DNA of 64,000 nt. It comes from an uncultured Psychroserpens sp. (lineage in GTDB: Bacteria > Bacteroidota > Bacteroidia > Flavobacteriales > Flavobacteriaceae). Below, piece after piece: positions 1 through 64,000 of the stretch. Both the position numbers and the translations under genes were made by a program. The notes under the pieces were generated by a model. It worked only from the letters and a program-made list of their open reading frames with translations, searched no databases and was not told the origin of the DNA. Within the stretch, counting starts at the first letter, position 1; the number at the start of each line of letters is the position of its first letter. The stretch covers positions 62,001 through 126,000 of the forward strand of contig NZ_CANMRL010000004.1 of the NCBI RefSeq assembly GCF_947500255.1, given 5' to 3'.

Positions 1-624
1 GATATTGACTTCTTTGAACAAAATGGTTATCAGGTGAGCCTTCCAAAAGGCACATATATCGAATTATTAAAAAATAAGGCAAAAGCAAAGAGCCTTTCCG
101 ATTATGATTACGAAACCTTGAAAACTTTTATAAAAGATAGTGTTTATAAAAAATCGGATTATAAGCAAGGTTATCATAAAATAGAAAAACAACGTCCTCT
201 CATCAATGAAATGGTTTCTATAATACATAAATCAGAACGAAACTGGGATTTTAAAGTGTTTGACATCTACCAAATAAACCTAACATTATATGGTCCTGGT
301 GGAAGCTATAACCCTGATGAAGGCTCAATCTTAATTTACACAACACAAAATGGACAATTTAAAAATTATGACAATCCAGCAAATACAATCATACATGAAA
401 TAACTCATATTGGAATTGAAGAATCAATTATAGCTAAATACAATGTTCCTCATTCAATAAAAGAACGCATAGTAGACACTTTCATACTTTTAAACTTCAA
501 AGCATATCTGCCTAATTATCGAGTACAAGATATGGGAGAATATATAACAGATAATTATCTCAAAACTAAAGCTGACTTGAAAAATTTAGATAACATAGTT
601 AAACATATTATGAAGTCTGAATAA
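1..624 (+). CDS. putative zinc metallopeptidase-like protein with HEITH motif, 5' end outside window
   Basis: The reading frame is open from base 1, so the gene probably begins upstream; an in-frame GTG at 34 is the first possible start inside the window but has no convincing ribosome site. The visible 207 residues have no signal peptide. A His-Glu-Ile-Thr-His sequence (bases about 400-414) fits the HExxH zinc-binding helix of metallopeptidases and is followed by a Glu-Glu pair that could supply a third ligand. I do not recognise the family beyond that. The rest is charged and Lys-rich, with many aromatic residues. A hairpin terminator at 730-759 follows. Peptidase activity is inferred from the motif only. 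Confidence 0.6.
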   Translation, partial: DIDFFEQNGYQVSLPKGTYIELLKNKAKAKSLSDYDYETLKTFIKDSVYKKSDYKQGYHKIEKQRPLINEMVSIIHKSERNWDFKVFDIYQINLTLYGPGGSYNPDEGSILIYTTQNGQFKNYDNPANTIIHEITHIGIEESIIAKYNVPHSIKERIVDTFILLNFKAYLPNYRVQDMGEYITDNYLKTKADLKNLDNIVKHIMKSE

Positions 625-729
625 ACAGTTAAAACTTTACTTAAATCATTTAAGTCTTCATCAAAATAGTTCGACTTTCGTCCCGTTGGATCCACAACAC
701 TCATAACTGTTTGTGAATGAAAACAAAAG

Positions 730-759
730 AAATCCGTCAAGCTCGCTTGAACGGATTTT
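730..759. terminator. hairpin terminator between convergent genes
   Basis: AAATCCGTCAAG and CTTGAACGGATTT form a stem with a single bulged A and a CTCG loop, followed on the plus strand by TTTTGTTGTTTTT. The minus strand also has a T-rich tail, so it can serve both the upstream plus gene and the acetyltransferase gene ending at 802. Confidence 0.75.
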
Positions 760-801
760 GTTGTTTTTGTATACTAGAATCAAAGATTCATGCAGTTGTA
801 T

Positions 802-1557
802 TTAAAGATCAAGCTCTTTTTTCAAAATATTTCTAAATCGCGTCGCGCTGATGTAATGATCTTCTAACAATTTGCCATCGCGTAGAAGATTAAAAACACC
901 AAATCCAGAAGGTGCCCGTTTTGCTTCTTTTACTGTGCTAATCTTTGATACTTTTATATCTATATCATAATCCATAGCCACATTCAAAATTGCCGCTACC
1001 GATTTTTCATTCCAAGGGCATTGGTCTGCATAGACTATATGCCAACCTTTGTATTTTTTTTGCTGACTAGTCCAATCACAAAATTTAGGTGTTTTAGAGT
1101 GGTTATTCCATGATTTTGATAATAACTCGAATCGGTCTTTCGTTTCAATTTGTTTGAAGCCATTGTTTTCAAAAAGAGATGCATTAGCTAACCATCCACC
1201 CTTACTTGTCATGACACACAAACCATCAAATCCTTTGAGCTTTGCTTCATTTTCTGCATCTTCAATAAGCATTGAGCCATATCCTTTGTTTCTTTCCTTT
1301 TTAGAATATATGTACGTACAATGAATAAACATATAATTATCAGCGTCTATTGGTCGCCAGGCATATTTGGCTGGGACATATTCAATAAAGCCAATCATTT
1401 TGTCTTCACTATTTTTAAGAATCTTTATTCTTAAGCCTTCATTGTAACGCTTTTCAAACCACTTAAGTTTATCTTTAAATCCCATCCTTTTAGTGTCTTT
1501 GATACAAAAGAATGTTTCTTTTAATGCATTTTCTGGTGTAACCTCAACTAGTTTCAT
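802..1557 (-). CDS. GNAT family N-acetyltransferase with C-terminal YoaP-like domain
   Basis: The 251 residues fall into two parts. Residues about 1-150 have a GNAT fold: the acetyl-CoA loop R89-N-K-G92-Y-G94 is clear, followed by the usual LFENNGF strand at 128-134. Residues about 165-251 form a second domain containing YADQCPWNEKS, which I recognise as the YoaP-like tail found on some acetyltransferases. The substrate is unknown. The gene starts 10 bases after the stop of the NTF2-like gene on the same strand, so the two are probably co-transcribed. The terminator at 730-759 closes the unit. Confidence 0.85.
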   Translation of the reverse strand: MKLVEVTPENALKETFFCIKDTKRMGFKDKLKWFEKRYNEGLRIKILKNSEDKMIGFIEYVPAKYAWRPIDADNYMFIHCTYIYSKKERNKGYGSMLIEDAENEAKLKGFDGLCVMTSKGGWLANASLFENNGFKQIETKDRFELLSKSWNNHSKTPKFCDWTSQQKKYKGWHIVYADQCPWNEKSVAAILNVAMDYDIDIKVSKISTVKEAKRAPSGFGVFNLLRDGKLLEDHYISATRFRNILKKELDL

Positions 1558-1567
1558 AATACTTGAA

Positions 1568-1957
1568 TTATAATTCTACAGCCTTAGCAGTGTGTGCTAT
1601 TGGAATATCCCAAGCCTCTTTAATCTTACCATCAATAATACACCATACAACAATAGCATCGATCTGCATTTGTTTATCTTCCAATAACATTGTGTCTTTA
1701 ACATGTGTGATAATTAGCTCATCTCCTAAAGGCGTTATAGATAAGGGATTTACCTTAAAGGAACCTTTTGTACGACCAGACAATGTATTGAAAAAATCGG
1801 TCAAACCAGAAAGCCCAAAATAATCGCCTTCTAGCTCCTTCAATTTGGGGTTAATATAATGCCAAACGAAATCTTCGTCTAACACCTCAGACAAGGTGTT
1901 TGGATTTGCAGGATTAAATTGCTTTAAAATTCTGGTATTTGGATGTTCTTTTTTCAT
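1568..1957 (-). CDS. nuclear transport factor 2 (SnoaL-like) family protein
   Basis: This 129-residue cytoplasmic protein has the length and pattern of a SnoaL/NTF2-like cone fold: an N-terminal helix, the DEDFVWHYINP segment, a central GLSGLTDFFNTL helix, and a beta-rich C-terminal half ending in WCIIDGKIKEAWDI. The family includes small-molecule isomerases, hydrolases and non-enzymatic binders, so no reaction can be assigned. It is first in a likely two-gene unit with the acetyltransferase. The 200 bases upstream also serve the divergent deaminase gene; no clean TAnnTTTG element was found there. Confidence 0.8.
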   Translation of the reverse strand: MKKEHPNTRILKQFNPANPNTLSEVLDEDFVWHYINPKLKELEGDYFGLSGLTDFFNTLSGRTKGSFKVNPLSITPLGDELIITHVKDTMLLEDKQMQIDAIVVWCIIDGKIKEAWDIPIAHTAKAVEL

Positions 1958-2159
1958 ATCCGCATGACATTATTTTTTAGCTTTAAAAACTGATACGTTC
2001 ATTATAAGACTATTTACAAATTTAGCCTATGACCACTCTTTAAAAAATGATTAAAATCATGAAGCCGTAAAAGTTTTTCTAATACATAGCAACATAGGTT
2101 TAACAATCTTAAATTTACTATCTTATCCCTTCAATTCTTAACTAGTAAAACTGTTGTAT

Positions 2160-2600
2160 ATGCAAGACGAATTTTTAAAAATAGCTATTTCCGAAGCAAA
2201 AAAAGGATTACAGGAAGGTGGTATCCCTATTGGAAGTGTCCTTATTCATAATGGCAACATTTTAGGTCAAGGACATAATAAAAGAGTTCAAGATGGTAGT
2301 GTTGTTTTACATGGTGAAATGGATGCTTTAGAAAATGCAGGTCGGCAGCCAGCATCAGTCTATAGAGAATCGGTTATCTATACAACACTTTCCCCATGCC
2401 CTATGTGTACAGGTGCTATTTTACTCTATGGCATCCCAAAAGTAATTATTGGTGAGAACACAACCTTTTTAGGTGCTGAAGACCATTTAAAAGCAAATGG
2501 CGTCGAGGTTGTTGTACTAAATGATGAAGAATGTATTACAATGATGACTGACTTCATCGAAAATCGTCCAGAGCTCTGGAATGAAGATATTGGTGTTTAA
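2160..2600 (+). CDS. cytosine deaminase, yeast Fcy1 type (CMP/dCMP deaminase superfamily)
   Basis: This zinc-dependent deaminase has 146 residues from the ATG at 2160; a TTG two codons upstream is less likely. The zinc site is complete: H51-G-E53 with E53 as proton shuttle, and C80-P-M-C83. Several features match yeast cytosine deaminase rather than TadA or guanine deaminase: EGGIPIGSVLI, TLSPCPMCTGAI, YGIPKVIIGEN, and a tail of the form ENRPELWNEDIG. The yeast enzyme ends in nearly the same tail, which closes over the active site. The expected reaction is cytosine to uracil in pyrimidine salvage. No cytosine permease or uracil phosphoribosyltransferase gene lies beside it. Confidence 0.8.
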   Translation: MQDEFLKIAISEAKKGLQEGGIPIGSVLIHNGNILGQGHNKRVQDGSVVLHGEMDALENAGRQPASVYRESVIYTTLSPCPMCTGAILLYGIPKVIIGENTTFLGAEDHLKANGVEVVVLNDEECITMMTDFIENRPELWNEDIGV

Positions 2601-2644
2601 ATTTTAGTGATTAAGATGGGTTAAAAACAAATAGGAGACAAAAC

Positions 2645-4588
2645 TCAGTTTTTTAATTTAGAAATTAAAGCTTGTGTTTTGGGATCAAAAAAATCTTTAT
2701 CTAACGCTTTTTCTAAATAAAATTTAGCCTGTATTTTGTTATTGTTATGATAATAGGCTTCGCCTAAATTTCGATACAGTCTACTATCCTTTGGGAATTT
2801 ATGTAGCATAAATTCTAGAAATTCAACAGCAGCATTATAGTTTTCTTTTTCAACTAAATTAGCATAAATCATAGCAATAGCATCTGCGCTAAATTCGTAA
2901 GTATAATCTTGAACAGACACATATTCATTATATAAATTTTGATATAAACTTAGGGCTTCTTTAACTCCATTCTTGTTTATCGTTTGAATAATTGTATCTG
3001 TAATTGAATATCGATATGGCACTGGAGGTTTAAATTTAATGTTTCGATGAATTTTAATCTGACGTTGCAATGAATTATTAGTAATGAAAGCAATAATATG
3101 TCCCATAATCGTATTATCTATCAAGCTGTTATGACCAGCATTCTCTACTATAATCCTATTGTAATTTGGAAACCTAACTGCAATAGAATCGGTTAAATTA
3201 GGTGGTGTTCTACCATCTAAAGTACCACCAATTAGTAAGGTTTTAGTTGCAGCTGAAACTGGGTAATTTAAGTCTTTTATTTTATTAACTCCAAAAGCAT
3301 TGTATACTTCTGGATATCTCCCATATGAGATTCCGAAATGAGAAAACACCGAAGACTGCTCTTGTTCTTTAGACATTTTCCAACGCTTATCAGAATATCC
3401 TGAAGCCGCATTTACTGTAAAGAATAAAGCATTAGGCAGCCGTCGTCGTCTAAAATTTCTGAGTAAATTACCAACATTGCGACAACTGTCTTGATTTATT
3501 TGATAGTATAAACTAGGAAAATCTTGTATCCATTGATCTTTCCCTATATAATCTGAAATCATCATTTGAAAATGATCATGTGTCAATGTCATATCCCAAG
3601 TAGGCCTAACTTTTGATATCAGGTCTCCTAGAAATCGTTCAGAAGCTTCATCCTGATTAAAGGCATCTTGCAAAGGCACTTGAATAAATTTAGGATTAGC
3701 TTGTAGATCTTTATGTGTGTTCTTGACCAATTGCATAAAATCAGGAATATATTTAGACAACTTCTTGTCTAACTTAATTAATGAATCCATTTTTTCGAAT
3801 TGCCCTTGCATTTCAAATGGCAACTTCAAACCATGATCTGGCGCTAGTGGTCCAGCAAGAATAGCTTTTTCTACATGATCTTCATAGTATTTAATATATA
3901 ATTGAGCTAACTCTGTACCATAACTATAACCATACAACGAAATTGTATCATAGCCAAGTGCTAATCTTAAGTCTTCTATATCTAAAACACTTTGATACGA
4001 ATTATAAGCGTTTAGTTTAATTCCCATATCGGTAAACTCATCAGCACATGCTTTACATTTTTTTATAATGTCTTTTAAAATGTCTTCTTGGACATTTGTG
4101 GTAATATCTGTTGGTGTATCTAGAGAATTTCTGCAAGCTAAATTAGGAATAGAATTCCCCACGCCACGTTGATCTAATAAAATAACATCAGTGTATTTTG
4201 AAAGAGCTCTAAACAAATAAAAATACGGTGTTCGTCCAATATCAGTGGAAGCAGAACCAGGACCTCCAGCCAAAAATATGATTGGCGCTAAGTTATTTTT
4301 AGAGGTACATTTAAAGCGTTCAAAATAGAGTTCTATATGATTTGAAAGTGAATCTGATCTGTCTTCTTTAACAACTAACCTTCCCTGCTCTATTATGGCT
4401 AGTCTATTATTCAAATAATCATGTAACGTATCTGTAGTTATCTCTAAAGCACTAACTTCTTTGTGATTAACATTAGGCTGTGTTATAGGAATATCACTAA
4501 CAAAAATGACATTGTATAAAAAATAGCCTCCTAATAATAGAACGATTATTAATACCCAAATTCGCTTTTTTACTTTGAACTTTTTCAT
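2645..4588 (-). CDS. alpha/beta hydrolase (proline-iminopeptidase/TAP-like) with C-terminal TPR
   Basis: From the ATG at 4588 the protein has 647 residues; an in-frame ATG at 4648 would add 20 residues before the hydrophobic segment, so the start is not certain. Residues about 9-30 are a signal anchor. The hydrolase part carries the oxyanion GGPGSAS (109-114), LLDQRGVGNS, and the nucleophile elbow G220-Y-S222-Y-G224. A TAP-like C-terminal portion has GGTLDGRTPP (Asp candidate) and AGHNSL (His candidate). The last about 70 residues look like one or two TPR units. It is probably a periplasmic serine aminopeptidase or esterase; the substrate is unknown. The AraC-type gene upstream points the same way. 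Confidence 0.85.
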   Translation of the reverse strand: MKKFKVKKRIWVLIIVLLLGGYFLYNVIFVSDIPITQPNVNHKEVSALEITTDTLHDYLNNRLAIIEQGRLVVKEDRSDSLSNHIELYFERFKCTSKNNLAPIIFLAGGPGSASTDIGRTPYFYLFRALSKYTDVILLDQRGVGNSIPNLACRNSLDTPTDITTNVQEDILKDIIKKCKACADEFTDMGIKLNAYNSYQSVLDIEDLRLALGYDTISLYGYSYGTELAQLYIKYYEDHVEKAILAGPLAPDHGLKLPFEMQGQFEKMDSLIKLDKKLSKYIPDFMQLVKNTHKDLQANPKFIQVPLQDAFNQDEASERFLGDLISKVRPTWDMTLTHDHFQMMISDYIGKDQWIQDFPSLYYQINQDSCRNVGNLLRNFRRRRLPNALFFTVNAASGYSDKRWKMSKEQEQSSVFSHFGISYGRYPEVYNAFGVNKIKDLNYPVSAATKTLLIGGTLDGRTPPNLTDSIAVRFPNYNRIIVENAGHNSLIDNTIMGHIIAFITNNSLQRQIKIHRNIKFKPPVPYRYSITDTIIQTINKNGVKEALSLYQNLYNEYVSVQDYTYEFSADAIAMIYANLVEKENYNAAVEFLEFMLHKFPKDSRLYRNLGEAYYHNNNKIQAKFYLEKALDKDFFDPKTQALISKLKN

Positions 4589-4742
4589 GATTATTAATTT
4601 AATTGTTTTCATTTCAAAAACATGCAAACTACCTTCATAAATTGACATGCGTTATACTAAGTCTATAATTATGAGACTTGAAAATTAATAATCTGTTTCA
4701 GTGAAAAGGGGTCTAAAACACTACAATTTATAAATTGAGTGA

Positions 4743-5861
4743 TTAAAGCGCATGGCACTTTTTGAATTGTGAAGGTGTTTGTCCAACATGTTGTTTAAAT
4801 ACTCTCGCAAACGCATTTGCCGAATTAAAACCAGACATATTAGCAATACCTAAAAAATTGAGGTGATTATATGCACCACTTTTTATGATATTTTGAGCAT
4901 AACTTACACGATACGAATTAATTAAATAAGACATATTACATTGAAACTCATTATTGATGATTTGAGACAGGTAGTGTGAATTAATCTTTAAACGCTCACA
5001 AAAATAACGGGCTGTTAGATCACTATTCAAAAATAGCTGCTCGTCTTCTAAAATACTTACAATCTCTTTTTTTAAGTCCAAAATTCGATCTTGCATTAGA
5101 ATGCCTTTAGTAGTTTTTGTTGTAGTGGCATGATTTTGCATAACTCCCGATTCTTTTATAGTCCAATAGGCGATATAATGTATTAAAATTGAAGACGCAA
5201 ATACAGTGGCAAGCATAACATAGAATTGATGGAAATCGGTAAAAACAAAAATAAGGAAGGCTCCTAAAAAGCAGCATATGAACACTAAAAACATAGTGGT
5301 ATACTTTTGTAACCATATCAATTTTTCTAAATAATCTTTATTTGCCCTACCATCTATTTTTTTGTTTTTTGATTTAATAAATGTCCATGATTTCCAACAA
5401 TAAAAAATAATGGATATCAAAATTGGTACATAATAGTAGATTTTTTGTGAATCAACACTAAAATTATCAGGTTCTGGATGACTATAAATTGCTAATTTTT
5501 CGGCTCCCGACTTTAAATAAAATGGAAGCAAAGTCAATAAACAAATTACAGCTGGAATGAAATGTAATACATCTTTTTTCTTAAACTTATCACCTATACT
5601 AGCTGTATATTTTATATAAAAAAAGAACAATGGTCCTAATAAAAAATGGAAGGGCAAGAAAAATTGTATTAAAAACGGAAACGAATTATAATACCCTTCA
5701 AGTACTATTATCGCCTTAATTTGGTAAAGCGAAATAATAGTTATCAAAATCACTAAAAATAGATTACTCTTCTTTTGCTTCTTTAAATTAAATGCTAAAA
5801 TTGACGCTAAAAAGAAACCTTGAATAACATTAATTAAGAATATGACAGATAGAATGTTCAT
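4743..5861 (-). CDS. membrane-bound AraC family transcriptional regulator
   Basis: The 372-residue protein has about six or seven hydrophobic segments in residues 1-235, then a cytoplasmic linker and a C-terminal AraC/XylS double helix-turn-helix domain (about 260-370). The second HTH is clear in IANMSGFNSANAFARVFKQHVGQTPSQFK. This architecture is common in Bacteroidota, where the membrane part is thought to sense an envelope or small-molecule signal. The gene lies 94 bases upstream of the alpha/beta hydrolase start on the same strand and may control it; that is inference from position only. Confidence 0.88.
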   Translation of the reverse strand: MNILSVIFLINVIQGFFLASILAFNLKKQKKSNLFLVILITIISLYQIKAIIVLEGYYNSFPFLIQFFLPFHFLLGPLFFFYIKYTASIGDKFKKKDVLHFIPAVICLLTLLPFYLKSGAEKLAIYSHPEPDNFSVDSQKIYYYVPILISIIFYCWKSWTFIKSKNKKIDGRANKDYLEKLIWLQKYTTMFLVFICCFLGAFLIFVFTDFHQFYVMLATVFASSILIHYIAYWTIKESGVMQNHATTTKTTKGILMQDRILDLKKEIVSILEDEQLFLNSDLTARYFCERLKINSHYLSQIINNEFQCNMSYLINSYRVSYAQNIIKSGAYNHLNFLGIANMSGFNSANAFARVFKQHVGQTPSQFKKCHAL

Positions 5862-5948
5862 TAATACTATAGTTTTTCAGTGTAATGAAAATAGTAATAA
5901 TTACGATATGACGTTACCAATAAGTAGCTAAGCTTGAAAATTAATAAA

Positions 5949-7196
5949 TCATTTAATAGATCTTTCACGCTTAAACTCGTCTAAAAGTTTAATATCTCTA
6001 ATTTCAGAAATACCTAAAAAGCGATATCGTATACCAACAATATTTCCAATAGACTCTGCATAGTCTTTTGAAAACACTTCAAGATCATCAATATATACTT
6101 TTAAAACCTTATCCTTTGAAGTAATTAGAACTCGTCTTTCAGAAGAAAAATCGATTCCTAAAGATGATAAGTCCATGTTTTTTCCTTTTAAAGCCTTTTC
6201 ACTTACCATTCCATTTAATTCTGAAGTACAGCCTGGTATGGAGAATGGAATAATAAAAGCACTCTTAGTCCCAACAACAACAATTGATGTTTTCTGACAG
6301 ACAGCCCATTTATCATGATAAATCGACTTTATTGAAGATTGTAAAGTGAAGTCATCACCAGATATTTTAGGAATATCATTTATATAGTGAAATGATGCCA
6401 AAAGTGGTTTGTCACTTGTTTTAATCTCTTCTGAAATTGAATTTGAAAATGATAATTTCCCTGAATTCAACCTTTTATCATTTATATATTTAGGAATGGG
6501 GTCATAATCTAAAGTTCCAATCCATCCATTTGACTTAATAAATAAATCATGTTCTTTTAATATGATGCCGTCAACTATAAGTTTTGCTCTAAAATACCCT
6601 GGATAGTAATACTGTCCTGTAGCCTGTACTTGATCTTGAGTTAACTTTATGATTTTTGTTGGATCCCAAAACTGCTGAATATAAATACTATCGGATTGTG
6701 TGCTATTTAAATCGAAATCAAAAACCACAGAATTAGGCAAGCCATCAACAATAGGTTTACTGCTAAATTGAATTTTAGACACATCGATCTCATTAGTACT
6801 GTTTTCAGATCCAGTTAATGAGTAAAGTGATATAAATACAATGGTCATAATAGCCGCACTAAACATTATAACACCCAAATTTGGAGATATATTAGTTTCA
6901 AACCAAGATGCTTTTTTTAAGTGTTGCGAGTTCTTAAAATCTCTCCAATTACTGTAACCTGCAAATTGAGACAAGGTATTTAATGTGCTTATGCTTGGTG
7001 CACTTTTATAATTTACCTTACCCCAAACACGTTTTAAAGTCACGGGACTCAATAACACTTGGGTCTCCTTTTGAATAGCTTCACTTAATTCGATAAAAAC
7101 ATCACTATGCCATTGTGCTGCTGGTCCCCAATCCAATTTGTCTTCAATTAGCTGCAAACACTTTAATAATAGTTTATGTTCGTTGTTATCACTCAT
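5949..7196 (-). CDS. hypothetical membrane protein with N-terminal helical (HTH-like) domain
   Basis: The start is ATG 7196 (415 residues) or an in-frame ATG four codons earlier at 7208. The first about 90 residues are helical and contain the segment LSPVTLKRVWGKVNYKSAP followed by ISTLNTLSQFAGYSNWRDF, which looks like a DNA-binding or XRE-like domain. One transmembrane helix follows at about 105-125. The remaining about 290 residues are beta-rich and extracytoplasmic, with a final half resembling a concanavalin-like lectin fold. The order suggests a one-component membrane regulator with an outside sensor. The divergent gene at 7312 also has a lectin-like fold. Function is not established. 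Confidence 0.7.
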   Translation of the reverse strand: MSDNNEHKLLLKCLQLIEDKLDWGPAAQWHSDVFIELSEAIQKETQVLLSPVTLKRVWGKVNYKSAPSISTLNTLSQFAGYSNWRDFKNSQHLKKASWFETNISPNLGVIMFSAAIMTIVFISLYSLTGSENSTNEIDVSKIQFSSKPIVDGLPNSVVFDFDLNSTQSDSIYIQQFWDPTKIIKLTQDQVQATGQYYYPGYFRAKLIVDGIILKEHDLFIKSNGWIGTLDYDPIPKYINDKRLNSGKLSFSNSISEEIKTSDKPLLASFHYINDIPKISGDDFTLQSSIKSIYHDKWAVCQKTSIVVVGTKSAFIIPFSIPGCTSELNGMVSEKALKGKNMDLSSLGIDFSSERRVLITSKDKVLKVYIDDLEVFSKDYAESIGNIVGIRYRFLGISEIRDIKLLDEFKRERSIK

Positions 7197-7311
7197 AGTT
7201 AAACACAAAAATCTTCAAAAAATATGATGTGTACAACATTGAATCAATTTGTACCAACTTGTTTTAAGGAATCTAGCATTCTTTTTACAATTTTATAAAA
7301 AACCTAAAACC

Positions 7312-8427
7312 ATGATACTCAAAAAACACATTGCAGCATGTATAATTACTTTCGTTGTATTTACACAAGTCCACATCGCTCAACATATAATTCCACTAGA
7401 CACCACAAATTGGGATATTCGTGCCAAGTCATATATGTTTGAAAACTATAAAGGAAAAGATGCTATTTATATTCAAAATGGAGCAATTATTCTTAAAGAT
7501 TCAAAATTTTTAAATGGAACAATTGAATTTGATATCTTTTTAAAAGAAGATCGAATGTATCCTGGCGTTTTTTTTAGAGCCGTAAATAATTTTCAAGATG
7601 GCGAGCTATGGTTTATGAGAGCACATCTATCTGGATTAGAAGATGCTACTCAAGCAGCACCAGCAATTAAAGGTATTACAGCTTTTCAATTCTATTTTGG
7701 TGAAAAATACTCATTCGCTCATGAGTTTAAATATGATGATTGGACTCATGTAAAAATTGTAGTCAATAATGATAAAGCTCAAGTTTTTCTGGATCATTCT
7801 GAAACACCAAATTTATCATGGAAGCTTTTTCACAAACCAAAAGAAGGAGATGTAATGATTAGAGGCGGTAGAACAGCAATGCATATTGCAAATGTTATTG
7901 TAGACAAAACAAATCATGAGATAAAAAATTTCAACCCTAAAGAAAGAAAGCCAATAGAAAACCTTATTCCAAAATGGGAAATATCAGATATGTTCGAAGA
8001 ACAACTACTTGATGATCCTAATAACTACAAAAGCTTAATCAATAACAGAAATTGGCAAGGATATATACATGTTGAAGAAGGTACAGCCGCCAATATTTCA
8101 AGAATTCAATTATTGAGAAATGGACAACCTGGAAATACTGTTTTTGCAAAAATTGAAATTAACTCAGATAAAGACCAGCTAAAGTTTTTTTCTTTCGGAT
8201 ATAGTGATCGAGTTGTTACTATTTTAAACGGTAAACCTATTTATAGAGGCACAAATAAATGGAGGTCTAGAGATTACCGCTACTTAGGAACCATAGGACT
8301 ATTTGATGGCATTTATTTAGACTTAAAAAAAGGAAAAAACACTTTATTAATGGCCGTTTCCGAAGATTTTGGAGGCTGGCTCATTACTGGTAAGTTTGAA
8401 GATAAAAGCGGATTAAAAATAAACTAA
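7312..8427 (+). CDS. secreted concanavalin-like / DUF1080-like protein
   Basis: ATG 7312 gives 371 residues with a signal peptide (MILKKHIAACIITFVVFTQV, then cleavage near HIA-Q). The first about 200 residues have the beta-sandwich pattern of LamG or 3-keto-disaccharide-hydrolase domains: an FLNGTIEFDIFL strand, PGVFFRA, and DDWTHVKIVV before a buried VFLDH. The second half, with the FSFGYSDRVVTILNGKPIYRG segment, resembles a second beta-sandwich. No catalytic residues were identified. The M28 peptidase gene follows after 18 bases, so the two are likely one operon. Confidence 0.75.
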   Translation: MILKKHIAACIITFVVFTQVHIAQHIIPLDTTNWDIRAKSYMFENYKGKDAIYIQNGAIILKDSKFLNGTIEFDIFLKEDRMYPGVFFRAVNNFQDGELWFMRAHLSGLEDATQAAPAIKGITAFQFYFGEKYSFAHEFKYDDWTHVKIVVNNDKAQVFLDHSETPNLSWKLFHKPKEGDVMIRGGRTAMHIANVIVDKTNHEIKNFNPKERKPIENLIPKWEISDMFEEQLLDDPNNYKSLINNRNWQGYIHVEEGTAANISRIQLLRNGQPGNTVFAKIEINSDKDQLKFFSFGYSDRVVTILNGKPIYRGTNKWRSRDYRYLGTIGLFDGIYLDLKKGKNTLLMAVSEDFGGWLITGKFEDKSGLKIN

Positions 8428-8445
8428 GAATCAAAAACATTAAAA

Positions 8446-10095
8446 ATGAAAAAGCTAACGCTCTTAATTATAACTAATATTCTATTGATATGTTCATGTA
8501 AACAACAAGATATAAACCCTGAAAATACTATTACAAATGAAAATATTAGTAAACATATTGAAAGGTTAGCCTCTGATGCTTTTTTAGGAAGAAAACCTGG
8601 GACAAAAGGCGAACACAAAACCGTCAATTACATCAAAAATCAATTAGAAGACTTAAATATTAGTCCTGGAAATAATAGTAGCTATTTTCAAGAATTTACA
8701 ATCCAAAAAGTAAACTTTTTAAATTGTAGTAACCTCGAAATAGTATCAGAAAACTCAAAAAATATATATACTCACTCAAAGGACTTCTACGCTAATACAT
8801 CTTTTGAATTAGATAAAATTGTAAAAATTGACACAACTGAAATAGTATTTGCAGGATTTGGTATAACTGCTTCAAATCAAAACTGGGACGACTATAAAGA
8901 CATCGATGTTCATGGAAAAATTGTCATTGTTCTTTATAATGACCCTGGATTTTACACTAATGATCCCAAACTTTTCAGAGGGAAACAACCAACCTATTAT
9001 GGCAGTCTTAAATATAAAAAACGTGAAGCTTTAAAAAGAGGTGCTATTGGATTATTGATGGTTCATGATAAATCTTTAGATTGGAATAAAATAAATAACA
9101 CAAGTGACACACCACTTTTTATTAAAGGTCAAGAAACCTTAGCATCTGACGGGCTTAAATTTTCTGGACAGATATCGATACCAATGATGGAAGATTTAAT
9201 CGCTTCCTCAGGGAATCAATTTAATTATATTAATAAAGCTCTTGATAAAGATTTTTCAATTATTCCCTTAAAATCTAAAGCATCACTCTCTCTTAAATCT
9301 ACTGGAAAAGAGGTTATGAAAACAAAAAACGTTGTTGGGTTATTAAAAGGCTCTAAAAGACCTAAAGAGTATTTGATCTATACTGCCCATTGGGACCACA
9401 TTGGTACAAGAGATGCGCATTTAGGACAAGATTCAATTTTTAATGGCGCGATAGATAATGCTTCTGGTACTGCTATGCAACTAGAAGTTGCAAGAGCTTT
9501 TTCAAAACTTAAAAACAAACCTGAGCGTTCCATTATTTTTTTATTTACTTCAGCCGAAGAAATGGGACTTTTAGGATCAGAATACTATGCGAATCATCCT
9601 ATATTTCCTTTGCACAAAACCGCATGTGTCATTAATGCCGATGCGAGTTTTGCAGTAGAGCGAATGAAAATGGTCGTCAATGTTATTGAAGGTTTCACAG
9701 AACTAGACACTTTGGTCAACATTGCGGCTGCAAAACTTGACAGAGCTATTTTTAAAGGTGACGGAAAAATGCCTCCGAATAACGTGTTTAAGAGATCTGA
9801 TCATTATCCATTTGTTAAAAAAGGGGTTCCTGCAGTCTGGAATATTGGAAATTTTGAACCTATGAATGGCGACAAAAAAGAAGAAGAGAAAATTGGTGCC
9901 TACGTAAGAAATCATTATCACAAAGTAACCGATGAATTTTATAAAGGTTTTAATCCTGCCAACATCACATTTGATGCACAATTAAACTTTCTTACCGGGC
10001 TTGAAATCGCAAACACGACAACATGGCCTAATTGGAATTTAAATTCTGGATATAGATTAATTAGAGACGAAAGCATTTCTAAAGAAACCTATTAA
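8446..10095 (+). CDS. M28 family zinc aminopeptidase lipoprotein with PA domain
   Basis: The 549-residue protein begins with a lipoprotein signal ending LLICSC (Cys about 18), so it is anchored in an envelope membrane. A PA-like insert spans roughly residues 110-240. The M28 metal site is complete by eye: H in YTAHWDHIG (about 314), bridging D in GAIDNASGT (about 333), catalytic E-E in SAEEMGLLG (about 370), D in INADA (about 397), and H in RSDHYPF (about 450). The expected role is exopeptidase cleavage of peptides in the periplasm or at the surface. It follows the lectin-like gene by 18 bases. Confidence 0.92.
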   Translation: MKKLTLLIITNILLICSCKQQDINPENTITNENISKHIERLASDAFLGRKPGTKGEHKTVNYIKNQLEDLNISPGNNSSYFQEFTIQKVNFLNCSNLEIVSENSKNIYTHSKDFYANTSFELDKIVKIDTTEIVFAGFGITASNQNWDDYKDIDVHGKIVIVLYNDPGFYTNDPKLFRGKQPTYYGSLKYKKREALKRGAIGLLMVHDKSLDWNKINNTSDTPLFIKGQETLASDGLKFSGQISIPMMEDLIASSGNQFNYINKALDKDFSIIPLKSKASLSLKSTGKEVMKTKNVVGLLKGSKRPKEYLIYTAHWDHIGTRDAHLGQDSIFNGAIDNASGTAMQLEVARAFSKLKNKPERSIIFLFTSAEEMGLLGSEYYANHPIFPLHKTACVINADASFAVERMKMVVNVIEGFTELDTLVNIAAAKLDRAIFKGDGKMPPNNVFKRSDHYPFVKKGVPAVWNIGNFEPMNGDKKEEEKIGAYVRNHYHKVTDEFYKGFNPANITFDAQLNFLTGLEIANTTTWPNWNLNSGYRLIRDESISKETY

Positions 10096-10149
10096 TCTTA
10101 TTTATAGATCTAAAATGAAGCTGTAATTTAACTCATTGCAAATTAAAAA

Positions 10150-10179
10150 AAACCCATAGCCTTCCCATGCTATGGGTTT
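10150..10179. terminator. strong bidirectional terminator
   Basis: AAACCCATAGC and GCTATGGGTTT form a perfect 11-base-pair stem with an 8-base loop. On the minus strand it is followed by eight T; on the plus strand by TTTA only. It lies 55 bases after the M28 peptidase and also closes any minus transcript from the right. Confidence 0.8.
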
Positions 10180-10250
10180 ACTGTATAACCCTTCAAAAGA
10201 ATATAAGGACATACAACTAACCAAATGTTAAAGTTTAGATTTATAAAGCT

Positions 10251-10343
10251 TTAATTAGACATGTATATCCCTAATACAATTAAACCATAAAATAAGACTA
10301 AGAATATTCTCATTTTGTAATATTCGAGGTTTACTTTTTTCAT
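10251..10343 (-). CDS. possible 30-residue single-pass membrane microprotein
   Basis: This short ORF (MKKVNLEYYKMRIF at its start, GIYMSN at its end) would encode a basic N-terminus and one hydrophobic helix (IFLVLFYGLIVLGIYM). It sits in the 418-base gap between the M28 peptidase and the T9SS protein, flanked on the minus strand by a hairpin with T6 upstream (10377-10400) and a strong terminator downstream (10150-10179). There is no obvious promoter between the upstream hairpin and the ATG. Nothing else coding is visible in this gap. It could be a chance ORF. Confidence 0.3.
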   Translation of the reverse strand: MKKVNLEYYKMRIFLVLFYGLIVLGIYMSN

Positions 10344-10376
10344 AATAACACAGACATTAAAAGTTTGAGTAAAAAA

Positions 10377-10400
10377 CCTCCCTACTTTTAAATAAGGAGG
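10377..10400 (-). terminator. hairpin terminator after T9SS protein gene
   Basis: On the minus strand GGAGG...CCTCC (5 pairs, extended weakly past one mismatch) is followed by TTTTTT. It is placed 113 bases after the stop of the gene at 10514-11350. Confidence 0.55.
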
Positions 10401-10513
10401 CATTACTAAGCAACCATTTTTGCCCCTTTTAATCATAAATAGTTACTTTGGCTATTAATTAATCCAATTCTTAAGGGGAAATTTGGGGATTAAAAGACTT
10501 GAACATTCAATTC

Positions 10514-11350
10514 TTATTTTTTTAAAAGTTTTATCATTTTGTATTTTCCACTATTGCTGTACAACTTCACAAAATATAATGCAGATTGTAATTGACTTAT
10601 ATCTATTTTTTGAAATTGGTTATCAATTAACATCACCATTTTTCCATTTACATTGTAGATTTCTACTTGATTAATAATGATGTTGGTTGAAACAATAGTT
10701 ATTTCATGTTGTGCAGGATTTGGATATAATGAAATATCTAAGTCTTCTGTTACCGTTTCTATAGAAAGTGTATCAAAACTAAATGCCATCGTTCCGCTTA
10801 CGATATTAAATTCATTAGAGAAATTTACAGTAGCATCATCGGTAACATCAATTTGCATAAAAGCGTCTAAAGATCCATTAAGCGCTGGGTGACTCGCTAA
10901 GTTTGAGTCATTTTCTAACAACCTAATCTCACCTGATGTGGGTGTTCCATTAACTGTGATTGTTACCAAAGGAATAATAACTCCATTTCCATGGGGACTT
11001 AATGTTCCTCCTGAGGTATCTGTTGTAATTAAAAACAACTCTTTATCTGCCATACTTGCATCTAATCCTGCAACATTAGTTCCTGGTATAGGCGTTACTG
11101 TTTCACTAGTTCCTGCTGGTAGGGCTTGATCTACTGTTATCGAAATACCATCTGGCAAGACCAATACAAAGCCATAAGACTGTGTGATGGGTTGAAAACT
11201 TCCTGAATCAAATTGAGACACTGCGGCTACTGTAAAATTATAGTTGCTATTTTGTATCAATGTAAAATCATAATTTTGAGATATACTTTTTGTTGATAGC
11301 ATACTCATTATTAGTACAACTATCATTTTTAAAGGGGTAATTTGTTTCAT
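10514..11350 (-). CDS. small T9SS type A sorted protein with cohesin-like beta-sandwich
   Basis: ATG 11350 gives 278 residues with a signal peptide ending near STKSIS-Q. Residues about 25-190 form one beta-rich domain with short alternating strands (SYGFVLVLPDGISITV, GVIIPLVTITV, GEIRLLEND), reminiscent of cohesin or related immunoglobulin-like folds. The last about 75 residues are a T9SS type A sorting domain: SLYPNPAQHEITI, VEIYNVNGKMV, LYFVKLYS, ending KLLKK. It is therefore exported by the type IX system and attached or released at the surface. It is downstream of and co-directional with the beta-helix gene (87-base gap). The cohesin comparison is by eye and unproven. Confidence 0.8.
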   Translation of the reverse strand: MKQITPLKMIVVLIMSMLSTKSISQNYDFTLIQNSNYNFTVAAVSQFDSGSFQPITQSYGFVLVLPDGISITVDQALPAGTSETVTPIPGTNVAGLDASMADKELFLITTDTSGGTLSPHGNGVIIPLVTITVNGTPTSGEIRLLENDSNLASHPALNGSLDAFMQIDVTDDATVNFSNEFNIVSGTMAFSFDTLSIETVTEDLDISLYPNPAQHEITIVSTNIIINQVEIYNVNGKMVMLIDNQFQKIDISQLQSALYFVKLYSNSGKYKMIKLLKK

Positions 11351-11360
11351 ATTAACTGAT

Positions 11361-11374
11361 TTAAAAGGGTTAAA
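11361..11374 (-). promoter_or_regulatory. TTTAACCCTTTTAA leader box before the T9SS gene
   Basis: Reading the minus strand, TTTAACCCTTTTAA lies 10 bases before the start codon at 11350. A near-identical box stands directly before the beta-helix gene (14785-14798) and a related one before the regulator (16864-16876). Its role is unknown. Confidence 0.4.
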
Positions 11375-11437
11375 CACATTGTTAAATTTTATTTTTCTTT
11401 TTCGTTGTATATATATATAGTTTGAGGTGTCATAGGA

Positions 11438-14400
11438 TTAATGTTTTGATTGTTCAAATTCATTTCTTCGTTCCATATAACGTCCGACGTTTCCATTAAC
11501 ATTTTCTGGTAATTGTTCTACAATAGGCCAGGTACTCAATCCTAAAAAGTTTCCCGGAAAACCAATCACGTTCTGTAAAATGAATGGTAATTCTGAATCA
11601 CCTCCTGCATACTGAATGATTCCATTCATATTGATATCGTTCTTTGAGTATCCGTTGACCGAATGTGTGGGTAAATTCAAGAAGTTTCCTGAATCATTTA
11701 GTGCATATGATAATATACTTGGGTTATCAGGAATTCCTCCAGAGTATTGTATGATACCATCATTATTGGCATCACCAGCCCACATACTCGAAATATCTTC
11801 TGGCATACCATAAGTCGATTGAGCATTTGTACCATAGGTAATGTCATTATTAGCATCTGCAAAGTCAACCAAGACTGAACTATTATTTATTGTAATAGGA
11901 GATGCAGTCATAATCCCTAAATGATTACGATGCTTTATGACTATGTAATAATCTCCATTAGGGACAGAAGGTCTCAAATTATTTTGTCCGTTAACGCCTA
12001 AAATGTAGCCACTACGATTTAACAATGCTGACTGACCATGTACTACAATTGTGTTATCGTCTACGTCTCTAAACTCCACCCATATCCAATCGACAATACT
12101 CTCGTCATCAATAGCCGCAAAAACACTGTCATCACAGGTCAATCCATCTGAATAAGGACTGGTGGTAGGAATTAAATCAGAAACTCTCAAATCGTCTCGC
12201 ATCAAGTTCTCTTCATCCTCATTCGTACTTCGATTAAGCGCAGCACCTTGCAAAAATACACGACCCCGAAAAAGAGGTGGCGTAAACTCTACAGCTCCAA
12301 TATCATAACCACCATCTTGATTTCTAGGATTCCCTATCTGATCTGTAGATTCCGAAGAGTTTCCATTGTTATAAGCTGGGCTATTTTCATAAAATAGATG
12401 GCTCAATGTATTACCACCATTATCCGTCAATGGTACTAACAATGGGTCATCTACACCTACAATATTATTATCAGTACCGTCAGTTATGGCTGTTCCAGTA
12501 CCTATAATATTGTAGCTACTTCCTTCTGCGAAATCATGAAATGCTAAATCTGCGGGAATATCTTCAGCTGTATTACCAGAAATTATTGAATTATGTGCCG
12601 TCCATGTTGTGCTATTGAGAGCACCTTGATGGCTTATGGCTGCCGAATCTCCTGAGCCTTCAGTTGTATTATTGGTTATCGTACTATTAGTAATGATCAT
12701 TGTGGTGGTGCGTCCTGAATTTGTACGCGTTTCAATCGCTGAACCTCCAGTTGGCGCTGTGTTTCCACTAACTGTGGAATTATTTATGATAAAGGTTTGA
12801 CTTGATGATGAATTTGAAGCCCAAACTATAAGTGCCTCTGCACCTGAGTTGTTAACAATTGCTGAATTATTGATATTTAATGTTCCGGCTTCGCTCTCTA
12901 TAGCAGCACCATAACTAGCACTATTATCTCTGAGTGTCACTCCATCTAAGTTGATAGTACCTGTCCATGAAGAGATACCACCACCATTAGGCGATGTGCA
13001 CGACGCAATTGTTACGTTGTTTAAAGTCGTTGTGTTAGTCCCCAATAACAGGATACCACCACCATAGGTTGTATACGGACCTTGTATAGTTGAAGAATTA
13101 CCATTGGCAATGGTTAAATCGCTTATACTTAAATTTAAATGTGCAAAACCATTGTAGAATACTCTTGAAGCGTTGTTACCATCAATAGTCAATAAATCCT
13201 GGCCTGGTCCTTGAATAATCAATGAGCCTCCAAATCCTCCAGCCGCTCCAACTTCCATCTGACCAAAAAGCACGGGAGACGATGTATTATTTGGATCTTG
13301 ATATTCTGGTGCTCTAACCATAATGGTTTGAGGTGAATTAAATAGTGATGAAAATTCAATAACATCTGTTCCTGAATCGTTATTAGCTGCTATAAATGCT
13401 TCTCTAAGTGAACAATCCGTATCACAAACACCATCATTAGTATCTTCTGTTTTAGTCACGACATAACTCCCCACAGATTGTAGCTCAATAGAACCAATAT
13501 CGGATGTACCAAAAATACCTCTGGCATTACCAACCTGATCGGTAGTAAGGCTTGTAAATCCTTCATTTAATACAGGACTATTCCCATACGGCGTATGGCT
13601 AAGTGTATTACCTCCATTATCGGCTAAAGGAGTCAACAATGGGTCATTGACATTTAGAATATTATTTGGCCCGGCAATTTGGGTAGCACCTGTTCCAATA
13701 AGATTATAATCACTATCAGCATCAAACAAATCTGAACCAATATCTGAAGGTGAGCCGTTTGCTAGGTTCCCTGAAACAATAGAATTATCCATAGTTCCAT
13801 CAATTGTGCCTGTTCCACCAAAAGTAATTGCAGCACCAGCTACACCATCACTTCCTGAGGTATTGTTGGTAATCGTATTACTGTTTATATTATGTATTTG
13901 CGTTCGCCCTCCGTTGGTAATAAATTCAATCGCCGAAGCGCCACTTGGTGTAGTATTTCCACTAATGGTCGAATTTTCCATTTTAAAATCAACATCTGCA
14001 ATATTAGCATGCATTCGTATGGGCGAACTTCCTGTATTGCCATAAATTGCAGAATTCTTGATCTCGAAAATCCTTCCTTCCTCTTCGATTGCCGAACCGT
14101 ATCCATCAGAATGATTATTTCTAAGAGTAACGCCATCTAGATACATATTACCACCGTAAGATGAGATTGCTCCACCTCTAAGGGCCTGGCAATTTTCAAT
14201 GGTGACATTAACCAATCGACAATAAGATCCCGGATCTCCACCTAATTTCATGATACCACCACCCCATTGTGGATAAGGTTGGCTGTCATTGTCGGTTCCT
14301 GGCTGATCGGGTTTTCCATTAGTTATAGTTAAGTTATTGATCTCAACATCTATATGTCCAAACCCAGCATAAAATACTCTATGCTGTAAATTACCATCAA

Positions 14401-14782
14401 TAGTTAATAGGTCTTGACCTGGTCCATTAATAATATAATCACCTCCATGACCTCCAGAAGGTGGTCCGATCTCGAGTTGTCCAAGTGTCAAGGTGATGGT
14501 TCTAGGTGTGTCAAAATACGGAGAGGCAAAATTTATAATATTGTCTCCATTGGCTAGGTAAGCAGCTTTTAGTGCTTCCCTCAATGAGCAGTCTGCAGTA
14601 TCACACACACCGTCATCGGTGTCTTCAACTTTGGTAACTGTAAATGTTTGAGCTTGTAACTGAAAGACCATAAGCATAAAAGCTACAAAAGTTAATAGAA
14701 GTCGATTGTTTAAACCGAAAAAAGGGGCATTCATAATTTTTAATATGTTACTCAGTGAATAAATTGAGAAATAATTTTTCAT
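11438..14782 (-). CDS. CSLREA-domain right-handed beta-helix surface protein with dockerin-like C-terminus
   Basis: The 1114-residue secreted protein has a long N-region and signal peptide ending FQLQAQ (residue about 45); ATG 14734 is an alternative start. Two homologous halves each begin with a CSLREA motif (CDTADCSLREA near 60, CDTDCSLREA near 450), run through parallel beta-helix repeats rich in NNSTISGNT-like rungs, and end with a choice-of-anchor-Q-like GNPRNQDGGYDIGAVEF segment. From about 835 comes a Bacteroidota C-terminal module (FLQGAALN...MRDDLR), then two calcium-loop repeats, GDANNDGIIQYSGG (about 1002) and DINMNGIIQYAGG (about 1052). There is no T9SS sorting domain at the C-terminus, which is unusual for such a protein. 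Confidence 0.85.
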   Translation of the reverse strand: MKNYFSIYSLSNILKIMNAPFFGLNNRLLLTFVAFMLMVFQLQAQTFTVTKVEDTDDGVCDTADCSLREALKAAYLANGDNIINFASPYFDTPRTITLTLGQLEIGPPSGGHGGDYIINGPGQDLLTIDGNLQHRVFYAGFGHIDVEINNLTITNGKPDQPGTDNDSQPYPQWGGGIMKLGGDPGSYCRLVNVTIENCQALRGGAISSYGGNMYLDGVTLRNNHSDGYGSAIEEEGRIFEIKNSAIYGNTGSSPIRMHANIADVDFKMENSTISGNTTPSGASAIEFITNGGRTQIHNINSNTITNNTSGSDGVAGAAITFGGTGTIDGTMDNSIVSGNLANGSPSDIGSDLFDADSDYNLIGTGATQIAGPNNILNVNDPLLTPLADNGGNTLSHTPYGNSPVLNEGFTSLTTDQVGNARGIFGTSDIGSIELQSVGSYVVTKTEDTNDGVCDTDCSLREAFIAANNDSGTDVIEFSSLFNSPQTIMVRAPEYQDPNNTSSPVLFGQMEVGAAGGFGGSLIIQGPGQDLLTIDGNNASRVFYNGFAHLNLSISDLTIANGNSSTIQGPYTTYGGGILLLGTNTTTLNNVTIASCTSPNGGGISSWTGTINLDGVTLRDNSASYGAAIESEAGTLNINNSAIVNNSGAEALIVWASNSSSSQTFIINNSTVSGNTAPTGGSAIETRTNSGRTTTMIITNSTITNNTTEGSGDSAAISHQGALNSTTWTAHNSIISGNTAEDIPADLAFHDFAEGSSYNIIGTGTAITDGTDNNIVGVDDPLLVPLTDNGGNTLSHLFYENSPAYNNGNSSESTDQIGNPRNQDGGYDIGAVEFTPPLFRGRVFLQGAALNRSTNEDEENLMRDDLRVSDLIPTTSPYSDGLTCDDSVFAAIDDESIVDWIWVEFRDVDDNTIVVHGQSALLNRSGYILGVNGQNNLRPSVPNGDYYIVIKHRNHLGIMTASPITINNSSVLVDFADANNDITYGTNAQSTYGMPEDISSMWAGDANNDGIIQYSGGIPDNPSILSYALNDSGNFLNLPTHSVNGYSKNDINMNGIIQYAGGDSELPFILQNVIGFPGNFLGLSTWPIVEQLPENVNGNVGRYMERRNEFEQSKH

Positions 14783-14784
14783 AA

Positions 14785-14798
14785 TTAAAAGGGTTTAA
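14785..14798 (-). promoter_or_regulatory. TTAAACCCTTTTAA leader box before the beta-helix gene
   Basis: On the minus strand TTAAACCCTTTTAA ends two bases before ATG 14782. It matches the box before the T9SS gene at 11361-11374 and partly matches the half-site of the TTTTGTAACCC repeats further upstream. Confidence 0.4.
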
Positions 14799-14846
14799 TT
14801 TTTTGATAAAATTATATGAAGGCACCTCCTTTAGAAGAAATCCAAA

Positions 14847-14900
14847 GGCTTACAAAAGGGTTACATGAAAGAAATACAGGGTTACAAAAGGGTTACAAAA
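14847..14900 (-). repeat. four direct repeats of TTTTGTAACCC, candidate operator
   Basis: On the plus strand the units are GGCTTACAAAA (14847), GGGTTACATGA (14858), GGGTTACAAAA (14879) and GGGTTACAAAA (14890). The spacings are 11, 21 and 11 bases, so all lie on about one face of the helix. They are 65-118 bases upstream of the beta-helix start at 14782. Two identical units occur upstream of the adjacent regulator gene (16929-16950) and none was noticed elsewhere in the window. Confidence 0.7.
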
Positions 14901-14952
14901 GCTTCGTAAAAAAAGACCTAACCCCTATAAATACTGAGTTTTTTGACATATT

Positions 14953-16863
14953 TTAATAGGACAATAAAAATGCGTATAAATCTTCTCCAGGTGTAAGGTT
15001 TAGTTTTTTGCGTAATCGATTACGACTCATTTTAACTGATGACGGATTGATATTTTGAAGAATAGCTATTTGTTTTGTGTCCATTTTCATCCTGATTAAT
15101 GAACACAATCTAATTTCGGTTTTTGTTAGATCGGGATAATTACTTCTTAGCTTTTCATAAAACGAACTACTTAAAGTTTCTATCTTATTATGAAAATCTT
15201 CCGTACTCTCGTCTACCCAGATTTTATTTTTAATTTCTGTCTCCAGATTCATCAACTCTTTAGATCTTTTTTTCCCCGTAGAGGCTTTAACTCTTTCCAA
15301 TTGTTCTGATAAGGTTAATGCCCATTCTTTATTATTTGTTATATCTAATGCCAAATGCTTTAGATCTTTTTGCTTATGTTCTATTTCAGAACTTAGCAGC
15401 TCATTTTCTAAAACTTTTAGTTTTAACCTTTGTTTATAACGTGCATAAAAAAAGATGAATATCGCTAAAATGCTAATTCCTCCAAAAAGCATCCATTGTT
15501 GTTTAATTTTGTTTTGCTCATCTAAGATTTCTATTTCGGACTCTTGTTGAGCTATTTCGGCCTGTTGTTGTTGAATTTCAGATTCTTGTCGTTCAGTTTC
15601 ATAAAGTGTTTGGTAATACGATAAGGCATTCGCTCTTTTAACACTATTGATAGAGTCTCTTACCGTAACAAAATCTACATAGTGCGTATGAGATTTTTCA
15701 ATATTGCCTAAAGCCTTATAAATTTTTGACAACCTTTCATCCATATGGTATTTACCCCAAACATTTCCTATTCTTTTGTGATAATTCAACACCCAATATC
15801 CTTCGTCTAACGCCTTATTAAATTCTTTAGTTGCAATGTAATAGTCTGCCAAAGCTGTTCTGTAATGAGATTCATTAGGTATTGGGTGTTGTTTTGCAAA
15901 ACTGTTTTGTATTTTGTCAAAAAAATACGTGGCTTTACTTAGACTATCAGTTACAGCATAAGCATTTAAAAGTCCGTAAAATATGATTGGTTTATTTGGC
16001 AAATCATAATCAGGCTCTGTAACATGCTTATAGGCTTCCTTTAAATAACTAATTCTCGCGATTTGATTACCTTGAAAGTTTTGCTCTAAAGCTGCATTAA
16101 ATAGGTTTGGAATCAATGATAAGTGGTCATGTCTATGGCGAGCAATAGCAATAGTTTTGTCTCTTTCCTTTTTCGCTTCTTCTGTAAAACCTATTTTAGT
16201 ATATAAAGTCGCTAATTGATTTCTGGTCCATAATAAATTAGACGTATCCTTAGCTCTAACAAATATTTGTGATGTTTCTAAAAGTAGTTTAGATGCTGTA
16301 GCGTAATCTCCGGTCACGTCGTAAACTCCAGATTTGTACGATCGTGCTAAAGCATAGGATATAGAATCATTGGCTTTAAGAGAAAACTTTTCGGCTGTAT
16401 TATATAAATCCAGAGACTCATTTGTTTTTCCTGAAAAATAATAACTATCTGCAGCATTTGTATAAAGCCGTCCTAAAAGATCATAATCTTTACTGTTTGT
16501 TTTTCTTGCTTTAAAATCTTCAAAGACTTTCACTCCAGCTTGTGCATTAGAAGCTCTATTAGCATAATAAAACATAAGGCTGGAAGTGTGTCTCAATGCC
16601 ATATTGATTGAATCCAACTGGTAAGCATAATCTATAGTTATTTTAGCAATAGAATCGAAACTATATTTTGTTTTATTATTGACAAGCCTTGAAAGGCTAT
16701 CCAACAATTTAAGTCGTTTTCCTTCTGTAGAGGATTCAATTTTTTGCTTTAGTTCTTTAACCTTTCGGTCTAGAGATTCTTTGGTAAGGTCATTGCTATT
16801 TGTTTGAGCAAAAAAAGATTGGCATAATAGCACAAAAAAGAAGCCTATGAAAAAACGTTTCAT
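14953..16863 (-). CDS. membrane-bound TPR regulator with C-terminal LuxR-like HTH
   Basis: ATG 16863 is preferred (636 residues): it starts a clean signal peptide (MKRFFIGFFFVLLCQSFFAQ) and lies right after a TTTAAA box like that of two neighbours; ATG 16881 would add MYTPFK. Residues about 60-400 are TPR helices in the periplasm, followed by a Gln/Glu-rich coiled coil, one transmembrane helix (WMLFGGISILAIFIFFYARYK), a second coiled coil, and a C-terminal HTH (LTKTEIRLCSLI...ILQNINPSSVKMSRNRLRKKL). This is a one-component transmembrane regulator. Repeats of TTTTGTAACCC precede both it and the beta-helix gene downstream, suggesting self-regulation and control of that gene. Confidence 0.85.
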   Translation of the reverse strand: MKRFFIGFFFVLLCQSFFAQTNSNDLTKESLDRKVKELKQKIESSTEGKRLKLLDSLSRLVNNKTKYSFDSIAKITIDYAYQLDSINMALRHTSSLMFYYANRASNAQAGVKVFEDFKARKTNSKDYDLLGRLYTNAADSYYFSGKTNESLDLYNTAEKFSLKANDSISYALARSYKSGVYDVTGDYATASKLLLETSQIFVRAKDTSNLLWTRNQLATLYTKIGFTEEAKKERDKTIAIARHRHDHLSLIPNLFNAALEQNFQGNQIARISYLKEAYKHVTEPDYDLPNKPIIFYGLLNAYAVTDSLSKATYFFDKIQNSFAKQHPIPNESHYRTALADYYIATKEFNKALDEGYWVLNYHKRIGNVWGKYHMDERLSKIYKALGNIEKSHTHYVDFVTVRDSINSVKRANALSYYQTLYETERQESEIQQQQAEIAQQESEIEILDEQNKIKQQWMLFGGISILAIFIFFYARYKQRLKLKVLENELLSSEIEHKQKDLKHLALDITNNKEWALTLSEQLERVKASTGKKRSKELMNLETEIKNKIWVDESTEDFHNKIETLSSSFYEKLRSNYPDLTKTEIRLCSLIRMKMDTKQIAILQNINPSSVKMSRNRLRKKLNLTPGEDLYAFLLSY

Positions 16864-16928
16864 TTTAAAGGGGGTATACATTTATAGTATAAATGTATAA
16901 AAACAGTTTTTGTTTAATTAATTGCATA

Positions 16929-16950
16929 GGGTTACAAAAGGGTTACAAAA
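16929..16950 (-). repeat. two direct repeats of TTTTGTAACCC upstream of regulator
   Basis: Two perfect tandem copies of GGGTTACAAAA on the plus strand (16929-16939 and 16940-16950), the same unit and 11-base phase as at 14879-14900. They lie 66-87 bases upstream of ATG 16863. Candidate autoregulatory operator. Confidence 0.7.
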
Positions 16951-17019
16951 AAGACACAGCAGTAAATTACATCAATAAAGACAACACTTATAAAGGTTTT
17001 TAAAATTAAATCTACACAC

Positions 17020-19341
17020 CTATTGATTGGTTTCTTTTTTGTCTTTTTTCCTCAAAAACCCAAATAAACCTTTCTTTTTTTTCGTCTTTTCGTCTTCAGA
17101 ATCGATTTCAAATTCACGCTCTTTTCTGTCTTTCTTAAAGAGGCGTTTTAAAAAGCCGTCTCGTTTTTCTTCTTCACATGCCAATGCATCTTTAACGTCT
17201 TGAGATGGTGCTTCAAATTTAGCTTGAGTGATATAATTAAATTGTTTGTCTGTATTCATTTGCTTTAAAAACAAAGCTGCAATTGGCAAAGCAGAATTGG
17301 CTCCTTGACCAACAGATGTATGACTAAAACCAATACGATGATCATCATTCCCAACCCAAGACAACATGACTAATTTAGGACTTATACCAACAAACCAACC
17401 GTCTTTATTGTTTTGTGTTGTCCCTGTTTTTCCTGCTAGATCGTTCTTGAGTCCGTATTGAGAGCGCATTCGTTTTGCCGTACCTGTATTGATGGTAGAC
17501 TTCATCATCTCAATCATGGTTTGCCTTGTCTCTTTTGAAAATGCTTCGGGCATTACTTTTGCTTTCTGACGCTCATAAATAACAGCTCCAGATCTATCAG
17601 TGATTTTAGTAATATAAAATGGTTTGGACACCTTCCCTTGATTAACATAGCTTGTATAAGCACCTATAAGTTCTAGCATCGATAATTGGGCAGTACCTAA
17701 AGCCAATGATGGCACTTCTGGAAGCGAAGAAGTAATCCCCATTTTTTGAGCTTGCTCGATCACTGGGACTATACCAACATCTTCCAATACCTTTACAGCA
17801 ATTGTATTAATAGATTGACTCATTGCCTTTTCTAGGGAATAATTAAGATGTCTGTCATTTTCTTCTTTACCTCCATTAGTAGGCGTCCATCCTTTTTGAT
17901 TGGTATAGGTCACCTCTTTAACTGAATAATAACTACATGGCTCTATCCCTTTCTCTAAAGCCGTGGTGTAAACAATAGGTTTAAATGTTGAACCTACTTG
18001 TCGCTTTGAAGCTGAGACATGGTCAAATTTGAAATGCTCAAAATCTATTCCTCCTACATAAGCTTTTATTGCTCCCGAGCTTGGATCGACAGCTACAAAA
18101 CCTGTATTTAAAAATCTCATGGTATGGGTCAAACTATCAATTACCGAAGCTTCTCTTACTATATCTCCTTCCCATGAAAACAGACTAAATTTGCCTTTAG
18201 CATTTAAACTGTCCATGATAGCTTTTTCACTCCATTTTTTCTTCTTTAAGGTTTTATAAAGGTCTAAATCTTTAATCCGTTTACTAACTAATGATTTGTT
18301 TTTAAGCCATGGTGCATTTTTACCATATGCCTTTTCGAATTGAGACTGTAAGGCTTTCATATGTTGTTGCATCGCTAACTCTGCGTAGCGTTGCATATCA
18401 ATATCAAGCGTGGTGTGAATTTTTAAGCCGTCTTTATACAAATCATATTTAGTGTCTTCAGCCTTGTTTACACTATCTAATAAGCTCTTTACCTCTAATC
18501 GTATTTTCTCTCGAAAATATGGAGCTACACCGTCTGTATGGTCAAACTTTTTATAGCTGATTTTTAAAGGCATATTACTGGTCTCTTTTTGAATTACCTC
18601 ATCAATAAAACCATATTTCTCCATTTGCTGTAAGACAACATCACGTCTCAACTGGCTTCGCTCTGGAAACAACCTTGGATTGAAACCATGAGTTGCCTTA
18701 AGTGTTCCTATTAACGTTGCTGATTGTGCTAAATCAAGGTTTTTAGTTTTGGTGTTGAAAAATCGCTGAGACGCGCTTTCTATTCCGAAGACATTCTCGC
18801 TAAAAGGTACTGTATTTAAATACAAGGCTATAATCTCTTGTTTCGAATATAAGCTTTCAAAACGCTTAGCAACGATCATTTCCTTAACCTTATTCACTGG
18901 CATTGAAAACCAACCATGATCTTGTCTTCCATAGATATTTTTAACCAGTTGCTGACTAATCGTACTTCCACCTCCTGATGAATTATTTTGCATCAAAATG
19001 GATTTAAAAAACACACGCATCAAACTTGCGTAATCTACGCCATCGTGCTCATAAAAGCGAGCATCTTCGGTAGCAACAAGAGCATCAACCAAATGCTTCG
19101 GAAGTTCTTCATATGGCACTATTTGCCTATCAAAAATGAAATATTTACCTAGTAGTTCACTTTCAGCATCTAATAATAATGATGCTTCGGCTTGTTTGAT
19201 ATCTTTTAAGTCGTCTTTAGAAGGTAATGTTCCCCACAATCCAATATACACCGAAAACCAAAATAACAGCAATAAGGAAAATCCAATCACACCAACTTTA
19301 AAAAATCGTTTGAGCCATACGGACTTTAAAGTGAATTTCAT
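17020..19341 (-). CDS. penicillin-binding protein 1A, bifunctional transglycosylase/transpeptidase
   Basis: The 773-residue inner-membrane enzyme polymerises and cross-links peptidoglycan. It has a short cytoplasmic tail and one transmembrane helix (about 13-33). The GT51 domain has ATEDARFYEHDGVDY (about 92-105) and GGGSTISQQLVKN. The transpeptidase domain has the S-x-x-K in GSTFKP (about 450), the S-x-N in SQSINT, and KTGTT (about 639). The length and order are normal for PBP1A. The last about 60 residues are very Lys/Glu-rich. It is transcribed divergently from msrB with a 231-base gap that holds no other gene. Confidence 0.95.
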   Translation of the reverse strand: MKFTLKSVWLKRFFKVGVIGFSLLLLFWFSVYIGLWGTLPSKDDLKDIKQAEASLLLDAESELLGKYFIFDRQIVPYEELPKHLVDALVATEDARFYEHDGVDYASLMRVFFKSILMQNNSSGGGSTISQQLVKNIYGRQDHGWFSMPVNKVKEMIVAKRFESLYSKQEIIALYLNTVPFSENVFGIESASQRFFNTKTKNLDLAQSATLIGTLKATHGFNPRLFPERSQLRRDVVLQQMEKYGFIDEVIQKETSNMPLKISYKKFDHTDGVAPYFREKIRLEVKSLLDSVNKAEDTKYDLYKDGLKIHTTLDIDMQRYAELAMQQHMKALQSQFEKAYGKNAPWLKNKSLVSKRIKDLDLYKTLKKKKWSEKAIMDSLNAKGKFSLFSWEGDIVREASVIDSLTHTMRFLNTGFVAVDPSSGAIKAYVGGIDFEHFKFDHVSASKRQVGSTFKPIVYTTALEKGIEPCSYYSVKEVTYTNQKGWTPTNGGKEENDRHLNYSLEKAMSQSINTIAVKVLEDVGIVPVIEQAQKMGITSSLPEVPSLALGTAQLSMLELIGAYTSYVNQGKVSKPFYITKITDRSGAVIYERQKAKVMPEAFSKETRQTMIEMMKSTINTGTAKRMRSQYGLKNDLAGKTGTTQNNKDGWFVGISPKLVMLSWVGNDDHRIGFSHTSVGQGANSALPIAALFLKQMNTDKQFNYITQAKFEAPSQDVKDALACEEEKRDGFLKRLFKKDRKEREFEIDSEDEKTKKKKGLFGFLRKKDKKETNQ

Positions 19342-19572
19342 AAATAGTATTTATCTAAGGTTATGTTTTATATACGATATAATTGAGAAAACAGACGTTA
19401 TACATGCATTATTGCTTTAACATCAATAATTAATCTCGTAACTTTATAGAGTATGATCGATTAAGCTCTTTATAACATGAGTGCCAATTGTAAGAAAATG
19501 ACTTGTTTTTCGACTAAAACGATAAGTTAATTATACAATATTTATTAATTAAAACAGAAAGGACAAATAGCT

Positions 19573-20034
19573 ATGTTAACTTGGAAAGAAGTTATCAACT
19601 TCGCTGTAAAAGGAAATCCAACGCCAGATCGAAGAGTGGAAAAAACAGATGCCGAATGGCGTCAACAATTAACTCCTGAACAATTTAGAATTACACGTCA
19701 AAAAGGTACCGAAAGACCACACAGTGGAGCCTTATGTAGTATTTATGATGAAGGTCAATACAACTGTATATGTTGTGACACACCTTTGTTTGATTCGACA
19801 ATTAAATTTGAATCTGGTTCAGGGTGGCCTAGTTTCACACAGCCTATCAAACCAAATGCCATAAAGTATGAAAAAGACTCATCTTTTGGTATGGTGCGCG
19901 TAGAAGTGATGTGCAATACTTGTGATGGACATTTAGGACATGTATTTCCAGATGGACCAGAGCCAAGCGGATTACGTTATTGTATTAATTCTGAATCTAT
20001 GCAACTAGATTCTAAAGTAGAGGAGACAAACTAA
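19573..20034 (+). CDS. msrB: peptide-methionine (R)-S-oxide reductase MsrB
   Basis: This 153-residue enzyme reduces the R epimer of methionine sulfoxide in proteins. The two zinc-binding Cys pairs are present (C65..C68 in YNCICCDTPLF; C114..C117 in VMCNTCDGHLGH), along with SGSGWPSF and the catalytic C137 in GLRYCINSESM. It has no signal peptide, so it is cytoplasmic. It overlaps msrA by one base (TAATG), indicating translational coupling. Met-to-Cys use elsewhere in the chain does not suggest a selenoprotein. Confidence 0.96.
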   Translation: MLTWKEVINFAVKGNPTPDRRVEKTDAEWRQQLTPEQFRITRQKGTERPHSGALCSIYDEGQYNCICCDTPLFDSTIKFESGSGWPSFTQPIKPNAIKYEKDSSFGMVRVEVMCNTCDGHLGHVFPDGPEPSGLRYCINSESMQLDSKVEETN

Positions 20035-20585
20035 TGACAAATAAAAACTTAGAAAAGCTAACTGTTGGTGCAGGGTGCTTTTGGTGTATTGAAGCTGTAT
20101 ACAACGAAGTAAAAGGCATAGAAAAAGTAGTATCGGGATATAGTGGTGGTACTGTTCCTGGAACACCAACATACAGAGAGGTTTGCTCGGGTTTGACAGG
20201 TCACGCCGAAGTTGTTCAAGTCACATTTGATCCAAATGTGATTTCATATGAAGACTTACTGGTCATTTTCATGACAAGCCATGATCCAACAACCTTAAAC
20301 CGTCAAGGTGCAGATGTTGGAACACAATATCGCTCAGTAATTTTCTATCATAACGACAAGCAAAAAGAAATTGCAGAAGTTGTAATCAAGGAAATGACAC
20401 CATATTATGAGATGCCTATTGTCACTGAGATTAGTCCTTTAGGCGAATTCTTTGAAGCCGAAGCTGTACATCAAAATTACTATGCAAACAACCAAACACA
20501 AGGTTACTGTAGTTTTGTTATTACACCTAAGCTGGCAAAATTGAGACAATTGCATGCAGATAAGTTAAAAACACGTGTGACATAA
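20034..20585 (+). CDS. msrA: peptide-methionine (S)-S-oxide reductase MsrA
   Basis: This 183-residue cytoplasmic partner of MsrB acts on the S epimer of methionine sulfoxide. The catalytic motif GAGCFWCIEAVY places the nucleophile at C15, with C18 close by. The family signatures YSGGTVPGTPTYREVCSG, TGHAEVVQVTFDP and the AVHQNYY segment are present. The start is fixed by the one-base overlap with msrB. A glutaredoxin-like gene follows 12 bases downstream. Confidence 0.96.
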   Translation: MTNKNLEKLTVGAGCFWCIEAVYNEVKGIEKVVSGYSGGTVPGTPTYREVCSGLTGHAEVVQVTFDPNVISYEDLLVIFMTSHDPTTLNRQGADVGTQYRSVIFYHNDKQKEIAEVVIKEMTPYYEMPIVTEISPLGEFFEAEAVHQNYYANNQTQGYCSFVITPKLAKLRQLHADKLKTRVT

Positions 20586-20597
20586 ATTGAAGCTATA

Positions 20598-20870
20598 TTG
20601 AACACGAAAGAGTCTATTCCATCCATAAAACTCTATGGTGCAAAACGATGCCATAAAACACAGTTTTATTTAAGTTTCCTTAACGAAACTGGCTTCCCAT
20701 ATGATTTTTTGGATGTAGAAATTAATAAAGACCACGCAGATGAATTGCGTGGTCTTTATTTAAATAGAAAACTTAATTTTCCAACACTAACTATTGGTTC
20801 TAAAAAATTACGTAATCCTCGTAAAGAAGATCTTGAAAAATGGCTTAACAAATTAATTCTGAAAGACTAA
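20598..20870 (+). CDS. glutaredoxin-like protein
   Basis: This 90-residue thioredoxin-fold protein starts at TTG 20598, the only sensible start. It has the order of small glutaredoxins: a first strand SIKLYGAKRCHKTQ, with a single active-site Cys (C18, in a C-H-K-T sequence in place of C-x-x-C), then FLDVEINKD, LNFPTLTIG with the cis-Pro, and a final helix LEKWLNKLI. The monothiol site suggests glutathione or bacillithiol-type exchange or a structural role. Its position after msrBA fits a supply of reducing power. A 15-base-pair inverted repeat lies inside the gene. Confidence 0.75.
   Translation: MNTKESIPSIKLYGAKRCHKTQFYLSFLNETGFPYDFLDVEINKDHADELRGLYLNRKLNFPTLTIGSKKLRNPRKEDLEKWLNKLILKD
20724..20760 (+). 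other. perfect 15-bp inverted repeat inside the glutaredoxin-like gene
   Basis: AATAAAGACCACGCA (20724-20738), loop GATGAAT, TGCGTGGTCTTTATT (20746-20760). The downstream arm ends in T-rich sequence, giving the look of an intrinsic terminator, yet the reading frame passes straight through it (residues about 43-55). Confidence 0.75.
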
Positions 20871-20882
20871 ACCAAAACGATT

Positions 20883-21737
20883 ATGACCTATACTGAATTT
20901 AAAAGTAAACAGCAATTTTTTGAATTACCAGAAGGTCGAATCGCTTATATCGATGAAGGTCATGGGGAACCTATACTGTTACTCCATGGTGTACCAACCT
21001 CTGGTTGGTTATATCGACATATACATCCAGAATTAGTACAAAAAGGATATCGTGTTATTGTACCTGATATGTTTGGTTATGGATCTAGTGATTCTCCAAA
21101 GGGTTATGAAAAATATCACGAAAAACTCCAAGCTGAGCGGCTTTCAAAACTGATGGAACATTTAAGCATCAACAAATGGACACATATGCTTCATGATGCT
21201 GGCGGCTTGTGGACTTGGGAACTTTTAAAACAACAACCAAAATCCATCAAACAACTTATTATTTTAAATACAATCATTTTAAAACCTGGTTTTACTCCTC
21301 CAATGCGTTTTGGAAATAATTTCATAACTAAGTTTGTCATGAATCTTTACAGTTTCAAGCTCACTAATAATATGTTGATGAAAGGGCTTTTTAAATCTGG
21401 TTTATTAGAAAACAATCTCTCCAAAGATGATATTGAAGGTTATAAGACGCCTTTACTACAAGGGAAAATTAAAGGCATGTATTACTTCTTCTCTAAAACC
21501 TGTCATAATTTGCCTGATTACTCTAGTTTACTTCCAACATTAGAACAACAAGTTCTAGTTATTTGGGGTAAGCATGATGAGTTTTTAAAATGGGAACCTC
21601 AACAAGATCAGGTGAAACAAGCCTTAAACATTGAAACAAAGCATATACATATCATAGAAGGGAAGCATTTTATACAGGAAGAGATCCCTCAAAAAATAAT
21701 TAACTTGACACATCAATTCATTCAAGAATCAAATTAA
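20883..21737 (+). CDS. alpha/beta hydrolase, haloalkane dehalogenase/epoxide hydrolase-like
   Basis: The 284-residue cytoplasmic protein has the HGVPTSGWLYRH oxyanion segment (35-46) and the nucleophile elbow H104-D105-A-G-G, where Asp rather than Ser is the nucleophile, as in haloalkane dehalogenases and epoxide hydrolases. WGKHDEFLKW carries the likely acid and GKHFIQEE the catalytic His. A helical cap lies between about 130 and 215. Substrate unknown. It starts 12 bases after the glutaredoxin-like gene and precedes a nitroreductase, so it may be part of the same transcript. Confidence 0.85.
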   Translation: MTYTEFKSKQQFFELPEGRIAYIDEGHGEPILLLHGVPTSGWLYRHIHPELVQKGYRVIVPDMFGYGSSDSPKGYEKYHEKLQAERLSKLMEHLSINKWTHMLHDAGGLWTWELLKQQPKSIKQLIILNTIILKPGFTPPMRFGNNFITKFVMNLYSFKLTNNMLMKGLFKSGLLENNLSKDDIEGYKTPLLQGKIKGMYYFFSKTCHNLPDYSSLLPTLEQQVLVIWGKHDEFLKWEPQQDQVKQALNIETKHIHIIEGKHFIQEEIPQKIINLTHQFIQESN

Positions 21738-21777
21738 GAAAGATTGTATATTAACAATGATAAACTAACCAATTCCT

Positions 21778-22509
21778 ATGGAAAAAACTGTTTCAGAAGC
21801 AATACAATACAGAAGATCAACCAGAATTTATAAAGAGGACCCTATTGATACTGAAAAAGTAAAACAGTGTCTCTATAATGCCTCTTTGGCACCTACAAGC
21901 AGTAACCTTCAATTATGGGAATTCTATCATGTTACAGATAAAACCACGCTCGAAAAACTAACAGTAGCTTGCCTTGGTCAAAATGCAGCGAAAACCGCCA
22001 AACAGCTTGTTGTTGTGGTCACAAGAAAGGACCTATGGCGTAAACGCGCCAAAGCAAATATTGAATTTATAAATAAGATTTACGATAAACCAGACCTTGA
22101 GGAACGATGGTTAAAGCGTAAAAAAATGGCAATCAATTATTACAACAAACTCATTCCAACCATTTATACAGATCTCTTCGGAATTTTAGGTTTTGTTAAA
22201 TATCTAATTTTTCAAATTGTTGGGTTGTTTAGACCTATTTATCGTCAAACACGCTTAAGTGATATGCGAATTGTTGCTCATAAAAGTGCCGCATTAGCTG
22301 CCGAAAACTTTATGTTAAGTATGTCGGCTATTGGCTATGACACTTGCCCTATGGAAGGAAGTGACACGCTTAGAGTAAAGCAAATTCTATCTTTACCTAG
22401 AGGTGCCGAAATCAATATGGTGATTGGTTGTGGTATACGTAATGAAGACAAAGGCATTTATGGCCCTCGTTTTAGAGTGCCTTTTGACGAGGTTTATTTT
22501 GAGAGGTAG
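21778..22509 (+). CDS. nitroreductase family protein (FMN-dependent oxidoreductase)
   Basis: This 243-residue protein has the N-terminal FMN-binding signature of the family (AIQYRRSTRIYKEDP) and the SLAPTSSNLQLWEFY segment, followed by the C-terminal half with AAENFMLSMSAIGYDTCPMEG. An insert of about 50 residues with a hydrophobic stretch (FGILGFVKYLIFQIVGLF) may contact the membrane. The expected activity is NAD(P)H-dependent reduction of nitro compounds or quinones. Its stop codon TAG is directly followed by the stop of the opposite-strand dsbD gene with no base between. Confidence 0.9.
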   Translation: MEKTVSEAIQYRRSTRIYKEDPIDTEKVKQCLYNASLAPTSSNLQLWEFYHVTDKTTLEKLTVACLGQNAAKTAKQLVVVVTRKDLWRKRAKANIEFINKIYDKPDLEERWLKRKKMAINYYNKLIPTIYTDLFGILGFVKYLIFQIVGLFRPIYRQTRLSDMRIVAHKSAALAAENFMLSMSAIGYDTCPMEGSDTLRVKQILSLPRGAEINMVIGCGIRNEDKGIYGPRFRVPFDEVYFER

Positions 22510-24900
22510 TTAGTTTTCAAAATTCTTAATCCCATTAGTTAACCAATCATAATATTCATCAGCGTCAGGAGTATAACCTACAGGTTTAATAAGATTTGCC
22601 TCATTATGATCCATCAACACGTAATAGGGCTGTGTATTTGTCTTATATTTTATGGTTTGCATCTCACTCCATTTTTGGCCTGTATTCCTTAGTTTCTTCC
22701 CTGGTCTTAATTTAGAATCGGGAGCTTCACCTTCAGGGAATTTTATTTGTTCATCCACATACAAAGAGATTAAAACAACATCATTTTTTAATGTAGACAG
22801 CACTTTAGGTTTAACCCAAACATTTTGTTCCATTTTACGGCAATTCACGCATGCCCAACCTGTAAAATCAATCATAACTGGCTTACCTACTTGTTTAGCA
22901 TAAGCTAGACCTTTATCATAATCGTTAAAAGCCAGAATATCATGAGGTGCTAACAAATGTCCTCCATCTGGTAATCCTGAATGACTTGCAGAGCTTCCGC
23001 CACCTCTCGAATTACCTACACCATAAGGTGATTCGCTATAATCCAATGGCGGAGGGAACGCGCTAATTAAATTTAATGGTGCGCCCCAAAGCCCAGGAAT
23101 CATATAAATGGTAAATGATAAAGTTAATAGCCCAAGCATTAATCGCCCAACAGAAATATGTTCCAAGGGTGAATCATGCGGTAACTTTATTTTTCCGAGT
23201 AGATATAGAGACAATGCTCCAAAAATGGCAATCCATATTGCAATAAACACTTCTCTTTCTAATAAATGCAATTGTAACACCAAGTCGGCTTGTGATAAAA
23301 ATTTAAATGCTAATGCAAGTTCTAAAAACCCTAAAACCACTTTAACAGTGTTAAGCCATCCTCCAGATTTAGGCAATGAATTTAACCAACCTGGAAATGC
23401 AGCAAATAAAGCAAAAGGCAATGCAATAGCTGAAGAAAAACCTAGCATTCCTATAACAGGAGCAATCCCTCCTTTTGATGCTGCTTCAACTAAAATGGTT
23501 CCTACTATTGGGCCTGTGCATGAAAATGACACAATAGCCAATGCTAACGCCATAAAGAAAATTCCAATAAGCCCTCCTCTATCGGCTTGCCGATCTGCTT
23601 TGTTTGCCCATGAGTTAGGTAAAACGATTTCAAAAGCACCTAAGAAGGAGATAGCGAATACAACCAGTAATGCAAAGAATATGAGATTAAACCATACATT
23701 AGTAGCTAATGCATTTAATGCATCTGCACCAAAAATAGCTGTTATAATCGTACCTAGTAACACATAGATTACAATAATTGACAACCCATAAATAATGGCA
23801 TTTCTAATCCCTTTAGCTTTCGATTGACTTTGTTTGATAAAGAAACTTACAGTCATTGGAATCATTGGGAATACACATGGTGTAAGTAATGCTACAAAAC
23901 CAGAAAGAAAAGCCACTAAAAAAATAGACCACAATCCTCTAGTTTCACCTTCTTCCTCTTCTGTTCCTTTATCTGCAACTTTAACCGCATTAGTTAAATC
24001 ATAATCTAAATCTATAAAAGTAGGTGTTAAACATTGCTTGTCATCACAAGCCATGAATCCTACTTCAGCCTTCACGGTTTTGACATCCTCTGCATTGGAA
24101 ACTTTTATTTTTTGTCTGAACTCTGCAACATCTTCAAAGTATTTTACCTCAATCCCAAAGACTTTATCTTCTACAGTTTTTCCTTTGCCTTCTGAAGTTT
24201 TACCAACAAGTTCAACATTTTCTCCAAGATCATATTCAAAAGTAGTTGGTATAGGACCTGCATCTTTTGGAGGTATTTGAGAATACAAATGCCAGTTTTT
24301 ATCAATACTAGCTTTTGAGACTAAAATATAGTCGGTATCTGAAGTTTTCTCAACCGAGGACTCCCATTTTACAGGCTCAAGAATTTGTGAAGTATCATCT
24401 GGCGAATCAAAAGGAGATAAACTTAAACCGCCTTGTGACTCATCATTTTTTTTTAAATTAAATTGAAGATCAATATAGGTTGGTGGTAAACACTTTTCAT
24501 CATCACACACCATAAACTCTACCTCACCTTCAACCAGTGATAATTCTTGATTTAATACTTTGATACGCTGTCTAAATTCGGCTTTATCTTCAAAGAATTT
24601 GATAACCATGTCAAACACAGGATCATCAACAGTATGCCCTTCTTCTTCACTCGTCTTTCCGCTTAATTCATAAGCTTCATTAACCTTGTAAACAAATGTT
24701 GTTGGTATTGGACCACCATCAGGTACGTTTTGAGAATACAAGTGCCAGCCACTATCTATTGTTGCTGTAGAAATTAGATCATATTCAGTATCTGAAATTT
24801 TCTCAACAGACGTTTCCCATTCTACAGGTTCTAATACCTGGGCTTTTGAAGCTATTGTAAAAACCAATAAACTAAGTAGGGTAATAATTAAATTCTTCAT
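22510..24900 (-). CDS. dsbD: DsbD-type thiol:disulfide interchange protein with duplicated N-terminal domain
   Basis: This 796-residue inner-membrane protein moves electrons from cytoplasmic thioredoxin to periplasmic thiols. After a signal peptide it has two tandem homologous DsbD-alpha-like domains (about 21-150 and 170-305), each with LEPVxWExSVEK at the start and a CDDxxCLxPTxIDL motif at the end. Eight or so transmembrane helices follow from about 325, including [17 protein letters not shown] and FSCTGPIVG with the two membrane cysteines. The C-terminal thioredoxin domain has C684-V-N-C687. Most DsbD proteins have one alpha domain; the duplication is unusual. Confidence 0.93.
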
Positions 24901-25002
24901 TAGAAATAATTAGGTTTTGAAAGACGCTAATTTATGAAAAACTAAAAGATTAATCGCCAGCTTTAAGATTTGATTATAAAACGAGAACTAAAAGCATAAA
25001 AA

Positions 25003-25023
25003 AACCGAACATAATGTTCGGTT
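25003..25023 (-). terminator. terminator of the rhodanese pair
   Basis: AACCGAAC / GTTCGGTT, 8-base-pair stem with a 5-base loop; on the minus strand it is followed by T-rich sequence. It lies 9 bases after the rhodanese lipoprotein gene and separates it from dsbD. Confidence 0.8.
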
Positions 25024-25031
25024 GATATTAT

Positions 25032-25430
25032 TTATTGATAGGTTTCGATGGGGTTTCCACCAAATTTCCATTTTTCAAAGCCACCTTCTAAATCATAAAT
25101 TTTCACAAAACCTTTCTCTTTAAGTTCTTTTGAGCATCTGGAACTTCTTCCACCGGACTTACAATATACAATGACAGGCTTAGTTTTATCAAGCTTGGCA
25201 ATATCCTCATCAAAGGTTGGAGATCTAAAATCTATATTTTGAGACTGCTCTATAAAGCCTTCTTTGTATTCTTCGGGTGTTCTAACATCAACTAACTGGA
25301 TATCTTCCAGTTCTAAGCGTGATTGCATCTCTTCAGCAGAAATCATTTTAATTTCGCTTTGTGGTTCTTCTTTGCAACTAAATGCGAAAGCAAAAAGTGC
25401 AAAACAGTAGATAAGTACCTTGTTTTTCAT
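25032..25430 (-). CDS. rhodanese-like domain lipoprotein
   Basis: The 132-residue protein has a lipoprotein signal (LFAFAFSC, Cys 19) and a single rhodanese domain. The active-site loop is YCKSGGRSS (Cys in VIVYCKSGG, about residue 90), preceded by VDVRTPEEY. It is therefore a membrane-anchored sulfurtransferase in the periplasm. It follows a cytoplasmic rhodanese by 12 bases and ends at a terminator, so the two form an operon. The substrate is unknown. Confidence 0.9.
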   Translation of the reverse strand: MKNKVLIYCFALFAFAFSCKEEPQSEIKMISAEEMQSRLELEDIQLVDVRTPEEYKEGFIEQSQNIDFRSPTFDEDIAKLDKTKPVIVYCKSGGRSSRCSKELKEKGFVKIYDLEGGFEKWKFGGNPIETYQ

Positions 25431-25442
25431 TTTGATTGATTT

Positions 25443-25757
25443 TTAGATTGAAGCTACTTCACCTCTCCATTCGCTGAAGCCTCCAATTAGATTATATGTG
25501 TTTTTAAATCCTAACTGATTCATTACACTACAAGCCTGAGCACTTCGACCACCTGCTTTACAATACACATAATAGTTTTTAGATTTATCGAGTTCTTCAA
25601 GCTCGTAGATAAATCCTTGACCCTTATAAATATCAATAGCAATAGCATTTGGTATAATCCCAAGTGCTACTTCTTCTGGTGTTCTAACATCTAATATTAC
25701 CGCATTTTCATCTGCGTTTAATTTAGAGGTCCATTCTTGTTGAGTTAAATCAGCCAT
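25443..25757 (-). CDS. single-domain rhodanese
   Basis: This 104-residue cytoplasmic protein is a stand-alone rhodanese. VILDVRTPEEVALG is the first signature; YCKAGGRSAQAC has the catalytic Cys at about 70; and GFSEWRGE is the usual C-terminal signature. It is upstream of the lipoprotein rhodanese and closely related to it, so the pair may have arisen by duplication with one copy exported. A TAAATTTG promoter element lies 25 bases upstream. Confidence 0.9.
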   Translation of the reverse strand: MADLTQQEWTSKLNADENAVILDVRTPEEVALGIIPNAIAIDIYKGQGFIYELEELDKSKNYYVYCKAGGRSAQACSVMNQLGFKNTYNLIGGFSEWRGEVASI

Positions 25758-25781
25758 ATTTTTTATACATCAATAATCATG

Positions 25782-25789
25782 CAAATTTA
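25782..25789 (-). promoter_or_regulatory. -7 promoter element for the rhodanese operon
   Basis: TAAATTTG on the minus strand fits the Bacteroidota consensus TAnnTTTG and lies 25 bases upstream of ATG 25757. No clear TTTG -33 element was found. Confidence 0.5.
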
Positions 25790-25818
25790 ACGTTTCCTTA
25801 TGATAAAGACGAAAAAAA

Positions 25819-25841
25819 ATCCGAAGTGTTACACTTCGGAT
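25819..25841 (-). terminator. terminator of the thioredoxin-fold pair
   Basis: ATCCGAAGTG and CACTTCGGAT form a 10-base-pair stem with a 3-base loop, followed on the minus strand by eight T. It lies 27 bases after the stop of the gene at 25868. Confidence 0.88.
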
Positions 25842-25867
25842 TCTTAAAATTTAAAAATAAATTGTTA

Positions 25868-26476
25868 TTATACTTTAATTGAGCAGCCTATTGCTCTTGT
25901 TTTGGCTTCTGGAACTTCTTTACCAACTAACAATGCATCTACAGCATCTTCAACATAGGTTTTTGTTACAGCGCTTGCATCTTTATAGTTATCATCGATA
26001 GCTCCAATATACTTTACCAGAGGTCCTTTTTTCGTTTTTTCTAATACATAAACATGAGGTGTTTTGGTAGCACCATATTGAGGGTAAATCTTTTGACCTT
26101 TGTCCATTAAATATGGAAATGTAAATCCTTTTGCTTTTGCTCTTGCTTTCATAGCTGCCATATTATCTCCAGGTTTTACATCGGTATTATTTGGCATAAT
26201 CGCAATCACAGGATATCCTTTATCAGCATATTTTTTATTTAAGGCTTCAACGCGATCTTCATAGGCTACTGCATAAGGACAAGTATTACAAGTGAATACG
26301 ACAATAAATCCTTTAGCGTCTTTAAAATCTGCCATTGAGACCATTTTTCCGTCAATATTTTCTAATTTGAAATCGGTGGCGATATCTCCAATATCATAAC
26401 CTGTTCCAACAGGTGTAAATGCAGTAGTTGCTATAAATGCAACTATAGCTAATAGTGTTTTAAATGTGTTCTTCAT
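25868..26476 (-). CDS. exported thioredoxin-fold (AhpC/TSA-like) protein
   Basis: The 202-residue protein has a signal peptide (cleavage near TTAFTPVG). The thioredoxin-fold core contains FTCNTCPYAVAYEDR with C-x-x-C at about 73-76, which takes the position of the peroxiredoxin active site. VIAIMPNNTD and the cis-Pro segment ATKTPHVYVLE follow. It belongs to the exported thioredoxin-like family that follows a TlpA gene in many flavobacteria. Its start is 7 bases after the TlpA-like stop, so they form one transcript ending at the terminator 25819-25841. Confidence 0.88.
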   Translation of the reverse strand: MKNTFKTLLAIVAFIATTAFTPVGTGYDIGDIATDFKLENIDGKMVSMADFKDAKGFIVVFTCNTCPYAVAYEDRVEALNKKYADKGYPVIAIMPNNTDVKPGDNMAAMKARAKAKGFTFPYLMDKGQKIYPQYGATKTPHVYVLEKTKKGPLVKYIGAIDDNYKDASAVTKTYVEDAVDALLVGKEVPEAKTRAIGCSIKV

Positions 26477-26483
26477 GATGATT

Positions 26484-27008
26484 CTATTTAATGAATTGTT
26501 TTACTTCGGTTTCTAATTCTTGGTAATTGAAAGAGCGTTCATAAAACGCTTTTTTATCTTTATTATAAATCAAGGTTGCTGGAATAGCTCCAGACCAGTT
26601 TTTATTTACTTTGGGTATCCATGTATTTGAGTCGACATCATCTAAAACAACGACTTCACTTTTTAGTGCGTTCTTCTTCAGAAAAGGCTTAAGCTTTGTT
26701 TCAATTTGCTTCGGAAAGTCTAAACTTACTAAAATAACTTCAACATTATGATTAGAATACTTAGCATTCAACTGCTCAAAGTATGGAAGTTCCTTTACAC
26801 ATGGTGCACACCATGTTGCCCAAAAATTTATCACATAGGTTTTTTTAGCATCTTTTGTGCTTAAATACGATTGAAGTTCTTCAAAATTGAAAACTTTCAA
26901 ACTATTATCGGGACGATTAAGATGTGTTTCTTCAAAATAATTTATCTGTGATGTCCCATTTCCAAAGGACATTAAAACAATAGTGATTATAAGAGCCATA
27001 TGTTTCAT
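26484..27008 (-). CDS. TlpA-like thiol:disulfide oxidoreductase
   Basis: This 174-residue exported protein has a signal peptide (MKHMALIITIVLMSFGNG) and the TlpA/ResA motif FWATWCAPCVKELP (C-x-x-C at about 66-69). The cis-Pro is in GAIPATLIYN. The family reduces or isomerises periplasmic disulfides and often receives electrons from DsbD, which is encoded 1.6 kb away. It leads a two-gene unit with the AhpC/TSA-like protein. The 108-base region upstream is shared with the divergent marR-like gene. Confidence 0.9.
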   Translation of the reverse strand: MKHMALIITIVLMSFGNGTSQINYFEETHLNRPDNSLKVFNFEELQSYLSTKDAKKTYVINFWATWCAPCVKELPYFEQLNAKYSNHNVEVILVSLDFPKQIETKLKPFLKKNALKSEVVVLDDVDSNTWIPKVNKNWSGAIPATLIYNKDKKAFYERSFNYQELETEVKQFIK

Positions 27009-27084
27009 GTTATAAATTTAGGAATCAAATTACGGACATGAATAAATTTAACAAAACATTAGAAAATTGAATCATTTTTTATAT

Positions 27085-27116
27085 TACATTTGTACACACA
27101 ACAATTGTATATACAA
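27085..27116 (+). promoter_or_regulatory. promoter -7 and 12-bp palindrome before the MarR gene
   Basis: TACATTTG (27085-27092) is a perfect TAnnTTTG element. The palindrome TTGTATATACAA (27105-27116) is perfect and directly abuts the ATG at 27117. A further TTTGTAC half-site overlaps the -7 element. The layout fits an autorepressor site. Confidence 0.6.
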
Positions 27117-27572
27117 ATGTCAATAGAAAAAGAAATTAAAAGCACAGTTAAACTTGATGAAAAAGACAAGACTGTTATCAATTTAATTTATACCAATAAT
27201 TGGTTAAAAGAGAAAGCACACGTGTTTTTTAAAGATTATGATTTATCTCAAGAACAATATAATGTTCTAAGAATTTTAAGAGGCCAAAAAGGTCATCCAG
27301 CTAATTTAAGCACCATTCAAGATCGCATGCTTAATAAGATGAGTAATACAACACGCTTAATTGACAAACTTCTTAAAAAGGATTTAGTAACTCGTCAAAC
27401 GTGCGCATCAAATAGAAGAAAAATAGAAATTTTTATTACCAAAAAAGGACTCAACCTATTGACAGAATTAGATCAAAAAGTAAAAGCAAGCAACATAGAA
27501 ATTACCAAAAGTTTAAGTAACTCTGAATTATCTCAACTAAATAAACTTCTAGATAAATTAAGAGCACAATAA
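27117..27572 (+). CDS. MarR family transcriptional regulator
   Basis: ATG 27117 gives 151 residues; nine upstream codons in frame belong to the promoter region. The winged-helix core is clear: LSQEQYNVLRILRGQKG, then STIQDRMLNKMSNTTRLIDKLLKKDLVTR as recognition region and wing, followed by the RRKIEIFITKKG strand. It contains one Cys (in TCASNRRK), which might sense oxidation. The YceI gene follows after 31 bases, a pairing common in flavobacteria. The palindrome next to its start suggests negative autoregulation. Confidence 0.9.
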   Translation: MSIEKEIKSTVKLDEKDKTVINLIYTNNWLKEKAHVFFKDYDLSQEQYNVLRILRGQKGHPANLSTIQDRMLNKMSNTTRLIDKLLKKDLVTRQTCASNRRKIEIFITKKGLNLLTELDQKVKASNIEITKSLSNSELSQLNKLLDKLRAQ

Positions 27573-27603
27573 TAATCCAAACACAAATTTAAATTACAAA
27601 ACA

Positions 27604-28176
27604 ATGAAAAACACCATTTTAAAATCAGCAACTTTAGTCGTATTAGCTTTATCATTTGTATCCTTTACCACTATTTTGAAAAAGGAAATAAAAGTTAAAG
27701 AATCAACAATTACATGGAAAGGTCATAAAATAACAGGCTCGCACGAAGGTACTATAACATTAAGCGATGGTACGCTTACATTTGAAAATAAAAAGCTTAC
27801 TGGTGGAAACTTTACAATTGATATGACAAGTATTACTGTAACAGATTTAAAAGCCGGAAAAGGAAAAGAAAAATTAGAAGGGCATCTCAATTCTGATGAT
27901 TTTTTTGGCACACGCAGCTACCCTAAAGCCACATTTAGAATCACAAATGTTAACGGTAACAATGGCAATTACAAAGTAACAGGAGATTTAACTATCAAAG
28001 GAAAAACACATGAGTCGACATTCAATATGAATGTGACAAAAGGCTCTGCTACTGCTAATCTAAAAATTGATAGAACTAAATATGGCATTAAGTATGGTTC
28101 TTCAAGTTTTTTTGACGGACTAAAAGACAAAGCTATTTCTGACGAGTTTGATCTAAATGTCACATTGAAGTTTTAA
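27604..28176 (+). CDS. YceI family protein
   Basis: The 190-residue secreted protein has a signal peptide (about 1-22) and a lipocalin-like beta-barrel domain that binds long amphipathic lipids in studied members. Family landmarks are STITWKGHKITGSHEG at the start, LEGHLNSDDFFGTRSYPKATF in the middle, and the C-terminal YGSSSFFDGLKDKAISDEFDLNVTLKF. It is the second gene of a MarR-YceI unit and is followed by a strong terminator. Confidence 0.93.
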   Translation: MKNTILKSATLVVLALSFVSFTTILKKEIKVKESTITWKGHKITGSHEGTITLSDGTLTFENKKLTGGNFTIDMTSITVTDLKAGKGKEKLEGHLNSDDFFGTRSYPKATFRITNVNGNNGNYKVTGDLTIKGKTHESTFNMNVTKGSATANLKIDRTKYGIKYGSSSFFDGLKDKAISDEFDLNVTLKF

Positions 28177-28208
28177 ATAATTTTGATTAATAGCAACATT
28201 TAGTGATT

Positions 28209-28234
28209 AAGATTCCCATGTTTATGGGAATCTT
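28209..28234 (+). terminator. terminator of the marR-yceI unit
   Basis: AAGATTCCCAT and ATGGGAATCTT form a perfect 11-base-pair stem with a GTTT loop, followed by TTCTTTTTT on the plus strand. Confidence 0.9.
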
Positions 28235-28254
28235 TTCTTTTTTATAGAATTAAA

Positions 28255-28285
28255 TTTGAAAACTAAAATTTGATTTCTATATTTG
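28255..28285 (+). promoter_or_regulatory. promoter of the trp operon
   Basis: TTTG (28255-28258), a 19-base spacer, and TATATTTG (28278-28285) give a full match to the Bacteroidota promoter. Transcription should start around 28290, about 10 bases before the leader peptide ATG. Confidence 0.8.
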
Positions 28286-28300
28286 AACTTTATTACAACA

Positions 28301-28357
28301 ATGAACACAAATTTAAATCATACTTGGTGGTGGATGTCTCGAAACGAAACTTCGTGA
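28301..28357 (+). CDS. trpL: trp operon leader peptide
   Basis: ATG 28301 to TGA 28357 encodes MNTNLNHTWWWMSRNETS, with three consecutive Trp codons (28325-28333). It begins about 10 bases after the expected transcription start and ends 35 bases before a terminator hairpin that precedes trpE. This is the classic arrangement for ribosome-mediated transcription attenuation: ribosomes stall on Trp codons when charged tRNA-Trp is scarce and the terminator is prevented from forming. The peptide is too short for most gene finders. Confidence 0.88.
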   Translation: MNTNLNHTWWWMSRNETS

Positions 28358-28391
28358 ACTAACCCTATAGGTATATTTAAAATAACATATC

Positions 28392-28424
28392 AAAAAGGCT
28401 TGTCATTCACGACAAGCCTTTTTT
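28392..28424 (+). terminator. trp attenuator terminator
   Basis: AAAAAGGCTTGTC and GACAAGCCTTTTT pair over 13 bases with a 6-base loop, ending in a T run, 12 bases before the trpE ATG. A competing antiterminator is only weakly visible: CGTGAA (28353-28358, over the leader stop) can pair with TTCACG (28406-28411) in the loop and arm. Confidence 0.88.
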
Positions 28425-28435
28425 AATAATAAAAA

Positions 28436-29836
28436 ATGAAAACATTTAGTCTATACACACATTACAAAAAAATATTAGCAGACACTATCACACCTGTAAG
28501 TATTTATTTAAAGATCAGAGACAAGTTTCCAAATAGCATTTTATTGGAGAGTAGTGATTATCACGCTAACGATAATAGCTTTTCTTATATCTGTTTTAAT
28601 CCAATTGCCTCTATAAAAGTTAAAAATTATCTTATTGAACAACACTATCCAGACGGAAGTACAAAAACCAATAAGGCAAAAAACATCTCTGTAACCGAAG
28701 AGATCCATAAGTTCACAAAGCGCTTTAAAGTAAATTCTGATGAAGAGTTCAAGTTTATTAACAACGGAATTTTTGGTTATACGGCTTATGATGCTGTAAA
28801 ATATTTTGAAGATGTTGATATTAGAAAAAAACCTGACTCTTTAGATATCCCAGACATTTATTATGCCATCTATCAAAATATAATTGCCATTAATCACTTT
28901 AAAAATGAGGCTTATATTTTTGCCCATTGCTTTGAAGCCGAAAATAATATTGATGAAGTTTTACAACTCATTAGTTCTAAAAATTTTGCGTCTTACAGCT
29001 TTAAAAAAGATTCTGATATCATATCAAATCTAACTGATGAAGAATATAAAAGTCATGTAGAATTGGCTAAAAAACACTGTGCTCGAGGTGATGTATTTCA
29101 ATTAGTATTATCCAAAAAGTTCTCACAAGCTTTTAAGGGTGACGAATTTAATGTATATCGCGCTTTGCGAAGTATCAACCCATCACCTTATCTTTTTTAT
29201 TTTGACTACGGAAATTTTAAAATCTTTGGAAGTTCACCTGAAGCCCAATTAGTTGTAAAAAACGAAAGAGCGGAAATTCATCCTATTGCTGGGACATTTA
29301 GAAGAACAGGAAATGACGAAGAAGATCAGAAATTAGCAAAACAACTCGCTGATGATGATAAAGAAAATGCAGAGCATGTGATGTTAGTTGATTTAGCACG
29401 TAACGACTTAAGTCGTCATGGAAGTGATGTAAAAGTAGAAACCTATAGAGAGGCACAATTTTTCTCTCATGTAATTCACTTAGTGAGTAAAGTCACAGGG
29501 AAAATCCATAAGAAGACAGCGACAATGCAAGTTGTAGCAGATACATTTCCTGCAGGCACATTAAGTGGAGCACCAAAACATCGTGCTATGCAACTTATTG
29601 AACAATATGAAAAAACAAGCAGAGCATTCTATGGAGGCGCTATTGGTTTTATGGATTTTAATGGAAATTACAATCATGCCATTATGATCAGAACCTTTAT
29701 GAGTAAAAACCATAAACTCCATTGGCAAGCTGGAGCGGGATTGGTTTCTAAATCAAACCCAGAACACGAATTACAAGAAGTATATAACAAATTAGGTGCT
29801 TTAACTAAAGCTATAGAATTAGCAGAAAACATATGA
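28436..29836 (+). CDS. trpE: anthranilate synthase component I
   Basis: The 466-residue TrpE converts chorismate to anthranilate with ammonia from TrpG. The N-terminal domain has the LLES tryptophan-binding motif (residues about 36-39), indicating feedback inhibition. The C-terminal chorismate-binding domain has GSSPEAQLVV, PIAGTFRRTG, DKENAEHVMLVDLARND, and TFPAGTLSGAPKHRAM. The length is slightly short but normal for flavobacteria. Its stop overlaps the trpG start by four bases (ATGA). Expression is under the promoter and attenuator just upstream. Confidence 0.97.
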   Translation: MKTFSLYTHYKKILADTITPVSIYLKIRDKFPNSILLESSDYHANDNSFSYICFNPIASIKVKNYLIEQHYPDGSTKTNKAKNISVTEEIHKFTKRFKVNSDEEFKFINNGIFGYTAYDAVKYFEDVDIRKKPDSLDIPDIYYAIYQNIIAINHFKNEAYIFAHCFEAENNIDEVLQLISSKNFASYSFKKDSDIISNLTDEEYKSHVELAKKHCARGDVFQLVLSKKFSQAFKGDEFNVYRALRSINPSPYLFYFDYGNFKIFGSSPEAQLVVKNERAEIHPIAGTFRRTGNDEEDQKLAKQLADDDKENAEHVMLVDLARNDLSRHGSDVKVETYREAQFFSHVIHLVSKVTGKIHKKTATMQVVADTFPAGTLSGAPKHRAMQLIEQYEKTSRAFYGGAIGFMDFNGNYNHAIMIRTFMSKNHKLHWQAGAGLVSKSNPEHELQEVYNKLGALTKAIELAENI

Positions 29837-30396
29837 AAGTATTAGTAATAGATAACTACGACAGTTTTACCTACAATCTCGTCCACTATTTGGAAGATTT
29901 AAACTGTGAAGTCACCGTAAAAAGAAACGATAAACTTTCTCTTGAAGAGGTTGATTCGTTTCAAAAAATAGTCCTTTCGCCTGGGCCTGGTATTCCAAAC
30001 GAAGCTGGATTATTAAAGGATATTATAAAAATCTACGCATCAACTAAAAGTATTTTGGGTGTATGTTTAGGACAGCAAGCTATTGGTGAAGTTTTTGGTG
30101 GTTCGCTTATTAACTTAGAAGATGTATACCATGGTGTTGCTACCGAAGTAGACATTTGTGTTGATGATGAATCCCTTTTTAACAATATGGATAAAACCAT
30201 AGAAGTGGGTCGTTATCATTCTTGGGTTGTTGATGCTAATTTACCTGAAGTATTAGAAGCCACATCTTTCGATAGTAATGGGCAAGTGATGTCCTTGCGA
30301 CATAAAGTCTATGATGTAAAAGGTGTTCAATATCATCCAGAATCGGTATTAACACCTAACGGAAAGCAAATTTTGGAAAACTGGATAAAGAGCTAA
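29833..30396 (+). CDS. trpG: anthranilate synthase component II, glutamine amidotransferase
   Basis: The 187-residue class I glutamine amidotransferase supplies ammonia to TrpE. The catalytic Cys is in LGVCLGQQAIGEVFGG (about 78), and the His-Glu pair is in VQYHPESVLTP (about 168-170). DNYDSFTYNLVHYLED marks the N-terminus. It overlaps trpE by four bases and is separated from trpD by one base. It may also serve p-aminobenzoate synthesis, as no separate pabA is seen here. Confidence 0.97.
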   Translation: MKVLVIDNYDSFTYNLVHYLEDLNCEVTVKRNDKLSLEEVDSFQKIVLSPGPGIPNEAGLLKDIIKIYASTKSILGVCLGQQAIGEVFGGSLINLEDVYHGVATEVDICVDDESLFNNMDKTIEVGRYHSWVVDANLPEVLEATSFDSNGQVMSLRHKVYDVKGVQYHPESVLTPNGKQILENWIKS

Positions 30397-30397
30397 C

Positions 30398-31390
30398 ATG
30401 AAACATATACTAAACAGATTAATCAATCAAGAAAGCATTTCTAGCGACGAAGCAAAACGCGTCTTGGTTAATATTTCCGAAGGGCAATACAACCAAAGTC
30501 AAATCGCTTCTTTTCTAACCATATACATGATGCGAAGTATTACTATTGAAGAACTTCAGGGTTTCCGCGATGCACTATTAGAACTTTGTATTCCTGTAGA
30601 TTTATCAGATTTTAATGCAATTGATCTTTGTGGAACTGGTGGTGATGGTAAAGATACGTTTAACATTTCGACATTAGCATCTTTCATAACAGCAGGCGCA
30701 GGAGTAAAAGTCGCTAAGCACGGAAATTATGGCGTGTCATCGGCTTCAGGATCTTCCAATGTCATGGAAGCGTTAGGCGTTAAATTTACCAATAATACCG
30801 ACACATTAAAACGCACTATTGATCAAGCTGGAATCTGTGTTATGCATGCTCCATTATTTCATCCAGCAATGAAAAATGTAGCACCAATTAGACGAGAACT
30901 TGGTGTAAAAACCTTTTTTAACATGTTGGGCCCAATGGTAAATCCTGCATTTCCAAAAAATCAAATGGTTGGTGTGTTTAATTTAGAATTACAACGCATC
31001 TATGGATATCTATACCAGAATACAGATAAAAAATACAGTATTGTTCATGCATTAGATGGTTATGATGAAATTTCTCTTACAGGGAATACAAAAATCATTT
31101 CTAACAATACTGAAACCATGCTAAGCCCTTCAGATTTAGGACTTGAACAAATAGAGCAATCTGACATATTTGGAGGTGCTACAGTAAGAGAAGCAGCTAA
31201 AATCTTTAAGAACATTATTAATGGAAAAGGAACTACAGCGCAAAACAATGTCGTTTGCGCTAATGCTGGTTTGGCTATAGCAACTGTAAATCAAATTTCA
31301 CATAAAGAAGGATTTAAACTTGCCAAAGCAAGTTTAGATAATGGAAAAGCAAAAGCTAGTCTTGAAAAGTTAATAGAATTAAGCAATTAA
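30398..31390 (+). CDS. trpD: anthranilate phosphoribosyltransferase
   Basis: The 330-residue enzyme joins anthranilate to phosphoribosyl pyrophosphate. The PRPP-binding loop DLCGTGGDGKDTFNIST (about 76-91) and the KHGNYGVSSASGSSNVMEALG segment that binds anthranilate are both intact, as is the HPAMKNVAPIRRELGV motif. The length is typical. It overlaps trpC by one base (TAATG). Confidence 0.97.
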   Translation: MKHILNRLINQESISSDEAKRVLVNISEGQYNQSQIASFLTIYMMRSITIEELQGFRDALLELCIPVDLSDFNAIDLCGTGGDGKDTFNISTLASFITAGAGVKVAKHGNYGVSSASGSSNVMEALGVKFTNNTDTLKRTIDQAGICVMHAPLFHPAMKNVAPIRRELGVKTFFNMLGPMVNPAFPKNQMVGVFNLELQRIYGYLYQNTDKKYSIVHALDGYDEISLTGNTKIISNNTETMLSPSDLGLEQIEQSDIFGGATVREAAKIFKNIINGKGTTAQNNVVCANAGLAIATVNQISHKEGFKLAKASLDNGKAKASLEKLIELSN

Positions 31391-32175
31391 TGGATATTTT
31401 AACCAAAATAGTAAAGGACAAACGTATCGAGGTTGCTCTGCGGAAACAATTAATTCCAATCAAACAACTAGAGCAATCTATCTTATTTGAACGTGAGACC
31501 ATTTCGTTAGCAAAACGACTTAAAAAAAGCCATACAGGGATCATTGCTGAGCATAAACGACGTTCGCCTTCTAAACAAATCATTAATCATAATTTAAATG
31601 TATTTGATGTTGCTAAAGGTTATGAGAATGCAGGTGTTTGTGGTATGTCTGTTCTAACCGACGGGAAATATTTTGGCGGAAGCTTAGATGATCTATTAAC
31701 AGCACGTTCTAGCTGTAATCTGCCCTTACTTCGCAAAGAATTTATTATCGATGAATACCAAATTGTAGAAGCTAAGGCTCATGGTGCCGATGTGATATTA
31801 TTAATTGCTGCAATTCTATCTAAAGCTGAAATCAAACAGTTTTCAGAATTGGCAAAACAACTGAATTTAGATGTATTACTCGAGGTGCATAACCAAGAGG
31901 AACTTGATAAATCAATTATGCCTAGTCTGGATATGCTAGGTGTAAATAATAGAAACCTTAAAACCTTTGAGGTAAGCTTAGAAACCAGTAAACGATTAAG
32001 TGAGTCGATTCCTAACGATTTTGTAAAAGTTTCTGAAAGCGGTATTAGTAGTATTGATGCCATTAAAATATTACAACCCTATGGATATAAAGGTTTTCTA
32101 ATTGGTGAGAATTTTATGAAAACTGATAATGCAGGAGAAAGTGCAGCGCAATTTATAAACGACTTGGAACAATGA
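31390..32175 (+). CDS. trpC: indole-3-glycerol phosphate synthase
   Basis: The 261-residue TIM-barrel enzyme closes the indole ring. The first barrel strand motif is IIAEHKRRSPSK, with the catalytic Lys-Ser-Pro signature; the common Ile after IAE is replaced by His here. LTDGKYFGGS, LLRKEFIIDEYQI with the catalytic Lys, LGVNNRNLKTFEV, and SESGISS follow in order. It is not fused to trpF, which is separate and overlaps by four bases. Confidence 0.97.
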   Translation: MDILTKIVKDKRIEVALRKQLIPIKQLEQSILFERETISLAKRLKKSHTGIIAEHKRRSPSKQIINHNLNVFDVAKGYENAGVCGMSVLTDGKYFGGSLDDLLTARSSCNLPLLRKEFIIDEYQIVEAKAHGADVILLIAAILSKAEIKQFSELAKQLNLDVLLEVHNQEELDKSIMPSLDMLGVNNRNLKTFEVSLETSKRLSESIPNDFVKVSESGISSIDAIKILQPYGYKGFLIGENFMKTDNAGESAAQFINDLEQ

Positions 32176-32813
32176 AACTGAAAGTTTGCGGAATGAAATA
32201 TAAAGACAATATTAAAGAGGTTGCTCAATTGCAACCCGATTATTTGGGCTTTATATTTTATGAGAAATCAAGTCGGTTTTTTAATGGTACAATTCCAGAA
32301 TTACCAAAAACCGTCAAAAAAGTAGGTGTATTTGTTAATGCTCCTCTGAAATTCGTGATAGAAAACATAAATACTCATAACTTACAAGCGATTCAATTAC
32401 ACGGTCAAGAATCTTCTGAGTACATTAAAAATCTTAGAAAGCTACTAGTAGACTCAGGTATTAATGTCATGGAAATCATTAAAGTCTTTAGTATTAAAAA
32501 TGATTTTGACTTTTCGGTCTTGGCTACTTATGAAAATGTCTGTGATTATTTTTTATTTGACACCAAAGGCAAGTTACCTGGCGGAAATGGATATACCTTC
32601 AATTGGGATATTTTAAAATCATATCCATCAACCAAACCCTTCTTTTTAAGTGGTGGTATTGGTTTAAATGAAATTGAAAAGCTAAGCACTTTTAAGCATA
32701 CTAAAGTTTCAAAATACTGCTATGCAATTGATGTGAATAGTAAATTTGAAATTGATCCTGGATTAAAAAACACAAATGAGTTAGAAACATTTAAACATGA
32801 GTTACAATATTAA
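32172..32813 (+). CDS. trpF: phosphoribosylanthranilate isomerase
   Basis: The 213-residue TIM-barrel enzyme performs the Amadori rearrangement of phosphoribosylanthranilate. The catalytic Cys is in LKVCGMK (residue 5) and the catalytic Asp is in [21 protein letters not shown] (about 136). [13 protein letters not shown] and [13 protein letters not shown] are family landmarks. It overlaps trpC by four bases upstream and trpB by 17 bases downstream. Confidence 0.96.
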
Positions 32814-33978
32814 CGACAAAGGCTATTATGGAGAATTTGGAGGCGCATACATTCCAGAAATGCTCTATCCCAATGTTGAAGAGCTACGACAAAATTATCT
32901 TAAGATTATGGCCGAACCTTCATTCAAAGAAGAATTCGATCAATTACTCAAAGATTATGTAGGCCGTCCATCACCACTCTATTTTGCTAAACGATTAAGT
33001 GAAAAACACAATACGAGAATCTATCTCAAACGCGAAGACCTCAATCATACTGGTGCGCATAAAGTCAATAATACGATTGGACAGATTTTAATGGCACAAC
33101 GTTTAGGAAAATCTAGAATTATTGCTGAAACTGGTGCAGGACAACATGGCGTAGCTACAGCTACTGTTTGTGCGCTAATGGGTATGGAATGCATCGTGTA
33201 TATGGGTGAAATTGATATTGCTCGACAAGCACCCAATGTTGCGAGAATGAAAATGCTTGGCGCCCAAGTGAGACCAGCATTATCAGGAAGTAGAACACTT
33301 AAAGATGCTACCAATGAAGCCATTCGCGATTGGATTAACAATCCAGTGGACACGCATTATATCATTGGAAGTGTCGTTGGACCTCATCCCTATCCAGATA
33401 TGGTAGCTCGCTTTCAAGCTATCGTTTCCAAAGAAATTCAATGGCAACTAAAAGAAAAAGAAGGGACATCAAAACCCGATTATGTAGTGGCTTGTGTTGG
33501 AGGAGGCAGTAATGCTGCTGGAGCGTTTTATCATTATTTAGATGATACTGATGTTAAGCTTATCGCTGTTGAAGCAGCTGGAAAAGGCGTGCATTCTGGT
33601 GAAAGTGCTGCAACTTCTGCTCTAGGCCGAGAAGGTATTATTCATGGCAGCAAAACCTTATTAATGCAAACAAATGACGGACAAATTACCGAGCCTTATT
33701 CTATTTCAGCTGGATTAGACTATCCAGGTGTTGGGCCAATGCATGCACATTTGTATGCCTCTGGTCGCGCCGAATTCATCTCAATTACTGATGATGAAGC
33801 CATGGTCGCAGGTTTAGAATTAAGTAAACTAGAAGGAATCATACCAGCCATTGAAAGCTCACATGCATTTGCTGTTCTAGATCAAAAGACATTTAAAGCA
33901 GATGATATTGTAGTTATCAATTTGTCTGGTCGTGGTGATAAAGACTTACAGAATTATATTGACTATTTTAAATTATAA
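32797..33978 (+). CDS. trpB: tryptophan synthase beta chain
   Basis: The 393-residue PLP enzyme joins indole and serine. The PLP lysine is in [13 protein letters not shown] (about 86-88), the phosphate-binding loop is [12 protein letters not shown], and [12 protein letters not shown] is the carboxylate loop. It is the TrpB1 type by length and by AYIPEML at the start. The start lies inside trpF (17-base overlap), which fixes translation coupling. Confidence 0.97.
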
Positions 33979-33979
33979 A

Positions 33980-34744
33980 ATGAATAGAATAAATCAAAAA
34001 TTAAAAGAAGATAAAACACTTCTTTCCATATACTTTTCTGCAGGATACCCTAGCTTAAACGATACTGTATCTATCATCGAAAATCTTGAAAAAAGTGGTG
34101 TTGATATGATTGAAATCGGGTTGCCTTTTAGCGACCCCTTAGCAGATGGACCGACTATACAAGCTAGTTCGACAGAGGCTCTAAAAAATGGGATGACAAC
34201 CAATGTGCTTTTTGATCAATTAAAGGACATTCGTAAAACCGTTTCTATTCCGTTAATTGTTATGGGTTATTTTAATCCTATGTTACAATATGGTGTGGAA
34301 GCATTTTGTAAAAAATGTCAGGACATTGGAATTGATGGATTGATCATTCCCGACCTTCCTGTTGATGTATACAATGATCAATACAAGGCTATTTTTGAAA
34401 CCTACGGATTAATAAATGTATTTCTCATCACACCACAAACCTCTGTAGAACGTATTAATTTTATAGATTCAATTTCCAATGGGTTTATATACATGGTAAG
34501 TTCTGCAAGTGTTACAGGCAGTAGCTCTGGCTTTGGAGATGAGCAAACAGCTTACTTTAAACGCATTGCTAACATGAAACTTAAAAACCCTCAAATTGTA
34601 GGTTTTGGAATTTCAAATAATGAGACTTTTACGCAAGCAACACAATATGCTAAAGGTGCTATTATTGGAAGTGCGTTCATTAAACATTTATCAAATCAAG
34701 GTGTCAATGCTATTACCAATTTTGTCAAATCAATTATAGACTAA
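33980..34744 (+). CDS. trpA: tryptophan synthase alpha chain
   Basis: ATG 33980, one base after the trpB stop, gives 254 residues; upstream in-frame codons lie inside trpB and are not used. The TIM barrel has IEIGLPFSDPLADGPTIQ with the catalytic Glu and Asp, and GLIIPDLPV. The phosphate-site loops VSSASVTGSSSG and GFGISN are present. The indole made here is channelled to TrpB. It overlaps the next gene by one base (TAATG), so the downstream lipoprotein gene is coupled to the operon. Confidence 0.96.
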   Translation: MNRINQKLKEDKTLLSIYFSAGYPSLNDTVSIIENLEKSGVDMIEIGLPFSDPLADGPTIQASSTEALKNGMTTNVLFDQLKDIRKTVSIPLIVMGYFNPMLQYGVEAFCKKCQDIGIDGLIIPDLPVDVYNDQYKAIFETYGLINVFLITPQTSVERINFIDSISNGFIYMVSSASVTGSSSGFGDEQTAYFKRIANMKLKNPQIVGFGISNNETFTQATQYAKGAIIGSAFIKHLSNQGVNAITNFVKSIID

Positions 34745-35565
34745 TGCGTATTAAACTATTAATCTACCTCTGTTTTTTCATTTGTACTTTTCTTTGTTGT
34801 AACTCAAGGCAAAAAGAGTACAAAACTGTTGAAGAGTTAGAGATTGCATTATCTAAAACTCCTGATACTCTTATTGATTATCCATATAATTATGGAATGT
34901 GGCTTACGCTAAAAACTACAGATCAAAAAAAAGTAGCTGCCGTAATTGGATTGGAAGATTACAAACCTGTCAATTGGAAATATGGATTTAAATATGCTAA
35001 AAACAACAACCGAAATGAAAGCTGTATATTTATATCTCCTGTTATCAATAACAATTGGTTGGTACTTTCAGGATATAATTTACCTCATCCATCAACTCAA
35101 GATGTTGTTGGTTTTTTAAACACACTAAGTTTAGAGTTTGGCGAAGTGCACTATTATCTCTATCATGAAAAAATACGGTGTATTGTTTGGTCAAAAAATG
35201 GAGTTATTGAGCGTTTTGTTTGGTATAATGATGTTCGCGAAATAATGGAAAAGGGCGATATAACCAAAGCCGAACAACTTACCAATATGGAGAGTTTAAG
35301 TATTACCTATAATTTAGATGAAGCCTTAACCAAAGAATTCTCAAAGAATCCTACCAGATTTGAAGAGAAATACAAGTATCTTAACTATGCCGTTGAAACA
35401 GTAGGTGATACAGAAGTTTATGTGGCAGATACCATACCATGGCCTGGAAAATATTATGTGGAAAAAATTGCCGAACAATGGAGCTTAAACCCTAAGCAAA
35501 TGGAAAAAAAAGGATATAATTCACAAGGTTTGGGTTTATTTGGAAGAACACGTTTTAAATATTAA
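34744..35565 (+). CDS. hypothetical lipoprotein translated after trpA
   Basis: This 273-residue protein has a lipoprotein-type signal (CFFICTFLCC, Cys about 18-19). It has no recognised domain. It contains many aromatic residues and the segments WKYGFKYAKNNN and EVHYYLYHEKIRCIVWSKNG, suggesting a mixed alpha/beta fold. It starts in the trpA stop codon (TAATG), so it is probably transcribed with the trp operon, although a role in tryptophan metabolism is not implied. The C-terminus (ISEQWSLNPKQMEKKG-like) looks helical. Confidence 0.7.
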   Translation: MRIKLLIYLCFFICTFLCCNSRQKEYKTVEELEIALSKTPDTLIDYPYNYGMWLTLKTTDQKKVAAVIGLEDYKPVNWKYGFKYAKNNNRNESCIFISPVINNNWLVLSGYNLPHPSTQDVVGFLNTLSLEFGEVHYYLYHEKIRCIVWSKNGVIERFVWYNDVREIMEKGDITKAEQLTNMESLSITYNLDEALTKEFSKNPTRFEEKYKYLNYAVETVGDTEVYVADTIPWPGKYYVEKIAEQWSLNPKQMEKKGYNSQGLGLFGRTRFKY

Positions 35566-35585
35566 ATCAGAATATAATTAATCAT

Positions 35586-35987
35586 TTGAAAAAAGATTGG
35601 CATATCGCACTATTTACCTTGGTTTATGTTTTAGTATTTCCTTTAATCTATGCACTGGGCTTTCATGATTTGAGAGGTTTTGTTTTTTTTATGCTAATTC
35701 TTATGGTTTTGAGTGCTCCGTCACTATTTGCAGTTTTAATCTTATTAGCTTTTGAACGCACCAAAAAAAGATCAATTTCAATTTATGTATATATCATTCT
35801 ATCAATTGTACTATTCTCCATTTTTTTAATAATATGGAAAAATGTAGAAAGTGATCCTAAAAATATTTTTCCAATATTTGAAGAAAGTCATTTTGTACAT
35901 ATTACAATGTGTATAGCCTCACATATAATTGCGTTGATTACTATAGAACTCGTCAAAACATTAAACAGAAGACACGATGCCACTTAA
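35586..35987 (+). CDS. hypothetical four-helix membrane protein
   Basis: The start is TTG 35586, followed by KKDWHIALF; there is no nearby ATG. The 133 residues contain four hydrophobic helices (about 7-24, 30-53, 65-85 and 105-125). No family is recognised. It lies 20 bases after the lipoprotein gene and overlaps trmL by 11 bases, so it is part of the same run of genes. Confidence 0.65.
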   Translation: MKKDWHIALFTLVYVLVFPLIYALGFHDLRGFVFFMLILMVLSAPSLFAVLILLAFERTKKRSISIYVYIILSIVLFSIFLIIWKNVESDPKNIFPIFEESHFVHITMCIASHIIALITIELVKTLNRRHDAT

Positions 35988-36429
35988 TATTGTTTTATTT
36001 GAACCTGAAATACCAAACAATACAGGTAATATTGGTCGATTAGCATTAGCTTCTGGATCAAAATTACACTTAGTAAAACCTTTTGGTTTCGAGTTGAGTG
36101 ATAGCAGGCTCAAACGGGCTGGATTAGATTACTGGCAGCATCTAGATGTGACTATCTATGACTCTGTTGACGACTTTTTTAAAGTAAATGCCAATGGAAA
36201 CTTTGCATTTTTCTCAAGCCATGGCTCGACATCGCATTGGGAAATCCCGTTTGAAAACAATTTGTTTCTTATCTTCGGAAAAGAATCGGTTGGTTTACCA
36301 AAATCAATAATTGAACAATACAAGACTCAGCTTTATAAAATACCTTTATATAGCAAGCACATAAGGAGTTTAAACCTTGCAAATGCGGTGAGTATTGTGA
36401 TTTATGAAGGGTTAAGACAGCTACAATAG
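35977..36429 (+). CDS. trmL: tRNA (cytidine(34)-2'-O)-methyltransferase TrmL
   Basis: The 150-residue SPOUT-class enzyme methylates the wobble ribose of tRNA-Leu. The start has NIVLFEPEIPNNTGNIGRLA, followed by LHLVKPFGFELSDSRLKRAGLDYW and the C-terminal knot LIFGKESVGLP...SLNLANAVSIVIYE. The length matches the minimal TrmL type without an extra RNA-binding domain. It overlaps the membrane-protein gene by 11 bases and precedes the YitT gene by 7. Confidence 0.93.
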   Translation: MPLNIVLFEPEIPNNTGNIGRLALASGSKLHLVKPFGFELSDSRLKRAGLDYWQHLDVTIYDSVDDFFKVNANGNFAFFSSHGSTSHWEIPFENNLFLIFGKESVGLPKSIIEQYKTQLYKIPLYSKHIRSLNLANAVSIVIYEGLRQLQ

Positions 36430-36436
36430 CAAATAC

Positions 36437-37342
36437 ATGTTATCCAAATATTTTAGGGTTTTTTCCGAATACTTTCAAATCGCATTAGGTATAGTTCTTG
36501 CCAGTATTGGTCTAAAAGCTTTTTTGCTTCCAAACGGATTTTTGGATGGTGGCGTCACAGGAGTTGCACTTTTAATTCGCACTCAAGTTGATATCAGCTT
36601 GTCTTATTTGTTAATCGCTTTAAGTATCCCGTTTTTAATTCTGGGTTATTACACTGTCTCAAAACGAATTGTCGTTAAATCTATTATTAGCATCTTGGGA
36701 TTAGCTCTTTTCATCCATTTTGAGAACTTTGACACCATAACTGACGATAAGTTCCTTATCTCAATTTTTGGAGGTTTATTTCTTGGATCAGGTATTGGAA
36801 TTGCTATTAGAAATGGTTCTGTTTTAGATGGATCTGAAATTTTAGGCGTATTTATAAATGATCGATTTGGTGTTAGTATTGGAAAAGTAATTCTCCTTTT
36901 TAACGTGATTTTATTCTCTATAACCGCTTTTATTATATCAACAGAAGTAGCCATGTATTCGATTCTCACTTATATTGTTACAGCCAAGGTGACCGACTTG
37001 GTCATTGAAGGTTTTGAAGATTTTATAGGAGTCACTATCGTCTCAAAAGAATTCGAGCAAATTAAAGTGGCTATCATTAAAGAACTTGGCGCTGGTATGA
37101 CCCTATATAAAGGAAAAAAGGGCTTTGGTAGTACAGGTGAAATACAAGACTTTGATATTATTCATACGATCATTAATCGTATTGATATTAAAAAAATATA
37201 CCGAATAGTATCTAAAATAGACAAAGATGCATTCATAGTAGAGTTTGACGTCAACAATGTGCGAGGTGGTGTTTTGCGACGTTATCTCAATAAAAAGAAA
37301 GACAAAAAACTCCCATCGTTCCTATCTGAACAACAACTCTAA
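36437..37342 (+). CDS. YitT family membrane protein
   Basis: The 301-residue protein has five to six transmembrane helices (about 10-180), the DUF161-like repeats seen in GIVLASIGLKAFLLPNGFLDGG and GLFLGSGIGIAIRNGSVLDG, and a cytoplasmic DUF2179-like C-terminus (about 215-285) with GMTLYKGKKGFGST. The transported substrate is not established for the family. It is the last gene of the co-directional run that begins at trpE; no clear terminator follows. Confidence 0.9.
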   Translation: MLSKYFRVFSEYFQIALGIVLASIGLKAFLLPNGFLDGGVTGVALLIRTQVDISLSYLLIALSIPFLILGYYTVSKRIVVKSIISILGLALFIHFENFDTITDDKFLISIFGGLFLGSGIGIAIRNGSVLDGSEILGVFINDRFGVSIGKVILLFNVILFSITAFIISTEVAMYSILTYIVTAKVTDLVIEGFEDFIGVTIVSKEFEQIKVAIIKELGAGMTLYKGKKGFGSTGEIQDFDIIHTIINRIDIKKIYRIVSKIDKDAFIVEFDVNNVRGGVLRRYLNKKKDKKLPSFLSEQQL

Positions 37343-37390
37343 TTAACATAACTTCTTTAAAATATTCTAAGTTATTTGTTACATTTGAAT

Positions 37391-37759
37391 ATGAGACGCT
37401 TGAAAAACATGAACGTATTGTTTTTTGGACTAACACTTGTACTGAGTTTAGTCTCGTTCTCTGGTACTGCACATAATATACCAAACAAATCGGTAACAAC
37501 TGCTTTAGTAGTTGAAGACTATCAACCAGAAACACGCTTTTCAATTCAATTTCAAAAGGCAAAAAAGATTCTGAGTTTTAGCTTTGATATTTATTACAAA
37601 TTTTCATTTTCTAATTATAAATACACACAGAATTTAAATGCCCAAACCTTGTATAAATATTATACGAACAGTGCTTTTTTTATAAGATTGGAAAAACTTC
37701 ATATGGAGTCGTACACTCCCAAAAACAACAAAATAGTTTATAATAATTTCATAGTGTAA
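37391..37759 (+). CDS. hypothetical secreted protein
   Basis: ATG 37391 gives 122 residues; ATG 37409 (MNVLFFGLTLV) is a good alternative because a TACATTTG promoter element at 37380-37387 sits only three bases before 37391, which would place the first ATG at or before the transcription start. The signal peptide ends near SFSGTAH. The mature part is basic and Tyr/Phe-rich (DIYYKFSFSNYKYTQNLNAQ) with no known domain. A weak hairpin follows at 37769-37789. Confidence 0.55.
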   Translation: MRRLKNMNVLFFGLTLVLSLVSFSGTAHNIPNKSVTTALVVEDYQPETRFSIQFQKAKKILSFSFDIYYKFSFSNYKYTQNLNAQTLYKYYTNSAFFIRLEKLHMESYTPKNNKIVYNNFIV

Positions 37760-37843
37760 TTTCAGTAATCATCAATCTTTGGTTGATGACACACTTATTT
37801 TTAACTGCATCACATTTCTGTAGATGCCTTATTCACTTATACT

Positions 37844-38020
37844 ATGAAAATAAAAAAAACATTAAGGTTAATAGCCTTAATTTTTATAATTGTTTTAGCT
37901 TGTATTGTCCCATTTCCGATGCAATTCAACCAAAAAGATAATTTACCCAAAGACCTTATAGAACAGGTCGAAAAAAGAGAAGAAGAGGACGACGAAGATA
38001 TATCTAAAGAATTATTTTAA
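37844..38020 (+). CDS. 58-residue single-pass membrane protein with acidic tail
   Basis: ATG 37844 to TAA 38020. The N-terminus is basic (MKIKKTLR), followed by a hydrophobic helix (LIALIFIIVLACIVPFPM), a short linker, and a strongly acidic C-terminus with REEEDDEDIS. The layout is that of a small anchored protein. Codon use is like that of its neighbours. It lies 43 bases before the next gene. No function is known to me; homologues may be missed because of the short length. Confidence 0.6.
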   Translation: MKIKKTLRLIALIFIIVLACIVPFPMQFNQKDNLPKDLIEQVEKREEEDDEDISKELF

Positions 38021-38063
38021 AATAATTATGACTAAATTTAATAACTCACAAACACAACTTAAC

Positions 38064-38480
38064 ATGAAAAAATTAATACTACTATTATTTACAATTCCCT
38101 TTCTTGCGTTTCATTCTGTAGATACTGAAGTTAGCATTATAGGAAAATGGAAAGGTGAAGACAAAGGTGATATTGGCTTTGTGCATTTTGACAAAGAAGG
38201 CTATGCTCTATTTGAAACTGGAGACCAAAAAATAGGAGGAAAAGAATTTATTATGAAAGGTCAAAAAGCTAAAATGACCTATAAATTAAATACAAGCACA
38301 AAACCTATGGAGCTTGATTTTATCATTACCATTCTAGAAACTAATGAATCTAATAAAATATTTGGTATTGTAGAATTTGAAAATGAGAACAAAATGCATT
38401 TGGCAGTAGGGTTTGGTGGCTCTGCAAGACCAACTGAGTTTGATGACGAGAACTCCATTTACTTCTTTAGAGAAGAGTAG
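38064..38480 (+). CDS. hypothetical secreted lipocalin-like protein
   Basis: ATG 38064 gives 138 residues with a signal peptide (MKKLILLLFTIPFLAFHS). The mature protein reads as a small beta-barrel: IIGKWKGEDKGDIGFVHFDKEGYALFE, MTYKLNTS, MELDFIITIL, IFGIVEFENENKMHLAVG. The GKW opening is typical of lipocalin-like domains. The C-terminal segment is short and acidic. The stop codon TAG abuts the stop of the convergent VF530 gene without a spacer. Confidence 0.65.
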   Translation: MKKLILLLFTIPFLAFHSVDTEVSIIGKWKGEDKGDIGFVHFDKEGYALFETGDQKIGGKEFIMKGQKAKMTYKLNTSTKPMELDFIITILETNESNKIFGIVEFENENKMHLAVGFGGSARPTEFDDENSIYFFREE

Positions 38481-38708
38481 TTATCGCTGCTTATTTTTGA
38501 GCATTGTTAAATACATCTGTTCAACTTTCGTTCTTGCCCAAGGTGTTCGTCTTAAAAACTTCAAACTAGATTTTATTGATGGATCATGAGTAAAACAGCG
38601 AATATTGACCTGATAACCCATGTATTCCCATCCATAATGGGCTTGTAACTCGGTAACTATTTGTTCGAGTTTTATACCATGCAATGGGTTGTTCTTTTGC
38701 GCAGTCAT
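38481..38708 (-). CDS. VF530-like DNA-binding family protein
   Basis: The 75-residue protein matches the small VF530 family: [57 protein letters not shown]. The family has a structure and is thought to bind DNA, but its biological role is not known. It overlaps the preceding gene by one base (TAATG) and is third in the helicase operon. Confidence 0.85.
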
Positions 38709-38923
38709 TATAATTTCTCTACTAAACTTTTGATTTTAACTGCTTTTTCAAAATGATCTAATTGATGTGTTTCAATCCACCAGATTGCAGCTTCCATTAA
38801 TAACTTTGGATTGTCATTTTTATTCTTGAAAAAAGCATAAAAAGAAACACCCACGTTATCGCCTTTTTGCGCAATCTTTTTATTGCAAACTTCTATTATT
38901 TTTTGCTTTAAAACCTCAGTCAT
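38708..38923 (-). CDS. small conserved protein, DUF6500-like
   Basis: ATG 38923 is preferred (71 residues); an upstream in-frame start would lie inside the helicase gene. The sequence [20 protein letters not shown], then [30 protein letters not shown], resembles a small conserved family I know as DUF6500, though the name is from memory. It is helical and cytoplasmic. It starts one base after the helicase stop and overlaps the VF530 gene. Confidence 0.65.
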
Positions 38924-38924
38924 G

Positions 38925-40205
38925 CTAATTACGTCTATCCTTGCGATTTCTAGAATTATTATTGTTTTTATTTCTACGATTTCTATGTCGCTCAGGGTTT
39001 TTTGAATTGGGATTTCTAGAATTACGGCGTTGTCTATTTTGACCTGGTTTAATTGGCTCTGTTGAAGCATTCGGATCTGGTTCAAAGCCTTCGACAATAT
39101 CTACTTCAATTCGTTCTCCAATAAGTTTCTCTATGCTTTTTAAATACGAGGTTTCGTCTGCACTCACTAAAGAAATAGCTTGTCCGTTTGCTCCTGCTCT
39201 TCCTGTTCTACCTATTCTATGCACGTAATCTTCAGAAATATTAGGCAATTCGAAATTCACCACATGTGGTAATAACGGAATATCTAATCCTCGTGCTGCA
39301 ATATCTGTCGCTACCAATACACGAACACTTCCATTTTTAAAGCCTGCTAAAGCTTTAGTTCTTGCGCCTTGACTTTTATTTCCATGAATAGCTGCTGCAC
39401 TAATTCCAGCAGAGATCATTTTTTTTGTTAAACGATTGGCCCCATGCTTGGTTCTTGTAAATACTAATACTTGTTTCCAATTTCCTTCGGAAATAAGCTT
39501 AATGATAAGTCCGGTTTTTTTGTTTTTAGCCACGCGATACACTTTTTGTGAAATGGCATCTACTGTAGAATTCTCCGGAGTAGCTTCAACTTTAACAGGA
39601 TGATTCAAAATCCCATTAGCAAGTTTTCTGATATCTTTTGAAAACGTAGCTGAAAACATCAAATTCTGACGTTTATCTGGCATCAGTTTCATCACGCGTT
39701 CAATATCTCTTAAAAACCCCATATCTAACATACGATCGGCTTCATCAAGCACAAATATCTCAACGCGTTTTATGGATAATAAATTTTGATTTTGCAGGTC
39801 TAATAATCGACCAGGTGTGGCTACCAAAACATCAACACCTCGTCGTAACGTAGCTACTTGTGGTTTTTGATTTACACCACCAAAGATAACAGCGCTTTTA
39901 ATATTTAAAAACTCACTATAGTCTTTAACACTTTCATAAACCTGAGCAGCTAGCTCTCTTGTCGGTGTTAAAATCAAAGCACGTATAGGTCTAAACTTAG
40001 CCTTAGGATTCTCTGATAAGTAATGTAATAATGGTAACGTAAAACCTGCAGTTTTACCTGTTCCTGTTTGCGCCGAAGCTAAAACATCTCTTCCTTCTAA
40101 AACAGGCGGAATCGCTTTTTCTTGTATTGGACTAGGTGATGTGTATCCTTTTTTGCTAATTGCTTTTAACAAGGCATCAGATAAGCCTAAAGATTGAAAT
40201 GACAT
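38925..40205 (-). CDS. DEAD-box RNA helicase, RhlE type
   Basis: The 426-residue ATP-dependent RNA helicase has all core motifs: Q motif (SPIQEKAIP), AQTGTGKT (about 45), PTRELA, GG, TPGR, DEAD (in [10 protein letters not shown]), SAT, and HRIGRTGR in domain 2. The last about 50 residues are Arg/Asn/Lys-rich, an RNA-binding tail typical of RhlE proteins. It heads a three-gene unit with the DUF6500-like and VF530 genes. A TACCTTTG element lies 73 bases upstream, leaving a leader of about 65 bases. Confidence 0.94.
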
Positions 40206-40277
40206 AAAAATTATTTGGGCCAGTAAAAGGCATTTGAGATGACCATTTAATTAAAATATCACCTCTGTTATTTTGAG

Positions 40278-40285
40278 CAAAGGTA
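40278..40285 (-). promoter_or_regulatory. -7 element of the helicase operon
   Basis: TACCTTTG on the minus strand, 73 bases upstream of ATG 40205, fits TAnnTTTG. No clear -33 element. Confidence 0.5.
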
Positions 40286-40347
40286 CTGTTAATTTAATGG
40301 TTAACTCTATATATTTGATTTAGTTAAAAAAATAATCCGTTTATGGT

Positions 40348-40376
40348 TTTGCCTAGATGTTGAATAGTTAACTTTG
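40348..40376 (+). promoter_or_regulatory. promoter of the methyltransferase gene
   Basis: TTTG (40348-40351), a 17-base spacer, and TAACTTTG (40369-40376) match the Bacteroidota promoter. The ATG at 40407 is 30 bases downstream, which supports that start over an in-frame upstream codon at 40374. Confidence 0.7.
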
Positions 40377-40406
40377 TGCAAAGCATTGTTGTTATTTTTA
40401 CGCTTA

Positions 40407-41384
40407 ATGAGATTAGTTACACTAGACGATTTTAGAGATACTTTTTTTAAAGGAAAACAAAGAGGTTGGGATTTTATTCTTTCAAAATTCAACTTGCGTA
40501 ATAGTGAACGTACAAAAAGCGCATTCAATAGTTCGGCTAGCATTAGTGCTAATTGGTGGGAAATTCCATATGTAAAAAAAAGATGGAATAAATTGATGAC
40601 CAATGACGAGCATCAAAACTATAAACAATATCTTGTTGCAGAGGCTCTCAAAGATGCTTCTAACTTAAAGCTATTGTCGTTAGGAAGTGGTACTTGTAGT
40701 CATGAAATAGAATTGGCTCAATATAATAATTTTGAAAAAATAACCTGTCTCGACCTATCGGAATATAGAATCTCTGAAGCAAAAAAAACCGCCGAGCAAA
40801 AACAGTTAAACAACATAGAGTTTATTTGCTCTAATATTGATGATTTTAATTTTAAAGACGATCATTATGATATTGTTCTATTTAATGCTTCACTTCATCA
40901 TTTTAAAAATGTAGACGCTTTATTATCTAAAAAAATTAAACCTTGTTTAAATACATCTGGACTGCTGGTGATTAATGAATATGTTGGCCCTAATAGACTG
41001 CAATTTTCAAGACTGCAAATACAGAAGATCAATGAAGGGCTTAGATTAATTCCAAAGACATTCAGAAAACGCTACAAATCATCATCCCATAAAAATAGTT
41101 TCTCTGGTTCGGGGCTTTTAAGAATGGTTATTGCTGATCCTTCAGAATGTGTAGACTCGGAAAGTATAATCCCTTCAATTCACAAGCATTTTGATCGTGT
41201 TGTTGAGAAGTCTTATGGCGGAAATATTTTAATGAATGTTCTTAAAGATATCTCTCACCATTTTATTGATTTAAATGATGAAAAGAAAAAAGCCTTAGAT
41301 GCTCTTTTTGAATTTGAAGACGACTATTTAAAAAACAATCCTTCCGATTTCATATTTGGTATTTACAAAAAACCAAACCATTAG
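40407..41384 (+). CDS. class I SAM-dependent methyltransferase
   Basis: ATG 40407 gives 325 residues. The Rossmann-type core has LKLLSLGSGTCSHEIEL (SAM motif I, about 86-102), ITCLDLSEYRI (acidic ribose ligand), NIDDFNFKDDHYDIVLFNASLHHF (motif IV) and LLVINEYVG. The N-terminal about 75 residues are helical and specific to this protein; the C-terminal about 110 residues may form a lid. The substrate is unknown. The gene has its own well-formed promoter. Confidence 0.85.
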   Translation: MRLVTLDDFRDTFFKGKQRGWDFILSKFNLRNSERTKSAFNSSASISANWWEIPYVKKRWNKLMTNDEHQNYKQYLVAEALKDASNLKLLSLGSGTCSHEIELAQYNNFEKITCLDLSEYRISEAKKTAEQKQLNNIEFICSNIDDFNFKDDHYDIVLFNASLHHFKNVDALLSKKIKPCLNTSGLLVINEYVGPNRLQFSRLQIQKINEGLRLIPKTFRKRYKSSSHKNSFSGSGLLRMVIADPSECVDSESIIPSIHKHFDRVVEKSYGGNILMNVLKDISHHFIDLNDEKKKALDALFEFEDDYLKNNPSDFIFGIYKKPNH

Positions 41385-41392
41385 TTTAAGTT

Positions 41393-42046
41393 TTAAAAAA
41401 ACTCCCGATACTGTAGCACTCTAAAATCAAACGTATTGAATTTAGGATTCCTTGCCTTGAGTTGTTTGTATAGAGGCAACCTACTTATAGAAATATTTGC
41501 AGCACCAGATCCTGAAGTTAGCGATACTGTTTTAATAGGTCTACCATCAAGATTAAACTCATGAACTCTAGGAATCTCATTTGAGACTAGATCTAACTTT
41601 TTATCATACGTTTTAAGGTGTCTTCGGAAGAAATATTCTGGTCCGTTTTTACTATTTCCACCAGTAAATAAAAGCGTATTAATATTTGGAAATTGTTTTA
41701 AATACCCAACAACATCTCTCAGTATAATATCTTTCATGCCTAAATCTGAAGCATCTATTTTCTCACGTTTAGCACTTTCAACAATATCACAAACACCAAT
41801 TTTATTTGCAATTAAAAATGCTTTGCGCTCATCAATAGCTTCTTGAGAATTGTCATATCTAAGACCAAGCTGATGGATTTCATCAATAAATAACCACAAT
41901 GAATTGTAATAACTTCCGTAGCAAAAATTAACATCCTTTTCAAGTAATTCTCCTGTGCTAAAACGTGGAGGAGGCAACGTACCTACAATAAGTTTAGTCG
42001 TATTGTCCTGGATAAAAGGTTTGTAAGGATGTTTGTGAAGAAACAC
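41393..42046 (-). CDS. uracil-DNA glycosylase family-like protein
   Basis: The 217-residue protein has the fold landmarks of the uracil-DNA glycosylase superfamily: LIVGTLPPPRF near the N-terminus in place of the usual GxxPG/xx loop, the NSLWLFIDEI segment, the LLFTGGNSKNG strand-loop, and SLTSGSGAANIS as the putative second active-site loop. It belongs to a divergent branch and activity is not demonstrated. It is convergent with the methyltransferase gene, with an 8-base gap. Confidence 0.7.
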   Translation of the reverse strand: MFLHKHPYKPFIQDNTTKLIVGTLPPPRFSTGELLEKDVNFCYGSYYNSLWLFIDEIHQLGLRYDNSQEAIDERKAFLIANKIGVCDIVESAKREKIDASDLGMKDIILRDVVGYLKQFPNINTLLFTGGNSKNGPEYFFRRHLKTYDKKLDLVSNEIPRVHEFNLDGRPIKTVSLTSGSGAANISISRLPLYKQLKARNPKFNTFDFRVLQYREFF

Positions 42047-42107
42047 GTTCTACTTGATATTAAATTTTATTTTTCGTATTTTATAGTAAACCAAATAACT
42101 TAAAACC

Positions 42108-42233
42108 ATGGGAAAAGGTGACAAAAAAACTAAGCGTGGAAAAATACACAGAGGCACTTTTGGTGTGAGACGACCACGGATAAAAAAACGTCCAAAGACC
42201 GAAGATAAAATCAAGCCAGGAAAAAAGGCCTAA
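42108..42233 (+). CDS. 30S ribosomal protein bTHX
   Basis: The 41-residue very basic peptide starts MGKGDKKTKRGKIHRGTFG and continues VRRPR, matching the small ribosomal protein THX (bS20-adjacent peptide of the 30S head, first found in Thermus), which flavobacteria also carry. It is short enough to be missed by gene finders. Its TAA stop is followed directly by the stop of the convergent yaaA gene. Confidence 0.88.
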   Translation: MGKGDKKTKRGKIHRGTFGVRRPRIKKRPKTEDKIKPGKKA

Positions 42234-42992
42234 TTATCTTGTAAACACAAGTTCTGTTTCACTTGACAGGTCTTCTGAAAAACGATAGTTTTCATAATTA
42301 AAACCTTTGACATCATCAATGGTTTTAGCATTTGTATCAATAATATATCGTGTCATATAACCTCGTGCTAATTTAGCAAAGGTCATAATTGTTTTATATT
42401 CTCCATTTTTAAAATCCTTAAAGTTTGCTGTAATAACAGGTACTTTTAGAGCTTTGGTATCTATGGCTTTAAAATACTCGTTACTAGCAAGATTAAGAAA
42501 CACTTCATCATCTTCAAGTTCCTCATTTAAAGCTTGAGTGACTTTCTTTTTCCAGAATTCGTATAAGTTTTTATTTTTTCCGACGGGAAACTTGGTTCCC
42601 ATTTCCAAACGATATGGTTGAATTAAATCTAAAGGTTTAAGTACGCCATATAATCCCGAAATGATTCTTACCGTATCTTGAAGCTTATCTATTTTTTTTG
42701 CATCTATATTGTAAGCATCCAGACCTCTATAAACATCACCACTAAAGGCATAGATTGCTTGTCTGGCATTATCTTGAGTAAACGGTAAGTGCCATTCTTG
42801 ATTACGTTCATAATTTAACTGCCCTAAATTATCAGAGATCTTCATCAATTTAGATAAACTCTTAGCAGATTTTTTCTTCAACAACTTATTTAAACGTAAA
42901 GCTTCATTTAAAAAACAAGCTTCGGTTGTTTTAGTTGTTGGCAACTTACTATCGTAGTCTAATGATTTTGCTGGAGAGAGTACGAGTTTCAT
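42234..42992 (-). CDS. yaaA: peroxide stress protein YaaA
   Basis: The 252-residue cytoplasmic protein of the YaaA/UPF0246 family limits free iron and so protects DNA and proteins during peroxide stress. Signatures are [16 protein letters not shown] at the start, [39 protein letters not shown], and [11 protein letters not shown]. The full length is present. The stop codon abuts that of the bTHX gene on the other strand. Confidence 0.95.
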
Positions 42993-43124
42993 ATATTATA
43001 TTTTTCGTTAACTAAATTACAATAATTCTTTAATTTTTCAGATTAAAGATACAACGATATACTCATATAAGATTAGACGTATTAATGCTAAATCTAATAC
43101 AGTAATAATTAAAATTTATAGCTC

Positions 43125-44510
43125 TTATTTTTGAATTTCTTCTGAAACGACTTCCCACTCAAAATTAAGGTATAAATCACTTCTCGCATCTAAAGGGTTT
43201 TTTGAGGTTTTGATAATTTCTAACTTATCTGCTATAAGTTTTTCGTTAGTTTCTACATCTCTTATTAAACTATTGTGTTGGGTAGTTTTAGAGTTTCTAT
43301 GTTCTTTATGTACAATATTTGAGTACGTATACAAATAGAACTTAGTTCCTAAAGCCTTTTGTTGATGATAGAAAAATATATCTTCATAACCATAATGTCC
43401 ACAAAACTCTTCGTCAACTCCATTGGTTTTCATGTAAATAGACTTGGTCATAAAAAACACATTAACATGAGGTCTAACTTTTTGTAAATTAGAAATGGTA
43501 TTAAACTTAAATACTGAATTGCCTGGTAATTTATAATCTGTTAGTCTACCTAAAAGATTTTCGGGAAATAAGATGTCTAAATCTGTTACTATGATATGTT
43601 CAGATTTGGCATATTTTACACCTAGATTTCGCGCACCTCCTTGATTCCAGGTAATATCCGATGTCACTCTTAACAGCGTATAATTTAATACGATATCTTC
43701 GGGAATTTCAATTGGGGTTTTTGAATGATCATCTACAAAAACAAAATGAATTTTATTTAAAATATCTCGACTATAACTACTATATATACTAATGAGTTCT
43801 TGTAATGGGTTAGATTTATTATCTTCTAAATAAAACTGAACAACATAGCTTAGCTTAATTTCATTAGCATCATGCCCTTGATTTTGAATATTGTCAACAA
43901 ATGCTTTATGTGCTTCAGTATCTAAAAACTTCGTGCTATCCCAAAGTGAAATATCAGCATTATGATATCCAAATTGCCCATTCCAACTGTCATTTTCTAC
44001 ACTAAATTTTTGAGCAATATCTACAGGAGCAAATTGAATACCTTCAGATTCTAAATGCGACCGATATGTTTTACATATTTTTAAATCCTCGGGATGGTAC
44101 TCTTTGATGTGATTATCAGCACTCAGAACTTGTAATAACTTCTTAGACCTTAGACTAAAACCACCATTTCCCATTCCCCAAAAAACAGGAGCTCCGATAT
44201 AATCGTAATTTAAAAAGTCTTCAGACCAACGATTTGGATTAAGTAGAAAACCATCATATTGAAAAATTAATACGAACTCGGTATCTACATACTTATCAAG
44301 ATCTTTAATCATAAATTGACTATAAGCTTCAATAGAATCAATTTGAGGAATTTGAACTATCCTAGAATCATTAGACTCTAAATGTGTTAATAGCTTAACT
44401 GATTTAAAATTGACAAATTTTTGCGAAATATCTGCAGCTAGTATTAACCTATTAATATCAATACAATCAACACCTAATAATGTAACCTTATCTAAATTAA
44501 GCATTGGCAT
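43125..44510 (-). CDS. two-domain glycosyltransferase (DUF5672 plus GT2-like)
   Basis: The 461-residue protein has an N-terminal DUF5672-like domain (about 1-200), recognised by DKYVDTEFVLIFQYDGFLLNPNRW and YIGAPVFWGMGNGGFSLRSKKLL. The C-terminal half (about 215-450) is GT2-like: FVFVDDHSKTP, WNQGGARNLGVKYAKSEHIIVTDLDILFP with the DxD site, and CGHYGYEDIFFYHQQ. A fusion of this kind suggests a polysaccharide or glycan-modifying enzyme. It overlaps the GT9-like gene by 14 bases. Confidence 0.85.
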   Translation of the reverse strand: MPMLNLDKVTLLGVDCIDINRLILAADISQKFVNFKSVKLLTHLESNDSRIVQIPQIDSIEAYSQFMIKDLDKYVDTEFVLIFQYDGFLLNPNRWSEDFLNYDYIGAPVFWGMGNGGFSLRSKKLLQVLSADNHIKEYHPEDLKICKTYRSHLESEGIQFAPVDIAQKFSVENDSWNGQFGYHNADISLWDSTKFLDTEAHKAFVDNIQNQGHDANEIKLSYVVQFYLEDNKSNPLQELISIYSSYSRDILNKIHFVFVDDHSKTPIEIPEDIVLNYTLLRVTSDITWNQGGARNLGVKYAKSEHIIVTDLDILFPENLLGRLTDYKLPGNSVFKFNTISNLQKVRPHVNVFFMTKSIYMKTNGVDEEFCGHYGYEDIFFYHQQKALGTKFYLYTYSNIVHKEHRNSKTTQHNSLIRDVETNEKLIADKLEIIKTSKNPLDARSDLYLNFEWEVVSEEIQK

Positions 44511-45675
44511 TCATATTATGATTAATATTAGGATACGGATAAAACACATCTAATTGCTCTAAAGCCTTGAAGGTCTCATTAAATTGTGTTGGCATAGCCT
44601 GAATGTTAATATCCTTATCGGTTAAGTTATTCGCTAAAAATTTACGACTTTCAAAATCTTTAATTTCTAACAAATATTCGTTGTCTTTACTTTTAAATAT
44701 ATAACTCTCTCCTTCTATTATGACTTTAAAATCTGGATTTAATATGTATAACTGCGTAGGCGACTTAAATATCTTATTAAGTAATTTTAGTAGCTGAAAG
44801 AGCATCTTTTTTGGAAGTACTTTATTTAAGCACACTTTATCATTGCAATTTATAATAACGTCGTAATTACATTTCAAATTACAATTCCCTCTCTTGCCCC
44901 ATATTAATTCAACATTTTCAGAAAAGGCGCCCCACGATCCGGGACCAGTTGGCCCATAAATTGTAAGTATTGGTATATTAAATGCACCTGCTAAATGTGT
45001 AATCCCAGCATCATTTCCTATATGAAATTGAGCTCCAGAAACCTCATGTGCCACCTCATCTATGTCTCCGGTAATGAGCTCATAATCAAGTGTTGTATTT
45101 TCAAAATAAGGTTCTGGATTAGGATCATTAGGACCAATAATAATTTTTGCTTTTAATTTCGGATAATGACTATGAATTAACTCAATCAAATGCGCATAAT
45201 AATCTATTGGCCAGGCTTTTAAAATGAATCCAGCTCCTGGGTGAACAGTATAAAATAACTCTGAAGCTTCCCGTCTTTCGAAATAAGGATAAGGGTCTTT
45301 TGTTTTAGTAATATCTGGAAATTCAGAAACGATCCCATCTTTATAATGTTCGATAGAATGTTGCTTTACTTTTTTATGTGTATGATAAACAATTTGTGGT
45401 TGCTTCTCAAGATCATTATTAAATCTTGGATAATTACCAAGCTCAATAACAGTATCATATTCAGATTCATTTGTTGTAGTCTCATCAATAACAGTGATGC
45501 CTTTCAAATGAGTTTTGAAAAGATTAACTAGTCGTGGCTGCGTGGCGTAAGTCACCTCTCTAAACTGCTGTTTTAGCATATAAAGCGTCGGGATAGTAAA
45601 AAAAATATCGCCTATCCCTCCATAACTTTTATAAACTAGAATAGATGTATTAGTAGCGCTTTTAAGAGAGCTCAT
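44497..45675 (-). CDS. glycosyltransferase family 9 (heptosyltransferase-like) protein
   Basis: This 392-residue protein has a GT-B fold typical of family 9: the N-terminal YKSYGGIGDIFFTIPTLYMLK and the C-terminal FHIGNDAGITHLAGAFNIPILTIYGPTGPGSWG that binds the sugar donor. A Cys-rich insert (CNLKCNYDVIINCNDKVCL) near 265-285 occurs in the same place in other family 9 enzymes. The last about 100 residues are an extra domain of unknown function. It is first in a two-gene unit with the DUF5672 enzyme. Confidence 0.85.
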   Translation of the reverse strand: MSSLKSATNTSILVYKSYGGIGDIFFTIPTLYMLKQQFREVTYATQPRLVNLFKTHLKGITVIDETTTNESEYDTVIELGNYPRFNNDLEKQPQIVYHTHKKVKQHSIEHYKDGIVSEFPDITKTKDPYPYFERREASELFYTVHPGAGFILKAWPIDYYAHLIELIHSHYPKLKAKIIIGPNDPNPEPYFENTTLDYELITGDIDEVAHEVSGAQFHIGNDAGITHLAGAFNIPILTIYGPTGPGSWGAFSENVELIWGKRGNCNLKCNYDVIINCNDKVCLNKVLPKKMLFQLLKLLNKIFKSPTQLYILNPDFKVIIEGESYIFKSKDNEYLLEIKDFESRKFLANNLTDKDINIQAMPTQFNETFKALEQLDVFYPYPNINHNMNANA

Positions 45676-45831
45676 TTTTAAAATTTTTGATTTGTTAAAA
45701 GTAAGGGAAGATTAACAAATATGTTTTTTAACTAAAAGTGTTTTTTAAATTACACATCGTTGTATAACTTAAAAAACACTAAATATCTAGAATTAAAATT
45801 CTATTATCGTATTAAATTCTTTTGAAGAGTA

Positions 45832-46077
45832 TTAGTAACCACCGTCGTAGTAACCGTCATCATAATAACCATCGTCGTAGTAACCATCGTCATAATAGCC
45901 ATCATCATAGTAACCGTCGTCATAGTACCCATCATCATAGTAACCATCATCAAACATTCCATTGTCATCGTCGTCAGAATCTGTTGAACAAGATACTGCA
46001 GACAATCCAACTATACTGGCTACTGAGGTTATCATTAAGGTTTGTCCTGATTTCTTTATAAAGTCTCTTCTCTTCAT
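45832..46077 (-). CDS. Tat-type lipoprotein with YYDDG tandem repeats
   Basis: The 81-residue protein starts MKRRDFIKKSGQ, a twin-arginine signal (RRDFIK), followed by a hydrophobic core and a lipobox ending SAVSC (Cys 30). After an Asp-rich linker (STDSDDDDNG) come eight five-residue units: MFDDG, six copies of YYDDG, and YYDGG, plus a final Tyr. The mature protein is almost only Tyr, Asp and Gly. Codons differ between units while the amino acids do not, which points to selection on the protein. A matching promoter lies upstream. Function is unknown. Confidence 0.8.
   Translation of the reverse strand: MKRRDFIKKSGQTLMITSVASIVGLSAVSCSTDSDDDDNGMFDDGYYDDGYYDDGYYDDGYYDDGYYDDGYYDDGYYDGGY
45838..45957 (-). 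repeat. 15-base tandem repeat, eight units, coding
   Basis: Eight 15-base units encode the YYDDG-type repeats. The units differ at third positions of Tyr and Asp codons. Such arrays can change unit number by slippage, so length may vary between strains. Confidence 0.85.
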
Positions 46078-46100
46078 TTTTTTGAACTAAATTTCTTACA

Positions 46101-46129
46101 CAAAAATAGCATTTTTTTTTAATTACAAA
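46101..46129 (-). promoter_or_regulatory. promoter of the repeat lipoprotein gene
   Basis: On the minus strand: TTTG (46129-46126), 17-base spacer, TATTTTTG (46108-46101). It lies 24 bases upstream of ATG 46077. Confidence 0.65.
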
Positions 46130-46137
46130 ATTAAATT

Positions 46138-47178
46138 TTACTTCGCATCTTGGTGCTTAGCATAATGCCTCCATTTCTCTATACATTGTTGCATATCATC
46201 TGGAACTGGTGAATCAAAACTAAGTTGTTTTCCTGTCTTTGGATGCTTAAATCCTAAAGTTTTAGCATGGAGAGCTTGTCTAGGCAACACTCTAAAACAG
46301 TTTTCAACAAACTGCTTATACTTAGAAAAAGTAGTCCCTTTTAAAATTCGGTCGCCGCCATAACGTTCATCATTAAAAAGTGTATGACCAATATGTTTCA
46401 TATGCACACGTATTTGATGTGTACGCCCTGTTTCTAACTTACAAGATACAAGAGTAACATAACCTAAGCGCTCAATGACTTTATAATGCGTAATGGCTGC
46501 CTTACCTTTATCTATATCATCACCTTCAAACACAGTATTTTGCAATCTATTTTTAGGATGTCGCCCTATATGTCCTTCAATCGTTCCTTCATCTTCGGTA
46601 ACATTTCCCCAAACTATGGCGATGTATTCTCGATCACTAGTTTTATCAAAAAATTGCTTAGATAAATGAGTCATAGACTCTTCTGTTTTAGCAACAACTA
46701 AGAGACCGCTTGTATCTTTGTCTATACGATGCACTAGACCTGGTCGCTCACTTGAGTTATTTGGAAGATTTTCAAAATGATAAACTAGTGCATTGATCAA
46801 CGTTCCAGAGTAATTGCCGTGACCAGGATGCACAACCATTCCTGCAGGTTTATTAAGCACTAATAACTCATCATCTTCATAGACAATATCCAACGAAATA
46901 TTCTCTGGCGTCAATAAATACTCATATGGCGGATGTTCGAAAAGCACACGAATCTGGTCAAATGGTTTCACCTTATAATTTTGCTTTACTGGTGTATCAT
47001 TAACATATATACTTCCACCTTTCGCAGCAGTCTGAATTTTATTTCGTGTTGCATTCTCAATACGATTCATCAAATATTTATCAATACGAAGTGGCGCTTG
47101 ACCTTTATCTACTGTAAAAGCGTGATGTTCGAACAACTCGTCGTCATTCTGATTAATTGATGTATCTTCTGTGGTCAT
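46138..47178 (-). CDS. RluA family pseudouridine synthase (RluD-like)
   Basis: The 346-residue enzyme has an N-terminal S4 RNA-binding domain (about 20-90; LRIDKYLMNRIENATRNKIQ) and a catalytic domain with the RluA signature HRIDKDTSGLLVVAKT (catalytic Asp), then LETGRTHQIRVHMKHIGHTLFNDERYGG. RluD-type enzymes make pseudouridines in helix 69 of 23S rRNA; the exact site here is inferred from domain order. It overlaps the upstream PASTA gene by one base. Confidence 0.93.
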   Translation of the reverse strand: MTTEDTSINQNDDELFEHHAFTVDKGQAPLRIDKYLMNRIENATRNKIQTAAKGGSIYVNDTPVKQNYKVKPFDQIRVLFEHPPYEYLLTPENISLDIVYEDDELLVLNKPAGMVVHPGHGNYSGTLINALVYHFENLPNNSSERPGLVHRIDKDTSGLLVVAKTEESMTHLSKQFFDKTSDREYIAIVWGNVTEDEGTIEGHIGRHPKNRLQNTVFEGDDIDKGKAAITHYKVIERLGYVTLVSCKLETGRTHQIRVHMKHIGHTLFNDERYGGDRILKGTTFSKYKQFVENCFRVLPRQALHAKTLGFKHPKTGKQLSFDSPVPDDMQQCIEKWRHYAKHQDAK

Positions 47179-47738
47179 TAATTAGATCCGCGTTTTCCAT
47201 TTCCTAAAACAACGTCAATTTCTGAAGTAAGTGGAAGCAATTTTCCAGCTTCGATTGTCTCTCCTTTAAATTTAATAGAAATGACCTCGTCTTTTCCTAT
47301 ATCATCAACGTAAGTTATTTTTCCAACTTTAAAACCTAGTGTTTCAAGTGTTGGTTTGGCCTGACGAAAGGTTCGACGCACCACATTAGGAACCGCAACT
47401 TTGCGATATCCTGAAGGGTTTAGAGTTAGATATATCTTTCTATCTTCTTTGACCTGTACTCCTGCTTTGGGATACTGTTCAATAACAGAATATTTAGGAT
47501 ACTTTGGATTATAATTAGCAGAATCCTGAATTTCCATTACTAAGTCGTTATCATTGAGTTCAATCTCAACAGTTTCAAGTGTTTTACCTTTTAAATCAGG
47601 AACTTTAATAAATTCTCCATGATTGGTCGTACTTTTTAACCACTGCATTGTCAAGAATAATATGACAATAATGGCCACGAAGGCTAATCCCAATTGTTTG
47701 AAAAATGTTTTACTCTTAAGAAACTGTATAAAACTCAT
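47178..47738 (-). CDS. PASTA domain-containing membrane protein
   Basis: The 186-residue protein has one N-terminal transmembrane helix (about 15-33) and two extracytoplasmic PASTA domains: FIKVPDLKGKTLETVEIEL (about 40-110) and VAVPNVVRRTFRQAKPTLETLGF (about 114-180). There is no kinase domain. PASTA domains recognise cell-wall fragments in other bacteria. The pairing with an rluD-like gene is common in flavobacteria. A TATATTTG element lies 21 bases upstream. Confidence 0.9.
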   Translation of the reverse strand: MSFIQFLKSKTFFKQLGLAFVAIIVILFLTMQWLKSTTNHGEFIKVPDLKGKTLETVEIELNDNDLVMEIQDSANYNPKYPKYSVIEQYPKAGVQVKEDRKIYLTLNPSGYRKVAVPNVVRRTFRQAKPTLETLGFKVGKITYVDDIGKDEVISIKFKGETIEAGKLLPLTSEIDVVLGNGKRGSN

Positions 47739-47758
47739 GCGAAAAAATTGCTGTGCGA

Positions 47759-47766
47759 CAAATATA
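47759..47766 (-). promoter_or_regulatory. -7 element of the PASTA-rluD unit
   Basis: TATATTTG on the minus strand, 21 bases before ATG 47738, perfect TAnnTTTG. Confidence 0.6.
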
Positions 47767-47898
47767 TAAAAACGAAAGCGTTTTTTTTGTGGGTTTAATA
47801 TGCTATTTTAGCTTAACTCGATTTACGACATATTATTGTTAAATAAGATATACGTTAGAATATAAACAAAAAGATTTCCACATCAGCGCACTAGACTT

Positions 47899-48873
47899 AT
47901 GAAAAAAAATATTGCCATCATTATGGGAGGATTTTCCAGCGAATATGAAATTTCTCTTAAAAGCGGACAAGTCGTTTATGATACCTTGGACAAGTCAAAA
48001 TACAATGCTTACCGTATTCATATTTTTAAAGAAAAATGGGTTTTTGTTAATGATCTTAATGAAGAGTTTCAAATAGATAAAAATGACTTTTCGATACTTG
48101 TCAATGAAACACGAATTACTTTTGATTGTGTCTTCAATGCCATTCACGGTTCTCCTGGTGAAGACGGATTTATGCAAGGCTATTTTGAATTACTGCAAAT
48201 TCCGCATACCAGTTGTGGCATGTATCAAGCAGCTTTAACCTTTAATAAAAGAGATTGTTTAAGCGCATTAAAACCCTATGGCATTAAAACCGCTGAATCC
48301 TTTTTTGTCAATTTAGGAGATGCAATTGATGAAGACGCCATTATTGATAAAGTTGGGCTACCTTGTTTTGTTAAAGCCAATAGAGCAGGTAGTAGTTTTG
48401 GCATTACTAAAGTGTATAAGAAAGATGAACTTCAACATGCTCTTGATGTAGCCTTTAAAGAGGATGATGAAGTAATCATAGAAGCATTTCTTGATGGCAC
48501 AGAAGTTTCTGTAGGTGTTATAAACTATAAAGGCGAAACGAAAGTTTTACCTATTACCGAAATTGTCTCTGATAATGATTTCTTTGATTATAAAGCCAAA
48601 TATCTAGGTGAATCACAAGAAATTACTCCAGCACGAATTGATAATGATAAAGCTAAAAAAGTAAGAGTTGTTGCCAAAAAAGTCTACGAGGTTTTAAAAT
48701 TAGAAGGTTTTAGCCGAAGTGAATATATTTTCAAAGATGGCGAACCTCATCTATTAGAAGTGAATACGGTCCCTGGTTTAACCGCCGCAAGTATTTTGCC
48801 TCAACAAGCAGCCGAAGCTGGTATAAGCTTGAATGAATTATTTGAAAATGCTATTGAATCTTCTTTAAAATAG
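47899..48873 (+). CDS. ddl: D-alanine--D-alanine ligase
   Basis: The 324-residue ATP-grasp enzyme makes the D-Ala-D-Ala dipeptide for peptidoglycan. Signatures are IAIIMGGFSSEYEISLKSG (N-terminal D-Ala site), AIHGSPGEDGFMQGYFE, LPCFVKANRAGSSFGITKV, and LLEVNTVPGLTAASILPQQA (magnesium and second D-Ala site). The length and order are normal. The zinc-ribbon gene follows after 4 bases and coaD after that. Confidence 0.96.
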   Translation: MKKNIAIIMGGFSSEYEISLKSGQVVYDTLDKSKYNAYRIHIFKEKWVFVNDLNEEFQIDKNDFSILVNETRITFDCVFNAIHGSPGEDGFMQGYFELLQIPHTSCGMYQAALTFNKRDCLSALKPYGIKTAESFFVNLGDAIDEDAIIDKVGLPCFVKANRAGSSFGITKVYKKDELQHALDVAFKEDDEVIIEAFLDGTEVSVGVINYKGETKVLPITEIVSDNDFFDYKAKYLGESQEITPARIDNDKAKKVRVVAKKVYEVLKLEGFSRSEYIFKDGEPHLLEVNTVPGLTAASILPQQAAEAGISLNELFENAIESSLK

Positions 48874-48877
48874 CATC

Positions 48878-49486
48878 ATGATCCTTTGGGGAAAAAGAGA
48901 AAAAAAGTTGAAGGAGGGCAGGTTACAGCAAGTCACATGTCCTGAATGTCACAGTTTGACTTCAATGCATTATATCGTATTTGGAAGATATATTGATGTA
49001 TTCTGGATTCCTACGTTTCCGATAGGCAAAAAAAAGATTATAGAATGTGATAAATGCACAGAACAGTTTTTTTTAAAAAATCTCCCACAACCCATTAAAG
49101 CTAAATTTAAAACTGAAGTATCAACGCGACATTCGATTTGGTCATTTAGTGGTTTAGTAGCTATTATATCTCTAATTTCTTTATTGATTTTTGTTGTGGT
49201 TAAAGATGATATAAATGATAAGAACTATATAAATAATCCTATGATTGGAGATGTTTACACGATTAAACTTGAACGAAAAGACCGTTACACAACCATGAAA
49301 ATTACTGAAATCACTCAAGATAGTATTATTGTGATATACAATATAGAAAGTACGCCCAGGCGAGCAAAAATTTACAGTATCGATAAAGCTAAAAATTATA
49401 TGGAGTTTTCAAAAGATCGTTTTTCCAAACAAGATATTAAAGACTTATATCATGAGAAATTTATCTATGAAGTTGATCGGCACTAG
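48878..49486 (+). CDS. zinc-ribbon membrane protein of unknown function
   Basis: The 202-residue protein opens with a zinc ribbon: C-x-x-C in TCPECHS (about 20-23) and C-x-x-C in IECDKCTEQF (about 53-56). A transmembrane helix spans about 90-110 (LVAIISLISLLIFVVV). The last about 85 residues are beta-rich (YTIKLERKDRYTTMKITEIT, DSIIVIYNI). It is in a ddl-zinc ribbon-coaD run, so it may be co-expressed with wall and cofactor genes. Function unknown. Confidence 0.75.
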   Translation: MILWGKREKKLKEGRLQQVTCPECHSLTSMHYIVFGRYIDVFWIPTFPIGKKKIIECDKCTEQFFLKNLPQPIKAKFKTEVSTRHSIWSFSGLVAIISLISLLIFVVVKDDINDKNYINNPMIGDVYTIKLERKDRYTTMKITEITQDSIIVIYNIESTPRRAKIYSIDKAKNYMEFSKDRFSKQDIKDLYHEKFIYEVDRH

Positions 49487-49528
49487 TTATAGCTACGGCA
49501 AATTAAAACAGAATTGTATCTTTATCCT

Positions 49529-49987
49529 ATGAAACGAGCAATTTTCCCTGGGTCATTTGATCCAATCACACTTGGTCACTACGACATCATAAAACGTAGT
49601 GTAAAACTTTTTGATGAAGTTATTGTTGCCATTGGTATCAATGCCGAAAAAAAATACATGTTCTCTCTTGAAGAACGGCAACAATTTATTGAAAATGCTT
49701 TTAAAGATGAACCAAGTGTAAAGGTCGTGACATATAAAGGGCTTACTGTAGACTTTTGCAAGAAAAACAATGTTGAATTTATCTTAAGAGGCTTACGAAA
49801 TCCAGCAGATTTTGAGTTTGAAAAAGCTATTGCTCATACTAATAGGGATTTAGCACCTATCGAAACTGTATTCTTATTAACAGCTGCAAGCACATCGTAT
49901 ATTTCTTCTTCAATTGTAAGAGATGTGATAAGGAATGATGGTGATTATACAAAGTTAGTACCAAAAAGTGTTAGGATAAATAAGTAA
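49529..49987 (+). CDS. coaD: phosphopantetheine adenylyltransferase
   Basis: ATG 49529 gives 152 residues; a TTG five codons upstream would add YLYP, which lacks support. CoaD adenylates 4'-phosphopantetheine in CoA synthesis. The nucleotidyltransferase motif is FPGSFDPITLGHYDIIKRS (T/HxGH), and LRGLRNPADFEFEKAIAHTNR and the final ISSSIVRDVI segment complete the active site. The downstream 278-base gap contains only a hairpin (50152-50184). Confidence 0.95.
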   Translation: MKRAIFPGSFDPITLGHYDIIKRSVKLFDEVIVAIGINAEKKYMFSLEERQQFIENAFKDEPSVKVVTYKGLTVDFCKKNNVEFILRGLRNPADFEFEKAIAHTNRDLAPIETVFLLTAASTSYISSSIVRDVIRNDGDYTKLVPKSVRINK

Positions 49988-50151
49988 TTTTCGTTCACTT
50001 TTGGGTATAAAAAAAGCATCAGATTTGATAGGCCTTTAGGGACAACAAAATTAACTGACGCTCTTTTATAAAAATTGATTAATAGCAAGACGAATATATG
50101 ACTTACTTCGAGGTTCTGTATGATTTTTTCGACAAGAAGCAATTAAAAAAG

Positions 50152-50184
50152 ATTAAGCGTAATCTTACAAAAATTACGCCTAAT
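50152..50184 (-). terminator. hairpin between coaD and the GSCFA gene
   Basis: ATTAAGCGTAAT and ATTACGCCTAAT pair over 12 bases with one mismatch. On the minus strand it is followed by CTTTTTTAATT, giving a terminator for the gene at 50266-51216; the plus-strand tail is weaker. Confidence 0.55.
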
Positions 50185-50265
50185 TATAATTTTAATAACA
50201 ATATTCCTTTTTCAAGATTGCTTTTGCCTTCGTCTAAGTCAAGTTGAAATTACAAATTGTAAGTT

Positions 50266-51216
50266 CTAAAATTGGATATGAGGAAACCTAGATTTTAGTA
50301 GGTCTTTTTTTTTATCAAGCTCTTTAATAAATGTTTGATGTGCATCAGATTCTGAATGAAACGGTCGATGTGTTAATCCTTTTTGAATAACCTCTACAGC
50401 ATTCATTGTGGTTTGAGCATCCTCAGAAATCCAAGTGGACTGAAAACGTTCCCATATATAATCTACAGCTAAGGAACTTGGATGCACCATATCTTCACTA
50501 TAAAATCTATAATCGCGAAGTTCATCCATCATAATTTCATATGACGGAAAGTAGTAGTTGTGATGTCTAGGTTCTACTATCTGATGAATTGCAGCAATTA
50601 AATGTGATTTGCTCTGAGTGTTTTCGATAAAACCGTCTTTTGTATGTCGTACAGGAGATACTGTAAATAGTATTGAAATTTTGGGATTGATATTTCTAAT
50701 TAAAGAAATAATAGCATCTAATGAAGCCGATATGTGTTCGACAGATAACAGTTCTTTTAAGAATTTTTTCTGCGGAACTTTATGACAATTCGCCACAAGT
50801 GTATCTGTTTCTATAAAGCGATAAGCCCAAGCAGTTCCTAATGTAATGATTACATGAGAAGCTTCTTTTAAAAATTGATGTGTCTGTTTAATATGAGCAT
50901 TTAAATCTTGAAGAAGGTGTTCTTCGGAGGTATGACTCAAACGAGAATGTGCATCAAAAGAATGCCATTGCTCATTATAAAAAAAGATATCGTCTTTAGT
51001 ATACTTTTTTTCATTAATCACATTGGTGACCAACGTCTCAATAGCCAAAGGGTGAAACAGAATTCCAAACGGGTTTTGTAGTTTCTGAAATTTGAAATAC
51101 GCAAACTTGTCTCCTATATTCTCAGAAAAACACGAGCCTAACAGCAACACTTTAGAGTTGTAATCGATTAGATTAAACGATTGTGGCTGTATTGGTATTT
51201 TGGTTTGAAGATTCAA
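50266..51216 (-). CDS. GSCFA domain-containing protein
   Basis: The 316-residue protein has the family name motif VLLLGSCFSENIGDKF (about 28-43), HPLAIETLVTNVI, and ITLGTAWAYRF. The DGFIENTQSKSHLIAAIHQI, YYFPSYEIMMDELRDYRFYSEDMVHPSSLAVDYIW segments match the family, which resembles SGNH/GDSL hydrolases (Ser in GSCFS, Asp-His in DMVHPS). It is probably an esterase or acyltransferase acting on a glycan; the substrate is unknown. It starts five bases after alaS. Confidence 0.88.
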   Translation of the reverse strand: MNLQTKIPIQPQSFNLIDYNSKVLLLGSCFSENIGDKFAYFKFQKLQNPFGILFHPLAIETLVTNVINEKKYTKDDIFFYNEQWHSFDAHSRLSHTSEEHLLQDLNAHIKQTHQFLKEASHVIITLGTAWAYRFIETDTLVANCHKVPQKKFLKELLSVEHISASLDAIISLIRNINPKISILFTVSPVRHTKDGFIENTQSKSHLIAAIHQIVEPRHHNYYFPSYEIMMDELRDYRFYSEDMVHPSSLAVDYIWERFQSTWISEDAQTTMNAVEVIQKGLTHRPFHSESDAHQTFIKELDKKKDLLKSRFPHIQF

Positions 51217-51221
51217 TTCAT

Positions 51222-53837
51222 CTAATTTAAATAATCCTTGGCTGCTTTAAGAGCTTCATCAATTCCTTGTGGGTTTTTCCCTCCTGCTGTCGCAAAAAAT
51301 GGCTGACCGCCACCGCCTCCTTGGATATGCTTACCAAGTTCTCTAACAATGGTTCCTGCGTTCAAGTCTTTACTAGCTACCAATTCTTTAGATATATAGC
51401 AGGACAAAATAGCTTTACCATTATGTTCTGCACCAAATAATAAGAATAAATCATTAAACTGGCTTCCAAGTTCGAAGCATACATCTTTAATTCCTGCTGC
51501 ATCTAAATCTAATTTCTTAGCTAAAAATTGTACACCGTTTACCTCAGTTAATTCACTTTTTAAATCGCCTTTTATAGACTTAGCTTTTTCTTTTAACAAG
51601 GTATCAATCTGCTTTTTTAAACTTGCGTTTTCATCTTGAAGACTTTGCAAGGCTTTTACAGGTTCTTTGGCATTGTTAAGCATATCTCTCATTTCAAAAT
51701 ATGCTCTATTATTTTCATGGTAGAAGTCTTTTACAGCATCACTTGTAATAGCTTCAATACGACGAATACCAGCAGCAACTGCGCCTTCAGATACAATTTT
51801 GAAATGCCAGATATCACCTGTATTTTTCACATGGGTTCCACCACATAACTCTATCGATTGTCCAAAACGAACTGCACGAACAGTATCACCATACTTTTCA
51901 CCAAATAAAGCCATAGCGCCATCGTCAATAGCTTGTTGCATTGGAATATTACGTTGTTCTTGTAATGGTAATTTCCCTTCAATACGTCTGTTTACAAAAT
52001 TTTCTACATCTCTAAGTTCTTCAACAGTTAATTTAGAAAAATGAGAAAAATCAAAACGTAAATATTTTGAATGTACAGCAGATCCTTTTTGCTCTACATG
52101 CGTTCCTAAAACCTCACGAAGTGCTTGATGTAATAAATGTGTTGCTGTATGATTACATTCGGTTCTATAGCGCTGTTTAGCATCTACCGAAGCTTTGAAT
52201 GTTTCATTGATATGTTTAGGCAAACTTTTAGCAAAATGAATCGCCACATTATTTTCTCGTTTGGTATCGATAATGTAGACCACATCACCATGAGCATCTT
52301 CTAAATAGCCTTTATCACCTACTTGTCCGCCACCTTCTGCATAAAACGGTGTCATATTAAATACCAACTGGTACAATTCTCCATCTTTCTTAGAAGTCAC
52401 CTTTCGGTATTTGGTGATCTTTACTTTTGCTTCTAAAGCATCATAACCTATAAACTCCTGCTCTTCATCTTCAATAAGAACTGTCCAATCATCAGATTTT
52501 AGCTCTGATGCTTGTTTACCGCGTTCCTGCTGTTCTTTAAGCTTCTTCTCAAAATCCTCAGCATTGTAAGTAAATCCTTTTTCACGAAGGATAAGATCTG
52601 TTAAATCCTCTGGAAACCCATACGTATCTTTAAGCTCAAATACCTTTGCACCAGAAATCTCTTTAGTCTTTGCATTTTCTACGATACGATCTAAAAGAAT
52701 CAAACCTTGCTCAAGTGTTCTTAAAAAAGACGTTTCTTCTTCTTTAATTACATTTTCTATAAGTTGTCGCTGTTCCTTTAATTCTGGAAATGCCTTACTC
52801 ATTTTCTTAACGAGTACATCAACCAATCTATAAATAAAAGGTTCTTTTTTATCTAAAAATGTGAAGCCATAACGTACCGCACGACGTAAGATTCTACGAA
52901 TCACATAACCAGCTCCAGTATTACTTGGCAATTGGCCATCTGCAATAGAGAATGCTACCGCACGAACATGATCTGAAATAACACGAATGGCAACATCTAC
53001 CTTGTCATTTTTACCATAATCTTTATCAGTAATGGTTTCAATCTCACGAATAATTGGTGTGAATACATCTGTATCATAGTTAGATTGTACACCTTGTAAT
53101 ACCATACACAAGCGCTCAAACCCCATTCCTGTATCAATATGTTTTTCAGGTAAATTTTCAAGTGATTTATTTGCTTTACGATTGTATTGCATGAATACCA
53201 AATTCCAAATTTCGACCACTTGAGGATGGTCCATATTGACTAGTGACTTTCCGTCAACTTTTGCTTTATCATCTTCAGAACGAATATCAACATGAATCTC
53301 GCTACAAGGTCCGCAAGGCCCTTGTTCTCCCATTTCCCAGAAGTTATCTTTCTTATTCCCCATCAGGATACGATCTTCTGGAATAAATTCTTTCCAGATA
53401 TCATAAGCCTCTTGATCCATTGGCAACTTATCTTCATCATTACTTCCTTCAAAAACAGTGACGTAAAGTATGTCTTTGTCTATGCCGTACTTTTCAGTTA
53501 GTAACTCCCATGCCCAAGCAATAGCTTCCTTTTTAAAATAATCCCCAAAACTCCAGTTTCCAAGCATTTCAAAAAGTGTATGGTGATAGGTATCATATCC
53601 AACTTCTTCGAGATCATTATGTTTCCCTGATACACGAAGACATTTTTGTGAATCTGTAAGACGGTTATTCTTAGGTTGTGCATTTCCGAGGAAAAACTCT
53701 TTAAAAGGTGCCATTCCAGAATTGACAAACATTAAGGTTGGATCATCTTTTAAAACCATTGGCGCTGAAGGCACTATGCTGTGTTTTTTTTCTTCAAAGA
53801 AATTTAAAAAAGTATGTCGAATGTCTTGAGACTTCAT
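51222..53837 (-). CDS. alaS: alanyl-tRNA synthetase
   Basis: The 871-residue enzyme charges tRNA-Ala. The class II catalytic core starts at [15 protein letters not shown] and has [17 protein letters not shown] (motif 1), [14 protein letters not shown] (motif 2) and DTGMGFERL (motif 3). The editing domain has the zinc ligands in [13 protein letters not shown] (HxxxH) and [10 protein letters not shown]. The C-Ala domain ends with [15 protein letters not shown]. All expected parts are intact and the length is normal. Confidence 0.98.
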
Positions 53838-53860
53838 AATCAGTTGTTAAGTACCTTGTT

Positions 53861-53901
53861 CTTATTTAATTCCTTTAAATAAGAAACAATTTATATATTT
53901 G
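53861..53901. promoter_or_regulatory. divergent promoter region with 9-bp inverted repeat
   Basis: In the 107-base gap between alaS and the peptidase gene, CTTATTTAA (53861-53869) and TTAAATAAG (53875-53883) form an inverted repeat. TATATTTG (53894-53901) is a plus-strand -7 element for the peptidase gene, and TATTTTTG on the minus strand (53930-53923) is a candidate for alaS. The transcripts would cross each other. Confidence 0.45.
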
Positions 53902-53944
53902 TGTTACGTTCTATTATTCTTGCAAAAATAGAATTTTTTAAGAT

Positions 53945-54916
53945 ATGTCTAAAGTAAAATATTATTACGATTCTGAAACACTCTCTTATCGCAAAATAGA
54001 GCGTAAGAAAGGGAATACCATTAAGTATGGATTTATATTTTTACTAGCAGCTGGACTTTTTGGATTTCTTATTGTTTTTGTAGCGAGTCAGTTCATTGAA
54101 TCTCCAAGAGAACGTGCTTTAAAACACGAGCTTACCAATTTACAATTACAGTACGATTTATTAAATAAGCAAGTTGATAATGCCTTTGCAGCCCTAGAAA
54201 GTGTAGAGGAGCGTGACAATAATATTTATCGTTTATATTTTGAAGCTAATCCAATTCCTGAAGAACAACGACGTGCTGGATTTGGTGGTGTTAATCGCTA
54301 TAACAAATATGAAGGGTTTGATAATTCTAAATTGATTATAACAAGTAATAAACGTATCGATCAGCTTCAAAAAGCCATTGTAGTGCAGTCTCGATCTTTA
54401 GATGAAATTGCAATTCTCGCTGAAGACAAAGAAAAGTTTTTAGCATCGATTCCAGCCATACAACCAGTTAAAAATGAAGATTTAAAACATATGGCCTCAG
54501 GTTATGGTTATAGAACAGATCCGTTTACAAAGGTTCGTAAATTTCATTTTGGTATGGATTTTACGGCTCCTCGAGGCACTCCTGTTTACGCTTCGGGTGA
54601 TGGCGTTGTAAAACGTGCCGATAGTAATTCTTCTGGATATGGAAAGCATATTAGAATTGATCATGGCTACGGTTACGTATCATTATATGCGCATTTGTAC
54701 AAATACAATGTCAAGGCCAATCAAAAAGTAAAGCGTGGCGATTTAATAGGTTATGTAGGAAGTACAGGGCGATCTGAAGCACCACATTTACACTATGAAG
54801 TTTTTAAGGATGGAGAACGGATTAACCCTATAAATTTTTACTACGGAAATTTGACTGCGGAAGAATACGCACGATTATTAGAAAAGGCATCATTAGAAAA
54901 TCAATCTTTAGACTAA
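53945..54916 (+). CDS. M23 family metallopeptidase
   Basis: The 323-residue protein has one N-terminal transmembrane helix (about 29-49), a coiled coil (about 58-90), and a C-terminal LytM/M23 domain (about 180-305). The zinc site reads FHFGMDFTAPRGTPVYAS (H and D) and HLHYEVFKDG (HxH). An N-terminal anchor and coiled coil suggest peptidoglycan hydrolase activity or activation at division or envelope sites. A MerR gene follows after 4 bases. Confidence 0.93.
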   Translation: MSKVKYYYDSETLSYRKIERKKGNTIKYGFIFLLAAGLFGFLIVFVASQFIESPRERALKHELTNLQLQYDLLNKQVDNAFAALESVEERDNNIYRLYFEANPIPEEQRRAGFGGVNRYNKYEGFDNSKLIITSNKRIDQLQKAIVVQSRSLDEIAILAEDKEKFLASIPAIQPVKNEDLKHMASGYGYRTDPFTKVRKFHFGMDFTAPRGTPVYASGDGVVKRADSNSSGYGKHIRIDHGYGYVSLYAHLYKYNVKANQKVKRGDLIGYVGSTGRSEAPHLHYEVFKDGERINPINFYYGNLTAEEYARLLEKASLENQSLD

Positions 54917-54920
54917 GACT

Positions 54921-55250
54921 ATGCATATTGAACTTCCTGAAAAACGTTACTATGGCATTGGCGAAGTCGCTAAAGCTTTCAATGTTAATACGTCATTAAT
55001 ACGGTTTTGGGAGAAGGAATTTGATGTTTTAAAACCCAAAAAAAATGCCAAAGGAAATCGAAAGTTTACGCCTGATGACATTAAGAACCTGAAGTTTATT
55101 TATCATTTGGTAAAAGAACGCGGCTTCACACTTGAAGGTGCAAAAACTCATCTCAAAGAAGGAAAAAAGCAATCGCTAAACACCTATGAAATCATAGAAA
55201 AACTAGAAGGTGTAAAAGCACAACTCATTAAAATAAAATCACAACTTTAA
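54921..55250 (+). CDS. MerR family transcriptional regulator
   Basis: The 109-residue protein has the MerR winged helix: YYGIGEVAKAFNVNTSLIRFWEKEFDVLKPKKNAKGNRKFT with the wing, then the dimerisation helix. Its length leaves no effector domain, and it has no cysteine for metal binding, so it may respond to protein context rather than a metal. It is co-directional with the M23 peptidase upstream and LemA gene downstream. Confidence 0.9.
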   Translation: MHIELPEKRYYGIGEVAKAFNVNTSLIRFWEKEFDVLKPKKNAKGNRKFTPDDIKNLKFIYHLVKERGFTLEGAKTHLKEGKKQSLNTYEIIEKLEGVKAQLIKIKSQL

Positions 55251-55262
55251 AACGATATCATT

Positions 55263-55862
55263 ATGAAAAAGTGGCTACCATGGATTATTATAGCAATAAT
55301 TGCAATTGGATTATATTCTAAAGGCTCTGGTTTCTATAATAAAGTAATTGCAGAAGAAGAGAATATTGGAGAACAATGGTCTAAAGTTGAGAGTGCTTAT
55401 CAATTGAGAAGTGATTTAATTCCTAATTTAATGAAGATTGCAGAACGCTATGCTGAATATGAACAAGAAACATTTAAAAGTGTAACAGATGCAAGATCCA
55501 AAGCAACAAGTATTCAAATTGATCCATCCAATATTACTCCAGAACAACTAGAACAATTTAAGCAAGCTCAAGGCTCTATGACTTCAGCATTATCAAGACT
55601 TTTGGCAGTGTTTGAGAGGTATCCAGATTTAAAAGCTAATGAAAACTACAAGGAAGTCATGAACTCATACGATAGAGTTGAAAAACGCATAAAGGTGGAA
55701 CGTGATCGCTTTAATGAAGCTATAACTCCTTATAATAATTTAGTTAGAAAATTTCCAAATAACTTATATGCTTCAGTATTTGGTTTTGAAAAGAAATCAC
55801 GATTTGATGGGGATGATGGAATTGAAGTTGCACCAGATGTTAATGATAGCATTAGAGAATAG
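55263..55862 (+). CDS. LemA family protein
   Basis: The 199-residue LemA protein has an N-terminal transmembrane helix (about 5-21), then long helices: EENIGEQWSKVESAYQLRSDLIPNLMKIAERY is the family core and AVFERYPDLKANENYKEVMN the second signature. Its C-terminal segment is FAPYNNLVRKFP-like (here ITPYNNLVRKFPNNLYASVFGF). The family occurs beside TPM-domain genes, as here. Its role is not settled. Confidence 0.95.
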   Translation: MKKWLPWIIIAIIAIGLYSKGSGFYNKVIAEEENIGEQWSKVESAYQLRSDLIPNLMKIAERYAEYEQETFKSVTDARSKATSIQIDPSNITPEQLEQFKQAQGSMTSALSRLLAVFERYPDLKANENYKEVMNSYDRVEKRIKVERDRFNEAITPYNNLVRKFPNNLYASVFGFEKKSRFDGDDGIEVAPDVNDSIRE

Positions 55863-55867
55863 CAATC

Positions 55868-56305
55868 ATGTCTAATATTGAAGATTTCCTAACAACCTCT
55901 GAAGAAGAAGAGATTATTAATGCCATACGAAAAGCAGAGTATAGTACATCAGGTGAAATTCGAATCCATATTGAACATGATTCTGAGCTTGAGCCTCTTG
56001 AACGTGCCATGGAAGTTTTTCATTATCTAAAAATGGACAATACCAAACTTCAAAATGGGGTGTTAATATATGTAGCCGTAGATATCAAAACGTTTGTTAT
56101 CTATGGTGACAAGGGTATTAATAATGTCGTTCCAACACATTTTTGGGATAGTACAAAAGACATCATGCAATCGCATTTTAAAGCAAATCGGTTTAAACAA
56201 GGACTTATTGAAGGCGTCCTTAAAGCAGGAGAGCAACTGGAAAAACATTTTCCCTGGATTCATGGAGATGCTAACGAATTACCCAATGAGATTTCAAAAG
56301 GATAA
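55868..56305 (+). CDS. TPM domain-containing protein, cytoplasmic
   Basis: The 145-residue protein consists of one TPM domain (also called YgcG/repair-of-photosystem type) without a signal peptide: EEEIINAIRKAEYSTSGEIRIHIE, LIYVAVDIKTFVIYGDKGINNVVP, and LKAGEQLEKHFPW. Its GVLIYV strand sits where active-site residues of TPM phosphatase-like proteins occur. It is followed directly by a second TPM gene whose start comes straight after the TAA. Confidence 0.85.
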   Translation: MSNIEDFLTTSEEEEIINAIRKAEYSTSGEIRIHIEHDSELEPLERAMEVFHYLKMDNTKLQNGVLIYVAVDIKTFVIYGDKGINNVVPTHFWDSTKDIMQSHFKANRFKQGLIEGVLKAGEQLEKHFPWIHGDANELPNEISKG

Positions 56306-57136
56306 ATGCTAAAACTGAAACATACTATAATCATTGTTCTTATAAGCTGTATAAGTAGCTTATCCTATTCTGCCTTTGCACAGTATGATGTCCCATCTAT
56401 TCCAAAAAAACAAACCAGTGTTTATGATGATATAAATCTTTTAACACCCTCACAGAAAATTAATCTTGAGGAAAAATTGATTCGTTACTCTGATACAACC
56501 TCAACTCAAATTGTTGTGGCTATCGTAAGTACGCTTAATGGTGACGATATCACTTTAGTTGGTGCTGAATGGGGTCAGAAATGGGGAATTGGTCAGGCCG
56601 ATGAAGACAATGGAATACTTATTTTATTAGCTAAGGATGATAGAGAAATTGACATTAATACGGGTTATGGAATTGAATACAGATTGAGTGATATTGATGC
56701 TGAGCGTATAATTAATAGAATTATTATTCCTGAATTTAAGAAGGGAGATTTTTATAGCGGTCTTGATAAAGGTACAGACGCCATATTTCAAATACTAAAT
56801 GGAGAGTTTGAAGGAACAATTCAAAACAATTCAACAAGATTCCCTTTTGAAATTTTTATTTTTTTATTCATCATTTTCATCATATTTGTGATCGCCATTT
56901 CAAAGAATAGGCGCAATGGTGGTAATAATGGAGGTGGACGTCGAACCAATGGCACAAGTATTTTGGATGCCATTATATTGAGCAACATGGGACGAGGGAG
57001 TTATGGTGGTAGTAGTTCCAGTGGAGGCATCTTTGGAAGTGGCAGTTCTTCAGGCGGAAGTTTTGGAGGTGGTGGCTTTAGTGGTGGTTTTGGAGGCGGC
57101 GGCTTCGGTGGAGGTGGCGCTTCTGGAAGTTGGTAG
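56306..57136 (+). CDS. TPM domain-containing membrane protein with Gly/Ser-rich tail
   Basis: The 276-residue protein has a signal peptide (1 to about 26), one TPM domain (about 32-165; VYDDINLLTPSQKINLEEKLIRY, EWGQKWGIGQADEDNGILILLAKDDREIDINTGYGIEYRL), a transmembrane helix (about 185-203), and a C-terminal tail of Gly and Ser with few other residues. The tail faces the cytoplasm if the TPM domain is outside. The TPM domain is typical of LemA partners. It is the second of three TPM genes in tandem. Confidence 0.9.
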   Translation: MLKLKHTIIIVLISCISSLSYSAFAQYDVPSIPKKQTSVYDDINLLTPSQKINLEEKLIRYSDTTSTQIVVAIVSTLNGDDITLVGAEWGQKWGIGQADEDNGILILLAKDDREIDINTGYGIEYRLSDIDAERIINRIIIPEFKKGDFYSGLDKGTDAIFQILNGEFEGTIQNNSTRFPFEIFIFLFIIFIIFVIAISKNRRNGGNNGGGRRTNGTSILDAIILSNMGRGSYGGSSSSGGIFGSGSSSGGSFGGGGFSGGFGGGGFGGGGASGSW

Positions 57137-57140
57137 TAGC

Positions 57141-57638
57141 ATGAGAAAATTAGCATTCATAATAGTCATAATTTTTTGCTTTTCATGTAACACAAAAACT
57201 GGTGTCGCTGTAGATTACAGCTTACTTCCTAAAAACGAAACCCACAAGGTAGTTCTTGATCTATCTCACGTTTTTAGCGACCTACAAATAGATAAGCTTT
57301 CAAAAAAAATCATTGATTATGAGGACAGAACCACTAATGAGATAGCTGTTTTAACCGTAGATTCAATTTTACCTTTTGAAGATATACACACTTATAGCTC
57401 TGCTATTGGAGATTATTGGGGCGTTGGCAAAAAAGACAAAGACAATGGATTGGTTATCGTTTTGCGAAAAAACCAAAAACACATATGGCTATCAACTGGT
57501 CATGGCACAGCTAAAATACTTTCCGATTCTATTTGTCAAGACATTATCGACAACACTATGATTCCATACTTTAAAGACGGTGATTACTACTTAGGGATTT
57601 ATGAAGGTTTGGATCGTATCATGAAAACATGGTATTAA
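57141..57638 (+). CDS. TPM domain lipoprotein
   Basis: ATG 57141 is four bases after the previous stop and gives 165 residues; upstream in-frame codons lie inside the Gly/Ser tail of the previous gene. A lipoprotein signal ends IIFCFSC (Cys about 15). The TPM domain has LSHVFSDLQIDKLSKKIIDYE, DYWGVGKKDKDNGLVIVLRKNQKHIWLSTGHGTAKIL and the C-terminal IPYFKDGDYYLGIYEGL. Its last four bases overlap the stop codon of the convergent outer-membrane barrel gene. Confidence 0.88.
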   Translation: MRKLAFIIVIIFCFSCNTKTGVAVDYSLLPKNETHKVVLDLSHVFSDLQIDKLSKKIIDYEDRTTNEIAVLTVDSILPFEDIHTYSSAIGDYWGVGKKDKDNGLVIVLRKNQKHIWLSTGHGTAKILSDSICQDIIDNTMIPYFKDGDYYLGIYEGLDRIMKTWY

Positions 57639-60415
57639 TCAAAAAAGATAAAGCTGTTTTTATCGACTTCACCTTTTGAACCAAGACTATTAAATTTCCA
57701 ACTAAAACTCAACATAAAGTATTGTTGTAGTACAGTACTTTGTCTATCCTCTATATAGTTTTGCGTCGCACGACGTCTGGCATTTGTATTTTGATTGAGT
57801 AAATCATAGATCTTCAAGGTCATTACAGCATTATCTTTCATAAAAGAATAGGCTAATGTAGAATTCCAAAACCAAGCACTTTTCTGAAAGCCTGGCGCAA
57901 CATTTGGATTATAAGCAAAATCGATGGTGTTAGTCCACTCAAAATTCTTTGGTACGTAGGTGGTAAAATTTAAATCTAGATCATGTCTTAAAAAATCAAC
58001 ATCTTCAAAAGCTTCAATATCATAAGTGTTTTTCGTAAATGACATTCGGTATCTTGGTCTAAACTCCATTATTTTTTTCCAATTAAAACGCAAACCAATA
58101 CTTGGTGTTAATGATGTCACACTACTCTTATATTGAACTTCATTATTGAAGTTGATATTTCGGTTGTAACTGGCAGACACTCCAATATCATACTTGATTG
58201 TTCTTAATGAATCTGCCTTAAAACTCTTACTATAATTGATGTTTCCAAAGGCATTATAATTTCCATTAACGTTTGCATAGGTCGTAGTTCTCTTTAGAGT
58301 TTCAGGATCTACAATGGTTCTAGATACGACTTGATTGTTTGTGAAATTAATACTCGCATAACTATAAACGCCTGTTTTTTTCTGAAAATCAAACGAATTA
58401 TATCCCATATACAAACGGTGTCTATTAGTTGGCTCTAAATTTGGGTTACCTGTGATCGTATTTAAAGGATTTGATACATCTTGAAATGGTTGTAATTGTG
58501 ATAAATTTGGAGGTGAATTGTTTAAAGAATAGCCACTAAACATAGATGATTTTGGACTAAACCTGTAATTAAAATTTGAGCGCAATTGTATCGCTTGAAA
58601 ATTTCGCTTAAGACTTAATTCTGGCCTTAAGAAATCTTTGTTCTCTAGGGTTCTAAACACATAACTTGATGTGATACTTGTTGACCATTTCTCTTTTCTG
58701 AGTGTTAATTTAATTGATGGCGTATTCTCTTGATTGAAGTATTGAAAATCTGTACTTAAATCAAAATTGAAATCTTCATATAAATTAGTCACGTCATCTC
58801 GGTCAAATGTGCTTCTTAAATTGGTTCGTTTTTCATCTCTAAAACTATATTGGAAATCTAAAAATAGTTCCTTAGCCTTTAGTGGTAATCTATATGTAGA
58901 TGACAACCTTAATGTTTTGTTTTCGGTTTCAGAATCTGTAAACTGATCTCTTATAATATCATCATCTGCAGTATTGAAAAAGTTAGTTTCTGAAGTCAAA
59001 AAATCATCAGAATCATTTTTATTAATACTATTATAGAACTCAAATTTTAGAAAAGCACCATTGTTTCCGAAGCGTTTTGTGAGATCAAGATCGGTTGCGA
59101 AATTTTGCGCATTACTTTGCACAAAAGAACCTGTTGTTGATTGATTGGTTAAGTCATCATTTTCATCTCGCGTTTCTTCATCCTGAGAAAAAGATGTATT
59201 AGATGTTGACCATCGAAATGATGGATTAATGTTAATTAAAAATGTTGAATCGACTTCAATGTCAAACCCTAAATTAGCACTGTGATTCTGCCCATCATTT
59301 ACAGATCGTGATCTAGAATCTGAAAAGAATCTAGAATCTGGTAAGATATTCTCGCGTTGGGTCAATGTTTCATTTTCAGAATCGCTTCCAGAGTAAAAAT
59401 AATCGGCTGTCACTTCAATATTCTCAGTGAGTTGATCTGCATAATTTGCACCAGCATTTTGCGACGTGGTAATCCCTTGTCCGCCTCCAAATGAGCGTCC
59501 ACTAATATTAAACGACCCATTACTTCTCACCGAAAAGCCTCCTGAGTTACCAAACATTTTTTGAATTTCACCAAAGCTAAACCCTGGAGAGTTGGTATTG
59601 TTACCACCAGCTAACACACTAATGCGTCTATCATTATCAAAAAGATTGACCATACCAGCCAATTCATAGCGTTCATCTGTTCCAGCTCCTGCGGCGACTC
59701 GACCAAAAACCCCTTTATTGTTCTCTTCTTTTATAGTAAGGTTTATCGTTTTATTTTCTTTATCACCTTCTTCTCCCGAAAACGCCTCAGATTTAGATTT
59801 CGTGTCTGTTATTTGAACCTTTTCAATAATGTCCTTGGTTAAATTACGTGTTGTAATGGTTGGATCATCTCCAAAGAAAGGCTTTCCATTCACTAAAATT
59901 TTATTCACATCTTTCCCATTAACCTTAATCTTGCCTTCTTCGTCCACCTCAACCCCAGGTAATTGCTTTAGTAGATCTTCTACATTGGCATCTTTTTTAG
60001 TTTTAAAAGAAGCTACATTAAACTCAAGGGTATCTTTCTTTACAGTTATAGGTGCTCTAGATTTTATTACAACCTCATCTAACGTATTACTAATTTTTAA
60101 TTCGATCGTTTGTAAATCAATACGCTCTTTATCAATAAGAATTTTTTTCACATACGTTTGATAACCAACATAATCAATAAACAAATTGAGTTTATCGTCA
60201 TAGGTTTCGTTAACGAGCTCAAATTTCCCATCCTTATCAGAAATAGTGTAGGTTACTAAACTGCTATCTTTGACACGTTCTAAATAAATAGTCGCAGATT
60301 CTAATGGTTGTTTATTGTCTTCGCCAACAATGGTTCCAGAAACTTTAAAAGATTTAGATTGTGAAAACGAAAGAGATACGCTTAAAAGTAATATGAAAAA
60401 AAATAATTTCTTCAT
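57635..60415 (-). CDS. outer membrane beta-barrel (TonB-dependent receptor-like) protein
   Basis: The 926-residue protein has a signal peptide (about 1-19), a carboxypeptidase-regulatory-like domain (about 22-110; SGTIVGEDNKQPLESATIYLE), a plug-like region (DVEDLLKQLPGVEVDEEGKIKVNGKDVNKILVNGKPFFGDD), and a large barrel from about 260, rich in alternating aromatic strands. It belongs to the outer-membrane barrel family of SusC-like architecture; transport or signalling role and substrate are unknown. Its gene is convergent with the TPM gene, overlapping by four bases. Confidence 0.9.
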   Translation of the reverse strand: MKKLFFFILLLSVSLSFSQSKSFKVSGTIVGEDNKQPLESATIYLERVKDSSLVTYTISDKDGKFELVNETYDDKLNLFIDYVGYQTYVKKILIDKERIDLQTIELKISNTLDEVVIKSRAPITVKKDTLEFNVASFKTKKDANVEDLLKQLPGVEVDEEGKIKVNGKDVNKILVNGKPFFGDDPTITTRNLTKDIIEKVQITDTKSKSEAFSGEEGDKENKTINLTIKEENNKGVFGRVAAGAGTDERYELAGMVNLFDNDRRISVLAGGNNTNSPGFSFGEIQKMFGNSGGFSVRSNGSFNISGRSFGGGQGITTSQNAGANYADQLTENIEVTADYFYSGSDSENETLTQRENILPDSRFFSDSRSRSVNDGQNHSANLGFDIEVDSTFLININPSFRWSTSNTSFSQDEETRDENDDLTNQSTTGSFVQSNAQNFATDLDLTKRFGNNGAFLKFEFYNSINKNDSDDFLTSETNFFNTADDDIIRDQFTDSETENKTLRLSSTYRLPLKAKELFLDFQYSFRDEKRTNLRSTFDRDDVTNLYEDFNFDLSTDFQYFNQENTPSIKLTLRKEKWSTSITSSYVFRTLENKDFLRPELSLKRNFQAIQLRSNFNYRFSPKSSMFSGYSLNNSPPNLSQLQPFQDVSNPLNTITGNPNLEPTNRHRLYMGYNSFDFQKKTGVYSYASINFTNNQVVSRTIVDPETLKRTTTYANVNGNYNAFGNINYSKSFKADSLRTIKYDIGVSASYNRNINFNNEVQYKSSVTSLTPSIGLRFNWKKIMEFRPRYRMSFTKNTYDIEAFEDVDFLRHDLDLNFTTYVPKNFEWTNTIDFAYNPNVAPGFQKSAWFWNSTLAYSFMKDNAVMTLKIYDLLNQNTNARRRATQNYIEDRQSTVLQQYFMLSFSWKFNSLGSKGEVDKNSFIFFD

Positions 60416-60503
60416 GAGGTTGATTGATGATTAATAGCTTTTTCGAGAACGAATATAAATTAGTTTTCGTATGAATTTTCTTAATTTTATTATAAAGTAT
60501 TGT

Positions 60504-60704
60504 TCATTCTCCTTCTTCTAAGAAAAATAATTCCTCGACAGGTAGCTTAAACAGTTTAGCAATTTTAATGGCGAGTAAAGCAGATGGAACATATTTACCT
60601 TTTTCGATGGCGTTAATTGATTGTCGACTCACACCAATTCTTTCAGCCAAATCACCCTGAGTCATATTGTATCTCGCACGCTCTATCTTTATATTATTCT
60701 TCAT
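60504..60704 (-). CDS. XRE family helix-turn-helix regulator
   Basis: The 66-residue protein is one HTH domain: IKIERARYNMTQGDLAERIGVSRQSINAIEKGKYVPSALLAIKIAKLF, close to the YozG/HTH_3 type. The C-terminal EELFFLEEGE is acidic. It is coupled to the preceding membrane-protein gene (4-base overlap), a common arrangement for small XRE regulators paired with a membrane protein. It probably binds the inverted repeat upstream. Confidence 0.92.
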   Translation of the reverse strand: MKNNIKIERARYNMTQGDLAERIGVSRQSINAIEKGKYVPSALLAIKIAKLFKLPVEELFFLEEGE

Positions 60705-61165
60705 TGTGACGATCTTACTTTTAAGAAATTAAATCTAATGATAAAAAACAGTAATGGTGTAAACATGTTATAAACTAATACATCAAAAAATGTAAACCCA
60801 TAAATAAACACAATAGAAAACATAAGGACGATATAATTAAAAATTATAGCCCAAACCAAAGAATCTTTTCTGAGTTTATAGATAAATTCATCTTCTACTT
60901 TTTCTTTTGAAAATCCAACTAGTAAACCTCCAATAATGATAGCAATGGCAATAATTTCATCAAGTATACTATTTTCAAGTACTTTAAAAAATCCGCTGTT
61001 ATCCGAAAACATAGCATCATCATTATATATGGATAGCACTTTAATTTTTAATATGTCGGATTCAAATTCTGAAGCAATTAAAAATACACCAACAATTAGA
61101 CCTACACATAACAAAATCCATCCTGGAATTTTCCACTTATTTGATATTAAATAATTAGATTTCAT
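60701..61165 (-). CDS. four-helix membrane protein paired with XRE regulator
   Basis: The 154-residue protein has four transmembrane helices (about 13-30, 68-87, 101-119 and 126-147) and a short extracytoplasmic segment between the first two. I do not recognise the family, though it is often found beside the small XRE regulators. The start is ATG 61165. It is first in the two-gene unit, with a promoter and inverted repeat just upstream. Confidence 0.75.
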   Translation of the reverse strand: MKSNYLISNKWKIPGWILLCVGLIVGVFLIASEFESDILKIKVLSIYNDDAMFSDNSGFFKVLENSILDEIIAIAIIIGGLLVGFSKEKVEDEFIYKLRKDSLVWAIIFNYIVLMFSIVFIYGFTFFDVLVYNMFTPLLFFIIRFNFLKVRSSQ

Positions 61166-61191
61166 AATAATTTAATTTTAAGATTAGATTT

Positions 61192-61222
61192 CAAAGGTAA
61201 ACAAAAATTTACAAAATGTAAA
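61192..61222 (-). promoter_or_regulatory. promoter and inverted-repeat operator of the XRE unit
   Basis: TACCTTTG on the minus strand (61199-61192) is a perfect -7 element 27 bases upstream of ATG 61165. TTTACA / TGTAAA with a 3-base spacer (61208-61222) is an inverted repeat just upstream, in the region RNA polymerase must contact. Extra GTAAA half-sites flank it. Confidence 0.6.
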
Positions 61223-61302
61223 CTTTACTTTACTTTTTGTTAACTATAATTGCTTTTTTATGTGTAAAACACTAAAAATCAATACTTTGATAAATTTTAA
61301 AA

Positions 61303-63741
61303 TTATCGTTTTAAAGTGAAGTGGTTTTTAAACGATCTTCCGTCTTCTAAAGTAGCAGAAAACCAGTAATCACTTGCTGGTAATGGTTTCCCTTTGAATG
61401 TACCATCCCATGCATCTAATGGTGAATTTAATGTGTAGAGCAGCTTTCCGAAACGATCAAAAATAAATACTTTACTGTTAGGTTGAAATTGTTCAGAAAT
61501 ACCCTTAAGTTGCCATGTGTCGTTATAGCCATCGTTGTTTGGTGTGAAAAATTTAGTAAAACCAACGACTGAAACATCTTCGGTAGAAACACCACAATCA
61601 TTTTTCGTATCTCTTACATAAACTGTATAGATTCCTGGGACAATGTTTTCAAATGTGTTTAAAGTTTGATAAGGACCATCAGCACTTGTAATAGAATATT
61701 CATAATCACCTTCTCCTGACACCAAAACTGTAATCGAATTATTTGAAGACACGTCTTCAACTATAACATTGTCTACAGTTGCCACATTTGAAGCTATCAC
61801 ATTGATTATTCTTTCATTTACACAACCGTCTGGTTCGGTAACTAACACTGTATATATCCCAATTTCATTGACTTCAATAGTCATAGTAGTTTCACCAGTA
61901 GACCAATTATAATAATAGTTATTTGGAATACCTTCTATAATACCTCCACTCAATGTTATGGTTTCTGGAAAGTTATTTAAACAATAATAAAACTCTTCAA
62001 ATGTATTAATATTGGGAAGCGGTTTTACTCTCAAAACAACTTCATTAATACTATAACAAGCATCACCACTATTAATTCTTGCATAAATGACCTGTTCATT
62101 TGCAATAGTATTGAAATAAGAATTAGGCAAGCTATTCACTTCTAAAGAAGCATCATCATAAGTAGCATAATAACTAACCGAAGCATTTATAGGCGCTCCA
62201 GATAAGACTTGCACGTCTGCCTCCGATAAATCGAAAAACACAAACCCATCTTCGACTAGATCATCACAAGTTTCGATAAGTGCAGAATTACCATTAGACG
62301 ATAACACAATCTCTAGAGTAATCTCTGCGATGTTAGTACAACCATCCAGTGTATTGGTTACTAGTGCATAGATGACTTGCGGATTAGACATATTCGTATA
62401 GTCGCTACCATTGATTTCATTATTTAGATTGGCATCTTCAAAATAATTTATAGCTCTGTTATCTATTACTCCACCAGTAATCAACTCAAAAGAATTATTA
62501 ATATTAAACGATGTGATACCATCTTGAGTTGCATCATCACACTGTGTAATTGTGATGTTATTTGCCTCTGTTGAATCTGGTACTGTGATTGTAATAGGTG
62601 TTCGTGGCCCTCCAGTACAACCATTAAACAAAGGCAACACCCAATATGTAGTAGTGGTCGTTATAAACTCATTGTAGGTAAACCCGTCATTTAATACTGT
62701 TGTTGAGGACGGTGTTTCATACCATAGAACCGTATCTGTATTAGAATTTACGGTTACACTTGCTTCACCTTCATTACATATAACTATAGCATCATCAAAA
62801 GTCATCTTTGGAGTAATAATTACCGAGCTAGCTGATAAATTCACTTCAGGATCACCAGGCATCCCTCCAAATTCTACAAAAAAGCCTCTTGGATAATAAG
62901 GGTTTCCTGGGCCAGATGGGTCGCCTGCATTGGGTAAATCATTCCATGAGCCAATATTTCCAATACTAGGATCGGTTATATGTGCATAATCTTCATTTCC
63001 GAAGTTATTAGGTTCGCCATCATTCCAAAACGAGTATTCACCATTTACAGGTTCTCCATTTGCAGTACCCATCCAAAACACAGTACCAGCTTCTGGACCT
63101 GTTTCCCAACGCCATGTATTTTCGGCACCTACATCACTTGCTCCAATCCATCCTGTTCCTAGGCTTTGTTCTCCAGCAAATATCGATTCTTCTTCTGATG
63201 TCAAGGTTGCTAAATATCCTTGCAGTCCAAAATACTCTAAATTTTCGGCAGCATTACGAGAGGCAGTCCATGTAATTCCGTCGCTAGACACGTACAAATA
63301 ATAATGTCCAGTTGACGGTAAATAATTAGCGCCTCCTAAGTTTATAGAAAACGATTTGTCTTGCGTAAAATTAGTCTGTGTTGTTTGAAACGTCACATTA
63401 CTTATAGCATCGATAAATTCGGTAAAATTCGCAGGACCTTCTAAAGTGAGTTTCCCTTCTTGAGCAGACCAACTTGAGACAATATTTGGGTAGGTCCCGT
63501 TTAAAACTAAAAGGTCTTGATTTATGGTATAGCCTTCAGAAATTTGAATAAACACATTATCTAACGTATCATCACCAGCATCAGGATCTGTAATACTTAC
63601 ACTTGTAACAATATTCATTGGAGCGCTTCCGCAGAACTCCTGATTTCCTTCAACTGTAATCGCAGGAGGTACATTTTGCGCATGATTATATTTGGAAAAT
63701 CCAAACACAAATGCTAACACAAAAAACACCTTTAATTTCAT
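61303..63741 (-). CDS. T9SS type B surface protein with C-type lectin domain
   Basis: The 812-residue protein has a signal peptide (cleavage near YNHA-Q), an N-terminal beta-rich domain, and a C-type-lectin-like domain (about 145-295; YLATLTSEEESIFAGEQ, GWIGASD, WNDGEPNNFGNEDYAHI with EPN calcium/sugar ligands). Several Ig-like beta-sandwich repeats follow. The last about 85 residues are a type B sorting domain: FFTPNNDGYNDTWQL, VFIFDRFGKLLY, YWFSATLEDGRSFKNHFTLKR. It is exported by the type IX system and likely binds surface glycans. It starts 8 bases after the der stop. Confidence 0.9.
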   Translation of the reverse strand: MKLKVFFVLAFVFGFSKYNHAQNVPPAITVEGNQEFCGSAPMNIVTSVSITDPDAGDDTLDNVFIQISEGYTINQDLLVLNGTYPNIVSSWSAQEGKLTLEGPANFTEFIDAISNVTFQTTQTNFTQDKSFSINLGGANYLPSTGHYYLYVSSDGITWTASRNAAENLEYFGLQGYLATLTSEEESIFAGEQSLGTGWIGASDVGAENTWRWETGPEAGTVFWMGTANGEPVNGEYSFWNDGEPNNFGNEDYAHITDPSIGNIGSWNDLPNAGDPSGPGNPYYPRGFFVEFGGMPGDPEVNLSASSVIITPKMTFDDAIVICNEGEASVTVNSNTDTVLWYETPSSTTVLNDGFTYNEFITTTTTYWVLPLFNGCTGGPRTPITITVPDSTEANNITITQCDDATQDGITSFNINNSFELITGGVIDNRAINYFEDANLNNEINGSDYTNMSNPQVIYALVTNTLDGCTNIAEITLEIVLSSNGNSALIETCDDLVEDGFVFFDLSEADVQVLSGAPINASVSYYATYDDASLEVNSLPNSYFNTIANEQVIYARINSGDACYSINEVVLRVKPLPNINTFEEFYYCLNNFPETITLSGGIIEGIPNNYYYNWSTGETTMTIEVNEIGIYTVLVTEPDGCVNERIINVIASNVATVDNVIVEDVSSNNSITVLVSGEGDYEYSITSADGPYQTLNTFENIVPGIYTVYVRDTKNDCGVSTEDVSVVGFTKFFTPNNDGYNDTWQLKGISEQFQPNSKVFIFDRFGKLLYTLNSPLDAWDGTFKGKPLPASDYWFSATLEDGRSFKNHFTLKR

Positions 63742-63749
63742 TTTTTTAT

Positions 63750-64000
63750 TTATTTTTTCCGCATGTATACACTTATAGGAACACCATTAAAATTGAAATG
63801 TTCACGTAAATTATTCTCTAAAAATCGCTTGTATGGATCGCGCACATATTGAGGCAAGTTACAGAAAAAAGCAAATTGTGGCTGTGGCGTAGGTAATTGC
63901 ATGATATACTTAATCTTAACAAATTTACCTTTATAAGCTGGAGGCGGATAATTTTCTATAATAGGAAGCAACACTTCGTTGAGTTTGCTTGTTTTAATCT
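63750..64000 (-). CDS. der: ribosome biogenesis GTPase Der, C-terminal part
   Basis: The gene runs off the window edge; the visible 83 residues are the KH-like C-terminal domain of Der (EngA): [70 protein letters not shown]. The frame is open to base 64000. The two GTPase domains lie outside. Der assembles the 50S subunit. An ATG/GTG start inside the window is not the true start. Confidence 0.93.

What the first reader, a model, noticed from the sequence alone, without database searches (positions are those of the whole stretch)
10514..16950. Candidate undescribed surface-display locus: cohesin-like T9SS anchor, dockerin-like beta-helix protein and its regulator
Seen: three adjacent minus-strand genes. 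The first product is a small protein with one beta-sandwich and a T9SS type A sorting domain. The second is a large beta-helix protein that lacks any T9SS domain and ends in two calcium-loop repeats (GDANNDGIIQY, DINMNGIIQY). The third is a membrane-bound TPR/HTH regulator. Known: cohesin-dockerin pairs attach proteins that lack their own anchor, and dockerins are paired calcium-loop repeats. Inference: the small protein could be the anchor that holds the beta-helix protein at the surface, with expression set by the regulator. That would be a T9SS analogue of a cellulosome-type attachment. The cohesin comparison is by eye only.
Basis: partly seen in the sequence, partly recalled or inferred. 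Interest (0 to 1): 0.75.

Follow-up and report, generated by a model that had tools for sequence, protein, structure and literature searches.

The report
Bacteroidota T9SS cohesin–dockerin display pair
Two neighbouring genes appear to encode a lock-and-key pair, a small surface anchor and a large protein with a matching plug at its end, and the same pairing recurs with different large proteins in other Bacteroidota, which suggests a general way to attach proteins that lack an anchor of their own to the outside of these bacteria.

Summary
The small protein (10514-11350, -) has a beta-sandwich and a T9SS type A tail. The CSLREA/beta-helix protein (11438-14782, -) has no T9SS tail and ends in a 278-aa domain with two calcium-loop repeats. 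This genome has four such domains and four such anchors; 4 of 4 are adjacent, domain first. In 120 genomes drawn from the family, 9 have the anchor, 14 the domain, 8 both (P 3e-8). Of 192 non-redundant domain genes with a readable neighbour, 90 are followed by a T9SS-tailed gene, against 12 of 665 other genes. The anchor's predicted fold is nearest to cohesins (15 of the top 20 chains, but TM-scores below 0.5). Relatives' tails match Pfam Dockerin_1 (7 of 12); relatives' sandwiches match Pfam Cohesin weakly (3 of 13). A joint prediction has pTM 0.77, which implies a placed interface. One relative fuses domain, sandwich and T9SS tail; others chain sandwich...domain proteins. Best reading: a cohesin–dockerin-type attachment anchored by T9SS. 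Binding is not shown. The regulator is an optional neighbour.

The parts
10514..11350 (-). anchor gene: signal peptide (by eye), cohesin-like beta-sandwich, T9SS type A C-terminal domain (GTG start at 11377 also possible)
10739..11278 (-). cohesin-like beta-sandwich (180 aa)
   Evidence: AlphaFold2 pLDDT 89.8, pTM 0.84; Foldseek ranks 1-7 cohesin 4n2o, 15 of top 20 chains cohesins, TM-scores under 0.5
10517..10729 (-). T9SS type A sorting domain
   Evidence: TIGR04183 E 6.1e-13 and PF18962 E 1.2e-13
11438..14782 (-). CSLREA / choice-of-anchor-Q beta-helix protein without T9SS domain (1114 aa), the presumed displayed cargo
11441..12274 (-). C-terminal 278-aa domain: about 165-aa module plus two dockerin-like repeats
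   Evidence: 4 places in the genome, in 35 of 295 class genomes and 14 of 120 family genomes; hhalign of window-type domains to relatives' dockerin tails prob 97.3, E 1.7e-11
11567..11773 (-). two calcium-loop repeats (loops start at D1004 and D1049); far border approximate
14953..16881 (-). TPR / membrane / HTH regulator, optional neighbour
   Evidence: TPR_12 over cut-off, GerE E 0.005 below cut-off; similar HTH ends upstream of L009 and some other domain genes
10376..10401 (-). terminator-like hairpin after the anchor gene; none found on this strand between cargo and anchor genes
   Evidence: 11 pairs, T-rich tail; consensus match only

Best explanation
The two genes encode a cohesin–dockerin-type attachment pair adapted to the type IX secretion system. 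The large beta-helix protein carries no sorting signal and ends in a plug (an approximately 165-aa module plus two dockerin-like calcium-loop repeats). The small protein is a stand-alone cohesin-like receptor with a T9SS type A tail, by which it would be exported and fixed at the surface. The plug binds the receptor and so holds the cargo outside. Shown by sequence: the parts, their pairing, their recurrence with different cargo, one natural fusion. Predicted: the cohesin-like fold and the interface. Inferred: calcium dependence, surface location, and the route across the outer membrane (I favour co-export of a complex formed in the periplasm; capture after separate export is the alternative). 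Where plugs greatly outnumber receptors, several cargos probably share a receptor. The TPR/HTH gene is an optional regulator.
For: Own genome: 4 domains, 4 anchors, 4 of 4 adjacent and in the same order, with three kinds of cargo: beta-helix, M10 peptidase plus LRR, and short 320-aa proteins. Family draw: anchor 9, domain 14, both 8 of 120 genomes, P 3e-8; of 14 anchor places 12 directly follow a domain gene, 1 is at a contig edge, 1 is not adjacent. Next gene T9SS-tailed for 90 of 192 domain genes vs 12 of 665 other genes (at least 56 of 158 if all 34 seeds of my tail profile are removed). By that type A profile only 1 of 213 domain proteins has a T9SS tail of its own, and it is the domain+sandwich+tail fusion L245; 0 of 16 domain rows match any NCBIfam family. 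Fold; rank 1 of the joint model is also a cohesin, 2jh2. Interface: pTM 0.77 over 512 residues (arithmetic). Homology: a profile of 12 relatives' tails hits solved dockerins 2y3n, 2b59, 1ohz, 1daq at E 2e-5 to 8e-5; Pfam Dockerin_1 in 7 of 12 (E<=0.01), Pfam Cohesin in 3 of 13 relatives' sandwiches (E<=0.1, best 0.0034). Sequence distances of 45 domain/anchor pairs correlate, r 0.78, 0 of 2000 permutations reach it (not corrected for species descent). In one lineage 10 of 10 genomes hold 3-5 anchor matches; the four of them counted have 13-46 domain matches. The T9SS translocon gene SprA is in the genome.
Against: No binding data. Foldseek E-values are all above 0.001 and TM-scores to solved cohesins are 0.45 at most; GH9 enzymes and a CBM3b (4c8x, 2ylk) are among the hits. 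The window's own proteins match neither Pfam Cohesin nor Dockerin_1 at E<=1. Window-type anchors show no profile similarity to two other anchor groups, and anchor profiles A7, A9, A10 find no cohesin among solved sequences. In the dockerin profile search the top two hits are cyanovirin dimers and the next two a 'serine protease'. 69 of 192 domain genes are followed neither by a T9SS-tailed gene nor by another domain gene. The window-type anchor profile rings in only 1 of 295 class genomes while the domain rings in 35. The co-fold used one read-through chain, so the tether may favour contacts; no error matrix, coordinates or non-cognate control were available.
Confidence: 0.78

Rival explanations
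1. The 278-aa C-terminal domain is itself an undescribed T9SS sorting or anchoring signal; the small protein is merely a co-expressed T9SS cargo.
For: The domain lies at the very C-terminus (0-37 residues after it in the 78 entries) where a T9SS tail would be, as a sorting signal would.
Against: The repeats are dockerin-like by profile; the next gene carries a T9SS tail far above chance; chains and a fusion of the same two modules exist; the joint fold has a high pTM.
Confidence: 0.12
2. The small protein is an independent substrate-binding adhesin (CBM3 and cohesin share a fold, as I recall) and the calcium repeats bind something else; the two are an operon of surface proteins, not partners.
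For: GH9 enzymes and CBM3b are among the Foldseek hits; co-transcription alone would explain adjacency.
Against: Cargo parts change while the end domain and the sandwich stay together, and their distances correlate; L245 fusion; dockerin homology.
Confidence: 0.07
3. The pair acts only in the periplasm, for example as a folding partner during export, and does not remain together at the surface.
For: Nothing here tests location; export in complex is part of my own favoured mechanism.
Against: The anchor ends in a T9SS tail; type A proteins are anchored to the surface by covalent linkage to lipopolysaccharide (abstract of PMC9143113).
Confidence: 0.03

Closest known systems
Cohesin–dockerin pairs of clostridial and ruminococcal cellulosomes (PF00963, PF00404)
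   Same: Beta-sandwich receptor plus paired calcium-loop plug at the C-terminus of varied cargo; few receptors and many plugs in some genomes; receptor-plug bridging proteins.
   Different: Gram-negative and T9SS-tailed; one sandwich per protein in the 108 protein-profile matches checked; window-type loops carry four extra residues before the conserved acid; the window sequences match neither Pfam model; in seven scanned cargos peptidase, LRR, HYR and lectin domains but no cellulase were recognised.
Autonomous cohesin of Ruminococcus flavefaciens (4n2o) and Clostridium perfringens cohesin modules (2jh2, 2vo8, 2w1n)
   Same: Closest solved folds; single cohesins outside a scaffoldin (titles of the entries; rest recalled).
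   Different: TM-scores below 0.5; no T9SS tail there (recalled).
X-module–dockerin dyad of CipA (2b59, 3kcp; name recalled)
   Same: A conserved module sits directly before the dockerin repeats and travels with them.
   Different: Similarity of the 165-aa module to the X module was not tested.
T9SS type A and type B sorting domains (TIGR04183, TIGR04131), and type B–PorP-like anchoring (PMC9143113, abstract)
   Same: The anchors end in these tails (type A here, type B in L065).
   Different: The known systems export the protein that carries the tail; here a second protein without a tail would be held, or exported, by it.

Membership tests
Cohesin | nearest solved fold is a cohesin | tested here: met
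   ranks 1-7 (seven chains of 4n2o) and 15 of the top 20 chains, 8 entries; rank 1 of the joint model, 2jh2; chains of complexes counted as cohesin by title and length
Cohesin | structural similarity at the usual same-fold level (TM-score 0.5 or more) | tested here: not met
   best TM-score to a listed cohesin 0.45 (2vo8, by target length)
Cohesin | sequence match to PF00963 | tested here: not met
   none for the window protein at E<=1; 3 of 13 relatives of another sandwich group match at E<=0.1, best 0.0034
Cohesin | binds a dockerin | not testable with these tools
   co-fold pTM 0.77 is a prediction only
Dockerin | two repeats with D-x-N-x-D-G type calcium loops | tested here: met
   56 aligned rows
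Dockerin | canonical spacing to the acidic position 12 of the loop | tested here: not met
   in the window type the conserved acid is at position 16; several relatives show the canonical spacing by eye
Dockerin | sequence match to PF00404 or to solved dockerins | tested here: inconclusive
   window protein no; relatives' tails yes, 7 of 12 at E<=0.01 and 2y3n, 2b59, 1ohz; window type to relatives hhalign prob 97.3
Dockerin | calcium binding | not testable with these tools
   no experiment
T9SS type A cargo (anchor gene) | C-terminal TIGR04183/PF18962 domain and signal peptide | tested here: met
   signal peptide read by eye
T9SS cargo (beta-helix gene) | C-terminal sorting domain of type A, B or C | tested here: not met
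Cellulosome | scaffoldin with several cohesins | tested here: not met
   0 of 108 protein-profile matches have more than one separate sandwich (five profiles, loci read only)
Cellulosome | cellulases among the cargo | tested here: inconclusive
   none among seven cargos scanned with Pfam; the rest not scanned

The most novel reading that the evidence does not exclude
A Bacteroidota-wide modular display system in which T9SS exports large proteins that have no sorting signal by carrying them, folded and plugged by a dockerin-like end into a small cohesin-like protein that has the signal; in some lineages sandwich...domain proteins link in a row to build multi-layer surface assemblies, and in others dozens of cargos compete for a few receptors, a Gram-negative counterpart of scaffoldin logic that evolved on T9SS.
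Probability: 0.45. Interest if true: 0.9.

Novelty: new variant of a known kind. Interest (0 to 1): 0.8.

Why it matters
It would give a localisation rule for secreted Bacteroidota proteins that have a signal peptide but no T9SS tail. It would mean T9SS can serve proteins lacking its signal, making the size and folding limits of the translocon testable. It would place cohesin–dockerin recognition on a Gram-negative surface in a phylum for which two papers report such parts as absent in the genomes they treat (passages of PMC5831590, and PMC6247017). It offers new plug-and-socket pairs for protein engineering.

Tried and rejected
The anchor profile from this genome alone (A3) found the anchor in only 1 of 295 class genomes while the domain was in 35. 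Taken at face value this speaks against pairing. Reading the neighbours showed that other anchors are too divergent for that profile.

Lineage f10 (10 genomes) seemed to lack anchors: I recognised none next to the domain genes of its 13 loci, and profile A11 found nothing convincing in 6 genomes (best E 0.149). Reading 20 further loci of two genomes gave three sandwich genes directly after domain genes (L265, L273, L278), and a fourth, overlooked before, stood in L101. Three of the four run off their locus; L265 is T9SS-tailed by my own profile but has no NCBIfam match. Their profile then found 3-5 matches in each of 10 genomes; four of those matches were its own rows.

Searches of solved sequences with anchor profiles A7, A9 and A10 gave no cohesin; window-type anchors and groups A9, A10 are not linked by profile. 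VIA-align was not available. From the regulator count I dropped one pattern hit of another kind (L206), leaving 9 of 10; the pattern is a short HTH motif, TPR repeats were not checked in all. For the co-fold I dropped 13 of 83 alignment rows that showed stray segments when mapped. Neighbour statistic: 21 of 213 domain genes (19 truncated next gene, 2 at an end) were left out of the 192. My T9SS-tail profile is of type A only and was seeded with 34 anchors, which inflates the 90; without any of them at least 56 of 158 remain. The 20 f10 loci came after the count and are not in it. 89 of 99 anchor genes have a domain gene directly upstream, but the loci were mostly fetched through the domain, so I do not use this number. 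Of the six sandwich...domain proteins three were rows of the profile that found them.

Literature: searches (open-licence papers only) showed no T9SS-linked cohesin–dockerin pair in the titles, abstract starts or passages that I saw. Seen as passages: PMC5831590, PMC8810776, PMC3796261, PMC6247017, PMC10202324; outline and abstract: PMC9143113; all others as search listings only. Non-cellulosomal cohesin- and dockerin-like modules in many organisms are recalled from the older literature, not read here.
Full report
What is there. The window holds three minus-strand genes at 10514-11377, 11438-14782 and 14953-16881. The first product has a T9SS type A tail over cut-off in Pfam and NCBIfam; no other Pfam family matches at E<=1. 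The second is a CSLREA / choice-of-anchor-Q beta-helix protein with no T9SS family. Its last 278 residues form a separate domain ending in two repeats that begin D-A-N-N-D-G and D-I-N-M-N-G. The third is a TPR protein with a weak LuxR-type HTH match. A terminator-like hairpin follows the anchor gene and none was found between cargo and anchor on that strand.

Pairing in the same genome. A search with the whole small protein finds 39 places at E<=10, four of which match its sandwich, the others its tail region. A search with the 278-aa domain finds four places. Each domain gene is directly followed by an anchor gene on the same strand. There are three kinds of cargo: the beta-helix here, an M10 peptidase with LRR in L009, and short, mutually similar proteins of 326 and 322 aa in L010 and L011. 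The genome holds 95 matches to TIGR04183 at E<=0.001, so four chance neighbours would be very unlikely. Within the genome, identities of the four domains and four sandwiches rise and fall together. L009 also has a TPR/HTH gene directly upstream; L010 and L011 have other regulators nearby.

Pairing elsewhere. In 120 genomes drawn from the family, profile A3 (anchor) rings in 9 and A2 (domain) in 14, with 8 in common; P 3e-8. Of 14 anchor places 12 follow a domain gene directly, one (G356) lies at a contig edge, one (G390 contig 1) is not adjacent. In the six genomes with the domain only, reading the DNA shows a divergent T9SS-tailed gene after a domain gene in each (G333, G343, G354, G373, G401, G407); NCBIfam confirms the T9SS tail in 8 of 8 of these that I scanned, and in 9 of the 10 proteins of that call, the exception being L265 of lineage f10. 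In 295 class genomes the domain is in 35 and the window-type anchor only in this genome, but several neighbours again are T9SS-tailed sandwich-like proteins of other groups. A search of named genomes kept the best 80 of 572 matches as 77 loci, from Psychroserpens, Kordia, Winogradskyella, Lacinutrix, Aquimarina, Tenacibaculum, Lewinella, Phaeodactylibacter and others; there 45 of 83 domain genes with a readable neighbour are followed by a T9SS-tailed gene and 18 by another domain gene.

Counting all neighbour stretches read up to that point without duplicates: 213 domain genes; next gene T9SS-tailed 90, another domain gene 33, same strand without tail 31, opposite strand 38, truncated 19, at an end 2; control 12 of 665 non-domain genes of the same stretches (Fisher P 1e-53 for 90 of 192). 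The tail profile was seeded with 34 of these anchors, so the fair lower bound is 56 of 158.

Architectures. One of 213 domain proteins carries a type A tail: L245, where domain, sandwich and tail are one chain, a natural fusion of the pair. Six proteins carry a sandwich of group A10 at the N-terminus and the domain at the C-terminus (L070 twice, L072 twice, L078, L089; three of them were rows of that profile), each followed by another sandwich-type gene. In Saprospirales loci the N-terminus of a domain protein is similar to that of the next protein: L249 50% over 193 residues, L250 69% over 204, L257 35% over 238; the domain proteins before them do not show it (two of those three are cut at their start). 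These look like links in a chain. Type B tails replace type A in L065. In G390, 44 domain matches stand against 3 window-type anchors. In lineage f10, four genomes have 46, 20, 15 and 13 domain matches, a few of them fragments, and each of 10 genomes has 3-5 anchor matches (one protein in G154 is split into two matches). No protein with two sandwiches was found among 108 protein-profile matches. Recognised in seven scanned cargos: M10, M43 and M12B peptidases, BspA-type LRR, DUF285, HYR, C-type lectin.

What the parts are. The sandwich alone was predicted with pLDDT 89.8 and pTM 0.84. Foldseek puts seven chains of cohesin 4n2o at ranks 1-7 and cohesins at 15 of the first 20 places (8 entries); four of the other five are GH9 enzymes. 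E-values are 2e-3 and above, and TM-scores under 0.5. The calcium repeats of 12 relatives (A8) match solved dockerins (2y3n 2.2e-5, 2b59 3e-5, 1ohz 7.5e-5), after two cyanovirin dimers and two chains named serine protease; Pfam Dockerin_1 matches 7 of 12. The window-type domain aligns with them at probability 97.3. Relatives' sandwiches of group A10 match Pfam Cohesin in 3 of 13, weakly, and groups A9 and A10 align with each other at probability 92.9. The window-type sandwich has no sequence link to these groups nor to solved cohesins, so its cohesin reading rests on fold and on position.

Interface. Window residues from the domain to the sandwich were predicted as one 512-residue chain through the stop codon, with 70 aligned rows of which 7 besides the window are natural neighbours read through. 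Result: pLDDT 84.4, pTM 0.77, with a poorly predicted linker. With ordinary assumptions, pTM would be about 0.51-0.56 if the two domains were not placed against each other (inter-domain error 15-25 A), and 0.75-0.82 for errors of 5-3 A. This is indirect: coordinates and the error matrix were not available, and no non-cognate control could be run.

Mechanism. Shown: parts, pairing, recurrence, fusion, T9SS translocon gene SprA in the genome. Predicted: cohesin-like fold and interface. Inferred: the cargo, which has a Sec signal (by eye) but no T9SS tail, meets the anchor in the periplasm, is carried through the T9SS pore as a complex, and stays attached outside when the anchor is fixed by its tail. 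Capture of a cargo exported by another route is possible. Plugs without their own receptor would use receptors encoded elsewhere.

Regulator. A gene with this kind of HTH end lies directly upstream of 9 of 138 domain genes against 2 of 712 other genes (one unrelated pattern hit dropped; P 3e-6). It is enriched but not part of the core.

Known or new. Cohesin–dockerin pairs, stand-alone cohesins and T9SS tails are known. I found no paper joining them (open-licence papers only). Two papers state that cohesins or dockerins are absent from Bacteroidetes genomes they treat (passages of PMC5831590, and PMC6247017). I file it as a new variant of a known kind, not as a Pfam Cohesin/Dockerin_1 member, since the window proteins fail those models.

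Noticed in passing
L010 7496-8473 and 10718-12769; L011 7168-9222; also L150, L151, L152, L155, L164: Genes beside several pairs encode proteins beginning 'GINYKA.IKD..GN.V', some with a chaperone-of-endosialidase-like end; a recurring third partner perhaps (by eye).
   Followed up: no
G390 (L160, L174, L177, L178, L180): A genome of the same family with 44 domain matches, five of the domain genes read having an HTH-ended regulator directly upstream, and only three window-type anchors.
   Followed up: partly
L249, L250, L257 (Lewinella, Flavilitoribacter, Phaeodactylibacter): Rows of genes in which a protein with a sandwich-like start and a domain end precedes a protein with a similar start: possible stacked surface assembly.
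   Followed up: partly
L245 1-7494: Single chain with domain, cohesin-like sandwich and T9SS tail, directly followed by another sandwich protein with T9SS tail.
   Followed up: partly
loci of families f61 and f12 (L103-L108): Domain proteins for which no sandwich gene was recognised next door; anchors there not identified.
   Followed up: no
window 11441-12274, residues 1-165 of the domain: The conserved module before the calcium repeats has no Pfam or NCBIfam match although the domain is in 35 of 295 class genomes; its fold was not searched alone.
   Followed up: no
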